From Polychytrium aggregatum (Eukaryota > Chytridiomycota > Chytridiomycetes > Polychytriales): DNA of 64,000 nucleotides. Below the pieces are notes generated by a model that worked only from the letters and a program-made list of their open reading frames with translations, had not been told where the DNA came from and ran no database searches. Within the stretch, counting starts at the first letter, position 1. Each line of letters opens with the position of its first letter. Below are positions 1-64,000 of the stretch, in pieces. The stretch covers positions 806,001-870,000 of the forward strand of contig NW_026516211.1 in NCBI RefSeq assembly GCF_025602895.1. Direction: 5' to 3'. A program made the translations under genes and the position numbers.

Positions 1-2
1 CC

Positions 3-1587
3 GTCGTGCTCGCGAAACCAGCATCGCAGAAAAAGTCCAAGCGCCTGCACGACCAGCTGGCCAAGACCGCCAGCCCCGCCGAGACGGCTCAGAGCGACGC
101 TGTTTCTCGCACAAGCGCACCTTCTCGATCTGGCGAGCAAGACCAATCGGTATCGGACGTGAATCCCTGGCTTGCCTCAGACTCCAAGGCCATTCAGAAG
201 AGCACCAAAGTCGCCAAGATCGACAAGAACACAGATCGTGCTGTCAAGGCTCTGGACAAGTTCTCCAAGGAGAAGAAGAAGGGCCAGCGGGATGCTGTCG
301 AGGCACTTGAAGCCAGTCTCGAGATCGATATCAGCGGCCTGAAAGCCCTGGAAAGCACCTCAAAGAAGGGATCTGCTGCCAGTCCCTCCTTCGGGACCGG
401 CCCGGCACACACTGGCGATCACGCTGCAGCCGACGCCGACGACCTCGCTGACGGCGATGCTGACACAGATGAGCCTGTTGATGCCGGATCGGCTGGTCGG
501 ACGGCTGCAGACGCATCCAAGCGGAAGCGGAAACACCGGAAGGGTGGAAAGAAGGCTGCCACGGAGCAGTCTACCGACAGATCCGGTACCCTCGACAGCG
601 ACGATGATGATGGGGACCACCAAGCTGACGCCGAGCAGTTGGAAATGGTGCACTCCAGCGACGCCTCCAGGCTCAGCCAGCATCAGATCATGCAGATGGC
701 GTTTGCCAACGACGACGTGATGGCCGAGGTGAGTTGGTGGTAATCTTTGGCGATTGGGTTGGAGCGTGTCGACGCCGTTTCGTGGCGTTGGGAACCACCT
801 GCTGCTGGTTCGTGGCTCATGAGGACCGGTCAGACTGACTAAAAAAGTCACCATTGCTGATTCAGGAGTTTGAGGACGAGAAACGCCGCTTCATTGACCG
901 CGATGCGCCCAAGGACGTCGATTTGACCCTTCCTGGCTGGGTAAGTTGCCTGGCTCGAGCCGGCATCGACATTGGCATCAACATTGGCATCGCGCGCTCG
1001 ATCCTGGTTGCCAGGGTGCTCGTGCAGGATATCTGGCCATTTGCGTGACTGACCATTGATATTGCTCTGTTCCAGGGATCCTGGGGCGGCGAGGGTTTGA
1101 AGCGGAAACGCAATGTTGTGGTGCAGAAAGCCCGGCCCGGCACCGGCGTCGACCCGTCCACGCGCAAGGACTCCAAGCTCAAGCATGTCATCCTGAACGA
1201 GAAGCGCAACAAGAAGGTGGGCGACTGTTCTGCCCGTCGTTGCCCTGTGTGAACTCCCCCCTTCCCCTTGATTGGACTGTCTGTCACGAGCATGATCGAT
1301 AGATCAGATTGATCGGGTTGTGGTCGGGTTGTGGTCGGGTGGATAGACTAACCCTTCTCCATGACCGATGTCAGTCCCTCAAGCTGATGGCCTCCGAGGT
1401 CCCGCACGGCTTCGGCAACCGCGACCAGTACGAAAACGCAATGCGGCTGCCGCTTGGCCCAGAGTGGAACGCCCAGAGCTCGCACCTGGATCTCATCCGG
1501 CCAAGGATCCAGACCAAAGCTGGCGCCGTCATCCATCCGCTGGATTTCAAGCCGGCCTCCAAGAACAAATCGTCCAAAGCAAAGTAG
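3..1587 (+). CDS. UTP14: UTP14, U3 snoRNP / SSU processome subunit, C-terminal part
   Basis: C-terminal portion of Utp14, a nucleolar component of the small-subunit processome needed for 18S rRNA maturation; in yeast it activates the helicase Dhr1. Four exons are readable: 3-728, 866-940, 1076-1216 and 1375-1587, joined by GT-AG introns that keep frame. The family signature runs across the exon 2/3 junction (PKDVDLTLPGW then GSWGG), followed by the conserved INEKRN-like block (HVILNEKRNKK) and the C-terminal YENAMRLPLGPEWN block. Exon 1 is acidic and lysine-rich (KRKRKHRKGGKK), as expected for a nucleolar protein. The reading frame is already open at the window edge and there is no convincing initiator, so the N-terminal half lies outside. 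The motifs are seen directly; the role comes from the family. Confidence 0.93.
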
Positions 1588-1989
1588 ACGAGCGGATTGC
1601 ATTCTCGGAGCCCCTGTCGGCGCCTGCTTCTTTCCTGTCCGCCCCTCACCTTCAATGGCGCTTTGCTTTCTCCACGGCGAAACTCGCTCTGCCCTCATCC
1701 CACCATCCTTGCGCCTCCCTGTCTCCGAATGCAATCGCGGTTACATCGCCAGTGTGGGTAACCCCAACACGACATTCATCACTTGACTCCCGTATGAGTC
1801 CGCGCATCAGCCGTGACATAGACGACCGGTGAATATTTATTCGAGGAAGAGGGGGGGGGAGAAGCCAACCTTGACACCGACTATTTTGATCTTGCAGTAT
1901 TCCTGGAGAGTCGATGCTGCCATCTCAGCAGCTGTCTGGATCGCAGCGCCTGGAGGACGGGTGATGAGGGCGTCGAGAGAACCACTCTG
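1588..1989. other. Intergenic spacer between convergent genes
   Basis: About 400 bp between the UTP14 stop and the stop of the convergent VPS9 gene. It contains a run of nine G near 1851-1859. I see no gene or RNA here. Confidence 0.6.
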
Positions 1990-4900
1990 TTATCCTCGGT
2001 GGTTTCGGAGACTCTCCTTGAAGCTCTGGGCGAATTCGGAGCGAGGCGCTTGCTTGGCAGAGCCGCCGCTACCGCCGCCTGTCGATTCATCCACCGATGC
2101 AGTGGACGGACCGGCGGCAGACTCTCCAGCGGCCGACTTGGGCTCCTTCATCAGCGGCTTCGGAGGCGATCCCGATCGCTTCATCAGCACAAACCCGACA
2201 GGATTGGAGCCAGCGGCGTTGGCGGTAGCGGAGGCGGAGGCGGTTGCGGCAGTGGCAGCAGCACCCAGACGCTCTGCTGTCGAATTGAGGGCATCACTCA
2301 GTCGGCCCGGGAACTGCGAGAGCTGCTGCGGGGCGTTCTGGAGGATCCCAAAGACCTGCTGGCCGATCTGCTGGCCGATCTTGGAGGGCCTAGAAGCAAG
2401 ACCGATTGGCCATGCCAGGAGCGGCACGCATGCACGCACGTCGAGAAGGTGCAAACAGTGTTAGCGTGTGATCTTGGTCAGGCAAGTTTGGACAAATACC
2501 ATCTCACGACCAAGGATCGTGTGGGAGACGCAAAGTGCGAATCGGCCATGGGCTCAAGCCGCCTCTCCCTCCACCATGGCTGGGTTCCTGCAGACTTACA
2601 TGTCCGAGAGAGTCTGGATGGCTGCGGGTTTGAGGTTCTCGGGAGCAATGGAGGTGTTGAGAGGAGTGACTGATCGACTTGGACCGCCGTCAAGGTGGAA
2701 GTGGCCACTAGGACAGCGTGCGACAAGACACCATCAATTCGGGGATGTCTGGCGCTGTGCACACATAACCGCATGCCGTATTATGGCATGAAATCGAGCA
2801 GTGTTCAACGGGGGGTTACCTCATCGCCAGTTCGCTGGGGACGTCAAAGTGCGTCAAATCGACAGACTGAATGAAGGAAATCACGGCGGCCTGGCGAGAT
2901 ACATCAGGGTGTTTGAGCGGGTAGCGTTCGATTCAGCACTATGCAGCGACGCGCCAGCAACCAGTGGTAGTTGACAGACGAAACAACATCTACCACTGTC
3001 GTAACTCAGGCGATGGACTCGGTACGCTGGGTACAGAGAACCAGGGCTTTGCCCCATCGCAAGCAACAGTACCATATTGGTCAGACAGTACTCGGAATAG
3101 CCATCGAGCTTGGTGCCGACGTTGAACTCTTGGATGTACCGGATGTTGGCGAGCAGTCGAGGGGGGTTGGCCCTGCACCAACAGACGCAAACGGTTGGCA
3201 CTTCAAGCACGATATAGCTACTGGCTGCGACCCGGAGCGCACGGATTCAGCGAGTTCGCTGAGTGCCTTGTCTGGCCCAGAGCCTGACTCACTTACTTGA
3301 TGATGCAGTAGATCAACACAGGCAGGAGCAAATCAGCACCGGATTTGTTGGGATCCTCGGCTTTGGGGCTCTCGTTCCTGTCCAGCAGCTTGCCAGAAGA
3401 TATCTCGTCTGCGTTGACGCATCAAAAACAACCAATGGAATCAGCACGTACATACTTCATCAGCAACAGGCTCGGCACACGGATCGGGTCGAGGCGACTG
3501 AGGGGCTGTGACCATGCGAACGTTGCTACAGCGCGCCACATCCGAATCGGTTGAGTTGAGTCAGCGACAGCCTTAGCCTACCCACGATAATCTGGTGGCA
3601 CCTGACAATGTGGTCGAGTTTGGACTTGGGTGTGACCCCCAACGAGTCGCACTTGAGTAGCTCCATTCCCAGGCGATGCTTGATGCTGTTCAGAGAGTCC
3701 TCCATGAGCTTGGGCAGCTCCAGATGATGAGGTGCAAAGGATGCCAGGTTCAGCAGCGAGATGCGACGCTGAATGATGAGATCGTTAGCGGCCTCTCGTT
3801 GACGAATCGGGCCGAACGAGCTGGATGCAAAAGGTGGACAGAAGCGTGGTTAGTGCTGTCTTGGATACAAGGCAACAAAGACATCGGGGAGGGGGAGATC
3901 AGATGACATCGATGGGAATCGGCAGGCACGAGGACGCATGATATGGCATCCAGGCTGTGCTGAACTGGATGTGCTGAGCGGAATGTGCTGAACTGGATGT
4001 GCTGAGCGGGCTGTGTTGAGCGGGCTGTGTGAGCTTGTTCTTGAGCAGGCCACTCTCGGACCAGCTTGGTCGACTGCCGACACAGCCCGGCTCGTGTCCG
4101 GTTGGGTTGCGACGCAGGTTGGGACGATACATACGCCTCGTATGATTTGGCCAAAACATAGTTCTCCAGCCCTTGGTTGAAATGCTGCTGCATCACCTCG
4201 TCCATTTTGAGATAGGTACAGAGCTCCTTGCAGGGTTTCTGCAGCCGGTCCAGGAATACAGTGACGAGGGTCTGAATCGACTTTGGCGATGAGTTCCAGC
4301 GGCCCATCAGAGCGGCATCGCCCGAGAGCCTGTTGATTTGGTTGATCAAAAAGGCTGAGCGCGGCTCCTCTTTGACGACGGACATGAAGAAGAGATATGA
4401 GATATCGGAGTGCAGCTCCGGCAGATCATCCAATCGAGGCGGGATGTTGCTGTCGATCTGGGGAAAGATGGCGCTGGCAATGTTGGCGAGCAGATTCGAC
4501 TCCTCGGTGGCTGTTGATGGTCTGGCGGCTGCCGGCTCGCCCGTGCTGGAGGGACGAGCAGCCGGCGAGTCACCGGCGGCGTTTCCGGATGCTGCTCCTT
4601 TTGAGTGCGCCAGATCCTCGGGCATGATGCTGCGTTTGACCTCAAGGGCAAGGATTGAGTCGCTGCCTCCCGGGATCTGGACGACAACGGGCTCCTCGCC
4701 CACACAAGCGATGGAGGGATAGTCTGTTTCGGACGAGTCCATGTCGATCGTGGACCAGATGGTCTGGCGGCCCTTGCCGGCATCGACTTCGCCAGACCAT
4801 GCTGCCAGCAAATCGCTTTCTGATGGTGCGCCGCCGACGATGATGATCCGGTCCCTTGAAGACGAGTTGGGCCAGGTCAAAGACATAGATGCGATCAGCG

Positions 4901-5756
4901 ACATGTTGAGTCAGATTCCCGGCGAGAAGGGCAGGGGGCTGCCCCGTCGTAGCGGAGGGGATGCGGCCGAGTCGCTTACTTTTTGATTATTCCTATCCGA
5001 TATGGCCACCACAAGGCAGCGGGATGGAGAGGGCAGTCGTTAACGCTACCTGTCGTTGATGCTGACGGTGTGGGTGGGACTGCGCTGTGCTCGACGACTC
5101 GGTCTCGGCTGGTATACGCACCTCGCACTCCTCCGAGGGTGATGAACTGCTTGGGATTTGCAGGGTTTGGAACGACGACTGGCGAGATAGCGACCGCAAC
5201 AGCAATAGCAACAGCAACAGCAAATGCAGCGAGGTGTCAGACTCGGATGACTCAAAGTGGCTTTGGAGATGAGCCAAGGTTGGATGAATACGCAGACCGG
5301 ATGCCCACCGTGATGGTCGTAGTACTGCCGGTCGACGGGCTCGGAGCGGCTAAGGGCCGAGACGAGAAGAAAGGACTGGCGGAAACGGGAAGGTGGAGGT
5401 AGAGAGCCGTATCAGCCATGAACGAGCCAGGATCAACCGGCGAGTCATGCAGCATATGCAAGCTGCTATCGGCATATCGGCATATCGGCCTCGTCAGGTC
5501 CGCCACCAGCACTGTGCCAAACAGCTGGCGGCAGAAGAGCTACCTTTTTCGAGAGCAACATGACCTTGACATCGTTGAAGGGAATGTCCTGCAGGGCCTG
5601 GATGGCTGGATGGCTTTCGAGCTTGAACGACACCGACGGGCCGGAGACACGGGCCTTGCGAGCAGGCAGGGGCGGGGCTACGAGCTCGGCCGAGGGAGCA
5701 TCCTGGGGAGTGGATGGCTCAGGCGCTGGGGCTGGGGCTGGGCCTGGGGTATCCAT
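1990..5756 (-). CDS. VPS9-domain protein (probable Rab5-type GTPase exchange factor)
   Basis: Multi-exon gene on the minus strand. VPS9 domains catalyse GDP/GTP exchange on Rab5-family GTPases in endosomal traffic. Separate exons give a helical bundle (KPCKELCTYLKMDEVMQQHF, about 4200-4250), a KLDHIVRCHQIIVG helix (3586-3640) and the diagnostic VPS9 core ANPPRLLANIRYIQEF followed by YCLTNM (about 3060-3180). The last exons encode a Ser/Gly/Ala-rich tail ending LRNHRG at 1990. The proposed first exon starts at 5756 (MDTPGPAPAPAPEPST) and is proline-rich. The region 4900-5480 is low-complexity and its splicing is uncertain, so the gene could instead start at the Met near 4904 (MSLIASMSLTWPN). 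No RasGAP or UBZ domain was seen, so I do not assign it to GAPVD1 or Rabex-5. Domain call good, gene model approximate. Confidence 0.72.
3950..4035. repeat. Short imperfect tandem repeat in a VPS9 intron
   Basis: About five imperfect ~15-bp units built on TGCTGAACTGGATG / TGCTGAGCGGGCTG, lying between the exons that encode the helical bundle and the VPS9 core. Confidence 0.7.
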
Positions 5757-6589
5757 GGCTATTTGTATACGAAGAGGTTGCGTCGAAGACAGGCAGCAAC
5801 CAGCAGCCGAGAGATGACCACAGCAGAGGCGACAGCCAAGAGTTTCTCTCTTGGCCGCAAGCGCCAGCGGGTGGGCCAATCAGCGGCCTCGGGATCCAGG
5901 CCGAGCAGCCACCCGCGACGATCATCATCCATATCGCTGGCGGGGACGCAGCACGGCTGTGGGATGCCGTCGGGTCCTATCAGCGGATCCTATCGGTGTT
6001 GGAGATGACGTTGCGATTGGGAGAGGTGAACGGCTCGGTCACTCGGCCGGGATGCGACGGCTTGATCGCTTGGTCGGGGATGCGACGGCTTGATCGCTGC
6101 AGATATCGGCTGCAGTACGAATGGTGAACAAGTCCAGGCGAGAAACATGCCGGCTGCGGCTGGCCAAGACATCCATCGGTGCGTGGTACAAGTATTCGTG
6201 CTGCAGGTATTCGTGCATCAAGGGCGACGGATCGAGGAAGTTGATGGCGAGGAGGTCGATGGCGATGCAGGAGGAGCGCGGGCGGGTTGATCTCCGAGAC
6301 GGGCAGCAACATGGGCAGCTGCATGGCTCGACTGAATCGAGGGCGCGCACTTGGGAAAGGGGCGACCATGCTGGAGTGTTCAGCCATCGCACAAGCCAGT
6401 CGATGTTGTGTTTTCGAACATGGTGTCGATGTTGTGCCTTCGAATATGGTGCCGATCCTGCTTTGTCGAACACGGCTGCGGACTTGGAAAGTCGCCGGCA
6501 AGGACTGGCTGCGCACAGCGGGCTGCGCATTGCTGGCTGTGTCACCGTTGCTGTCTTTGTTCGTTCTCGTCTTTGCTCGGTGCGGTTCC

Positions 6590-6662
6590 CCTTGCCGGTG
6601 TGTTCTCGCTGCCGGTGTGTTCTCGCTGCCGGTGTGTTCTCGCTGCCAGTGTGTTCTCGCTG
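6590..6662. repeat. 17-bp minisatellite, four units
   Basis: Four head-to-tail copies of GCCGGTGTGTTCTCGCT; the last carries one or two substitutions. Confidence 0.9.
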
Positions 6663-7236
6663 TCTTCCATATTGCCCTTGTTCTTGTTCTCTCGCACCCA
6701 CTCCTCCCCTCGGTCTGCCGTTGCGACATGTCGCTGGTGCGAATCGAGACATGTCGCTCCCGTTGTATCAACTGCCCTTCCCGATTCACACATGCCACTC
6801 TCCTCGACTCACACATGCCACTCTCCTCGATTAACAGACCCTTCGTCGATCGCACCGTCCCACCTTCCGTCGTCTCGCACGCCCTCACCCACCACGCCAC
6901 TGGGTCAGCTGCCCCCTTGCTTGCCCCACCCGTCGCGCGCTCCATCCGTCTGTGTGCTGCTCAGTGCCCCGCCTGATGTCCCCCATTGGTTCGCAAAAAA
7001 GTGCACAACGCGGCGTCGCTTGTCCTTCGGGCCTGCGATGCAAACACTCCAGTGCCTCCTCTGGCCAAAGCCCGTTCCGCAGCCCTGCCTCAAGCGGCAG
7101 GCGTCCTCGCACCAACGCCTTGCCCTGTGGCCGCCCCTTGCCAGTCCTTCGGCCTGCGCTTTGCCTCGCAAGCAAACGTGCCTGCCGCCGCCGCCGTCGC
7201 GGGTGAGTCTTTTTTTCTCGCCCCCTCGCTCGCCCG

Positions 7237-7244
7237 CATAAATA
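7237..7244 (+). promoter_or_regulatory. TATA-like element upstream of the YcnI-like gene
   Basis: CATAAATA lies 74 bp before the ATG at 7318 in an otherwise C-rich leader. Position and sequence suit a core promoter; no other support. Confidence 0.4.
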
Positions 7245-7317
7245 CCGTCAGCGCTCTCCGTCGCAAAATTTACTCGCCATCTTGCGATCCTTCCTTCCCG
7301 AAGCACTCCTTCCCACC

Positions 7318-8143
7318 ATGCAGCTCTCTGGCCTTACCACTTTCATCGCCGCCCTGGCCCTGGCCGTCTCCAGCGTCCAGGCCCATGCCACCTGCAACCC
7401 CAACATTGCCCCCAACGGCCAGTACTTTGTGACCTCTATCCGCATCCGTAAGTCTCTGCAATCGTTTCGGTCGCTTCCGCTACCTTGGTGGCTTCGGTTG
7501 TTGCTGGATGTGCTGGGCTCTGTTTCTCTCTGGGTGTTTCCCACGGCCAATGTCAGACCCCATTCGCATGGCTCACGTTGCTGGCGCTTTATCTCCCTCC
7601 CCCTCGCCTGCCTCGTCTCCAGCCCACTCCTTCCCGGGTTCCTACACCCTCAATGTCTCCGTCAAGATCCCCGACGGCGTCAACACCGTCATTCCCCGTG
7701 AGCTCTCCGGCTGGAAGGTCGACTTCACCATGCGTCCCCTGAACCCTCCTGTCGTTGTCGACGACGTGGGCATCGTCAACACCACTGTCGATACCGTCAT
7801 CTGGTACGGCGGCCAGCTCCTCAACGGTCTCTATGAGGACTTTAGTATCTCCATGATGCTCCCCAACGTCACCGAGGGCACCAAGCTGTACTTCCCCACC
7901 ACCCAGATCACCACCAACTCCACTGGCATCAAGGTTCCTCTTGTCTGGGATGCCATTCCCTACCCCAACGGCACCCTTCCCGACGGTGCCGACGATCCGG
8001 CTCCCTCTCTCACCCTGTACACCAACGGCGTTGTTCCCAGCCCCTCGCCCTCGACTGCTGCCAAGAGCAGCGGCCACAAGGCCACCGGCGCTGTCGCTGC
8101 CTGCCTGCTCGCTGTCGCCTCTCTCATGAGCCTCATGCTCTGA
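7318..8143 (+). CDS. Secreted YcnI-like (DUF1775) protein with probable GPI anchor
   Basis: Two exons (7318-7447 and 7623-8143) splice cleanly to about 216 residues. The N-terminus (MQLSGLTTFIAALALAVSS then VQA) is a signal peptide whose predicted cleavage leaves histidine as residue 1 (HATCNPNIAPNG). The splice restores the family block RIPHSFPGSYTLNVSVKIP, followed by LSGWKVDF, a VIWYGGQL strand and LYFPTTQI, all characteristic of the YcnI/DUF1775 fold. Bacterial YcnI binds copper through an N-terminal histidine and a tryptophan, so copper handling is the natural inference but is not shown here. The C-terminus is Ser/Pro-rich then hydrophobic (VAACLLAVASLMSLML), as in GPI-anchored proteins. 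Several N-x-S/T sites fit a surface location. The copY/copC-type neighbours of bacterial operons are absent. Confidence 0.82.
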
Positions 8144-9020
8144 TTTGCCTGCCCAATCCCCTGCGGACCAGCATGTTTCTTCTCACTGTATGTTCGTATC
8201 CCCCATGTCTCAACTGTATTTCGCTCTCGCTTGCCCCGCACAATTTGTTCAAAATACACCAATTGCTTTTGTGAACAGAATCCGACTTTGTTCGGCTGTG
8301 GTTGTGCATTGCTGCCGCTCCTTGCCTCAACCGACGCCTCGGTCATCGTCGCAAAAGCCTCACCGGAAACGCAGCTCGTACTGAGGCAGCCTTGGACCCG
8401 AGATCGCCGATGCTTGCCCCCGCCCAATAAGCAGCGCGGCCCCGAGCGACATTCCAAGACCGGTGGGGGGCGTCCGTCTTCTCCCTGCTGCTGCTCCAAG
8501 GCAGTCGTTCCCCCAGTCAGGTTTCACCGGGTGGAGGGCAGTGTCCCCGCCTGCAAGGGCTGAAACCTGGGCGGGCAGCGCCCCACCACCCCCGCCCGAC
8601 CCGCCATTGTCCTCCATGCGATGTGCCTTGGTCTCAACAACAAGGCCTCCATGCTCCTCGCCGGCCTCTGCTTCTGTGGTCCTGCAACTCAAACCCTGCT
8701 GCCATGGACGTACAGCACAGCGGATCTGCTGCTGGGTCGATCGTTTGCGCTGACCAAGGCTGAAACACCCACCTCCCCGCCAGCACCGCTGTCGCTGTCA
8801 GCAGATCGTCCAGCCAACAGGAATGGATCGCCGTCCATATGCTTCCATCCGTCCTCCTCCTCCTCCGGCATCCCCCCTCCCACCCAGCCTCCAATCGCCC
8901 CTGCGTCTGTGCCTTCTCTGGGCAGGTAGAGGACGCTCCCAGCATCTTGCCTTCCAAGGACACTCCTACTGCCTGCTCCTCGCCAGCCGGCTTGCCAGCA
9001 AACTCACCTCATCGTCCAGG
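8144..9020. other. Spacer upstream of the SH3 membrane-protein pair
   Basis: No supported gene. A short upstream exon carrying a signal peptide for the next gene could lie here (an AG acceptor sits just before its first ATG), for example around the hydrophobic stretch after 8651, but no unambiguous splice could be chosen. Confidence 0.4.
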
Positions 9021-10961
9021 ATGAACTCCAGCAACATCCAGTGGCTGCTCACCTACGGCTCCGCGGGCCTGTCCCTCCCGCAGTGCGCCCAGACAGCCTC
9101 CTCAGGCCCCTTTCTGTCGTCGCTCGGCGACAGCCTCTATGCAACCAATGTCTGCGCCAACGTCCATCCCAACTCGGCCAGCGGCTTCTATGGCTACTAC
9201 ACCTTCAATTCCACAACGCAGACCGTTGGCTGGTCCAACTGCGGCAGCGACCAGACCTGCGCCCCGAGTTCCTGCAGTCCGACCCCGCCCGACTTTCCAA
9301 AGAACCCGGCGCTGCCGCGGCCCTGTAACGGCGACGTGCTGGCGATCTATGATTCGACCGAAACCGTTGGGTAGGCGGCGCTCGTGTGGGGGGGGGAGGG
9401 TGGAGCTGAGCACAGTTTCGTTGCAGTGATGATCTGGGCCATGCTCGATCTGCCAGCCAGCGTTGCGGCCCTTCTCTGCCTGTGATCCGGGTCCTCCCCT
9501 GCAAACTCATACTCTCGTCACTCACCTTGCTCACTTTTCTTTTCTTTTCCTTTCTTTCCCAACCCGGCCCCGCGCTGCGTGGCTTGATATCGCAGCGGCT
9601 TTGCCAACGCTTTCGGAACCAGTTCTTTCGTCTATGTGACCTATAGCGCCGACCAGCCCTGCTCGGCACCCTACAAATCCGACCGGCGACCTGTCTTCCC
9701 GGCCTGCACCAAGGTCAACGAAGGTGTCTATGCAATCACCCTCCGCAAACCCGTCGACAACCAAACGACAGCGCTGTCGAGCTATGGCTGCACGGATTCG
9801 GCCTGCACCCAGAACTGCTCGCCCTATGGACTCTCGTTCTTCCTGTCGCCGACTCCCCTGTGCTCGCCGAGCTCGACCGGCTCGTTCCGCTCCGACTACC
9901 GTCTGATCTCCAGCACGGCCCTATCGAGCTTTCTGACGGCCTTGCCCACGGGTCCATCAATGAACGGAGCATCGGGTTCCGCTTCCACATCTCCCCCGGT
10001 CGCACTTTCAACCTCCCAGCCGGCTATCAGCTCCACCACGGACCAGAAGATACCCCTCTTGGCTGGGCTCGGAACTGCCGGTATTGTCCTCATCTGTGCA
10101 GGTACAGCGTCGGCCTCTCCCGCTCGTCTGGCATGCATTGCAGCCACCGCATGCTTTGCCGACACATGCATGTACATACCATGACTCTCGCCTGCGTTTG
10201 AATTCGATTGTGATCGCTCTTGGGTTCTCTCCCACGCTCTCACACTCTCTCGCTCTATCCTCTCACATTGGGATCAATAGCCGTTCTGCTGCTCATCTAC
10301 CACCGCCGCCGCAAGACCCAGCATCAAAAGGACTTTGACAAGCTGGTGCAAAGCTACAATCCAGCGCCCCCGACGCCGCCCCAACTCGGTCCTCAAATCA
10401 TCCGACACGCTTCCGAGATCCCGATGAGCGACATCTCACAGTCGGCGAGCACTTTGGACGTGGCCATCTACCGCTCCGTAGTCTGCTATGAGCCCCTGAA
10501 GGGCGACACCCACGAAATCGACCTGCGGATCGGCGACATTGTTGGCGTCATTGCAATCTTGAATGACGGATGGGCACAGGTACAGCAGCAATGACAGTGG
10601 CAATGGCAATGGCAATGGCGATGGCGATGGCAATGGCAATGGCAATGGCTATGATCTCGTCTGGAGCATTGTCCAGGCAGCTGCTGCATGCTCGCCATGC
10701 CTCGTGCCTTTCTCGATTGAAACTAACCTTGCTCGTTCTCCGGCCCAGGCCCACAACCACACCACCGGTCGCTCTGGCCTTGTCAAGCTGCAAAATCTCC
10801 GTGTCCTTGGCGACGACTTGTTTTCGGACAGCAACCTTCCCCGATACGACCATCTGATGGAGCCCTCGCCGGCCCTGACCTCGTCGTCGGTCTCGGTCGT
10901 TCCATCGCCGCGGATTTCGACCGACGGATTGTGGTCTGCCCGAAGCTTCCGTTCCAGTTGA
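9021..10961 (+). CDS. Single-pass membrane protein: Cys-rich ectodomain, TM, cytoplasmic SH3
   Basis: Four exons: 9021-9370, 9596-10101, 10281-10579 and 10749-10961, all with GT-AG introns in frame. The extracellular part is cysteine-rich (SNCGSDQTCAPSSC, YGCTDSACTQNC). A TM helix crosses the exon 2/3 junction (IPLLAGLGTAGIVLICA then AVLLLIYHRRRK) with positive residues on the inner side. The cytoplasmic tail holds an SH3 domain split by intron 3: YEPLKGDTHEIDLRIGDIVG, then NDGWAQ joined to AHNHTTGRSGLVKLQNL. SH3 domains bind proline-rich partners, so a surface sensor or adaptor role is inferred. The start at 9021 lacks a signal peptide, so an upstream exon may be missing. A paralogue follows in tandem. 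No orthologue recognised. Confidence 0.75.
10586..10652. repeat. Hexanucleotide microsatellite in the SH3-gene intron
   Basis: About ten units of TGGCAA with some TGGCGA, beginning a few bases after the intron 3 donor that splits the SH3 domain. Confidence 0.9.
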
Positions 10962-11607
10962 TTCATTTCAGGGTCGGCGGGAGGGCATGGTGCCAACCCG
11001 GCGCATCGACCACGCCGTCTCGCCCCGCAGGTGCCGACCCCATCCTTCCACCACCAGCCCCGTGCTCTGTGCCGTCCTTTCTGCTTCTTTGCGTAATGTA
11101 CAGCGCGGCTGGTGAGCGGGGGGGGGCGCCTTTCCTTTCTTTTTTTCTCGCTCTCTCGGCGTCTCGTGGGGGCTGTCATGTCCGCCAACGCGCCGACTCA
11201 CGCATATACTTTGTGTCGATAATATGAAAGCGGGTTATGTCTTTTGCATATGTGCGGCCGCAGAGACCAGGGCCATTGCGACTGATATGAGCAGAGCCAA
11301 GTCTCTCGGCCCAGCGCCATCCTGCGTCAACCCTGTGCATCTGTGCAAGGTTGGTGGAACAGCACCCCCCCCTGCCTCCCTGTGCCGCTGAGTGCCACGC
11401 CAAATTCTGCCAAAATTGAGCCCGTTCCTGTGGTTGAAGCGCAGCTCCATCTCCAGCAAGATTTCGTTGCAATCGGCTCGCATGCAAAGGACGATGCAGA
11501 GCGCCACTGCGGGACCCTCCAGACGAGAAGACGACGGCGACTGTGCGGGAACCGCAGACGGGAAAGGCCGTTGGCGAGGGTGCTGGCCCCACAGAGCCGC
11601 CGTGGAG

Positions 11608-11684
11608 AATCACAGGGCATCATCACAGGGCATCATCACAGGGTATCATCACAGGGCATCATCACAGGGCATCCTCACAGAATA
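11608..11684. repeat. 13-bp minisatellite, five to six units
   Basis: Head-to-tail copies of CACAGGGCATCAT with single substitutions, in the spacer between the two SH3 membrane-protein genes. Confidence 0.9.
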
Positions 11685-12017
11685 GTATCGCAACACAGCA
11701 TCGATGGCGCATCCTCCGAGCCATATGCCGTCCCAGCCTGGCTGCAACGACGTCCAGTCCAAGGAGAAAACGGCAAAGGGAAAGGAAAGAAAAGGAAGGG
11801 GAGGGGCGACAACAAGGAGAGGCGAGCCCTGCGCGAGTGAGGCTACAACCCAGAGACTTACCCCCGGCCGCACCGCCTGAAGTTGCGGCGAGCTGGTTCT
11901 TGATCGCTGGTCCGGGCAGCGCTGGTGGTGCACTTGATCTGCAAAACGCATACACCACCTGCTCCGACAGCGCCCGCAACAGCACCCGCAGCAGCTCCAG
12001 CTCTTCTCCTTCGAGCG

Positions 12018-14046
12018 ATGGCAGCAGAATCGTCTGCGCTGGCCCATTGGGTCGTGGGCCGCTCCAACTGCCCGTCGGTGCCGCCTCAACAGGGTGCCCC
12101 CGTCCTGGGCGACACTCTCTTCCGGACCGAGACTTGCATCGGCTTTGGCGGCCACCACGGCTTCTTCTCGCTCAACCACACCCAAGCGCCCGAGTACTTT
12201 GATTGCGGAACCGATCCGAGCTGCGATCCCAGCGAGTGCATCCAACATACGCATCACCGCAGCACTGCCCGCCGCTCCCGAAGCTGCCGGCTCTCGCAGC
12301 CTGCGCCTTCCACGAAACTCGATACCCTCAGGTACGTAATTGCAATCTTCCCAAGCAAAGGGAGGGGGGACGCTGCGAGCAACGCCATCACCATGATTTG
12401 CATCAGGAGACCATCCGCGCTCATTGCAACCCTCCGTGTCCGCTGTCCGCCAGGAACTTTGACCCGTCGTTCAAGACCAAGGCCTTTGTCTTCACCCTCT
12501 TCAGCGCCGACCCGGACTGCGAGCAGCCCCATCGGGCCGAGCGACGTCCTGTCTATCCCACTTGCACCCAGCTCAGCAGTTCGCTGTTTGTTGTCACCCG
12601 ACAGCAGCCTCTCGCCGACGATGCCGTTCGGCTGCAGAGCTACGCCTGCTCGACTGCAAGCTGCACCGACTTTTGCACCCCGTTTCCAGAATGGCATGAT
12701 GTTGGATCCTCGGCGTCCACCTGCGTCCTGGATGCCAGCGGCTCGTATCGCTCCGACACCGAGCTTGCTGCCTGGATCTCCTTGGAGGCCTTCTCGACAG
12801 ACACTTCCCAGCCGGCGAGTGTCTCCCGCTCGACCACCTGGTTGCCGGTCCAGCTCAATGCACAACTCGCTACATCTTCCCCGAGTTCAAGTCCAAGTCC
12901 GAGCCCGAGCCCGAGCCCAAGTGCTGCCGCAACGACTGCCGATCCAAACAGCTGGAGCCAAACCAAGACCATTCTGGTCTATGCAGGCGTTGGAGCGGCG
13001 CTCGTGTTTGCTGCTGTCCTGGGTAAGCCTTTCGCGACGCAAATCCCAGGGGGTGTGCCCCTGAAAGACAATGTGGTTGGCGCAACGCCCTTGTCCCTGA
13101 CCTTGTCCCTGGCCTTGTCGGCTTTGGTTATTCTGCCCCCCCCTTTTTTTCTCGGATCCAGCTTGCATCCTTGGGAATGTTACGGCTCGGCATCGCAAGG
13201 GCCGCCGTCGCAGACGCATCTCTCCAAAACAGCGCTCGAGCTCGCTCTCGGCCCAGGTCTCGCCAAGCACCGACCACTACGTCATTCTGGATAGCGACCC
13301 AAACTCGGCTCGCACTGCAGCGCTCTCGTCCCGGCCTGACGGCTTGACCTTCCTTGGTGCCGCGGCTGCCAACGCTCCGACCGATTTCAAGCAAGCCACC
13401 CAGCCAGGACATGACCATGAGCATGAACATGAACCCGACAACGGCGACACCAAGACCGAGCTCTCCGGATGTACCTCGCAGCAGTCCTGGCTGCCGGCCA
13501 ATCTCCCGAGTGTGATATCGCAGCACCACCCCGAGGCAGTGCCGCCCCTGCCAGCGAATCGCTCATCCCTGGCCAACTTTACAGTCGGACTGTCGTCGCT
13601 GCCCGATGTCGCCAGCACCCTCGGTCGTTTCAACACCTCCAGCTCGGGCAGCCGCTCCCCAAAGACACCCGAGTACCCCGTCGACAGCTGGTACGTCGTC
13701 GGCACTCGGTTCCGCCCCACCCGCGGCGACGAGATATCCCTTGGCGTCGGCCAGGTGGTCCATCTCAGGTTAGTTTCTGTTTGATATTGGACAGGAGACG
13801 AAGGGGATGTCCTCGACTGCGATTGCTCGTGCCGGCGGTATTTCGACATGGCTATCTTATTCAGGAGTGGATTGGATCCGAATTGGACTGCATCGGGTGT
13901 TGATGGTACGATGCCCTAACTGCGTTCCCGCCCCTCACCGCTTCTGGCTCACCAGGAAAGCATTCGACGACGGCTGGGGCTACGGAGTCAACGACAACAC
14001 CAAAAAGAAGGGCTTCTTTCCGCTCCATTCCCTGATTGCCCCATGA
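12018..14046 (+). CDS. Second SH3 membrane protein, tandem paralogue, apparently frameshifted
   Basis: Paralogue of the 9021 gene with the same order: Cys-rich ectodomain, Ser/Pro stalk, TM helix (ILVYAGVGAALVFAAVL joined to ACILG), basic RKGRRRRR stop-transfer and a C-terminal SH3. The SH3 is split by an intron at 13769-13955, giving VGTRFRPTRGDEISLGVGQV, then HLR + KAFDDGWGYG and KKKGFFPLHSLIAP. Clear exons are 12454-13022, 13162-13768 and 13956-14046. In the ectodomain the match to the paralogue changes frame: TCIGFGGHHGFF to CDPSEC is in one frame and CAFHETRYPQ, which ends at 12331, is in another, with the switch near 12240-12260. An N-terminal piece (WFLIAGPGSAGG, from about 11890) lies in a third frame. 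Either the sequence has indel errors or the copy is decaying; the intact TM and SH3 part argues against a long-dead gene. Confidence 0.62.
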
Positions 14047-14316
14047 TTCACTCGTTGCCAGGGTGGCGCGAACATGTGCGGCAACTGTGGCATGCATGCA
14101 ATCCGTATATCAACTTTGACTGTCGTCGTCTCTATCGTTGTCTCCCTTCCCTTTGTCGCTCTCCCACTCTTTGCCTTGTCCTTCATCTCTATCGATTTGT
14201 CCTTACTTTGTTCCGGCTCGGACTACACACGCATCTGCGTTGCGTGATCATCGAATATTATCGAATCTACCGATAGCCGGAGTGCTCTATAACTACCGGC
14301 ATAATCTACCCCAGAG

Positions 14317-14395
14317 TCATGAGAAACAAAGTGACCCAGAATCATGGGAAACAAAGTGACCCGGGGCCATGGAAAACAAAGTGACCCAGAGCCAA
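14317..14395. repeat. 26-bp tandem repeat, three units
   Basis: Three copies of a unit built on CATGGGAAACAAAGTGACCC just past the second SH3 gene, in the convergent spacer with the transporter gene. Confidence 0.85.
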
Positions 14396-14503
14396 ACGGC
14401 ATGGCTTACATCTGTACCCCCCGTCGATCGATAGACTCCCTGCATAGTATCACGGCGTAGTAGTGTCCGCTCGTTGCCCCCCTCCCTCGATGATGATGAG
14501 CGC

Positions 14504-16068
14504 CTAGTGTTCAATGAAGGCACCCAGCGTCCCCAACACAGCAAATACCAAGGCGAGCATCAGGACAGCAAGATGGAACAGCCGCTCCGTGAGCGGAATC
14601 TCAGCACCAAACAGGACCAGGAAGCAGAGGATCGGGAAGATGATGGCAATCGTAAACGAGAAGCTTGAGCCCAGGACCGAGAGCACATGGTGGAAACCTG
14701 GGACGAGGATCGAGGTGAAGAGAATGGCAAAGGCAACGAGGGTTCTTGAAACGAGGCGCCACCCGAGCGACTCGATGCCAAAGAGGTGCTCTGCATGGGA
14801 GCAAGCATTCCAGAGGTGAGCCGAAAACGTCGAACGGCGGACCCTCTGTTCTGTCGGTGCGCCAGACACCATCAAGAAGCTCACCGATTTGGGTGTGAAT
14901 CGGGGTCGTCACCAGCCCGTACTTGGCAGCCGGGTTGATCGCCGTGAGCCACAGGATGAGGTAGGTCAGGAGCTGGTTGTACTCGGGAACGGTGGCCAGG
15001 TTTTGGGTGATCTTGCGTGGGTTCAGAGCAAGAAAGGAGTTACTTGCTGTCAACGCCTACCGATTGCTAGGCGGACGCATTTTGCACTCGCAGGGCGCTC
15101 TTGCCCGGTCGACTTGGCAACACAATGGCAGTCGGTCGCTCGATCGATCCATCCATCCATCGCTCCCTCCCGCTTACCTCTGGGAGCGTGCCTGTGCCGA
15201 ACATGCAGTATCCGAGCGAACCCATGCCAATGTACAGAGTCGCAATGAGCGCATAGGTAAGATTCATGATGCTGTTGAATGACTCGGGATGCTTGAGTTC
15301 TCGGTGGATCGCCGGAAAGACAGCATGGCCATCGAAGCCGACAATAAGCAGGCCAATGGCCATCAGCAAACGGCTCAGCGACTGCGGCCACAGCAGGGTC
15401 TCGGCAGGCACCAGGATCGATCCGGGGCTGGTGCTGACCGAGAGCCCATCGATGACGAGGATGATGCCCAATCCGCAGGTCGCCAGGATGCCGACAACGC
15501 TTGCGTAGGAAAGGAGCTTCATGGACTTTGACCACGTCGTCGGCAGCACCACCAGCGTCGCAATCAGCTTGAGGCCCGTAAGCGGGACGGCGCCGGGGAA
15601 CAGAGCCTCGAGCGAGTCCGCCATGAGGATGATCATGGCGATGGCCGCAGCAAAGAGCTCAAAGCAGAAGATGGCGGAGATGACGTTGCGTCCGGTGTGG
15701 CCAAAGGCCAGCTCGCCAATGTCACTGTAGTTTTTTGGATAACGCAGCTGATGCAGGGACGACCTGGACTCCAAGGGTCGCAACAGAGGCTCGCGCTCGC
15801 TTTCAGAGTCGACGGCGACGGGGAAAGGCTTGGCCATGCACTTGACCAGCAGCTTGGCGCTGTAGTTGACCGTCAACGCAAACAGGACCATCATGGAGAT
15901 GCCTGGAACCCACCCGGTCATATTCAGGGCAAAGGCCACGGACAGAATGCCGACGCCCATGAGCATGTTGACGCAGTTCAGGGTCGCATGCACGGACGAG
16001 AGCTCGCCTTGGTGGTGTGGCTCTGGTGCTGCAGCATCCTGGCTCTCGACCGAGGGGGAGCTGGGCAT
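14504..16068 (-). CDS. AVT-type (AAAP family) vacuolar amino-acid transporter
   Basis: Three exons (16068-15178, 15046-14885, 14790-14504) splice in frame to about 445 residues. AAAP/AVT proteins move amino acids across the vacuolar membrane by proton exchange. The N-terminal half has the family start, TLNCVNMLMGVGILSVAFAL, in TM1, followed by paired helices, the KLIATLVVLPTTW block, and DGHAVFPAIHRELKHPESF in the TM6/TM7 region. Exon 2 gives LTYLILWLTAINPAAKYGL and exon 3 the last helices, ending LGTLGAFIEH. About ten to eleven hydrophobic segments are visible. The short hydrophilic N-terminus suits a vacuolar AVT1/AVT3-type protein. Substrate cannot be told from sequence. The 5' leader carries a G-rich repeat on the plus strand. 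Confidence 0.9.
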
Positions 16069-16167
16069 GGTCGATCCGATGGTCGTCAGTGTGATCGGTC
16101 GGGTGTGGTCGGTGTGGTCGGCTGGCTCGTTAATCGGCCGGTCTGGTCGGTCGATCGGACGGATTTG

Positions 16168-16213
16168 TGGTTGGGTGGTTGGGTGGTTGGGTGGTTGGGT
16201 GGTTGGGTGGTCG
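16168..16213. repeat. GGTTGGGT tandem repeat in the transporter 5' leader region
   Basis: Five to six units of GGTTGGGT(G), 100-145 bp upstream of the transporter ATG; the sense strand of that gene reads CCACCCAAC repeats. The G-rich strand has the spacing of a potential G-quadruplex. Confidence 0.9.
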
Positions 16214-16520
16214 AGTAGATTCCGTTGCGAGCGGCAGTCAGCTTGCGGCGGAAACGGCGGCGACGAGGCGGATCGCAAATCGAAAGCAGAGCGGATATGC
16301 GGATCGAAATCGTGCAGCTGATGAGGCCGGAGATGGATAGCGGCGATGAGAGAGGGGCTGGAAATCCGCGGATTTCCAACAGCAACAGACCTCCCGGCTT
16401 TTGCAGGATCATCCAACCAAGCATTGCAGCGCCTGGCCTTGGCTCAGGCTCGCTGCTCTGCTTCATCAGCATCCCCGCCGCTGACGTTGCCCCTCGCCAA
16501 GCCGCACCCGCTCGCTCGCC

Positions 16521-19500
16521 ATGTCTGCATCGCTCGCTGCGACCCAGTCGGCAGCCCACCAAACTCTCAACTCGCATCAGCTCGCCGTCATCCAGTCGCT
16601 GCGTCGGCTGCCAGAGTTCGCCACAATCCCGGAGCCGGAACTCGTTCCGCTGATTCACTCGAATCGATCCAAGGCCATCCACTCAAAACAGCGCATTCTT
16701 GCACGGCTCTTTGAAAAGCTCAAGATCGATTCGGTCCAGCGGCTCATGGAAACCCGCAAGAATGAACGGGTAAGGCCTTGTCGATGATCGATAGCCGTTG
16801 CTGGATCGCTGGCCAGTGACTTCTCCATTCGGGTCCAGATCGGACGATGACGGCGACTGCCGTTCATCGGCGTCGCTGCGTCTCTAACGGCGCATTTCCT
16901 GCTCGGGATGTCTGTCTGCAGAAAATCGAGACGGCCAGCAACGTTGCCGACAGCGAAAAGCGAGTTCACGAGGAGGTCTTCAACGGCGTCTTTTCCAAGT
17001 TTGTGGTCCGTGAGATCGAGGTACCGTCGGAAGACACCGGCAAAAGTTCAATTCGATGCCGTCGCAGGGCAGTTCGACCGATCTAATAGCTCGCCCAACG
17101 TCTCGCTGAATTCCTTGTCCAATGTCAATGGATCGCACTTGGACCACTCAGAAGTTCGGCTCGACCAAGACTGGCCGGCTGAGCCAGAGCTTCATGACGA
17201 TCGGCACCGAGTACATTCGTGTGCTGGAGATTGTCCTTGCTGAGATCCACCGATCGGCTGCTCCTAGCCAGCCAGCTACTGCGTCAACCCCGGAAGCACC
17301 AGCACCGATATCATCGCTCGCTCCGCGGCGGACGAATTCACTATCGACTCGAAACAGTGCCCCGAGCTTGAGCGGCAGGGCAAGAGACGGCATGCCGGAG
17401 CCTCTGCCAGCCCCAGGGTGCGGCGGTCCAAGGACGTGAGTGTTCCGTCAATGTCCGAAACGAATCGCTAATGGAATACAGCGACTACTTGCGGCTAACG
17501 GAGTGCAGTGGCCGCTTCTTGGTGCTGCTGTTTACTACATCACTTATCCTGACTCTTGTGCGGATTGCCAATTCGACCTGCCGGCTGTGGCTCGCTCAGC
17601 CAAGGGCCCACCATAAAGAAAACCGACTCGAGAGGCAGACTCAAAAAGTCGCATTCGGTATTGTCCACGGACAACTCTGCTCCGGCCCACCGACCAGAGA
17701 TGCGGGACGCTCTCAAATGTCAGGGTGACTCAGGAATCGAGCTGGAGCTGGCCTCAGCACTGAATGTCAACGCCCTGATCGAGAAGAACCGATTTCTGGA
17801 GGCGCAGGTTTGTTATGTTGCGGCTCCGCATGCACTTGCATTCTAGCACCCCCAGCCAAGTATGCCCCTGACAGCGCAGTTTGCCATCGGTTTTGATTCT
17901 ACTAGGTTGCAGAGATAACCCGCAAAAACAAGCAGATGGAAGCCGAGCTGGCACAAATACACGACTTGCATCAAAAAACGATCCAGGAGACAGTCGGTGG
18001 CGATTATGACCGGCGGAGAGTGCTGTTACTCAAATCACTTGTAGTTCAACTTCAGCGCGAGCTTTCGACACTCAAGGATACTAGCCAGGGCCGCGAGGCA
18101 CTTCTCGGCAGCGCAGCAAACGACATACAAAGTGCGGTGGCAGTCCTTTCGGCTGTTGTTGGCCAGGTGCGATGCCGGTAGCCAGCGTTCGATCGGATGC
18201 TCGTAGACGGAGTGTGTTTGAGACGGATGCATCAAACTCTGTGTCATATTCACCCGGGCCTCTCGATTGTTTGCAACCATCGTCAAGGTGGGCAAGACAG
18301 AGTCCGAAAAGATCAACGAGAGTGTTCGAAAACTCGACGGTGCAAGGAAGCAGCTTAATCGACAGCTTGCCGACCACATCGATGGCCCGTCCAAGAATCG
18401 CGGAGATGCCTTTTTTGAGTTTATCTCTGATTTTGTGATTCAAAAACGACACAGAGATACCTGCAAGGCGTCGATAGCCGATCTGTGCAGTGGTAGGGTC
18501 CAGCGGCTCATTCGATGACCGGCGTGATGGCGTCGGTACTGTCTGCTGTTGCGTGAGCGTTCGCTGATCCTCCCAATTTGACCCCACAGGCAGTATTGGT
18601 CATCTGAATCTACGACACGTTTCCAGGCTGGAAGAAAAGCTCCACAGGTTGTATAAAGGTGAGCATTTGTGGACGCTTCCAAAAACCCGCCAATGCGCCG
18701 CCCAGCTCGTGTAGAGGCATTCCGGTGAGCTGACAACCTCTATGAACTCTTGCAGACCTGTTTGCATTCCAGTCGACTCTGCAATCATCGTTCCTCCCAA
18801 ACTCGGTTGCTTTGTTTGAGGTAGCGGGTTGCTCCTCTGTGCTTCGTTTGATGGCCGCCGGTGATCCAGCCTTTAGTTGCTGGTAAGCTATTGATGCTCA
18901 CGAACAATGGCCCATTACGCTTGGCCACTCTTCAACGACAGGATCATGTACTTGGGGGTTACAACGACACGATGGTTTCGCTCCGATCTGCAATGAACTC
19001 GCTGCTCAGTTTGTCGGTGCTGGTACCGAGCGCACCAGTCCCGACACTTGAGCAAGGTAAGGCGTCATCCCTGCCGAGGACTATTCCTTCGTTCCGCTTG
19101 CATACGTTCTTGGCTGCGTCGTTGGAAGCTTATCCGATATCAACTCACAATATCAGTTATGCGGCCTGGCTACCCGGCCATCCCAACCGAAGACGAATTG
19201 CTGCGGCAGCTCACGCGCTGTAAATCGAACGAACTGCAAGAGACGGTCCACTGCCTTGTCAAGTCTATACAAGTCTATACGGTTCGTTGGCTATGCGCTG
19301 TCGTTATATATCACAGCCGCGAATATTCATCCCTAACCTTTGTGCAGGCCCTTCACGACTCCGAGAAGACCGTGCTCGAAAACGAGTTGGCATTCCATAA
19401 ACACAACTACGATAAATACGTGGGTATTACGCTGCTGCGCAGTGATGCATCATCAATGGCTTGTCTCTACGCCATCCTGTTTCATCGATGAGTGACTGAG

Positions 19501-19829
19501 TCTCTGGTCCACTGCTCCATTAGAATCGTGTCATGACCCAGATCGCAGACAGCGCAGATCAAAAGAAGCAGGCTCTGTCGGTGGAGTTACGAGGTGAGCA
19601 AGACGCCGTGTCCGCTGAGCACCGATTGCAGCGAACGCACGCAGACAGATGATCGGTGCTGACCTGCTGCACAACGCCTCACTCTATAGAGCTCCGAGAA
19701 TACCTGAGGGCCCTCGATTTGAAGCTCCGGTCACTGGCATTCAAGCAGGATGACGTCGTTGGCTTTTTGAAGGATGTCGAGTCGACGCTCGGATACGGCC
19801 TGAAGAAACTGGCTCAATTGATGCAGTGA
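16521..19829 (+). CDS. Unrecognised coiled-coil protein, many short exons
   Basis: Starts at 16521 (MSASLAATQSAAHQTLNSHQ). Exon 1 runs to 16769, exon 2 begins at 16922 (KIETASNVADSEKRV), and the message continues through at least ten exons to a TGA at 19827-19829. Coding pieces include VLEIVLAEIHRS (about 17220), the heptad-rich KNKQMEAELAQIHDLHQKT (17930-17980), LVVQLQRELSTLKDTSQGRE (18040-18100), RLEEKLHRLYK, DLFAFQSTLQSSFLPNSVAL, DELLRQLTRCKSNELQETVH (19190-19250) and the C-terminal LREYLRALDLKLRSLAF block. Predicted helices and heptads point to a structural or scaffold protein of several hundred residues. The Ser/Pro-rich region 17050-17440 has competing frames and uncertain splicing. I recognise no family. 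Confidence 0.55.
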
Positions 19830-20018
19830 TGCTGCTTGTCACTGCTGAGCAGAGAGCTACTGGCGGCCACTGCTCGGCCCGACATGCCGCTGGTACAATC
19901 GGCTATTGAAGGAAAGTCGTTTCTTTGCTCTGTCAACTGGCATCTTGATCATCCATACGACAGCTTGCATGGTCGCAACGGGCAGATTGGCACCAATCTG
20001 TCGCTCACAGTCGGCCTT

Positions 20019-20314
20019 TGAAGAATATAGCCTTGAATCCGGTTGATCCACCTCTGTCGACGACTGTCAACCGGCACACCACAAACATAACCCGCGTCGA
20101 CTGCGATTGTGCGATTGCGCGATTGTGCGATTGCGCGATTGTGCGCACCTTGCAGCATCGGTCTGGTCGTGTGAGGGATATGTGTGTATTCATATCCGGC
20201 AAGTGAATATTCAGCGATGCAGACAGTGGGCTCCGTTTCGCTTGGGTGCACTGCAATATGGTTTGCAACCAGAAGTGTAATTGACATCGGAACTCCAGGC
20301 TTGCTCAAGCCAAG
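20019..20314 (+). repeat. Dispersed repeat, copy A of an inverted pair
   Basis: Begins TGAAGAATATAGCCTTGAAT and ends GCTTGCTCAAGCCAAG. The reverse complement of 23717-23998 matches it almost base for base, with a handful of substitutions and one fewer internal 16-bp unit. Internally it has a tandem GATTGTGCGATTGCGC motif (20105-20150). There are no inverted termini and no coding potential that I trust. It could be a MITE-like or SINE-like element or a segmental duplication. Confidence 0.88.
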
Positions 20315-20916
20315 CCAGAATCCAAAGTCTGTGACCTGTGCGTCTCGGCAATACAGCAGCTTCAAATCCATATTCATTGAGTCGGAAGATCAGAATTCGG
20401 TTGCGAGCGAAAGCTGGAAACAGCTCGATTATGTCCACGACAATGTGATTGGACTGAATGTCCGGCTGCAGCAATGCGAGCCTCCACTTGGTGTAGACCG
20501 TGTTGAAGAAAAAATGGGACAAATCGTCTCATTCAGACAAACACGGCGGAGTCGGATCATATCACACACCCGGCCAAGTGGGTCGTCATTTCCCTGCGTG
20601 AGCGATGCATGGAGTGAGTGGGCACGATGGGGTCCAGCGAGTCGCCCCAGATGCAGTCACTGCAAGTCAGGGTACGAAGACATGTCTGGGATGGGATGAG
20701 GGAAGACGCAGAGCAAAGAACAAAATAGCCAGAGGAATTCGGCGAGCGGATTTCATGGAGTTCGAGTGCCAATCAAAGTCGTCTGATTCACACAACTCAC
20801 GCAACCCACACAAGTCATCCGTGTGTGAAAGTGTCCCATTTCGCTGTATTCAAGGCGATAGTTTTAGCAGACTCTTCCGCTTGCGGACAGACCCAGTCTC
20901 ACACCCAGTCGCAGCA
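20315..20916. other. Spacer upstream of MORN5
   Basis: No gene motif on either strand. It separates repeat copy A from the MORN5 start. Confidence 0.5.
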
Positions 20917-21909
20917 ATGGCATTCTACAAATCCCCATTCAAAGCAACCGTCGTCAATGGCAGGTAAGCGAGAGGACGAGGAAGGAGTATTCGCAAAAGC
21001 CCAGGTCCGCGAACTGCCTTGGCCAGGTGACTATCCTGTTCAAATGCTGCTTCCCTGGCCCTGCGCACGAGATGATGCCATCACGAGTATATGCTCTGGA
21101 GGTATCTGAGTCTCCTCGATCAACCGGCGTCTTAGGATCGAGGGCGCGGGACGATACACCTTCCCGGATGGGAACGTCTATATCGGCGACTTCAAGGACG
21201 GACAGTGAGTATGGGCAGGCCATCGATTTCAGGCTCAACACCGCTTGCACCCGGCCCTGGCCGCAGGAAATGCCAGACCAAGCCAGCACAACAACCGCCC
21301 AGGGACTAAATCCTCCGCGATCGGAATAATACCCCATAGATTTCACGGCCACGGCACCATTCACTTCAAACACGGTGGTCTCTATGATGCAGAGTGGGAG
21401 AATGGCGTCGCCGTCCAGGTAGGCTCTGTTAAGTCGCTTATTTGATTGTGTGGCCCCACAGGATGCGACTCGGTCGCTCTAACAGGAAGTTGTTGGGTTG
21501 TAGGGCACATACACTTTCAAAGATGGTCTCGAATATGAGCCCGAGGACTGGGACTACTGCACCGACAAGGATCGCCGGTTCTTCTCGGAGCGTGTGAATG
21601 GGTTTCCGCCAGGTCGGTGTGGCTCTATCGAGGATATTCAGCTGGCTGATATCATCGCTTGCCCTTACTGCCGATATGCTGGAGCATCCCTGTGCTCAAC
21701 CAAGACTCGTCATCCGCGCTGATTTAGGAGATACACAGTTGACAAACGATGCGAACCGAGCACCGTCGATCCCAAAGGGAACGTTTGATATCGGAGACGG
21801 CTATTACAGCGAAGCGACTGGCCGCATTCATACCTACGATGGACAGCCTTCGCGGCAGCCATCGGATGAAGAGCGAGAGTGGATTGTTAGGTATGTCCGA
21901 CGCAGCTGA
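20917..21909 (+). CDS. MORN5: MORN5-like MORN-repeat protein (cilium/flagellum associated)
   Basis: Five exons splice in frame: 20917-20963, 21136-21204, 21341-about 21419, about 21504-21610, and a last exon from about 21727. The product has MORN repeats (GAGRYTFPDGNVYIGDFKDG; FHGHGTIHFKHGGLYDAEWE; GTYTFKDGLEYEPEDWDYC) and then the MORN5-specific block CTDKDRRFFSERVNGFPP, followed by IPKGTFDIGDGYYSEATGR and DEEREWIVR. This order and length match animal MORN5, a small sperm-flagellum protein, rather than longer MORN proteins. A flagellar role fits a zoosporic fungus. The last codons are uncertain: reading through GTATGT after EWIVR gives YVRRS and a stop at 21909, but that GTATGT could be a final donor. 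It lies between the two inverted repeats. Confidence 0.88.
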
Positions 21910-22456
21910 GTGGAGCCGAGCTGAAGCCGCATCTGCGGATCACATTTCCGGCATTCGCATGCACTTGCAATACCGCTGCGCCCATTCCTCCAGTCCCACA
22001 CTCTCACCATCTCGCCCATCATCTGCTCAAGGCATTGTCGCATTGGAGATGGCGCTGCCACGAGCCAGCCGTCTCCATGAGATCGACCTTGGCCGCTACA
22101 CAGTTTTATCGGTTGTTCTCGCGATCCGGGGCACGCACAATATCGCAGCGCCCGCATTGTTGTAGGATCGGATCGCCTTTGGTCTGTGCTCTTGAGCGCC
22201 GGTCGTAGATTGGATGTGTGATTGTCTAGCCGCCGCCAACCCGCCTGCCTGGCCGGGGTTGTGCGTTTGTTCCGAGCCCAATAGCACATTGTCCGAAGCT
22301 TCTATTGTTCCTGTCGAACAATCTGTCCTGTGGGCGAGAACAAAGAGCTAGAACAAGCTCGCCAGCACAAAGAAACTCCCTTGGCGACTGCTTCATGCAT
22401 GTTCAGCACCAAGCATTGTCCTGCGCGCATAATGACAGTCTCTGGGGAGGGTCGGG

Positions 22457-22462
22457 TATAAG
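22457..22462 (+). promoter_or_regulatory. TATA box of the secreted surface-protein gene
   Basis: TATAAG in the context GGGTATAAGAA, 114 bp before the ATG at 22576, much as the Fanzor gene has GGGTATAAATG about 120 bp before its ATG. Confidence 0.5.
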
Positions 22463-22575
22463 AACGGTACGATGCGGCACCGCTTCCCAGCATCTATCGG
22501 TGGTTCTCGAAAACATTTGGTACCCTTGTTTTGCCCTTGCATCTGCTCGAAACCTTCCAAGCATTCACCCTGACC

Positions 22576-23496
22576 ATGACCACATTCACTTGGGCCAAGC
22601 TTCTGATTGCCGGATGGCTCGCTGCCGTCGCAGTTGCAACAAATCCTGCAGCGTCTCCTCCCACCTTGCCAAACCCAAACTCCCATCCCAACCACGCATC
22701 CTTTTCCCATGCGAGCATGACCCGCTCGGCCTCTTCTCAGCGCACACACACCACCGAACCACCTGCTCAGTCGTACAGATGGATGATCTTCTATGAGTAT
22801 AGCAACCCGGTCAACGGATGTGCTCCGTACACAGTCGCCACCAACTTCCAGTTTTCCTCCACCAAATACTTTTCCAACAAGTATCACCTGGCCGCCAAAA
22901 CCGTCTGTGCCAGCAACAACTTTACCTGCATGCCCATTCCGCTCACTGCAACTAACACCGAAACCGTTGGCATCCAGTGCTTCAACAACTTCAACACCTT
23001 CCGCACTCGACTCGACCGCCTCTTTGATCAGCTACTTACTGCCTCGTCGGCCCTCAGCAACGTTTCTCTGAATGCCCTTAGCGTCATCGGAGAGAATGCA
23101 TATTTGACTGGAGAAAGCTTGAAGAAGTGTATTTCCAAAATTGACCGCAAAACCAATGCCACCGTTTACTCCCTGACAACGATCGCTCCCAACAAAACCA
23201 GCATTATGCGCTATACCCGCTGCGACCCAACTTGTACCAACTGCACCCTGTCGTCTACTGTTCCTCTGGGCCAGAGACGCCCTGCTGGCAAAAACTCGAC
23301 TGACTCCTCCAACTCAACCGTTGTCTCGGCCAACACCTCTGTCTATGACACCTACTTGGCTTCGGCCGTCGTTCAGCTCAACGCCAACTCCACCCAGTCT
23401 AACTCACAGGCGGGTCCAGGCGCCTTCTCTGGTTTTGGAGTTGGAGTCTTTGTTATCGCACTGTCACTGCTATACCTGGCGGATATCAGACGATAG
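22576..23496 (+). CDS. Secreted/cell-surface glycoprotein, unrecognised, single exon
   Basis: An uninterrupted frame of 306 residues. It starts with a signal peptide (MTTFTWAKLLIAGWLAAVAV). The middle contains paired cysteines (NGCAPYTVATNF; KTVCASNNFTCMPIP; GIQCFNNFNTF; YTRCDPTCTNCTLS) and more than ten N-x-S/T sites. The last 25 residues form a hydrophobic segment (GFGVGVFVIALSLLYLADIRR), either a GPI signal or a C-terminal TM. The Met at 22576 is preferred over one at 22531 because it begins the signal peptide directly and lies a normal distance from the TATA box. The layout resembles secreted cysteine-containing surface proteins common in zoosporic fungi. No enzyme motif. Confidence 0.75.
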   Translation: MTTFTWAKLLIAGWLAAVAVATNPAASPPTLPNPNSHPNHASFSHASMTRSASSQRTHTTEPPAQSYRWMIFYEYSNPVNGCAPYTVATNFQFSSTKYFSNKYHLAAKTVCASNNFTCMPIPLTATNTETVGIQCFNNFNTFRTRLDRLFDQLLTASSALSNVSLNALSVIGENAYLTGESLKKCISKIDRKTNATVYSLTTIAPNKTSIMRYTRCDPTCTNCTLSSTVPLGQRRPAGKNSTDSSNSTVVSANTSVYDTYLASAVVQLNANSTQSNSQAGPGAFSGFGVGVFVIALSLLYLADIRR

Positions 23497-23716
23497 CTCT
23501 ATTGCGCGCGGCTCAGCAGCTCGCGGCTGTTTCGATTGTTGTCCCTGAAATTGCCCATGTGATGATCGACTGGAGCCATCTTTGGTGGCATGAGTCCGCT
23601 CAGAGAGCTTGGCTATGAGGTCAACACTGTGACTCGGTCGATCAGTCATCGGTTTATTGTTTCCCTGTTGTTGGTTCTTGATTTTAAATGTTTTAATGAC
23701 TTCGCACTCTCCAAGA

Positions 23717-23998
23717 CTTGGCTTAAGCAAGCCTGGAGTTCCGACGTCAATTACACTTCCGGTTGCAAACCATATTGCAGCGCACCCAAGCGAAACGGAG
23801 CCCACTGTCTGCATCGCTGAATATTCACTTGCCGGATATGAATACACACACATATCCCTCACACGACCAGACCGATGCTGCAAGGTGCGCACAATCGCGC
23901 AATCGCACAATCGCAGTCGACGCGGGTTATGTTTGTGGTGTGCCGGTTGACAGTCGTCGACAGAGGTGGATCAACCGGATTCAAGGCTATATTCTTCA
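23717..23998 (-). repeat. Dispersed repeat, copy B of the inverted pair
   Basis: Inverted near-identical copy of 20019-20314. It differs by a few substitutions and by a shorter internal GATTGTGC/GATTGCGC array (one unit missing). The two copies face each other across 3.4 kb holding MORN5 and the surface-protein gene. Confidence 0.88.
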
Positions 23999-24168
23999 GT
24001 GTCAAGAACGATCAGCAGAGCTACCCGTGGACCACTCCATCTCGAGCTATCGATGTCACGAAATCGGCCCATGGTGGATATGCAGGGAATCGATGTTCAC
24101 ACGGATGATGTCCGCGGTTGAGTTGCTAGCATTGGCCTGTGATGCGACGCCGACTGTTGATGCTGGTC

Positions 24169-25494
24169 TTAACGAGTCGGGGACAGACGTCGGTTGAATC
24201 CTCCTCTTCGGTTCATATATTGGCGGTATGATCGAGCCTTCTTCAGATTGACAGCATTCACGGCCGAGACATTGGCATCAGATACCTTCTCTCCCTGGAG
24301 AAACATATTTGTAGACGGATTGAGTCAGGGCGATATCTATCTATCTGTCTGTCTGTCTATCTGTCTTTCTGTCTGGTTGTACGAACTCTGCGCATCCCTT
24401 TGAGCACACGACAGCGGCAAATGTTCAAGCGGCCACCCAGATTACCTTGGTACTATTGAATCCGCCAAAGCCCATGAGTTTCATCATCTGCTCCTCCTCG
24501 GTCAGTTCTTTCTCTGGCTCGGCATCCATGTTGGCTGAGAGTAGAGCGGTCGTTAGAGGCTACAGGTGTTGATATGGCGCCAACGGCGGCCTGTAACATC
24601 CATATCCTCTCCAGAAACAGGCACTGGAGCACATCTCTTGATCCAGAACGCTGTCGCGCACCCCGATTGTGTCAGGGGCCAATGCTCCACTACACAGGGA
24701 TCTCGGTCCAGTCCCTGTCACTCACCGTCCTGGGCCGACTTCTCGTTGTCACTGCCATCTCGCTCGATGGAAAAGGATCGCTGTCGTCGACGGGTTGGAC
24801 CCTCGTCTTCACGTCGTCGCTCGCGCGGCCGTCTCTCGTCTGTTGGGATACACCCAATCCCATGTTTTGTAGAATTGTGCAATAATGAGGCTTTGATCAG
24901 TCATGATGGATAATCCGGTCAAGCTCGAGGATCTGCACGCTGAGCAGAGGGTGAGAATATTGGCCTCCCCGCAGTTACCTCGACGCCGGTCTGGACTAAG
25001 CGATGGCGAACGGCGCCGTTCCCGTGACCTGTTTCGATAGCGATCCCTCGATGACTGTCGATACCGGTCTCTGGAGCGGTCCCGGTCCCTTTCTGCAGAG
25101 CGGTTTCTTGGCTGATCTCGTCCTCGGTCTCTTGATCGGTCTCTGTAGCGGTCCCTGGAGCGATCGCGATCATATCGTCCCCGATCTCGGTCTCCAGAAC
25201 GGTCTCGTCGGCCACTTCCTCCTATAGCCGAGCATAGCAACAAAGAGATACCAGCCGGATATATAGCTCCATTTCAGTGGATGCGTCGACCATCGTGAGG
25301 TTGGCATTGCGACTGCTGCCGCAGCTGGGCGATTGCCACCAGGGCTCACCATAGTCATCGCCGTTTCGAGGGTCGTCCAGATCGCGGTATTCCCGATCGC
25401 GGCCGCGGGAGTGAGCCTCCTCGTCAAGCTCGGCGTAGTGTGTCCGCCGCTTCTCCAGATCTCGTTCCCGTGGGTCCCGGCCGTAGCGGCTCAT
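24169..25494 (-). CDS. SNRNP27: SNRNP27-like U4/U6.U5 tri-snRNP protein
   Basis: Small tri-snRNP protein of the spliceosome. The start at 25494 gives MSRYGRDPRERDLEKRR, followed by a long Arg/Asp/Ser-rich RS-like region (exons between 25235 and 25000, RDRSRDRYRDRSRDRGRDQP and similar). The diagnostic C-terminal family domain is split over two exons: KELTEEEQMMKLMGFGGFNS (about 24455-24530, ending NSTK at a GTAATC donor) and VSAVNAVNLKKARSYRQYMN RRGGFNRRLSPTR, ending at TAA 24169. In the human protein the corresponding motifs are MMKLMGFASFDSTKG and YRQYMNRKGGFNRPLD. The middle splicing is approximate because the RS region is repetitive. It is divergent from the small gene at 25805. Confidence 0.9.
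24335..24377. repeat. TCTG/TCTA tetranucleotide microsatellite
   Basis: About ten TCTR units within an SNRNP27 intron. Confidence 0.85.
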
Positions 25495-25705
25495 GGTGTT
25501 TGATGTGGTGGTGAGATGGGGTCAGAATGCGGAGGAACTGGATCGGGCGGTTTGGAGCGGCTGTCTTCTCGCTTGCTCTGTGTTGGCTGTGCCGCCTCAG
25601 CGAGAGCGGCCGAGACGACAGCGACGCGGTCTCGGCTCTGTGTCGCAAAATGCAAGACGGCCGAGGTCGAATCTGCCCCAGCGAATCCACCACGGCCATC
25701 GCAAG

Positions 25706-25768
25706 CAGCCGACAAGCGACAAGCAACAAGCAACAAGCAACAAGCAACAAGCGACAAGCGACAACCGG
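25706..25768. repeat. 7-bp minisatellite (CAAGCAA/CAAGCGA)
   Basis: About eight tandem units between SNRNP27 and the divergent small gene, within about 100 bp of the latter's ATG. Confidence 0.88.
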
Positions 25769-25804
25769 CAGCCGACAGCAGGCCACAGATAGCAAAAAGC
25801 AGGC

Positions 25805-26594
25805 ATGCCGCCCAAGTCAGAGGAGAAGAGGTGAGCCGCCTGCCCAGCGACCGGCGCCTCTGCCGACGGCCCTGCTGACCTGCGTAATGCCGATGCTGAT
25901 CCGCCCTGACATAGCTATGCTGCGGCCCTGGGAGGCGCCCGACCGAGTAAGCATTGCTTTCATGTGTCTGTATTATGCATTTCTTGGACGTCCGGGGGCA
26001 TATGGTGGTGCACTGGCTCCAAACCCCGTGTCCTTCGTTTTCGGGGGGCCATCGGAATTGAGCCAGTCCGTCTCATTGCAGGAAAGCCGGTCGATTTGGC
26101 AAGCACAAACACGAGTGATATCAAAGAGTTTCTGAACGATCGTAGGTGCTATGACTGCGGCGGGCCGCCATGTGTATCTGGGAGTCTGTCGTGCAGTACC
26201 GCATGTTATGGTGCTGTGCTTGTCTTCCTCTTCCTTCTTGCTGACGCCCTTGAGTCATCCTCATCTTCAGGATGGCTCGCAGCGCTCCAGCGATCCCAGG
26301 ACGCCAAGCTGCCTGCTGAAGGTAAGTGTGTACCGACAACTGAGCACAGCAGGCTTCAGGCTGTTTGAGCCAGCCCTCTGAGTGTACCGATGCGCTGTGG
26401 TCGGCTCGATCCCACCGACAAGTTACGCTCATGCACTGACGAGCCTCCCACATCAAGCTCAACCCGATGTTCACAAAAGCACGCCGAAAACCTGGAGCCA
26501 CAAGTCCGGCCCACAGGCGCTGGCCTGGGGCGACAAGTCCAGTCCCATGGCCATGGCCGACGGGCAGGACTTTCTGCAGGTGCTGAGGAGATAA
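25805..26594 (+). CDS. Small unrecognised protein (~100 aa) in five exons
   Basis: A consistent splice path gives a small protein: exons 25805-25830, 25915-25946, 26082-26141, 26271-26321 and about 26458-26594. Each junction has GT and AG and keeps frame. The product starts MPPKSEEKSYAAALGGARPR, continues DLASTNTSDIKEFLNDRWLA and ALQRSQDAKLPAE, and ends WSHKSGPQALAWGDKSSPMA then ADGQDFLQVLRR. Four junctions that keep frame across such short exons are unlikely by chance. The last acceptor (CATCAAG) is the weakest; an alternative at the preceding CAGCAG would give a tail of about nine residues instead. I recognise no family, and there is no signal peptide or TM helix. Confidence 0.5.
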
Positions 26595-27207
26595 GACCGC
26601 AAGTCGGGCTCGCAGCTCTCATCCGGCAGCAAACGCGCAGATGGATATCGATGAACAAGGATTACGACCGGCCAAGCCAGCTGAATAAAGCCAACGTACT
26701 GACAATTGGCGATCTCATGAGAGGCAATCGCTGGCGAGACGAGAATGCTCGACACTCGGACAGAACATGCAATCATCCGCCTCCTCCAACGAGTCGCTGT
26801 CGAATCTAACAATGGATAGATGGGCGGAGGGCGTGCGGGGCATATTCAGGCGTGTTTGCTCGGCCAGGCTGGATCGCAGTGACGGTCTGTGAACTCAATC
26901 GGCCGGCCCTCATCGTGTCTCGGCAGCATCGTTCTGTCTCCTGGGCGCATCACTGTTCTGCTGGCTGGGCGACCGACTGCAATGTTTTCGATGGCAACTT
27001 GAGCAGCTTGCCTGCGATATTCGGCCAACACGGGTTGGCAGAGCAGCGGCAGTTCGATGTCGTCACAAACAATGGATCCAACATGCAGTCATCAGCGCTA
27101 CTGTGCGGGGGCATTTCGTTGCCACACACGACCGGATCGAGTCTCGTCCGATCAGCCTATCATCGAGAGAATGCGCTACCGATGCTTGACCTGAATCGAT
27201 GGCCTAC

Positions 27208-27656
27208 CTTGGTTGTGTATGCAGTAGAGAAAATATGGCAGAACGTCGCGCTCGCTGACGACCTGCGAGTGGAAGTGCTTTGTGACCGAGCCGACCAGTT
27301 CCTCCGGGGTCTCCTTTGCCTTGATCTTGATGCTGTACGTCCGCTTGTACTTCTTTAGGATCCTGTCGCTAACCTTCGAAAAGTCCATCTGCGATGCCGG
27401 ACAGCCCATTCTGATAAGACAATCGGGCTCAAATCGATAAACCAACATGATCGAAGAGCTGCTGTACTGAGCGCATGGAGGGGCGGGTGCATGTTCTCGC
27501 AGAGCCGCTCACCTTGGGGGCCCAGTCTGGCTCTGCAGCGTCCAGGCGCTTGGCTGACGGATGCTTTTTCTTCTTCGACGATGGTACTGTCGGGAGCAGC
27601 GGCTGGACCATGCTCGAGCTTGACAAAGGGGTCGGTATAGACACTGGCTTTGACAT
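27208..27656 (-). CDS. SAP30-like Sin3-binding protein (histone deacetylase complex)
   Basis: Two exons are firm: 27656-27513 (MSKPVSIPTPLSSSS to AEPDWAPK, 48 codons) and 27466-27208. Exon 2 encodes the Sap30 Sin3-interaction domain: MDFSKVSDRILKKYKRTYSI, KETPEELVGSVTKHFHSQVV and VLPYFLYCIHNQ, with the family's L-x-K-Y-K-R and K-H-F signatures. Sap30 bridges Sin3 to the Rpd3/HDAC1 deacetylase and acts in the nucleus. A KKKKHPSAKR stretch in exon 1 could be a nuclear signal. A GTAGGC donor at 27207 implies at least one more short exon toward 26850 that I could not fix, so the C-terminus is open. The N-terminal zinc finger of animal SAP30 is absent, as in some fungal forms. Confidence 0.78.
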
Positions 27657-27877
27657 TCGGGCGAGTCTGCTCAACGAAGAGAAGCACCGAATAGCAGCAT
27701 TTGGAACGGTGCGGCGACGGGTATGAGCACGAGGGTGTTCGCGGTGGCTTGGAGAAGCAGCGAAAGTCGTCAGGGATGCTCGTGTGAAGATATACCTAGG
27801 TGGGTGTGAGGGATGCGAGGATGGGTTTGGGCTTGGGCTTGATAGGGAGCGGCGGCCAGACAAAGCGCAGATGAGCC

Positions 27878-27962
27878 CGATGATGGACGATGGACGATGG
27901 GCGATGAGCGATGGACGATGGGCGATGAGCGATGGACGATGGGCGATGAGCGATGGACGAGG
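27878..27962. repeat. 21-bp minisatellite
   Basis: Three to four copies of GATGGACGATGGGCGATGAGC in the divergent spacer between the SAP30-like gene and TAD1. Confidence 0.92.
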
Positions 27963-28390
27963 CGAGCGGGAGCGACATTGCCAACACGCGCCCTGTGTGT
28001 GCGTGTGCCGTCTCGCCACTTGCCGAGAGGCTCTCTCGCCGCACACAGACAGTCGGCGCAGCAGCTGTGTCGTCTCGCTGGCGGCGGTCTCGCTCTCGGT
28101 ACAGCCAATCTCCGACACGTCGCACAAACGCGGAAAACCATCCGCCCCGGTATGGCCGATCTGCCAGCGAGCCGTGGCAGTCGCAGCCGCCCTCTGGGCC
28201 TGCCCCCCCATCTCGCTCCCGGCACCAGCAGGCTCATGCTCGCCAGTCCGACTGCAGCGGCCCTGGATTACGAGCGACAGCGCACCCAGCGGCGACTTTG
28301 GTGAATCTTTGCCCAGCGAGGCAGCCTCGACAAAGCCATCCGCATCGCCGCTTGCAACAGCCACAACACATAGACCCGACCAGCGAACCC

Positions 28391-31289
28391 ATGGTCAAGG
28401 ACAGATCGACATCGCGGCGGCCGCCCGGATTTGCCGATGCCATCGCCACCACGGCAATCGAAAAGTTCGACTCGCTGCCAAAGCGAGGCAAGCCTGTGTG
28501 GCGGTCGCCCAACAAGCCCGAGTGGACCGTCATGGCAGCGATCGTCAAGGAACACCAAACGCAAGGTGGGCCCGTTGCGGTGGCAGCTTTCCTTGCGACA
28601 GTCTCCAGCCCGATAGATGCATGGCCCAATATCATTTGACCGACAGCATACGGCTTGGTTTGTGTTTGGGCATGTGTCGTTTTTTCCCGCTGGCTGCTCA
28701 CGTCTCCATCTTCTGTTTGAGCAGATCAAGATATGTGCGCCTACGAATGCGTGGCTGTGGGGTGAGTCCGGTTGGGTATGATATCAACGCTGCTGTCGTC
28801 GCCCTTGCGGTGGCGGCTGACCGTTTCCCTTGATATTGTGAATATGCACCACCAGGACCGGACTCAAATGCCTGGGCAATTCCGAGCTCAGTCCCGATGG
28901 CGATGTACTCTTCGACAGCCACGCCGAAGTCGTCTGTCGTCGTCATTTTCTCACGTAAGGACACATCTTTCCGCTTCAGCATGCGCAACAATGACACGCC
29001 GCGGCTTGATACGAAACGACTTGGGCATCGCTTTCGATATCCGTCGATATCACAATGTTTCTGAAGCTGCTCAGCTCGGATTCGCAGAGACTGCCCCTCC
29101 TCCTCGCTTACAAGCAATAGACTGACGCTTGACTATCGCATGCAGCTATTTGTACAACGAAATGAATCTATGTCTTGATTCTTCATCATCGGTCCTGCGG
29201 CAAAGCACTCCAGGAAGGTTCAAGCTGGCGCCGGGAGTCGAGTTTCATCTCTACGTTTCACAGGCTCCCTGCGGCGATGCCTCAATGACCTGTCTCGATA
29301 GGTCTCAGAGCGACGATACTCGGAAAGCCAACGAAGAGAAAAAAAGGCGGTTTATCAGTCGGCGCGACGAGGAGATATCGGATGAATCTCCGGCAAACAA
29401 GCGACCCAAAACCGAGATGCACGGAGCAGACGATTCTGTGTCGCTTGCAGGTCCCCCGACTCAGTCCCCGTCAGCACCAGCGACTCAGAGCATGGATCAA
29501 TCTGACAGTGTGGCCGATGTGTCCCCCGAGTGCGCCGAGCCACTGGTAGTTTCGTCGGCCAACATGGTCGCCTCGGGTGTACTTCGTGGACGGGACAGCT
29601 ATAACCTGTTGGGAGTCCTGCGTACCAAGCCAGGTGAGTTTCGGCTGAGTGTTGTTGGCAGACATTCTATGGCGTTCGTCATATGTACTCGATCGGACGA
29701 CAGCGACGACTGCAGGCATCGAAAAGGAGGGTACTGTGCATTTGAAACACGGGCAGTCGACGTAATGTGGATGTGGATGTGGATATTCATGTCGATGTGG
29801 ATGTGGATGTGGATGTGGATGTGGATGTGGATGTGGATGTGGATGTGGATGTGGATGTGGATGTGGATGTGGATGTGGATGTGGATGTGGATGTGGATGT
29901 GGATGTGGATGTGGATGTGGATGTGGATGTGGATGTGGATGTGGATGTGGATGTGGATGTGGATGTGGATGTGGATGTGGATGTGGATGTGGATGTGGAT
30001 GTGGATGTGGATGTGGATGTGGATGCGGTGACGGACTCCATATATCCGCTTTCTGTTCTGTGCAGGTCGCATTGATGCGGACTCGACCAATTCTTTGAGC
30101 TGCAGGTACGGCAACGAGGCATGTCACGCCAAGTGCTTTCGAGTCAGTCATGGGCTGGTCAAGCAGTGCTCCTTTGGATTCTTCTTGTGCGGATCTCAGT
30201 GGCGACAATCTTCTGCCGATCTGCTTGCAAACGAAATGACGGTGGCTATCTAAATTGTACCGTAGCGACAAGATTGCCAAATGGATGGTCGTCGGGCTCG
30301 GCGGTGCTTTAGTCGCCTCCCTTATGGATCCAATTTATCTGTCGACAATAACGATCGGGGCCTTCTACAACCATGCCGACGCATATCGGGCTTTCATCGA
30401 CCGACTCGAAGGCATCGTCGGTAAGACTGACCTGTGGCAAGGAAACGGCGCGATACGAACCAGTAACCTCCCTCGATGGAGGCATGTCCCTTGAAGGACG
30501 CGCGGCTTTGCTTATTGCTGCTTCCCGACAGATCTGCCGCCGTTGTACCGGGTTCAGGTTCCAGAAATCTTTCACTCGAAGGTCCCCTTCCCTTTCAGCC
30601 GTGTAGCAGTCACCAAGAACGAAAATACCCGACCGATTAGCGCCGATGCCTCGATTGGTTGGTCATCTCCATCAGATGATTCTGAGGTGACAGTTTGCGG
30701 CCGCAAGCAGGGCTTCTCTGCGAAAAAGGCCAAGAATAACGAGCGAGCCAGGTATCCCTCGCTTCTCGCCGAGTCAGCAACGAGTGGGCTCTTGAACACT
30801 GCACCCAGCGCCCTCCTGAGTCTTGGACCACTGATACAACGAAGTACCGATAAAGCGAGTGCTGACGTCTCCATCCCCTCTGTCCAGACCATCGATATCA
30901 AAGCTGTCGCTTTTCAAGCTCCATCAAGAAGTTCTTTCGAGGGTCAATCCGAGTGCGGCGTCCAGGTAAGCCCGCATGCACCTAACGCACTCCCTTTAAC
31001 TGCGCTGTGGGCTGTGCATCGTGAGTTTGTGCTGCGATTGCACATTTGCGGCTATAGGCCTCGAGTATCTGGGCTGTTGTTCTGACCAGCATGATTGTGA
31101 TGCTAATTCCCGGAATGTCGAACTGCCGGCGCCAGTACAAGCTCGCAGACCTATCGCCAAGCCAAGCAAGCAAACTCCGAGTACCAGCTGGCTAAGAGCC
31201 GCTTGTATGTTGGCCGGTTTGCTGGCTGGCTCATCTGCGACCCGATGTACGAAGCGTTCAAGGTGGAGGGATCCGCCAACACCGAGTGA
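28391..31289 (+). CDS. TAD1: TAD1/ADAT1 tRNA-specific adenosine deaminase
   Basis: Deaminates A37 of tRNA-Ala to inosine. Exon 1 (28391-28565) has the family N-terminus ADAIATTAIEKFDSLPKRGK ending in a PEWTVMAAIV block. A tiny second exon supplies CAYECVAVG, joined to TGLKCLGN and the zinc/catalytic motif FDSHAEVVCRRHFL (28900-28950). A later exon has the PCGDAS zinc motif (29268-29285), an acidic insert and GRDSYNLLGVLRTKPG. After a long intron the frame resumes RIDADSTNSLSCS, DKIAKWMVVGLGGALVASLM, DPIYLSTITIGAFYNH and, further on, CGRKQGFSAKK. The last exon (YQLAKSRLYVGRFAGWLICD) ends at TGA 31287-31289. All catalytic residues (H-A-E, P-C, the distal C) are present. The internal Ser-rich region 30750-31090 is loosely modelled. 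Confidence 0.92.
29765..30024. repeat. (GGATGT)n array, about 43 units, in a TAD1 intron
   Basis: An almost perfect 260-bp GTGGAT hexanucleotide array with one interruption near the 5' end (ATTCATGTCGAT). It lies between the GTGAGT donor at 29633 and the TGTGCAG acceptor at about 30066. It is open in several frames on both strands, which explains spurious Met-Trp, Asp-Val and His-Pro repeat frames. It is not the TTAGGG telomere unit. Confidence 0.97.
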
Positions 31290-31403
31290 TCGTATCATAT
31301 TTCCGGTACCGCTTTCTGTATCCGCCGTGACGGCCGCGAGATGATATAGCCGCCGGCATCATGTCGATTGTTGAGGACACAGACATCCGAATCAGCGCAG
31401 CTA

Positions 31404-31735
31404 CAGTCAATCCAATAAAAAACGAGACACCTTGGCTATTGACCAATGACCGAATAATTTGCTTCCAAATACCACCGCGCGCTGGCCATGACCATTCTGC
31501 GATGCGGTGCAATACCATCATTCATAGCCTGAGAAGAATTGCCTCCATATTCAACGTGTCCAAGAGCACCATTCACCGCTGGCACTCCGAGACCAGTGCG
31601 CAGGTCGATTGTGGAGACGGAGAGCGACCGGCGGTCTTCACTCGGAGGCTGCCAAAGTGATCTGTTGGATTGCATGTGGCTCAGTTGGATGCAAGCCATC
31701 GTATACTACGCTGACATATGGGGTGTGGGCAAGTG
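31404..31735 (+). mobile_element. Internally deleted copy of the Fanzor-bearing Tc1/mariner element
   Basis: The left end after TA (31402-31403) matches 25 of the 28 terminal bases of the large element at 54553, and homology runs on through the CGCGCTGGCCATGACCATTC block and the transposase start (GTGTCCAAGAGCACCATTCA). At about 31595 it jumps to the end of the Fanzor gene: GCAGGTCGATTGTGGAGA onward matches 57909-57977 with one missing base, including the Fanzor stop, then weaker 3' flank to about 31715. The right terminal repeat is not recognisable. About 3.2 kb is missing inside. Unlike the large copy it still encodes the transposase helix-turn-helix (SLRRIASIFNVSKSTIHRW). It cannot encode either protein. 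Confidence 0.88.
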
Positions 31736-32191
31736 ACCCATTTGCTCATGGGTAAGGTGTATCTCGTTCAGACAATCGAGACATTTGGTCTGCTCTGTTC
31801 ACGGCAAGATGGTATCCGTATGCCCCCCCACGAGTCCACATTGGGCCTCGGTGTATTGTGTGGGAGTCTGGGCGAAGCAGACATACTGCTCTTTGGCCCA
31901 CAAGGGCGAGCACCGAACTCCTGATGGACAGTGATGTCGGTCAGCCTTGAGGGGAACGACCGGCCCGGCGATTGGAGCCGGCGGTTTTGTGCCGGATCTG
32001 AATCAGGCTCGAGCCCATCCCTCTTTCATTTCCCTCCGGGTCGATTGCGTGTCGGTACAGATATTGGCGAGCTCTTGCACACCATCAACATCACTCTAGA
32101 CTCGGCGTTGGTTTCCTCTCGAATCTGCCTCGTTCCAGCTCACCCATCTGGTCTATCTGGGCTCGAAAGCGCCAAGGAAGACGAGCACTGA

Positions 32192-34259
32192 ATGTCCGAC
32201 TTTGATGCCATTTTGAACTCGAGCGAGAGCGATCTGCTGTCCCTGTCATATATCTATGGCTCGGTTTCGCTCGCCTATGGCCTGCTCTCGGCATGGTACC
32301 TCTCCAACGCGTACCGCTTCAGCTATGTGCATATTCACATCCACAGCCTCGTCGGCTATCTCATCATGGGCAAGACTTTGCTCATGGTGGTATATTTTGG
32401 GGCAGCCGTCGGGAAGCTCAACAACGGTAACATTGCACGGACATGGCTTTGACAGGGAGCGGGGCTGAGGCCGCTGTGGCTCCATCTAGAGACAGAAGCT
32501 GGTTCGAGGCAGACATATGCGCGCATTTGGGGACTGAGCAAGGATCGAGATGCCTCGTCTGCAATGCGGCTGGAAAGGAGGCTGTATATCACCACACGCG
32601 GGCGTCTGATGCTTCGGGCTGAATCTACATATCTGTGGTTGTGTCTCGGTTGTCGCCTCGATAATCTCCTGGGTTTGCTCCGCACCAAGGATACACCATG
32701 CTCATATGCAGCGCGGGCGACTATGCCCATCAAGCATTCATGATTGTCATCGAGATTCTGCTTTCGAAGGGATATGGGATCACCCGGGCAAGGCTCACCA
32801 GTGCCGAGAAGAAAATGGCGATCTGTTGAGTATTCGCAGCCCTTCGCTACCACATACGGCTCCTCTCGCATGCGAGGACTGGATTCGGATGGGCTAACAG
32901 GTCCGGGCATGGGTCATTCGTTGACGGGCAGTTATTGGCATCGGGTTGACGACCATTGGAGTTGCAACCATCAGCTACGGCCGCTTTTATAGCGTAAGCC
33001 ATTGGCAGCTCGCGGGCCTCTGGCGCTCAGATCGCCGTGGGAACCGCATCGTTGACAGAAATACGCTGCCGTGCAATGTCTCGCCGATGCTCTCAGCACC
33101 AGCATCGACGGGCTCGGATACCCACCAACACTGACAAGATCTGCTCATATGCCCCAACGGCTGCGTGCGCCGCTTGCTCGCCAGGCTACCCTCATATTTC
33201 TATACTGCGTCATGGCGCGGCTGCTTTTCAACACTATCGAGGCTAATCTTTCCAAGGCGGCGTCGTATGCACTTCTTCTGGATGTAGGTCCTTCGGCTGA
33301 CTCTCTGCATGAGCTGCTGGCTCGGGAATCGCCGAGGCTCTGACAGAGATCGTACTGACGTCAAAGGGGCGATGATCCTTTCGGCGGCCTCAGCCACCAT
33401 CGCTCTCTAACTGCCGTCTCTCTTCCTTATCCCGTCGCTATCCCAGACCGGCGGGTATCCCAGCCGCACACAGCCCAACCCATATCACTTCAAGTTCCAG
33501 CTTCTGATGCACACCCGCACGCTGATCTTTCTCCATATCATCCTCGCCATCACGGATCAGATCATGGACGTCATCACTTCGTTCTCGACCGTCATTCGCG
33601 AGAGCATCATCCAGGGCCTGTTTTTGGTCTACTTTTCGTATTTCATCTATCGATTCCGGCTGGGCGACTGGCCTCCGTTGGATCTGAGCCTGATGCTGCC
33701 AGGCTCGGGGCGACTGCTCACTGCCGTTGAGGATGGATCAATCGGGATATCGACGGCGATGGTGATGATGCGAATCGCAGCCATGCGGGCGCGAGAGCTA
33801 CGCAACCGGACCAACGTCGAGGCTGCCGCCGATACTGAACCAGGTGCCGGTGACTTGAGCCCGTCCGCCTTGATCAAGGAGCGCGAGCGAGCTGCTAAAG
33901 CGCTAGTGCTGATATCGCCGTTCGAGGTGCAAAAGCCAAACTTTAGCGTCTCGATCTACAAGACGCTGAGTGCAATGTCTTTGAACAACGGAGCCGGGTT
34001 GCAGCGATCGCTCAGCATGAGCACCTCGAGGGTCAATGCCATCGCTCCAGGCCCGCTTGGCAGCACCAGCCGCGCGACTCTGAATCGCCCCCTCCGGGCT
34101 GTGCCTGAGTTCTCGAATGCGCTCAGGCAAGCCGAGAGCGTCTCGAGCAACATCCACAGCGTCCCTCCCGTCCTTCCTTCGCTCTATGTGGCGCTACCGG
34201 ATGAGGAAGAGAAAACTGAGCCTGCGAATCCTGTTCTGCTGAAGTCTGGCTATTTGTGA
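32192..34259 (+). CDS. Seven-TM membrane protein, GOST/rhodopsin-like GPCR fold suspected
   Basis: The start at 32192 (MSDFDAILNSSESDLLSLSY) leads at once into TM1 (IYGSVSLAYGLLSAWYL) and TM2 (SLVGYLIMGKTLLMVVYFGA). Later exons supply AFMIVIEILLSKGYGITR (about 32725-32790), VIGIGLTTIGVATISYGRFY (about 32935-32998), LIFLYCVMARLLFNTIEANL (33190-33250) and, in the last exon, LIFLHIILAITDQIMDVI and IIQGLFLVYFSYFIYRFRLG. That makes seven helices. The K-G-Y/W-x-I-T-R motif after TM3 resembles the GOST/GpcrRhopsn4-type membrane domains (TMEM145, GPR180, TMEM87 group). The ~170-residue cytoplasmic tail is Ser/Ala/Arg-rich. No extracellular domain precedes TM1, unlike typical GOST proteins, so upstream exons may be missing. 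Splicing between 32430 and 33430 is approximate. Confidence 0.6.
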
Positions 34260-34600
34260 ATACATGCTCTCTCTGCAGCAATAACCGCTCACACACAGCT
34301 TGGTACAATGCGGTGAATCGATGCAGAGCATTGGGCGGTCGTTGAAGGAAATGGGTGTATTCATGGCCCGTAAAGGTCTGGTCGATTGGTATGAGAGCAG
34401 AGTGCTCCGCTTCGTTCTGTGCAGATCTACCCCAACGGCGATGAAAGCAGCAGCTACGCTGGACGTCAATTCGATTCCGCCCCGAAGCCCTGTTAAATCC
34501 TGCAGCCGTAAGGAGGGGCTCAGGACAGAGTCGGGTTGGGTTGGTCGCGGTGTTTCCAGTTGACCGCCACGGATGTGCTGATGCGGAAGCGCCGAAAGTG
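34260..34600. other. Convergent spacer between the seven-TM gene and COG1
   Basis: About 340 bp between two stops. I see nothing in it. Confidence 0.5.
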
Positions 34601-37600
34601 CTACTTCTTTCTCCGCATTGTCGGCGATGCGGCTGCTCCGGCGCCTCCGGTGGGTGTGTTGGGATTCACACCCGTCCACAGGAAGTTACCGACATTCATG
34701 AGCAGCTCGGTAGCTTTCTGGGCCTGCTGCGAAACTTGGCCCTGTCCAAGAGCATTCGAGATGCCCAGGGACCATGTGGGATTCGCTTCCGCCCCAGTGA
34801 GCGGCCGGCTGTGGTCGCCCCAGGAGACATGGCTCTCCGGAATTTGCGAGGCTGGCATTCTGTGCAGCTGGATCGTGCATTTCGGTTTTGTGCGCGGGAG
34901 AGGTATCGTTCCAGGACCGCCGACGTCTTTGCTGTGCTGGGTGTCATTCTTAGATGCACCGACTTTGTCCAGATCTATTCGGCTTCCGGCATTTGACATC
35001 CCGATGGGCAACAGGGTAAAGCGCGGGGTTTGGTTTGCGACTGGAATGACGCTGTGCAGTTCCTGGACCGAGGGTGTCTTGCGGCTGGATAAGTGGAAGG
35101 GTAGCGATGGCTGTGGCGTTACCATAATGCAGACACGACGGTAATCCAGTAGTGCGACACAGCCGAAGCACAGCCAAAGCACATTCACCCGGAATCTACC
35201 ATGTGCTCAAAATAGCAATGTCTTTGCCTGATCCAAGCACAGCAGCACAGCGATCCGAATCGACTGTTGGAGCAACTTACTGATCTGCCACTGCTTTGCC
35301 TAGCGATGTGATCGAGCCAAGTAGAACGGCCGATCTCGCATAGAACCGGTCGACGTTGGAGCGAATGTGCGGATCGACGAGCAGCAGGTCGATGGGGTCG
35401 ATCTGGAGTCGGCATGCAGCAGTAGCGGAAATGGGTCAGCTGCCGCTCTGCTCGGTGCAAGCCGAAAGCGCGTTGGGGAGTTGCCACAAAGCCTTGGCGG
35501 TGTGGCATGGACAGGCGCATACCTTTTCTCTCAGCAAAGCTTGGACTGCGCTGCCGACGCTGTTACTTTGGGAAAGCGAGGAGTCGCTGCTCGCCAGAAT
35601 CTTGAAGATGAGCTGGAAGTCAAACAGAATCTGGAGGGCACCAGCATGCGAGATGACAGCGCTCGCCTGGGAAGCGGGCGGCAACGAGCTATCGGATCGT
35701 TGGTGAGTTGAGGTCAGCCAGCTGTAGTTCTCGGCCGCATACTTGTAGACCTCGACGGTGCTGGTCGCGAGGGCAGTCAGAAGTTGCTGGATGATGCTCT
35801 GTTGTCAGAGAGTGGCCAGCCTGTGTCAGCATTCACTCATGGCCGGACACCTTGCACAGAGCAGACAGAGCGGCGGACTGCATCCAAATGGCAAGCTGCT
35901 TCTGTCCTTGGTCCAACTTGCCTTCTCCAGCGTATAAGCAGCCACGCGGTTGATTTCGCGAGCCAGTTCGAAAAGACCCTGGACCAAAAACGCCGACGGA
36001 TGGCAGGGAGCAACGATTGACTCCTGCACTGACTCGCCTTGATCGGTTGTGGTTTCGACCGAGACGCCTGGAAGCAGCAACGACGCAGAGTTGTATCAGC
36101 ACGCACCTATCGACTGGACGCGATACAGGAGCAAGGCAAATGTAGCCCACGAGACAAATGCGCCGCGGCGACACCTACTTTCCCACAGCTCAGCAAAACG
36201 GATCCCATTGAGCCAGTCATTCTTTGCGATGCCGTCCTGGAGCGTTCGCTTCCACTTGGCGCTGGTGGCCGCCAACCACTCGCGGTGGCTCTGGGTGTAT
36301 ACATCCATCATGAGCTCGTGGATCAAAGCCAACTGGAAATCTATAGCCGCAGTAACATGCACCACAGAGAAAACGGGCACGAGTTAGTGCTACAGCGGCG
36401 CTACGGCAGCACCAAAGGTGCGGCAGAGACACTCTCCTCGTCAAGCAGTCTGGATGGCCAAGACTTGTATCCATCCACCGAAACAGTGACTTACTGTACT
36501 CCAACTTGGGCTTTCCAGCATCCGTGAGGCTCAGTTGCCTTCGTGGCTGAAGATGGATCTCTTCGGCTGACTCAGCCGGCGTCTCGATCACAAGAATGCT
36601 TGCAATCTGCTCGGACTTTAGAGCGATGGTCCTTGCTGTGCGAGCAACAAACAGGTCCTGATCGATGCGGAGAGCGGCCTTGGACTCATCTCCAATCCTT
36701 GTCTCTGGCTCGCGCTGAACCAGGGCGAGCAGCTGGTCGTGGTAGGTATGGATGGCTCCGGAAAGTGCCTTGTGGTAGGCGGCGGCTAATTCATTCGTGT
36801 CACTAGAGCAGGGCAGCATCAGTAAGAACAGCCGCAGCATCGCCGAGTCGTGAGGGTGTGTGTGGCAGTGACGACTGAATAATATTGCCTGCTCGCAAGA
36901 TCGCTGCTGCATCTGCATTTGCATCCGCATTCACATCCACACGAGCAAAGCTACCAACCTGGAAAGCTCCTGCATCGTTTTGGGCGCAAGATCCGATTTG
37001 AGGCTCACCGCCGGGCGGCGTGTCGATGGGGATGGCTGCTTTGACGACAAAGCGGTCGCGGAATCACCTTGGACTGCCAGGGTCACGAGCGGAGTCACAT
37101 CGAGGCGGATCCGGCTCAGGGTCTCGACAAACTCAGTCGCCATGAACGTAAGGGAGCCTGTTTCAGGCTGGCACACTGTGATTCCAAGCGAGGTCGTCGT
37201 GCTCTTATCCGGCGCCGAGGACAGTCCAGCCAACGATGCAGCAGCCGTCTCCTCTTGGGAGTGCCATATGAACCTGCCGACATCCCGCTCTAGTTTGTGG
37301 AGAGAGAAGTGTGCGAGCGCGGGCGAGTGTGAGAATGCTGGCGCCGTGCTTTCGATGTTTGCAATGGTCGGATGCCCCTTTGCTGCAGCAAGTGAAGCCA
37401 ACATTGGGCCACAGACGGCTGATTCGAGGGAAGTGTCTCCCCACCCAGGGTTGTGTACTTACCTGCAGCATATTTATCTGCCAGAAACTCCAGCCGTGGC
37501 ACGAGGAGAAGTCCGGGCTGGTCTCCAAGAATTTGGAACGAGTTCGATATGAGATTCTTGGCTCGTGCTTGGAAGGGGGCGCGCAAGATGTCGCTCCAGA

Positions 37601-40099
37601 CCGAGAAGGACTCGGACATGAGTCTCGTACAGATCTGTGGCACGGATAAGGAAAACTTGTTCGTTGGTATCGATCCGAGGACGCTGTGGGCCGGTGTGGG
37701 GCCGGCAATGCTGGTGTGGGGCCGGCAATGCTGGTGTGGGGCCGGCGATGCTGGTGTAGGACAAGCGTCAAACACGATCGCTCCAAGTGGCGTCTGTCGC
37801 CAGTATGCTGGGGTTGGGAGGACCCTACTTCCCAGCTCATCTTACCTCTCTCCAGCGGTGTGCCTTTGGCGCACTCTTTTCCTTTCTGGGCTTGCTACTC
37901 AACACAGGTAGCGGCGTCTCGAAGCCAGAGCCAGAGCCAGAGCCAACATCGGCAGGGGCTTCGATTTCTTGCATCAGTGACAAGACGTTGCCGCGCGCAA
38001 TGGCCAGATTTGTGGCGGATTCAACAAAACCCAACAGCTGACAGAGGGGCCCGGCAAGGCTCTGGGTGAGCGCAGCGATCCATCTTTGCACAATCTCACG
38101 AATTTGGTCTTCGCGAAGTTCGCCCGAGGATGTTCCGTAGTTCAGCAGGGGCGTGTGTGTCTGGATGGATTGCGGAAGATGCCGAAAGACCATGTGGATG
38201 TTGGTCTTTTCGGAGAACAGCGCCGATATGCTCGTTTGGCTTAACGAGTCATCCCGCGCCAGCTTTCGCTGGAGCATCAGGATGTTGGTTTCGAGGAGCG
38301 AGAGGGCCGCCGGGGACTTGAGCAACAACGGGGAGATGGCTGGCGTCAATGGCGACGGAGGCACAAGTGGCGATGACGATGCCATGAAAATATCCACGAC
38401 TTGGCCAAGTGTTGCCTCGATGGCCCTGACGGCAGCGATGACATGGTCCGAGACCGACTGGGTCGAGCTTTCGTATTTCCCAACGGCGCCCAGGATCACC
38501 TCAGCGCGCAGGGCCAAGAACTGATGCAGGGTTTCTTTGATGCTGGTGTGATTCAGAAGCATGATCGTGCACAGGCAGTCGACGACGATCTAAAAACAAT
38601 GCCGTGGCCGATATATGAGTCATGGAGGCCGGGCTTCGAAGTGTTCGAGGGTCCCGCCGATTGCCGAGCTCAATACGTGTAGCGCATCAGATTCGATCGA
38701 CCTGCGGATGTTGCCATGCAGATAAATGCAATCCTGCTGTAGCTTACCTGGGTTCTGGCGGTGATGTCCTTGAGGGCCTGGGTACACTTTTGCACAATCT
38801 GGGGGCGGAGATTGAGAATGGCGTCCCACTGGCGCTGCACGACCGGGAATGTGCCCTGGTGGCGAGAGAGTAGAAAGTCAGAGATCCGTCATGACGGTGT
38901 CCCAAGTCTGCGAGGATCAAAAGTCGGGCACAGCTGTCTGCAGCGAGCTATGGGATGCATGCCTAGCGGCCTGCCTCCCGTGTAATAACTCTTCTCCATA
39001 CCGTCAGTTTGACTTGGGCAGCTTCGGGACTCGATTGGAGCTTCTTGTGCACTTCCTTGGCGATAGTAAAGAGCCGGCCGGCGCGCAAGTACTGGTGATT
39101 CTCGAGGGCGTGCCATATCTGTTGGGCACCACAGCCGGCAGAGTCAATCGATGCGTGGACATGTTTCGCAAACTCATGTGCAGCGATACCGCTGGGGTGA
39201 TTGTAGTGGTACACTCCTCCGATTCAAGCGCACCAACGCTGCCACTCGACTCGGAGTCGTTGCAGTCACAAGTTCTCACATTACCTGCTCAGGAGTGTCG
39301 ACAAGCAGCTTGACCTGAGCCGCGACGGTATAGATAACACGTTTCTGCTCGACTGTGGATATGCCATCGGAGGCAGGTCAGCAAGTCTGTCTGCTCGGCC
39401 CGGCTTGGAGCCAACCGGCCCACAAGAGACCTGGAATGGCCGGCGGGGTGAATGCCTCACCTTCTTCGGGGGTCTTTGCGGGGCGGGCCTTCGCCTCGAC
39501 CGCTTGCTGAAGCCCGTGTGCATCGCATGCCCCATCGATCCGTTCAAAAAGGCTCTTGAGCTTCTCTGCCGATCGGCTCATATCCTGGATCGAGTCTGCG
39601 GCCTCGATCAGGTCGCGGTAGCGCTCGCTGTTGGAAGATGCACCGCGACATGGCGACCGTTCAGCATGCCGCATTCCAGTGCCAATCCGGCTGATCCTCA
39701 AATTCGCAGACCCGCAAATCGGATGGATTTGGGCCATCCACTTTGCGCCAAGACCATCCTGCACGCCGCTTACCCGACCATGACTCGCAGCTCTTGGCCC
39801 TTCTTCTCAATGTCGACCCTGGGCATGGCGGCATGGCGACAAGGTTAGGGGATCAGCAAGACGGAAGCCCATCTTATGCGGCCAACAGAGAATGTGTGCG
39901 CTTGGTCCGATCGCTTCAAGGCCTGTATTCTGCTGCATCGAGTCGACGGTACAGCTCGACACGGCTGAGAGATCCAGGCCACCAATCTGGCTTACTTCAT
40001 CCGGGCTTCGATCGACCGCAGCTCCAGAACCGAGTGCTTCTTGAACAGCTCGTGAGCCTCTCGATCGGCAGCATCCTGTGCGGGCCGGGTCGGGCTCAT
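34601..40099 (-). CDS. COG1: COG1, conserved oligomeric Golgi complex subunit 1
   Basis: Subunit of the COG tether, which directs retrograde vesicles within the Golgi. The start at 40099 (MSPTRPAQDAADREAHELFK) opens the Vps51-type N-terminal domain: ELFKKHSVLELRSIEARMK, then SERYRDLIEAADSIQDMSRS and AEKLKSLFERIDGA (39540-39640), the E-R-Y-R-D-L-I/L-E-A-A-D motif typical of COG1. Many exons follow: ENHQYLRAGRLFTIAKEVHK, FLALRAEVILGAVGKYESS, VIAAVRAIEATLGQVVDIFM, REIVQRWIAALTQSLAGPLC, ALIHELMMDVYTQSHREWLA and others, down to NVGNFLWTGVNPNTPTGGAG at the C-terminus (stop 34601). The length, several hundred helical residues, suits COG1. At least twelve introns; individual junctions are not all fixed. 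Confidence 0.85.
37680..37757. repeat. 20-bp minisatellite inside COG1
   Basis: Three to four copies of GGGGCCGGCAATGCTGGTGT, most likely intronic because neighbouring exons carry the COG1 helices on either side. Confidence 0.9.
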
Positions 40100-40520
40100 C
40101 GTTGGCGCACGCTCCAGTCTCTCGGGGATGACGAGCAAGGGTACGCTATGGCAGTGAATGGGCGAGTGTCGAGGCTGGTGGATGGGCCACGACGAGTCGA
40201 CTTTGCCGGGCGGCAGCTTGAAGGGAGAGACAGGCGGCGGGTGTGCAGGCTGTAGCCGTTCGTGCCTTTCAGAGACTGGCGAGCGGGCCCGGCGGTGCTG
40301 GATGCGCTCTTGGGCTGCGAGCTTTCTGTCGCCTTTGGCCAGGAGATGCTGGCGCAAGAGCAACAAAGTCAAGCAGGAGGGCAGGACTGGCTCGAACCGG
40401 CTGTGGCTGTGTCTGTGCGACGCCGCCAACAAGCCCGTGATCTTGGCCTGGTTGCTGTCTCGCTCTCGGGCGAACGATCGCATCGCCAACCCGCAGCTGG
40501 CTATCGAGCGACCCACCGCA
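40100..40520. other. Divergent promoter region, COG1 / methyltransferase
   Basis: 420 bp between two divergent start codons. I see no gene or TATA box. Confidence 0.5.
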
Positions 40521-42022
40521 ATGGCAGACCACTCCTGCACCGGCCCCGCTCCATCGTCAGCACCGGCGGCCACGGACCCGCCGCTCGTCTCATCGGCCCT
40601 CTCAGCCGAGTGCTTGGTATACAGCGAGGCAGCGCCAGCGAGCAAAGTCGACCAAGGCTCCCAGCGATCCCGGCCACAGTGCTGGAAATGCCGCGGCAAG
40701 GGCGTGATCCAACAGAAGCTCCTGGGCACCAAACGAAGCAAGACACCGAGGCCACCAGATTCAGCCGTGGCCGCTGGAGAGCCTGTCCAAAGGATCGGGA
40801 CGACACAGCTTCCGAGCCAGGCAGCATCGGCACCAACATCGGCGCCAACATCGGCCTCAGAATCAAGTACGATCGAGGCCGTATGTCGAGTCTGCAGCGG
40901 CAAAGGGATTGTCGATGCTGCTCCTCCGAACCAGACAGATTCCAAATCAGCCCAAGTGCGACCATTCAAGCGATCTTGGCCAGAGTCCGTACGCCCAGGC
41001 CCCCCAGCCTCGCGGAGCTTGATGGATCCTGAAGCTGCACCGCAAGAAGGCGAGGTACCGTATCTACATTGGCGACGGATCGGCAATTCTCTCGCCAGCC
41101 GGCATCATGGAGTCTGCGAGGCCATGCTGATGCGGAGATGGTTGTTGTCTCTTGTGTGCCGCCATTCGATGGAACGGTGTTCTAGATGCTGTGCTCGTTT
41201 GCAGGCCACTGGGGTATCTACCAGATCACCAACGGACACCGATACACCACCGACGATCTCGCCACCGCTGCCGTTGCAATGATGCACATGAACAGCCTGA
41301 GCAAGAAGCATCCGTTTGCCTTGACCCATCACATCGATCTGGGATGCGGGCTCGGGAGCGTGCTGATGTGGATTGCATGGAAGTTCCACGACACCCTGGT
41401 TCAGAGCCTCGGCATCGAAGCCCAATCGATCCATGTTCGGCTGGCTTCCCGCTCGCTATGGCTCAACGGCGTCGAGCACCGGGTTAGTGTTCGGCATGGG
41501 GACCTGGGTGACATTGCTTTGGCTCCTCGCTCCGGCCCCATAGCACTGGTTCCCGAGGGGCCCGTCTTCCAGCTGGTGACGGGAACGCCGCCGTACTTTC
41601 CGGCATCGAACGGAGCGCTGCCGAGCAACCAAGGCCGGGGCATGTGCGCATTTGAGCTACGGGGCGGAATCGAGACCTATGCCCAAGCTGCGGTGAGGGT
41701 GCTTGCTCCCGGCCGACTCTCCCGCTTCGTGGTCTGCCAGACGGCGCTGGAAACGGAGCGAACGATCAAGGCTTTGCAGGCGGCTGGCCTGGTGGTTCTG
41801 GAGCGATGGGACTTTTACGGACGGATAGGCAAGATGGCTCCGCTGTTCTGCGTGTTCTGCACTCGATGGAGGATGGAGGCCGATGCCGAGCCGATGCCGG
41901 ATGAAGGAATTGTCGAGGCTATTATTGTACGGGACGAGCAGGGCAAGCACACGGCAGCCTATGCCGAGATGATGCGACTGGTGGGCAAGCCGCCGATGGA
42001 GGGTAACGAGGAGGGTGCTTGA
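40521..42022 (+). CDS. TrmN6-like SAM-dependent methyltransferase with N-terminal CxxCxGxG motifs
   Basis: The N-terminal exon (from 40521, MADHSCTGPAPSSAPAATDP) has two CxxCxGxG zinc-type motifs 70-80 residues apart (CWKCRGKGVI and CRVCSGKGIV), as in DnaJ-type zinc fingers. After an intron ending at the CAG near 41203, the frame runs to TGA 42020-42022 with a class I methyltransferase of the small-domain/TrmN6 (COG4123) group: GHWGIYQITNGHRYTTDDLA, the SAM-binding HHIDLGCGLGSVLMW, GIEAQSIHVRLASRSLWLNG, and the active-site loop LVTGTPPYFP with FELRGGIETYAQAAVRVL. TrmN6 methylates N6 of an adenine in bacterial tRNA-Val; the target here is unknown. The loop has T-P-P-Y where many N6-adenine enzymes have N-P-P-Y. 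The donor of the intron is not firmly placed. Confidence 0.8.
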
Positions 42023-42479
42023 TGCGACTGCGATGCAAGTCGCTCGCGAGGCTACGAATACACCAACAGCTTTCGTGATGCTCGGGGCTTGCTGGTTGTC
42101 GTCATGCTTGTCGGCCGGGACCATGGACGGCAGACAGGTCCATGACGACAGCGCCAGCAACGACCATGGCACGAGGCACGGGGCGACAATCACATGCAAG
42201 CAGGAGCAACGCAGCAACTTGGTGCTGGCATTTACCCGGGAGGCCAATGCCAGTGCAGATGCATATGCAGATGCAGATGCAGTGCCAATGCAGATGCAGA
42301 TGCCAATCTCAAGACTCGAGGCAGACCTGTCTGTGTTTGTCCTGGGCTGGATGGAGGCGAAACATACCAACAAACACAGACCGACACAGACACAGACACA
42401 GCAGAATGCACGGCCTTGTGCGGGCGGCCTTGTGGTTCTCTGGTATCGCCGAACAAGGCCCACGCCAGGCAAAGAGGCG

Positions 42480-42552
42480 ATGGGACCTCTGCCATCTGCA
42501 ATCTGCCATCTGCAATCTGCCGTCTGCAATCTGCCGTCTGCAATCCGCCGTC
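42480..42552. repeat. 10-bp CTGC(A/C)ATCTGC tandem repeat
   Basis: Six to seven imperfect units of CTGCAATCTGCCATCTGC type in the 5' leader of the SET gene; a related GATGCA-rich stretch lies at 42250-42305. Confidence 0.85.
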
Positions 42553-42638
42553 TGCTATTTTTCATCTTCCACTTGCGATCTGCGGTCCACCTTGCTCGCT
42601 CTCTCGTCCTCCGATCCCACGTCTCTGTTGCCGCCGCC

Positions 42639-44028
42639 ATGTCCTCGACCACTGTCTCGTCCAGCTCGTCGGAACGACCCGCCATCACGTTCGTATCCTT
42701 TGCCCCTGCCCGGATCGCTCTTGCGGCCTTCTGTCCATCGGCATTTGTCCCGGCGTGATCTGCAGAGGGCATCTACCAGCGGCATCTGCGGTTGCCCGGT
42801 TCGACGCTGTTGCTGACGTGACCCGTTCTGGGTTGACTTTGCCTGTCCTGTTCGTCGCAATCGCACCTATCCGGCTTGGACTTGGATCGCAGCATCAAGT
42901 ACCAGGACCGTGTCAAGATCCTCGATGTTGCCGGGGACTTCAACTCCAAGCTCGTTGCCGTGAGAGATTTCCAAAAGGGCGATGTCGTCGCTCCTATCGA
43001 GGGCATCACCTATGGCGTCGAGAAGCGCTGGTCCTCTGTGCAGGCAAGTTACCAGCCTCGCTTGGCCCGGCCACTGCACGAAATCCCCTTGAGCGTTGTT
43101 GCTTGAGCGCAGGCCGTCTGTCTATGCGGATACCGCTCTCTATGCCCACATCCGTGACTGTTTGGCTGTGACACTGACCCTGCTGGCTTGGCCTGGAATG
43201 CAGATCTCCGAAAACGAGCACATCGAGCTGAACTCGGAGCTCCTCTACATGGTACGTCGGCGGCATGATCGATTGCTGTGGGTGCCCGCATGCTACGTTC
43301 TTTCGCTGCTCTCGATCGTCCAGCCATTCTCAAATAGCCGCCGCCTCCTATTCTTACTTTCTCCCTTTCTCTCGCTCTCCCTTTCTCTCGCTCTCCCTTT
43401 CTCTCGCCCTCCCTTTCTCTCGCTCTCACTTTCTCTCCTGCTGATGCAGAACCACTCCTGCGACCCCTCCGTCCACGTCAACACCTCGGCCATGCAAGTC
43501 GTTGCCCTGAAGGACATCCGCGCCGGCGACGATGTGACCTTCTTTTACCCCAGGTGCGTTTTGGATCGTACCCTGCGGCTCCCTGTCCTGTTGCTGCTGG
43601 TCGCATCGTTGGGTCCCGATCCTCGTGGCTATTCGCGGCGCTGACTCATGTCTCCCGTTCACCCGGCTGTCCAACTGGCCCGTCCACCGACTCCTCAATG
43701 CCATCCAGCTCGGAATGGAGCATGTCCCAGGCTTTCCCATGCTGGTGTGGCTCCTCAAAGGTAACCGCGTCCATCTCCTTCATTCTCCTTCGGATGCTTG
43801 CACTGCTCGCATGTGGCTCCAGCTCGGCCTCGTGTCGATCTTGCCTCCGCCGGTCGTGTCTTCCATCGAGCCTGACTTTTGCTCACCAACCCCTCGGGCT
43901 CGTGCCACCAGTGCATCAAAACCATCAGCGGAGCCGAGACACTGCACGGCAACCCGTTGTTCAAGGTCGAGGACCATGTCTTCAACAAGCACATTCTGGA
44001 GCTGATGGCCAAGCAGGGCTCTGCCTAA
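42639..44028 (+). CDS. SET-domain protein (lysine methyltransferase family) with post-SET cysteines
   Basis: The start at 42639 (MSSTTVSSSSSERPAIT) is spliced to SIKYQDRVKILDVAGDFNSK and AVRDFQKGDVVAPIEGI (42890-43040), then ISENEHIELNSELLYM, then the SET core NHSCDPSVHVNTSAMQVVA and GDDVTFFYP (43450-43550). The next exons give SSEWSMSQAFPCWCGSSK joined to CIKTISGAETLHGNPLF, forming the post-SET C-x-C-x4-C cluster, and the gene ends KQGSA at TAA 44026-44028. N-H-S-C and the late tyrosine are the SAM-site residues of SET methyltransferases. The domain is compact (about 180 residues), like small fungal SET proteins whose substrates are unknown. The intron after WSSVQ appears to use a GC donor (CAG|GCAAGT). 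Confidence 0.82.
43362..43440. repeat. 18-bp pyrimidine minisatellite before a SET exon
   Basis: Four copies of CTCTCGCTCTCCCTTTCT running up to the acceptor of the NHSCDPS exon; it doubles as a very long polypyrimidine tract. Confidence 0.92.
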
Positions 44029-44379
44029 AAGCGCGAGCCGTAATCTCTGCTCGCCACACCAGTGCTTCGATATCACCCCCTCGACCTTTTGTCCTCTTCC
44101 CTGTCCTTGACACACCCCATCGATCTTGCCTCCACAACGCAGAGGCCGGCATGTCCTCGAGTCTATGCATTGAGCACAACCCTCCTGTTCTTGAAGCCAT
44201 GGATCAAATACAGTTGCTCCCTTTTTCTCTGGCATCAGGGCTTGCGGTCGCGCGATTGCTTCCAGTCCCGGTTGGCAGTCGTTTTTTGATTCAGGTCTGG
44301 GAGCATCGTCTTGAATGCATCTGATCGATCTCCTGTGGCAAGGATCGACTGACATACCGAGATCATGTTCCTAGCTGCA

Positions 44380-44424
44380 TCTTCATTGCATCCATCGCAT
44401 CCATCACATCCATCGCATCCATCT
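44380..44424. repeat. CATCCATCGCATC short tandem repeat
   Basis: Four 10-bp units of GCATCCATCR in the convergent spacer 44029-44638 between the SET and STAND-like genes. I see no gene in that spacer. Confidence 0.85.
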
Positions 44425-44638
44425 GTCCCTCTCTGTACACTCGCTCGGCCCGACTCGCCCTGCGATCGTCACGCTGCCACTAACGGCTTGGATGAAATGG
44501 GCGAGTCTGTTTCGTTGGGCTCTATTGAGCTGATATACAGTGATGTCTGTTAGAATGGCGACTATGGCCTCCTGAGTTTTGGGTTGGACATGCAGGCGTG
44601 GAGTATATGCCGGCTCGAGGCAGTGCCCGGGACGCTCC

Positions 44639-47600
44639 TTATGCGCTGGCGGAGGATGGCTCGGACTCGGTGATGAGCGCATCTTGGACCGGCAAGTGTC
44701 CGTTGGTTTGGCTGTTCGGAGCATCGGTCGCTTCTCCGTCCGCCTTTTCGGCCTCGTCGGCGGGAGCATCACGAACTTCATCTGCCGGGATGCCGGTTGG
44801 AGCTTCCGTGGGCTTGCCGTTCACCATCGCCGGATCGGCCTCGGATTTCTGGCCGGATGTGACCTCAGCAAGCACAGTTGCGGTAGCTTCGGCGGCATGC
44901 TCCCCACCAGTCTGTCCGGCGGTGACGATTTGCAGGCCGGCGGCAGGTTTGGCGGCCTTGTCGCCCTTGGTGGACTTGTGGCCATTATTGATCGACTCGG
45001 CCGACGCCGCGACAGCCTCAGCATGCTCTTCGCTCTCCAGCTGGACCAGACGGGCTCGGAGCTGGGACGACAGGGCTTCGCAGCACTCGGCCATCTTCTG
45101 GATGGCCTGCTTAGAGAGCGAGTGTCCGTTTCGGATTGCCGTTTGGTAGTACTCCATTGCCTTGCTGGGATCGGCGTCGGTGCCCTTGCCGCTGGCGTAG
45201 CAGGTTCCGAGCGCCTCACAGGCCACAGCGGACCCGCCCTTCGCCGCCATTTCGAACCAGTGGACACCCTCGGCTTCGTCTTTGTCGACACCCATGCCCC
45301 ATCGATACATGCATCCAACTTGGTACTGTGCGTTGCTATCGCCTTGCTTGCCAGCCATAAGGTAGTACTGCAGCGCCAACTTGGAGTCAATCGAGCAGCC
45401 ATCGAGTCCGTGGGTGTAGTTTGAGGCCAGCTGAAGCTGGGCTTCGACGCTTCCACCTTTTGCTGCAAGTTCGAGGTAGCGCTGGATTACGCTTTGGTCT
45501 TGGTCGCCTTCGGCCGCAAGCATCTTGAGAAGTTTGGCTGTCAGGTAGTACTCCAGCGGTGAGCGGGGGTGTCGCTCGGATTCGGCCAGCCACTTCCGCG
45601 CCTGCTCCTTGGCCGCCTCAGATCCGTCGCGAGCCAGATCCAGGCCGAGCTCGATCTGGGCACGCGCACATCCATCGGCGGCGCTCTTCTGGATCATCGC
45701 TTTGGATCGGCCCACGTCCTGATCGAGGCCGTTGCTTCCAGACTTGAACGCAAGCCCGATCTTGCATGTGTGCTCGGCAAGCAGCAGCCGCACGTCTTGG
45801 TCAACATACTTGACCGCCATCTTGAAATCCGCGTGATCGAGGGTGACGACGGCATCTCTGTACCGCCCCGAGGCAAGCTGGAGGCCAACCAAGTTACTCA
45901 TCTTGCGGTGGTTGATAAGGCTGTTGCGAACCGAGTAGATGAACGGCTGATCGGCAAGATGTCTCCATCGGACATCACGCACTCGACCAAAGGCGTCTTC
46001 GTAGGGCTTGGCCTGTGTGCACCATGTCCCTTCAAAGTATGCCACGAGTCTCCGGCAGACCATGATCTGGCGCCCTTCCGTGAGATAGCGATGTGCCACA
46101 AACGAGTGGAACTCTGGGTCGCGGATGCACAGGACTCGGGTGCGGTCAAACATTCGCTGGATGAAGTATCTGTGGTCGACACAATTCGGAATCAGTGCCG
46201 TATCAGAGCAAGGCCGTGAGTGTGAAGGATACTATGTGTTTCGGTTGGCACCGTTGGCGGAAACTGCCGCAACGAATGCAAAGCAGGGCGAGGAGATCCG
46301 CTTTCCACACAGCGCACTTGTTGGCGATAAGCACATCCATCGAGTCCCAAACTGCAGCACACGCTATCAACTGCACAGCGGCATCCGACTGATACTCACG
46401 GCTCCATGTCGCTAATAAACCGGAAGAGTATCACTTGCGGGATACGGCAGACCCGCGGGAATGAGTTCTGCGGTAGCATTTGCGAGTGTCAGCACAAAAA
46501 ACGCTGCCACGATCTGTCCCCCGCTGAAAGCGCAGTGGCGCCAATCGCTGCAGGCATCGCAGTGAATGGCCTCTTCTAGCATGTATGTGCACGAGGGAAT
46601 CCGCTCTACCTACCTTGTAGACGTCGTTCAGCACCCGATCGTCACACGACAGTAGGTCCTCGAGCTCGATGACAGAGAGACCTCGTTTCGCGACCGCAAG
46701 ATAGGACAGCGTGCGCATCACAAATGTCGATCCATACTTGTCTTCCATGCGCCGCAAGATATCGCCCATGAGATTCGATGCGGAGGCGGGCAGTGTCGGC
46801 TCAAGATCGGCAGACCGTTGGTTCGACTGCCACTGGCTAGCGATCTCCCAGATTCCTCGGATGTATTGTCCCGTCGTGTTCGTTTGGCAGTGCTTTCGCA
46901 ACAGCTCGACTTGCTCGTCGGTCAAGTCTCGCCCGGACTGGTCCTTAAGATACCCAATGATGGCATCGGTGTCGAAATCGACGAGGAGACTCTTGCCCTC
47001 CGCCGTCTGCGTCGCAGCTTTTCCTTTTCGATCCGAGCTGGCCTGACTTAGAATGAGCGTTGCATGTGGTGGTAGAGTCTTGGGGATCCAAACGCGCGCT
47101 TGGTCTTGGTTCGTAGCATACACGTTGTCAAGGCAGCCGACGACAATGACGATTGGCCGCTCCTCTGTAGCTGTCTTTAGACACTCGACAAAAGCTTCGC
47201 TGAGATCTTCTAGGCTGTCTGGAAGGCCGGTGCTGTCATCGCTGTTGCACATGCGTATTTGTGAGCATATGGAGCGGAGAAGTAGAGGGAGCGTTCGGCT
47301 CGACATGGTGAGTCCGCCGAATCGATAAACGATGAGCGGGGCTGGATTGGAGGTCAGAGAGATGTCGTGGATGCATTTTGCAACAAAGCAAGCCGTTTCG
47401 AATCCATCGGGACCTGTTTTAGAAGGAACCAAGGTCGAGTGAGCAATTTTGTCGGAGCTGGGTACGCTTCGCAGATTCCGATGACCGACTTGAGGGCCAG
47501 TGACTCTCTGCACTGAGCCAGGATGAGGAGCGAAAGTGAGAGTGAAGGTGAAAGCGCTCACCATAAACCCACAGGGGCGTGTTTGTTGTGCTCTCGGATA

Positions 47601-49887
47601 TATGCTGCCCCACGGTATCAACATTCGAAGCTCCAACGCCAATGTACGATGCACAGAGCTCGGTTGCATATGACCGGTGGACGGCCACCTCGGCAATGAG
47701 CGGGTCGTTCAATAAGAGCTGGCGCTGTCCCATCAGTTGGTGCCGCTGGATGATGGTGGTGCACAAAAGCTCGGATAGCTCGTCGCAGAAGGTTCGCAGG
47801 TAGATGGCTTGCTCCGGGTCGGTGCGTGGATCGAATCCGACGTCGTCGAGACGCAGGTGAGTGGTGTACGTTGATGTGAAGGGAACGCGCTCTCGAAGAT
47901 CGTAGATGCGCTGGCGAGCTTCCTCGTCGATGATCATGTCGCGGCTGTTGCCTCGCAACTTGGTGTCAAAGTACGTATTCATGACGACGGGATGGCTGAA
48001 GAGAGGGCTGTCGAAGCCAGAGAGGGAGCGCCTGGACATACATGGAGCGGAATGAATAGGTGCCTAAGCAGGGATGCTCGAATCTCTGGTCAAGCACGAA
48101 CCAGTGCTCGGAGAGCATGCAAATGCCCGAATCGCGGGCCCAGGATCACATCCCACATCCCAACAAGGAGCACCGTTTCGTTTGCGGCCGACCCATTGGC
48201 ATCAAGGGATACTTTGTCAATACAGCTTATGACTTACTGGAAGCAAAAGAAGCGCTTGGAGATTTCCTTCTCGACATCTTCTTCCTCCATGTTCTCCAGT
48301 CCATCGAGGGAATGAAACGCCGCCTTGAAGATCTCCTTCTCGAGCGATGAAACAAAGTACTTGCGCTCGTCGCGCACCGTAAGACACAGCGCACCCTCGC
48401 GCAGAACCGTTACCAGTCGCGGAGAGACTGTCTTCCATTCATCCAGGGCCATTTTCCACGCCCTCTCACCGGCCGGCGGAGGCGACAGTGGGGATGCAGG
48501 CGAGTCCTGAGGCCGGTTGACGTTGAGTGCCGCCCCGACTCGCTGCAGGACATAGCGTCCTGGACGGCAGTTTTTATCCTTGATGTACCATTGCATCAGC
48601 AGATGGTAGTCGCCGCGGCGGTCTCCGTCTGGAGATACTCCGACATCGCGCAAATACATCAGCATGTTTTCAAATTCCTCGGCGTCGATCGTTCGGGGTG
48701 GAGGGCGAGATCCACACTTGTCACCTATGACAAACCGTTCACACAACTCGCGCGAGTCAGCTTCATTCATATGATGGCCACAGTCAGATATGCTCACCGT
48801 CCGAGCTGCGCCAAAATGAACGACCGCGGCCGGAATCGCCAGTGATGCGCTCGCGACTCACGGCAGGCAGCAGAGAGATGCGATCGTCTCGAGCCTAGCC
48901 TGCTTGACCCTGCTCATGGCCATCCTTCACTCTCAACATACCCAGCAAGGCGACGTAGGCTGGCCCCGCAGAAAGCTGGAAGCATCGGCTGATCTCGTTC
49001 AGACAAAACTCCTCCTGCATATGGTCATCGAAGAGACCGTCATCGGCACCCCAGCGTCTGAGAGAGAATCGAACGCGTGGATTGTGGATTAGTCCGTCGT
49101 ATGGTCTTCCATGATTGAATATCGAGTGGTCTTTCCAAAGAATCCAGCCGCGTTCGGATCCCGCTCGCCCAGCCCGACGCTGATTCTGGATGCGTTGGCA
49201 CAGACATACAGATCGATGACGTGGAGCTCCATTCCGATCTGGTGGCATAATTGGCGCACGAATGGATAGACGTCGGTCATGAGGACAGAGCGCTCCCACT
49301 CGGTATCTGGCGGAGGGATAGCCACATCGACTCGGTTAGCCACGGGCCTTTGTGGAGCTGGAGTGTCCGTGGTGGCACTCGGAATGCAGCTGCGATTGCA
49401 GGGCCGGGGGATGCTACACTCAGCTTGATGCGAAGCAGTATCAGCGTCGGACTGCGACGGACGAACCTGATCCAGCACACGAAACGAAGATGCGAAAGGT
49501 GGTCTTCTCTTCGTCCAGGACCTCAGCGAGATCGACGCCCATGAGCTTGGTCAGCATCTTGGACTTGGCCATGATCGGAACGTCCTCGACATCGCCCATA
49601 GATGTCGCGTAACAATCCTCGGCATCGCCCAGGAAGCGCTCGCAGGAACGGCGGTTGGAGCGGGGCTCTGGGCCCCATAGATCGAGACCGTGACTCTGCG
49701 GGACGCTGCTGAGGGCGATGGATCCCAGGACAAATGGCAAACGGTCGCCGTCAGAGGTGAGAGCGCCATCCAAATAGGCACCGGTTTCTCTCCGGAGGAA
49801 GGCCGACGGTGGCGGTCGCGGAAACTCGGCCATGGAGGGCGGACGCCGCAGCTGGAGCCGGGATCGGTGGGGGTGGTCATCGGTCAT
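44639..49887 (-). CDS. Large DUF4062 / NACHT-like / Sel1-repeat protein (NPHP3/NWD1-type), degenerate P-loop
   Basis: Exons on the minus strand join into one protein of roughly 1,500 residues. The N-terminus at 49887 leads to FRIFVS and the DUF4062 signature DTEWERSVLMTDVYPFVRQL, then MELHVIDL spliced to RWGADDGLFDDHMQ and FCLNEISRCFQLSAGPAYVA. Next comes YFVSSLEKEIFKAAFHSL, then the NACHT-like region, where TPLWVYG is best spliced to GPDGFETACFVAKCIHDISL in the Walker A position, followed by PIVIVVGCLDNVY (Walker B position), LPPHATLILSQAS and IELEDLLSCDDRVLNDVYK. A winged-helix-like exon (VCRIPQVILFRFISDMEP) connects to the last exons with several Sel1/TPR-like repeats (AAKGGSVEAQLQLASNYTHG, GDSNAQYQVGCMYRWGMGV, GGSAVACEALGTCYASGKG) and an acidic Ala-rich tail. 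NPHP3 and NWD1 share this plan. The NTP-binding Lys-Ser is lost. Confidence 0.72.
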
Positions 49888-50254
49888 GGTGGCTCTGGGC
49901 GTATCTTGGGAAGATGAGAACCAAGCAGAAAACATGGTGGTCGAAGCAGAGGCGGTGGCCTTTTCTATGGTATCGTCTCGAAGATGAAGGGACAAAAAAA
50001 ATGCACACAGTGGAGGCTTGGGCTGCAGGCCGGGGAACCGAAGGAGGAAGACGATCAGCGGATCCTGGCCGACGACGACAGTGGGCTGGGAAGGCCGGGG
50101 CTTGTCGCGGCGCTGAGACGAGGGCCTTGTGGCGGAGGATGAAATGCAGGCATGTGGCTGTGCGCCCGGTTGCCTTTTCGGGCATGGGTGCGAGCCGTTG
50201 GCGCAGAACGAAGCGCCGCGGGCGCCAGGGCTGATGCAGCCGAGCGCTGGGGGC

Positions 50255-50366
50255 GGGAATGGTGCTGGGTGCATGGGAGTGGTGCTGGGTGCATGGTGCT
50301 GGGTGCATGGTGCTGGGTGCATGGTGCTGGGTGCATGGGAGTGGGTGCATGGGAGTGGGCGAGTGC
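50255..50366. repeat. 15-bp GGTGCTGGGTGCATG minisatellite
   Basis: About seven imperfect units between the STAND-like gene's start and the channel gene's stop. Flanking sequence in 49888-50501 shows no gene. Confidence 0.9.
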
Positions 50367-50501
50367 TGGGACCCGACATGGCAATTTCGTATCCATGAAT
50401 CGATCTCCACGGGTGGTCTGCACACCGCGGTCCTGTATTTGGCTCGCAAGGAGCTGTGCAGGGGCAGGCATGCTGCTGCACCAGTGTCTCTCGAGCTGCC
50501 C

Positions 50502-53500
50502 TCAGGCTGTAGTCCCCCGCTCAGCCCTCTCGGTCTTCTCGGCTTCCTCGTCGAGACACTCCAGTTTGACTCTCTGTAGCCGCGCGTTGTATGTCAGCTC
50601 GATGCGCTTCTTGACGTCGTCAAACTCCTCCACGATCTTGATAAAGTCGTGTTTCCACAACCGATACATGATGCAATGCTTGGCCGCCTTGATTGTCGCT
50701 GTCCGCTTCCCACCCGACACCAAGGCAACCTCTGCGTGGTGATCCGTTGCGAGGCCCAGCAAAAGCGTCAGAACCTGCTGCGGCGATCCTTCCGCCGCGA
50801 CAAACGGCCAGTCCAGGCTGCGGTGCCCACACGACCTGCCGTCCAAAGAAGCCTACCTCCAAAGTACTCTCCGTCGTATACCTCATGGACGACCTTGCCC
50901 TTTACGATCACCACGACATGTCCTTGCTCAATCAGATACATCGAATCGCCCTCCTAAACAGCGACAAGCCCCCGTCAAGTTAGCTCCGGTCGGTGGGCGC
51001 CATGCGGAATGTGCATCACACAAACATGCTTCGCTCAAGCCCAAATCCGCCATCCCTACCACCGCTGCCGTCGCATGTGCTTACATCGCCGGCCCGGAAC
51101 ACCTCCTCGCCCTTGACGTAGTAGCACGGCACCAGTGCCAGTGCAATTTTCCATCGAAAGATCTCGTCTCGACCGTCGCCAGCGCTTCTCCGGAGAAAAT
51201 CAACTTTGTTGATGAGGTCGCTGCAGTTCCATGTGACGAGATCCCGAGTGATTGTCGGATTCAGCTCGCGGAAGAGCATATCCTGAGTTTTGGAGGGCAC
51301 GCCGTCAGTCGTTTGTGCGTTCGTTCTCTCTGCGTGTGTCCAGCTTCGTGTGGCATGCTAAACTGGGGATCCTGACCCATCGGCAGCTCGGATCAAATTC
51401 CAGCAAGTGCAGCAGTTCACATGTCCATAATATGTCTTTGCCAGGAACATAGATTCCCGAAACGAGAGCCGAAATCATACGGGCTAGATACCTCATCGAA
51501 ATATCGGCCGCGGTACTTGATCATGTAAAAGTCTCGGACTCGCTGGCGAATGCTCTCTGGGACTTGCTTGTACCGCAGATACTCGTTGACGGCGTCCATT
51601 TTCTGCTTGAACAGACGCCCCGATCCGTCGAATCCGACAAACGATGTGATTGTGGCAATAAACGAGGCATACTGATGGTGGCGTATGCTTTGTGTGAGTG
51701 TTCATCTCAGCAAAGCAATACAGAGGCTCCTCTGGTCTCTCCGACAGCGTGCAGTCCAAACAATGTCCAAAATACCAGCGCGAGCCAATGCCCCGGTGCC
51801 GTCCTCCCGACTCGCTCGAACTCACCAAAACCGTCGAGCCCATCACAAACATGATGAACGTGGTTTCTTCGGCAGTGTTCTGAGTGCTATTGGAGACATG
51901 GCAGTGAGCAAGTCGGCCACGAGCTGGGAACCGACTATCCAAAGCCACTCTCACCCGCACTGTTTGCTTCGCATATGCTTACCGGTAGCTGAGCGGAAAG
52001 GTGTTGGAAACGGCAGTGTAGAATCCAAAAATGTACTTGCCGAACAGATCCTTGTTCAAGATCTGCGTCCCGTTGTTTGTCCACGAAATGTAGCTTGTGA
52101 ACTCTCCAAGAACCCAGACAGCACATGCTTCCCAGTGAAGGATACATATCAGCCCAAAGGAGAGTGCAAGGAGGTTCCAAAACCCATCGCTCAAACCCAG
52201 CCGTTCGCTGAGTCGGTTGCGCGCGACCTGGATGGCATACGAGGTATTGATGTTGTGCGGAAGTGTACGTAGACCAAGCATGTGAAGAATCAGCAGCTGA
52301 GGGTATTGCGACTGGATGGCCATGTAAGGAAGAACCGCAATGAGACCCGCAACCAGATATAAAGCGTCCCGGATCATGTAGCCGATTCGCTCATCGTCGT
52401 CGTATATCTTCATGGTGAGGGCGGTGATGACAATATCGATCGAGAGGATCAAGATGGTGACGCCTTCGGTCAGAATTGTCCACGGACTGAGCTCCGGAAA
52501 CGATATGACCATTGGCAAAACAATAGCCAGAATCAGAAATTGGAAGGCTGATGACGCATCGCAACACAAGTATGAAATTTGAGTCAGCACATCTCGTCAC
52601 AATCGAATCATGGCTTGGCGCCGGCTTTGAATCGTGCAGTTAGATTGTATGACCAAAAAGGCAGGCGTATTGAGCTCGAGCTCGAGCTCGTGCGTGGGGC
52701 TGGCTGGCCGGCTGTTATACATGAAGACATCAGCGTACGACAATCTTACAGGCAATAATGGGTTTCCATAAAAGGATCAGGACAGAGTTTGGGTGTATGA
52801 TTTGACACCGGGTGCTCAGGCGGACATTCGGCACATCGAATGTGTCAATGTTGGTGATGTCTGCGTGGCTGATGGAGACGCTCTTGTGCAGATTCTTGAT
52901 AGGGTCTTCATATGCTGGAACGGCAAAAAACGAATAATTTGTCGTCCTTGGAAGCTTGACGGAGGATATAGACGATCGTCGCTGTTGCGGAATAATGGAG
53001 TTGCGCGGGTTCGGGAGCATATTGTGCCCATCGACCGAGGTCGTGACAGGCCCAATCGAAACATGAGACGGGATGCCGACTGCGCTCAAGTTCGAGGCCA
53101 CAGAGGCTCTGAACCGAGACTTTACTTGCCAAGGCGATGCTGACAGGTCGTTGGGCGAGTTATGCATATGCTCTAGCGAGACGGGTGATGGGAATGCAGG
53201 CGGTGCGTATCGGCACGGGAGGTCAGTCAACGAAGCGCCCGGACTGCAGTCGATGTCCCTGGCTTCAGTCGGCACGAGCATCCCACGGATAATGTTCCAC
53301 TACCATGTCCTGCTTACCCTTTGATCCAAATACTACCGAGTTTGCGCTCATGATTCCGCCTGATGAATCTGCATCGGAGCAGGATGTATGAGAGCGATAA
53401 ACATCCATACGTCTCACTTCAGGGTCAATCACCGGGGTGTCGAGGGCACACAAGCGATGCGATTCGCTGAACCAACGTACCCTTGGGTATAGCCGGTGCC

Positions 53501-53985
53501 GGGCTAGCTTCCGTCAAGTTTGAGCCCACCGAGGACGAGGGCGAGAGAAAGGTTCGCTGTCCGAGCGGACTTGAGCGGATGCCGCGAAGCATCTCCTCGA
53601 ATTCACGGAACTTGCGGTTTGTATCCGAGATGGCCTGGTTGATCTGCATAAACTCGGTTCGGAGGTCGTTCAGCGAGTTGAGCAAGATGGACGGCACCTC
53701 GTCGGCCTTGATTCTGCTGCATTCTGGGTTCACCAGCTCCTCTTGCCCATGCAGGCTTCTGTCGGGTTGGTGGGACTGCTTCGGGGCCAGACCAGGCCCG
53801 ACACCACCATAGCCAACTGTGGGGCTTGTGCCCACCATGGGGGTATTGAGTCCGTTTGGAGAAAGCGGCGAGGCCTTTTTGGGCCCCGGAGAATGAAATG
53901 TCGGGTGTCGCCGACTCAGCCTGTCTCGCTCGGCTGGACTCGGAATAATTTCTTGCTCAAGCTTCCGTAAATTGGGCTGAGACAT
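50502..53985 (-). CDS. Cyclic-nucleotide-gated (CNG/HCN/EAG-type) ion channel
   Basis: The minus-strand gene starts near 53985 (MSQPNLRKLEQEIIPSPAER). A disordered N-terminus with a short coiled coil (DLRTEFMQINQAISDTNRKF) precedes the membrane domain: FLILAIVLPMVISF (S1), TILTEGVTILILSIDIVITA (S2), LYLVAGLIAVLPYMAI (S3), an S4 region with few regular Arg, FWNLLALSFGLICILHWEAC (S5), the pore FGFYTAVSNTFPLSY and S6 (TTFIMFVMGSTVL). The C-linker is MDAVNEYLRYKQVPESIRQR VRDFYMIKYRGRYFDE. The cyclic-nucleotide-binding domain is GDSMYLIEQGHVVVIVKGKV, DGEYFGE spliced to VALVSGGKRTATIKAA and YRLWKHDFIKIVEEF, with the cradle's F-G-E and R-T-A. The channel is membrane-located and cNMP-gated by inference. 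A 5' extension to 54208 is possible. Confidence 0.88.
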
Positions 53986-54552
53986 AGCTGGCACTGCATG
54001 CGAATACGGCTGGAGCCTCCGATGTGCCTGAGTCGGGCGTCAAACCGGTGTGAGCGGGTCTCGGGGCTGAAGGAGAAGGGCACTGAATATCAGCGCAACT
54101 GTCCTCGAGAACGGGCGCCGGTATCGAGGCGATGCTTGGTGCGGCAAGTGCAGGATCGGGTGATGCCTCCGCCCAACAGAGCATCGATATATTTGAGGCG
54201 AAAATCATACACGCTCCTCTGTCACAGTTTGCCCGGTGATCGACCGAGCGCAGACACTCGCTGGTGGGGCATCAATCAAAGTTAGGGAACGGCGCCATCG
54301 CAAGCGGGATTGGACCACGGGTGATGTCACTTGCCAATCTCGCACCCCCCTGACAGATTCTGCACCAGGGCCGAATGCATCCGCCCGCTTTTGCCGTCGA
54401 TTACAGAGCAAGTCAATGGCTGATTCTCAGGAACCCGCTTCTGTTCCAGTCCAGACTGCGCCAGCCCATCCGCTCTGCACGCAGGACCTTGGCAGTGCCG
54501 CTATCACTCTTGTGCATCCTGCTTGTCGTCCGGGACTGAATCGCCCGAGATT
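53986..54552. other. Channel-gene upstream region left of the transposon
   Basis: No firm gene. A possible extra 5' exon of the channel lies on the minus strand (54208-54000). A short plus-strand frame from 54417 has no family motif. TA at 54551-54552 is the left target-site duplication. Confidence 0.45.
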
Positions 54553-54580
54553 ACAGGCGATCCAATAAAAAACGGGACAC
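54553..54580 (+). repeat. Left terminal inverted repeat of the Fanzor transposon
   Basis: Starts CAGGCGATCCAAT and ends A6CGGGACACC; pairs with 58041-58068. The first 28 bases of the deleted copy at 31404 match it at 25 positions, fixing the boundary. Confidence 0.9.
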
Positions 54581-54653
54581 CCGTGTTTTTGACCATTCAT
54601 CGAATATTTTGTTACCCAATGTTATCGCGCGCTGGCCATGACCATTCGCCAGT

Positions 54654-55412
54654 GTGTCCAAGAGCACCATCCATCGATGGCACCGAGGATGCAAGCTGGA
54701 TGACCCATCCCGGGTCCCAGCTCGCAGATCCACTTTCTTCGAGCAGGCATGTCCAGTCATTCGCACCCTGATTGAACAGGACCCGTTCCAGACTGGTCCT
54801 GTGTTGCGATGCAAGCTCGAGTCCATCCTCCAGAGGAAAGTTTCACTCTCACTCTGCCACACTGCCATCCACCGAGCAGGTCTCTCACACAAGAGGGCAA
54901 CACACCTCTACAAGTCCAAGCGACTGGATGAGCGAGTGGCACAGTTCAGGGACCAGGCCCGCTCCATCGACCCGCGGCGATTCGTTTTTGTCGATGAGAC
55001 AGGGTTCAGGAGATCCATTTTCCCTCTTTACGGATACTCGCCGAAGGGCGTCCCACTCCGTCAGCGCAATCACATGAAGCACAAGTCTGTCTCGGCTGCA
55101 TTTGCCATCAACCACTCTGGTGTGCTGCATCGCATGTACATCCCCACATCATTCAAGACACACTCGATGGTCGAGTTCTTTGAGCGAGCGAGCTTCCCAG
55201 ACGACTCTGTGATTGTGATGGACAATGTCAGCATGCACAAGACAATGGCTGTCCTGGACTGCATCGAGCGCCGAGGATGGTCAGTGATCTTCACCCCACC
55301 TGCCTCGCCCGACTTCAATCCCATCGAGAACTTCTTTGGGGTTGAGTTCCTCCAATTTGGGGTTGAGCTCCCCAATCACGCCGCCATTTTCACGCTCAAA
55401 TCCCTGGCTTGA
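54654..55412 (+). CDS. Tc1/mariner (DDE_3, DD34E) transposase, N-terminally truncated
   Basis: About 250 codons remain. The frame opens in the middle of the helix-turn-helix (SKSTIHRWH) and is closed by a TGA just upstream, so no ATG serves it. About 50 bp present in the deleted copy (encoding SLRRIASIFNV) is missing here. The catalytic core is complete: first D in FVFVDETGFRRS, second D in SVIVMDNVSMHK, and E in PDFNPIENFF exactly 34 residues after the second D. Downstream of the E a ~20-bp tandem duplication (TTTGGGGTTGAG twice, 55334-55368) precedes an early stop, so the C-terminus is shorter than usual. It is probably inactive unless an upstream exon or non-ATG start restores the DNA-binding domain. 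Confidence 0.85.
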   Translation: MSKSTIHRWHRGCKLDDPSRVPARRSTFFEQACPVIRTLIEQDPFQTGPVLRCKLESILQRKVSLSLCHTAIHRAGLSHKRATHLYKSKRLDERVAQFRDQARSIDPRRFVFVDETGFRRSIFPLYGYSPKGVPLRQRNHMKHKSVSAAFAINHSGVLHRMYIPTSFKTHSMVEFFERASFPDDSVIVMDNVSMHKTMAVLDCIERRGWSVIFTPPASPDFNPIENFFGVEFLQFGVELPNHAAIFTLKSLA

Positions 55413-55492
55413 ACCTCTCGGCGATTTTTGAACAGGTCGCTTCCCCAACCAGCCCGCGCAGACGGGCTCCTGCTCTCGGGTATAAATGCCAC

Positions 55493-55498
55493 ACCTTC
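55493..55498 (+). promoter_or_regulatory. TATA box of the Fanzor gene
   Basis: TATAAA in GGGTATAAATG, 118 bp before the ATG at 55616 and downstream of the transposase stop, so the nuclease gene seems to have its own promoter. Confidence 0.65.
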
Positions 55499-55615
55499 GT
55501 CCTGCTGCTTTCTTCCCTCATCTCGCCTTGATCTGATCATCGCGCCATTGTACGATAAAGAGAAGTCTCTGCTCTGACCAGTACCACTGGCAGGCATCCA
55601 GCACCCTCCGCCCTC

Positions 55616-57970
55616 ATGCCTCCGAAGCGCAAGGGCGGCCCCTCTCGGCCACCCAAGCCCAAACGCACCACAACCAAGTCCACTCCACCCACTCCTCCTC
55701 CTGTGCCCGCACCCACACCCACCGAGCTTCCTGTCGAGTCGATGGATGTCGACACCACCGACCCCGGTCCCTCGAGCAGCACTGCTGCTGCTGCTACGAC
55801 GGCCACTGGTCCTGTCTGTGCTTCATGCCAGCTCCCAGGTCACTCTCGGGCTTCGAGCAAGGCTTGTCCCAAATACCGGCCCCTCAAGAGCTCCGTCGTC
55901 CCACTCGTGGATGGAAGGTCATCGGCCCCTCAGTTCAGCTGCTTCAAGCAGACGATGGATGGCTGTTGTCTCAATCCCGCTCTCCGCGACAAGATCCAGG
56001 CCACCGTCGAGGCCATGACCCAGATCCAGTTCGAGGCATCCAGGCTGCTCAACCTGCACATCCTCCGGTGCATCGAGCAGGATCTTCCCGTCCCCGTCAT
56101 CTCCAAGTCCACCCCTGCTTTCATCCGCCAATGCTTCACGATCGTCGAGGCCGATGCCCTCTCGATGGCCAGGGACACCAAGAAATACAACGAGCATCTG
56201 GTCGCTTCCTTTCGCGACTATCAGACCACTCGGCACGCAGACCTGCCTCCGGCCCCTCGTCTGCCTGGTGGTGCTCACAGTCAGCTTCTCACACTGGCTG
56301 TCAATGCCTATGCCACCAACTGCACCACCCACCTCGACCTGGCCTACTGGCGACTCCTTCGCCGCTTCTGTGCTGCTGTCTTCCCAGCCAACAAGCACAA
56401 GCACGAAGCCATCGAGGCCTGTCTCGAGCTCTTCGAGAAACCAGGGCAGACTCCACCCAAGGCCGATCTCGAGTTCCTCTATCCAGACTTTGGCCACGTC
56501 CTGGACGAGTTTCGGTACAGCAACGACCAGGACCGCTTCCGGGCCCTCCATCGCCTCTCACACCATGTGGGAATCCTCGCCCGAGACAAGATGGTCGACA
56601 ATGTCCACAAGTGGATCGACTGTGACATGCCCGCCCTCCGAGTCACCGAGCTGCAGCGCCAGGCCAAGCTGGACAAGCTCACTGCCCGAGGCATTCCCTC
56701 CGACGACAAGAGGTTCACCAACGCCAAGTCGGAGCTCGGCACCACCAAGTCCAAGATCAACAAGCTGGCATCCAGACTCAAGTGGGCCCTCAAGCAGCTC
56801 GCTCTGGACACTCCTCCGGCCGTGTGCACGATGGTTCCTCTATGCCCTGCAAGGGCCAAGTATGTCAAGATCGACACGGTCACTCTTTGGAATCTCCTTG
56901 ACACCGAACATCGTCTTGGACTCACCAGGGACATGCTCAAGGATGAAGGTGATGACGGTGTCAACAACCAGGATCGTCTCTGGCGCAGTTGCTTCAAGCT
57001 GCGTAATTCCCTCTTCCAAGAACGGGACGTGAACAAGAAGCTGTTCAACTACGAGATCAGCACCGATGGCATTGGATGCACCATCGGTCTCGTCAAGTTT
57101 CTGCCTCGAACCGATCACACCGAGACCATCGAGCCTCCTCCGACTGCCGAGCAGCGCATCCAGGCCCACATCGGCGACCCAGACCCCGACAAGACCACTT
57201 GGATTGGCATCGATCCTGGAGTCGGCTCCATCTTCACGGCGGTCATCCAAGCACCGGGCCACCAAGACGAGGTGGTCTCATTCTCGAATGGTCACTATCA
57301 GCACATGTGTGGCCATACGTCCAACACCAAGTGGCACAACACCATGAAGTATCGACTCAGCATCGAGACCTGGATGTCGACCACCCCCTCGCCCAAGGTG
57401 TCGTCCTCGGAGGCTTTCAAGGTCCATCTCACCCATGTCCTGCGACCGGAGCTGCGAGTGCAGCTCGACTTCCACTTTGGCAAGAAGGCCCGTCACCATC
57501 GCTTCACGGGCCACAAGAGGCGCCAAGTGGCCGTCGACAGGATGTGCAAGGCCGTCCTGAGGCACGCCCCGATACGGACCGATGTGGTGATCGCCTTTGG
57601 CAATGCGTCATGGCGGCAAGGCAAGGGCTATGCATCCAGCCCTCGGAGGCAGCGGTTTGCTCGGTACTTTGAGCAGTTCGAGCACCACCGCCGCCGTCCC
57701 AATCACCATCATGGAAGCGTCAAGGTAGTCTCGACGAACGAGTTCAACACCTCGCAAGTGTGCTCCAAGTGCCTGGAGCCAGTTCGGTTGGAAGGACTCG
57801 ATGCGCCCAGTGTTGCGAATTCCCACTTTGTCAAGAGCTGCAAGAATCCCAGCTGCCTGACAGTGTGGAATCGCGACGTCAATGCGGCGCGCAACATGAT
57901 CGCAGTATGCAGGTCGATTGTGGAGATCGGAGAGCGACCGGCGGTCTTCACTCGGAGGCTGCCAAAGTGA
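55616..57970 (+). CDS. Fanzor (eukaryotic TnpB-like RNA-guided nuclease), intact, single exon
   Basis: 784 residues without introns. Residues 1-60 are basic/proline-rich (MPPKRKGGPSRPPKPKRTTT), a likely nuclear signal. A C-x2-C-x4-H-x6-C zinc knuckle follows (CASCQLPGHSR..CP, about 68-86). The middle is helical. The RuvC core is at the C-terminus: GIDPGVGSIFTAVI with the first catalytic Asp at 533; KKARHHRFTGHKRRQVAVDR; VVIAFGNASWRQGKG, where TnpB has its Glu block; STNEFNTSQ with Glu 709; the zinc ribbon C716/C719 and C742/C747; and NRDVNAARNM with the last Asp at 754. The T-S-x-x-C-x-x-C and N-R-D-x-N-A-A-R-N motifs define the TnpB/Fanzor family. Fanzors of zoosporic fungi cut DNA guided by an RNA transcribed from the element's 3' end. 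The single exon, in a genome of multi-exon genes, fits transposon cargo. Confidence 0.95.
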   Translation: MPPKRKGGPSRPPKPKRTTTKSTPPTPPPVPAPTPTELPVESMDVDTTDPGPSSSTAAAATTATGPVCASCQLPGHSRASSKACPKYRPLKSSVVPLVDGRSSAPQFSCFKQTMDGCCLNPALRDKIQATVEAMTQIQFEASRLLNLHILRCIEQDLPVPVISKSTPAFIRQCFTIVEADALSMARDTKKYNEHLVASFRDYQTTRHADLPPAPRLPGGAHSQLLTLAVNAYATNCTTHLDLAYWRLLRRFCAAVFPANKHKHEAIEACLELFEKPGQTPPKADLEFLYPDFGHVLDEFRYSNDQDRFRALHRLSHHVGILARDKMVDNVHKWIDCDMPALRVTELQRQAKLDKLTARGIPSDDKRFTNAKSELGTTKSKINKLASRLKWALKQLALDTPPAVCTMVPLCPARAKYVKIDTVTLWNLLDTEHRLGLTRDMLKDEGDDGVNNQDRLWRSCFKLRNSLFQERDVNKKLFNYEISTDGIGCTIGLVKFLPRTDHTETIEPPPTAEQRIQAHIGDPDPDKTTWIGIDPGVGSIFTAVIQAPGHQDEVVSFSNGHYQHMCGHTSNTKWHNTMKYRLSIETWMSTTPSPKVSSSEAFKVHLTHVLRPELRVQLDFHFGKKARHHRFTGHKRRQVAVDRMCKAVLRHAPIRTDVVIAFGNASWRQGKGYASSPRRQRFARYFEQFEHHRRRPNHHHGSVKVVSTNEFNTSQVCSKCLEPVRLEGLDAPSVANSHFVKSCKNPSCLTVWNRDVNAARNMIAVCRSIVEIGERPAVFTRRLPK

Positions 57971-58040
57971 TCTGTTTTATTTCTTGTGGCTTTGCTTGAC
58001 GCAAGCACAGCACATACTACATGTTCATGGAAACGGCTGT
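57909..58040 (+). ncRNA. Candidate omega/guide-RNA region at the Fanzor 3' end
   Basis: Inference from conservation. The last ~60 coding bases plus the stop (57909-57977) are nearly identical in the deleted copy (31598-31665), although the left end of the two copies has diverged more. A hairpin can form: GACC 57936-57939, loop GGC, GGTC 57943-57946, flanked by GAG/CTC. TnpB and Fanzor guide RNAs come from this part of their elements, overlapping the gene's 3' end, with the guide taken from sequence beyond the terminus. The exact RNA ends cannot be read. Confidence 0.5.
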
Positions 58041-58068
58041 GGTGTCCCGTTTTTTTCTGAATAAAGTG
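58041..58068 (-). repeat. Right terminal inverted repeat of the Fanzor transposon
   Basis: GGTGTCCCGT7 followed by CTGAATAAAGTG, inverted relative to 54553-54580, immediately followed by TA. Confidence 0.9.
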
Positions 58069-58342
58069 TAGGCCGCCTGAAGGACTCTGTTTGTGTCGCT
58101 GAGACAGAGGGCTGCGCTTGCATCCGCGCCTGACTCATTGGATGCGGCGTTTGTTGGCTTTCCCGCGCGGTGCTGGCGGGCGGGTTCAAAAGCCCACCCC
58201 CGCCCCGAGCGATTCATTGTCCCTCCAACGCTTTCTTTCTGCCAGGATCTCTTTGGCTGCGACCCACGCTGTGCCTTCTCTTCCTCCCGGTCCATCCCAC
58301 TTCAAAGTTGCGCCCATCGAACGACCGTCAACAGCAAACACC

Positions 58343-60214
<1,872 letters not shown>

Positions 60215-60921
60215 ACCAACGGAGAATGTGTGCGCTTTGATCAGAAACTCTGCAAGCCGTTTTGTACAAGGGCACCCAGACCCAAGCCAACTCGGGTTTT
60301 GTGTATCCTTCATTCTTTAGAGTGTGCTTGGTTCGCCATTGGCTACTCAACCCATGAGATTTCGTGCTATTCGTCGCCTGGCCGCTTGTATGGCCACATT
60401 TTCCAACACCACAGCCGCATCGCTGGTTTGCACTGCAATGAAGAAATGAGTAGCTTTCACTGCCCGGGATTTGCCCGCCCCTCAGATTCGGTGTCGATCA
60501 TGATATACATCCACCGCCGCGAATATCTGCTGCACTTTCAAACCGGGCGGGCGATACCCTCCTGGCCGGTCTCGCCAGGTGCGGCATATGGCCGTCCGTT
60601 CTGTGCACAGTCCGATGGAGACTTGATTGTTGCCATGGCAATTCTTACAGCGCGGTGCGAAACAACGGAACACATCATCTCGCTCGGACATTTCATACCA
60701 TACTTGTCCAAGAACGACCGAGTGGGTTTTCGTGGATCCCAGGCGGCCGATCAGCATCCCACACCAGAGCGGCATGTCTATGGATCCAACCAGCGAGCTC
60801 GCTGATGACTCATGCCTGAGATGCTACCAAGCTCAAGGAGTGTGTCGCGGCCCTGGAGTTCACATCGGCCCCAGCTTCGTCATCGTCTTGACCATTGCCT
60901 TGCTCCGGATACCGGGGTCCC
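60215..60921. other. Region with no assigned gene
   Basis: Between the DAHP synthase stop and the minus-strand gene below. A minus-strand frame around 60480-60775 (GQVWYEMSERDDVFRCFAP) might be an exon of that gene, but I could not connect it. Confidence 0.4.
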
Positions 60922-61771
60922 TCACATTGTATTGCTTGGTCGTACCAAATGAACAGCCAAGCGGAGTCTCCGAGTGGTAATCTCGACGGCGATGCGCTCG
61001 CACACCGAATCCATGAGTTTCACCAAAGTTTCGGTGCAGCCGTTGAAGGTCTGGTTTGGCACCATCGTGGCAGGAAGAAAGGCCGAGCAGCCACTGTGCT
61101 TGTATCGACCATATAAGACGCATCCCATCGCAGCAGCCATTCTCACGCCGATCTCTCCCCGTTGGCCATAGAGCACTTCCGAGAGCTTCGCTCGGGCATC
61201 GATGAGCTGGAGTCTGGTGTTATGCAAGTGCTCTTTGAGCGCAGCCAACAGCTGTGGTCGGTCGCCGAAGCCGAGATCGATGCAATCGTTCAGATGCAAG
61301 AGGAGCAAGGTGAGCTGCACAGAGCTTGTTGGGCACTCAGACCCGTCAGATGGGTATGCTGATCTGAAGCATGTGTCTGTGGCCGAACGACAGCTATAGC
61401 CAGGAGGCGAACGCAAGAGTTTCTTCAGCAGCTCCAGGCATGTTTTGCTCAGTTTGTCGGAAAACAGGCGAGACCAAGCCAACGATCTCAAGTCGATAGA
61501 GCCGTCGGTCCTCACTAGCCTTGGGAACCGAAAGCATGGACAAAGCAGCGGCAACGCCAATGCAGCCGGCTCTGGTGCATTTGATCAACAGGCCCGCAAA
61601 GTCCATTCCTAGCCATCTTGACCCAAGCCGTACAGTCTTGAGCTGCAATAGCGGGCCTGCATTGTGGGCGTCAGTTATGCGTTTATTGGTTGTGAATCCT
61701 GCTGAACGGTTTGCCAGCTGGCTCCCGAGACCTGGATTGGTCTTCCTTGGCAAATGCATCGCAGAAATCAC
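60922..61771 (-). CDS. Unrecognised helical protein, partial model
   Basis: Minus-strand coding-like stretches are GMDFAGLLIKCTRAGCIGVA and ALSMLSVP (61610-61525), VRTDGSIDLRSLAWSRLFSD and TCLELLKKLLRSPPG (61520-61400), and VQLTLLLLHLNDCIDLGFGD, HNTRLQLIDARAKLSEVLYG, IGVRMAAAMGCVLYGRYKHS and NGCTETLVKLMDSVCERIAV (61320-60980). They look like successive exons of a helical-repeat protein. Start, stop and introns are not fixed. I recognise no family. The gene is close to WDR92 on the same strand but is probably separate, because WDR92 ends with its normal C-terminus at 61848. Confidence 0.4.
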
Positions 61772-61847
61772 GCTCTATACCAGCCATCCGGGAGTGAGTC
61801 AAAGCGGCTTCGTGTAGCATTTGGAGGGGTGACGGAGCGTTGGATGA

Positions 61848-63631
61848 CTATGAATTGAGCTTGGTCACGATTCCAACCCGGAGCTGCTGGTCAAAGGCCG
61901 AGAAGACACAGAGACCAGGTTTGTCGGTATTCCAGTCAAAGGACGAGACGGGCTGCTCGGCGACGGTGGCGTTGTTCAGAAGCTCCACAGATCCCATCAC
62001 GCCAACTTCATGTTCGCCGGCATCGTCCTTCTTGCACCGCTTCTCTGGGTATCGGCTAGCACGATTGTGCACAGGTGCGGTAGTTGACAGAAGCAGGCGC
62101 CAGGAATGACACAGATGCGGCCCAGGCCATGTCGGCGTGAGATTCAAGCCGATAGAGCGGCAGCCGAGCCAAGGCGATGATGACATTTGGGCGGAAACAA
62201 GCACAGTGTTCGGGTCAGAATCGGAAGCGACGCATGTAGACGTGAGCGCGGATGCTCGGCAGCCTCGGCTGTGACAACCAGAACCAGGGTCATATCCGGC
62301 ACGACTGTCCAGAATCCAGAATACGGCCACAGAATCTCAGCACAGTTTGAAAATGCATCGGCAGCACGCTGCCGCATCAGCCCTGGCGCTTACTATCGGT
62401 TTAGGTTCAGTCCACCGTTTCCGCCAGAGGTCATGAAGATTTCTCGGTTTTGGGGGAGATGGCGCACGGTCCAGATGGTCGTGTTTCCGTGAGCCTGCAT
62501 CAGAACATGTCCAGTTCCGTTCAAGAAAGCCGAATGTTGGTGGTGTGGTCAGAGCGCGCGATCAGTCGGCAGCAGCAAGCTGTGTCTGGCTCCTCTGCTG
62601 AGCCTTGCAACTGCTTGAGGCCAGGGAAGACACCAAACATGCGCCTACCTTCTGTGTGAGCGAGGCAAACCCCTGCTTCGGGTGCTGTGTTCTCAGATCA
62701 AAAAGCTGATAGCTCGACTCCAGGCCGGCCACGACGAGCTTGTTCATCTTGATGTCCTTGCGATCAAACTCGATGGCACACACACCGTTCTTGACGTTGG
62801 TCTCCCAACGTAGCGTCATGGTCCGCAGGTCAAACATCTTGACATCGCCGTTTTCGTATCCGGCGCAGACGACACGCTCCTGATCATTGTATGAGTTTCC
62901 AAAGGCGACGGCCCAGGTGTCCCGCGAGGCTTCTCCGGCCGCAGGCGAGATGGTGGCGACAGGCTTTTCCTTTTGGCGGATATCCCAGATCTTGACGGTG
63001 CCTAGCGCGCACAGCCGGTTGAACGGCCGATTAAATGGGGATAGCACGATGAGCGCATGAGCGAGGCTGTGTGGGAGCGGCGGCGGATCCAACAAGGGTG
63101 CCGATCGCCGCGGGATTACTGGCGATCTTGCCTTCAGCAAAACCATAGCCAGCCATCGACAAAGTGGAGGCGGCTGTCGTTGCTCACGGGTAGATCGCTC
63201 TATCGTGGCTGCTTACCATCGCGACTGCCTGTTGCGATCTCGGGCGGGCCGGTCTGAACGCCAACGCCGCCGCATCCGTCCATGCAGTTGATGATCTCGC
63301 CGTGAGCCTTGACGGTGTAGACCGGCAGTTCGGTTCGTTCCAGATCCCACAAGGCCAAGCGACCGTTAAAGTCACCCGTGGCCAGGTGGCGATCATGCAG
63401 CGACGATGCTGCAAAAGTCGAGCACTTGAATGCGTGCTGCTTTTCGGTTTCATGCACCAGCTTGGCGTCGCCGCCATCGAGCTCGTATACCTGCAAGGCG
63501 CCGGTCCCGCGCGAATGCTGGCCGATGGCGACAAAGCGGGCCGAGCACGGCACCCACTTGACGTCGTAGACGGTGTACGTCAGCGATTTTGTGATGTATG
63601 TGATGATCTGGGGCTTTTCCAGCAGGGTCAT
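61848..63631 (-). CDS. WDR92: WDR92/DNAAF10 (monad) WD40 protein, dynein-arm assembly factor
   Basis: WD40 protein that works with the R2TP co-chaperone in cytoplasmic pre-assembly of axonemal dyneins; it is largely restricted to organisms with motile cilia. The start at 63631 gives [20 protein letters not shown], then [38 protein letters not shown] and [15 protein letters not shown]. The second exon gives [36 protein letters not shown] and [20 protein letters not shown]. The next gives [20 protein letters not shown] (62425-62490), and the last [34 protein letters not shown] and [12 protein letters not shown] to the stop at 61848. These blocks follow the animal protein in order and length. 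Confidence 0.93.
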
Positions 63632-64000
63632 GGTGGCTGGGGCGGGATGGGAAGGGCGAAACGAAGCCGAGAGCGAGAAACGCCGGGTTGGCGCGCCATG
63701 TAAGTGAGTGTGTGTGTGTGTGGATCGGATGCAACCAGCGCCATGCACTCGAGCCGCGGATCGAGCCGCGGATATCGTGGGAACAGAGGCATGCCCTGGT
63801 CGGGCTGCAACAGAAACAGAGCCGCTTGGGATGCAGGTCTGCTGCGGCCCCGTCGCCGTCGGCTTGGGCGGCTGGGAGAATCCGCGCCATGCTCTCGATC
63901 TTTTCCTTGCATCCTGAGCTGCAGACACGCTCGCCCAGTTGACGGCCCCGTGCAAGAAAGCCCCCCGAGCGTTCGCCAGAAACCAAGAGTCCCAAGGTGC
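63632..64000. other. Upstream region of WDR92 to window edge
   Basis: No gene recognised. A short (GT)n tract lies at 63708-63721. Confidence 0.5.

Follow-up and report, generated by a model that had tools for sequence, protein, structure and literature searches.

The window, i.e., the whole 64,000-nucleotide stretch of Polychytrium aggregatum DNA analyzed here, carries towards its right-hand end a TA-flanked element in which a broken transposase gene is followed by an uninterrupted Fanzor gene. Its features, in window coordinates, are the following:

54550..54553, + strand: target context ATTA, comprising the flanking A and T and the left TA duplication; predicted Fanzor motif (TAM), WTTA
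54552..54579, + strand: left terminal inverted repeat including the TA duplication, matching the right end at 21 of 28 positions
54638..55412, + strand: broken Tc1/mariner (DDE_3, DD34E) transposase gene; Pfam PF13358, E 1.3e-21, D-E spacing 34
55616..57970, + strand: Fanzor gene, 784 aa, uninterrupted ATG frame
55817..55867, + strand: N-terminal zinc-knuckle-like CxxCx4Hx7C, a pattern match only
57062..57070, + strand: TDG motif (aa 483-485), the WED domain signature of Fanzor1 as defined in PMC10711439
57212..57220, + strand: RuvC-I DPG motif with the putative catalytic Asp (aa 533-535), as defined in PMC10711439
57740..57772, + strand: putative alternative catalytic Glu, six residues ahead of the first zinc CxxC (ExxxxxxCxxC; EFNTSQVCSKC, aa 709-719)
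57839..57877, + strand: second zinc pair and putative last catalytic Asp (CKNPSC...NRD), aligning to SpuFz1
57963..58070, + strand: predicted omegaRNA scaffold spanning the end of the gene, the 3' noncoding stretch and the right end, of low diversity, positioned by analogy with SpuFz1
58043..58070, - strand: right terminal inverted repeat including the TA duplication, matching the left end at 21 of 28 positions
58071..58085, + strand: predicted 15-nt guide in the host flank past the right TA, by analogy with SpuFz1 guides, which extend 14-15 nt past the scaffold

The TA duplications lie at 54552-54553 and 58069-58070; position 54551, a T at which a sequence-only reading had placed the start of the element, belongs to the flanking DNA, so that the duplicated TA begins at 54552. 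What that reading had described, namely flanking TAs, terminal 28-bp repeats agreeing at 21 positions, a transposase core of the DD34E type and a Fanzor frame of 784 residues, was confirmed throughout, and its assignment of the element to the Tc1/mariner type with an intact Fanzor gene is supported by the joint presence of a DDE_3 domain, 34 residues between the second Asp and the Glu, a TA duplication and inverted ends. The element had also been called complete, which is incorrect, as two deletions break the transposase of this copy. Relative to longer copies, ~77 bp are missing near 54649 (gene start) and ~133 bp near 55355 (gene end), the ATG frame from 54638 meets a stop after 21 codons (by eye), and the remnant frame measures 256 aa versus 325 aa in longer copies. 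The window element is a member of a Fanzor1-Tc1/mariner family, here termed family A, and not an intact autonomous element. Several distinct transposase deletions recur across copies in different combinations, which suggests recombination among copies. Two neighbouring frames of the window, at 44642-46153 (-) and 46434-47669 (-), were observed to encode Sel1 repeats and an NWD1-type winged helix. A search with a neighbouring gene gave seven weak matches, none of them named Polychytrium.

The published fingerprint of Fanzors consists of DPG at RuvC-I and an alternative glutamate before the zinc CxxC, with TDG marking Fanzor1 (PMC10711439), and the DPG, the alternative glutamate, the zinc pair and the TDG are all found in the window protein. 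Its large frame furthermore contains a Cas12f1-like TNB domain (PF07282, E 1.3e-8, 35.3 bits against a cut-off of 26.3), with a zinc ribbon whose second pair reads CxxxxC. The predicted fold of the whole protein has a mean pLDDT of 46; when this low-confidence model was used in a fold search, solved Fanzor1 structures occupied the top five rows, and the REC/WED fold of Fanzor1 was recognizable in the model. The best match in both sequence and fold is SpuFz1, and by motif and partial predicted fold the protein groups with Fanzor1. In a profile search, the score of LaTranC, which we take to be a TnpB-related protein, fell between those of SpuFz1 and GtFz1, a result that counts against the explanation favoured below. 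A search with the protein returned two matches among 7,376 candidates (65% over 16% and 52% over 19% of the query), both of them fragments within Polychytrium aggregatum gene models, and a search with the protein alignment as query gave no match among the 8,000 scored. The earlier suggestion of an undescribed lineage is plausible, and no description of this element family was found in a literature search of open-access papers. The N-terminal part of the window protein (55616-55880), with a basic stretch and the zinc-knuckle-like motif, is unlike that of five other aligned copies, and its in-frame indels are shared, among the 40 copies described below, with a single one (L020).

A search of the genome with the termini, as proposed in the sequence-only reading, yielded plentiful copies: the left-end pattern (at most two mismatches) matched 392 times, duplicate contigs included, against 0 for the reversed control. 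The whole element returned 116 matching pieces in the 40 scored of 1,228 candidates, the long pieces being mostly 91-97% identical. Neither of the outcomes named beforehand as contrary to a Fanzor transposon, i.e., a lack of other copies together with a tree position of the protein outside Fanzor/TnpB, or an orthologous allele with the gene but not the TA-flanked structure, was encountered, since copies abound and the protein is Fanzor1-like by motif and partial fold. Forty copies were fetched (L009-L048, L009 being the window copy); these matched the entire window element best, and large Fanzor deletions are therefore under-sampled among them. Their left ends read TACAGG or variants thereof, and their right ends GTGTA in 38 of 40 (exceptions: GGGTA in L024 and GTGTG in L039). 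In a genome-wide list of 40 right ends, 26 could be paired by hand with a listed left end; 22 of these pairs span 3.5-3.8 kb and four span 0.3-1.1 kb, the other 14 right ends being unpaired. The longest copies measure ~3.74 kb, many possess a 325-aa transposase frame, and the Fanzor frame is typically 809 aa from stop to stop. Flanks common to several contigs mark many of these as duplicates or haplotypes; copies therefore outnumber insertion sites, and all copy counts are inflated.

Family A copies share a marked landing context. Genome-wide, 191 of 199 exact left ends have a T immediately before the left TA (position -1), as do 39 of the 40 fetched copies, the corresponding share of TA sites elsewhere in the window being 12.5%; these are the fair counts, since 13 of 46 tabulated left flanks were drawn from the list of T ends, inflating both the tabulated 45/46 and its Fisher test. 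At -2, A or T occurs in 40 of the 46 distinct left flanks, a table from which seven chosen non-T flanks (L051-L057) were left out, while inspection by eye revealed no bias of that order at -3 to -10 on the left or at +1 to +10 on the right. The eight non-T copies represent six distinct sites by flank sequence. The insertion context of family A is thus an oriented WTTA, to which the window copy conforms with ATTA. At two sites, paralogous unfilled sequences span the junction: that of L011 is matched by a gag-like repeat (C399/C384, 87%) and that of L023 by family B copies (75-79%); the T is present in the unfilled gag-like copy and so belongs to the target, and that copy reads CA where TA is expected. 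No allelic empty site was listed among 21 joined sites (40 of 451 candidates scored), and homing was accordingly not seen at these sites. For at least 11 of the 21, one half of the site is matched on a second contig by a stretch that ends close to the junction, as is expected if that contig is filled too, and at three of these (C136, C279 and C156) both half-sites were seen. A PF03184 search, undertaken as a pogo-type comparison for TA target choice, gave no match here and none in the control genomes.

In SPu-1 of Spizellomyces punctatus, CA is reported to be conserved before the left repeat, and the tested TAM of its nuclease SpuFz1 is given as CATA (PMC3627910, PMC10432273). Since this CA plus TA occupies the same position as the context described above, WTTA is the predicted TAM of the family A Fanzor. 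The same reports describe an SpuFz1 omegaRNA made up of a ~75-nt scaffold from the right end followed by 14-15 nt of flank (PMC10432273, PMC3627910), and in Fanzor1 RNAs the terminal repeat and target duplication are described as lying inside the predicted scaffold (PMC10711439). The corresponding 3' noncoding stretch of family A has a diversity of 0.0155 without its last 30 bp and 0.024 with them, as compared to 0.051 for the intergenic segment and 0.076 for four-fold sites of the Fanzor gene. Over the final 270 bp of that gene the four-fold value is ~0.034, its other windows giving 0.036 to 0.18. Of four sequences for which an RNA fold was predicted, three gave weak structures (z -0.5, -1.4, -1.5 and -2.9 for the four). 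Covariation is not supportive: across 22 family A and three family D right ends a single both-sided change was seen, in one sequence (C-G to T-A, L092), and in the D ends many pairs of the predicted A structure are broken or partnerless. Four short A derivatives, of three structures, retain 168-449 bp of the right end, and a short family B element retains some 530 bp.

Taken together, we consider it probable, at about 0.55 and largely by analogy with SpuFz1, that the window element, its transposase dead, belongs to a large Tc1/mariner family in which a right-end omegaRNA guides Fanzor to the empty site and so aids retention. The stretch from the Fanzor stop codon to the right end would be transcribed as an omegaRNA reaching ~15 nt into host DNA; Fanzor and this RNA would cut the empty site (WTTA plus guide) left by excision, and repair from a filled copy would then keep the element at the site. 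The inserted copy would itself be spared, since its right junction reads GTGTA rather than WTTA. To move, the window copy would need transposase supplied by intact copies, and it could in turn provide Fanzor to others.

The landing pattern may alternatively reflect a transposase that by itself prefers WTTA, with unequal ends fixing the orientation and Fanzor, active or not, leaving no trace in it, an explanation that we regard as a serious contender although short of an even chance. It draws on the short family E, some members of which have the same repeat at both ends: among the four E sites where both ends could be read, the T flank is to the left of the RNA in L112, to its right in L113/L114 and L117, and on neither side in L115. 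A landing preference can thus occur without RNA guidance or a constant orientation relative to the RNA, and may come from the transposase. In family A, the stricter orientation would then stem from unequal ends or from Fanzor selection. The four Fanzor-less A derivatives, all with T before TA, point the same way. A symmetric preference, however, would enrich A after the right TA, where it occurs in 11 of 50 right flanks (one of the 50, L078, being misparsed) as against T in 39 of 40 on the left. Moreover, T at -1 is commoner in family A (191/199) than in family E (p 1.9e-8), where no more than 27 of 43 exact ends show it, an upper bound because exact cores were counted among the matches listed (100 of 163), with three-mismatch rows for contigs up to C100; and the flanking CA of SpuFz1 is described as part of its TAM.

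Further related families (B and D/E; L049, L050, L095-L098 and L112-L119) include short elements in which a Fanzor gene end and its 3' stretch persist; both are retained in six of the eight fetched E loci. One rearranged and frameshifted copy (L106/L107, C96:12150-16650) combines a transposase 96% identical in DNA to that of family A with a family B Fanzor that is 37% identical to the window protein, a composition that suggests an exchange of modules. Family B Fanzor fragments, 94-95% identical to a copy in this genome, were also observed in two Polychytrium aggregatum gene models (P0001 and P0002), one annotated as a male sterility protein and one with an F-box Pfam domain, and may represent exon capture or mis-annotation.

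The insertion in the window had been taken to be recent, which is not supported: the same insertion is present on a second contig (L020, C7:84420-87901) with one flank mismatch in 985 bp, yet the two residents differ at 132 of 3,347 sites, as well as by large indels and by different transposase deletions. The closest other fetched Fanzor half is ~7% away; in the transposase half, each member of the pair has a non-allelic copy at least as similar to it as its partner. In all, five shared-flank pairs, the window pair included, have flanks with 0-5 mismatches in ~960-985 bp and residents 38-132 substitutions apart (38-120 in the other four), and in three of them (L025/L045, L038/L043 and L042/L047) each member has, for one half or both, a non-allelic copy at an equal or smaller distance. 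At one site, the 3,606-bp L040 (C223:383611-387211) faces a ~0.3-kb derivative, L111 (C156:29180-29720). Different residents at one site could result from gene conversion or assembly error. L042 and L047 (C99 and C402) share their left flank and element and diverge beyond an adjoining family B piece, possibly through a chimeric contig or recombination.

That copy number and same-site differences are partly artefacts of assembly, with contigs duplicated and the consensus of a high-copy repeat mixed, strikes us as rather unlikely. Shared-flank contig pairs are indeed common, and paired elements differ little near their ends and more inside, as such artefacts would have it; against this stand the dozens of distinct flank sequences, the Fanzor indels of the window pair, absent from all other fetched copies, and the ~0.3-kb derivative, which has both of its flanks inside a 541-bp stretch. 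Less likely still is a stronger proposal, in which the strict WTTA orientation of family A would be a genome-wide footprint of Fanzor cutting, only sites with TAM and guide being re-copied after excision and wrongly oriented copies being lost. Were it true, the different residents at one site would reflect break-driven copying, and a role of Fanzor in the retention of a DDE transposon would be demonstrable.

Integrity of the two genes was scored against a majority-base reference, with a Fanzor core of 698 aa. The Fanzor core is intact in 32 of the 40 copies and the transposase in 14; both are intact in 11, Fanzor only in 21, the transposase only in three and neither in five, the integrity of one being independent of that of the other (p 1.0). 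No Fanzor-core deletion of 20 bp or more was found in these 40 copies, which had been selected for their resemblance to the entire window element. Fanzor variants common to several copies are biased to synonymous changes: among variants present in at least four copies, 91 are synonymous and 74 are not (w 0.32 for transitions and 0.27 for transversions), while private variants give w 0.65 and 0.58, respectively, and gene conversion between copies would blur these estimates. In 15 copies with a 3' transposase deletion, w is 0.39/0.30 for the Fanzor core and 0.21/0.94 for the transposase remnant, the latter from too few changes to reveal relaxed selection on the transposase, so that selection on Fanzor may not be independent of it. 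In 19 full-length copies, four distinct lesions were counted in 2.09 kb of Fanzor versus eight in 0.93 kb of transposase (p 0.011), four of these eight residing in one copy, L026. That Fanzor is a passive passenger of a decaying family and no longer works is thus highly improbable, since the eight broken cores in 40 copies are outweighed by the w of ~0.3 for shared variants and by the lower density of lesions in Fanzor than in the transposase.

The reading of Fanzor as an aid to retention at the excised site lends itself to direct testing, as a specific predicted TAM (WTTA) is accompanied by many natural guides, and as the family offers natural classes of copies, i.e., those with both genes intact, those with a dead transposase, and short derivatives that retain the right end.

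The logic of a guide RNA derived from the right end is also that of the TnpB proteins of IS200/IS605 and IS607. These share with the window protein the RuvC nuclease and zinc ribbon, as described in PMC10711439, while the window element differs from them in its DPG and alternative Glu, its DDE transposase partner and its eukaryotic genome. PGv-1 and PUl-1, described as Fanzor1 Tc/mariner elements (PMC3627910), resemble the present family in combining a mariner-like transposase and Fanzor1 in one TA-flanked element, although PGv-1, compared by description alone, is presented as single-copy and the family described here is multicopy. The closest parallel is SPu-1/SpuFz1, which likewise features Fanzor1, TA duplications, a conserved dinucleotide before the left repeat (CA as reported there, WT here), a conserved stretch from stop codon to right repeat, and short ghost relatives. 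The ghost loci of SPu-1, 134 of them alongside 42 Fanzor loci, are reported to lack the protein but retain the right end (PMC10432273, PMC3627910); the present genome has 392 left-end matches, duplicate contigs included. The N-terminal zinc-knuckle-like motif distinguishes the present family from SPu-1/SpuFz1. The biological role of Fanzor is stated to be unknown in PMC10432273, and the tested Spizellomyces element is a ~2.1-kb unit described as having no transposase found inside its repeats, whereas the family described here encodes its own DD34E transposase and keeps it side by side with Fanzor in many copies.
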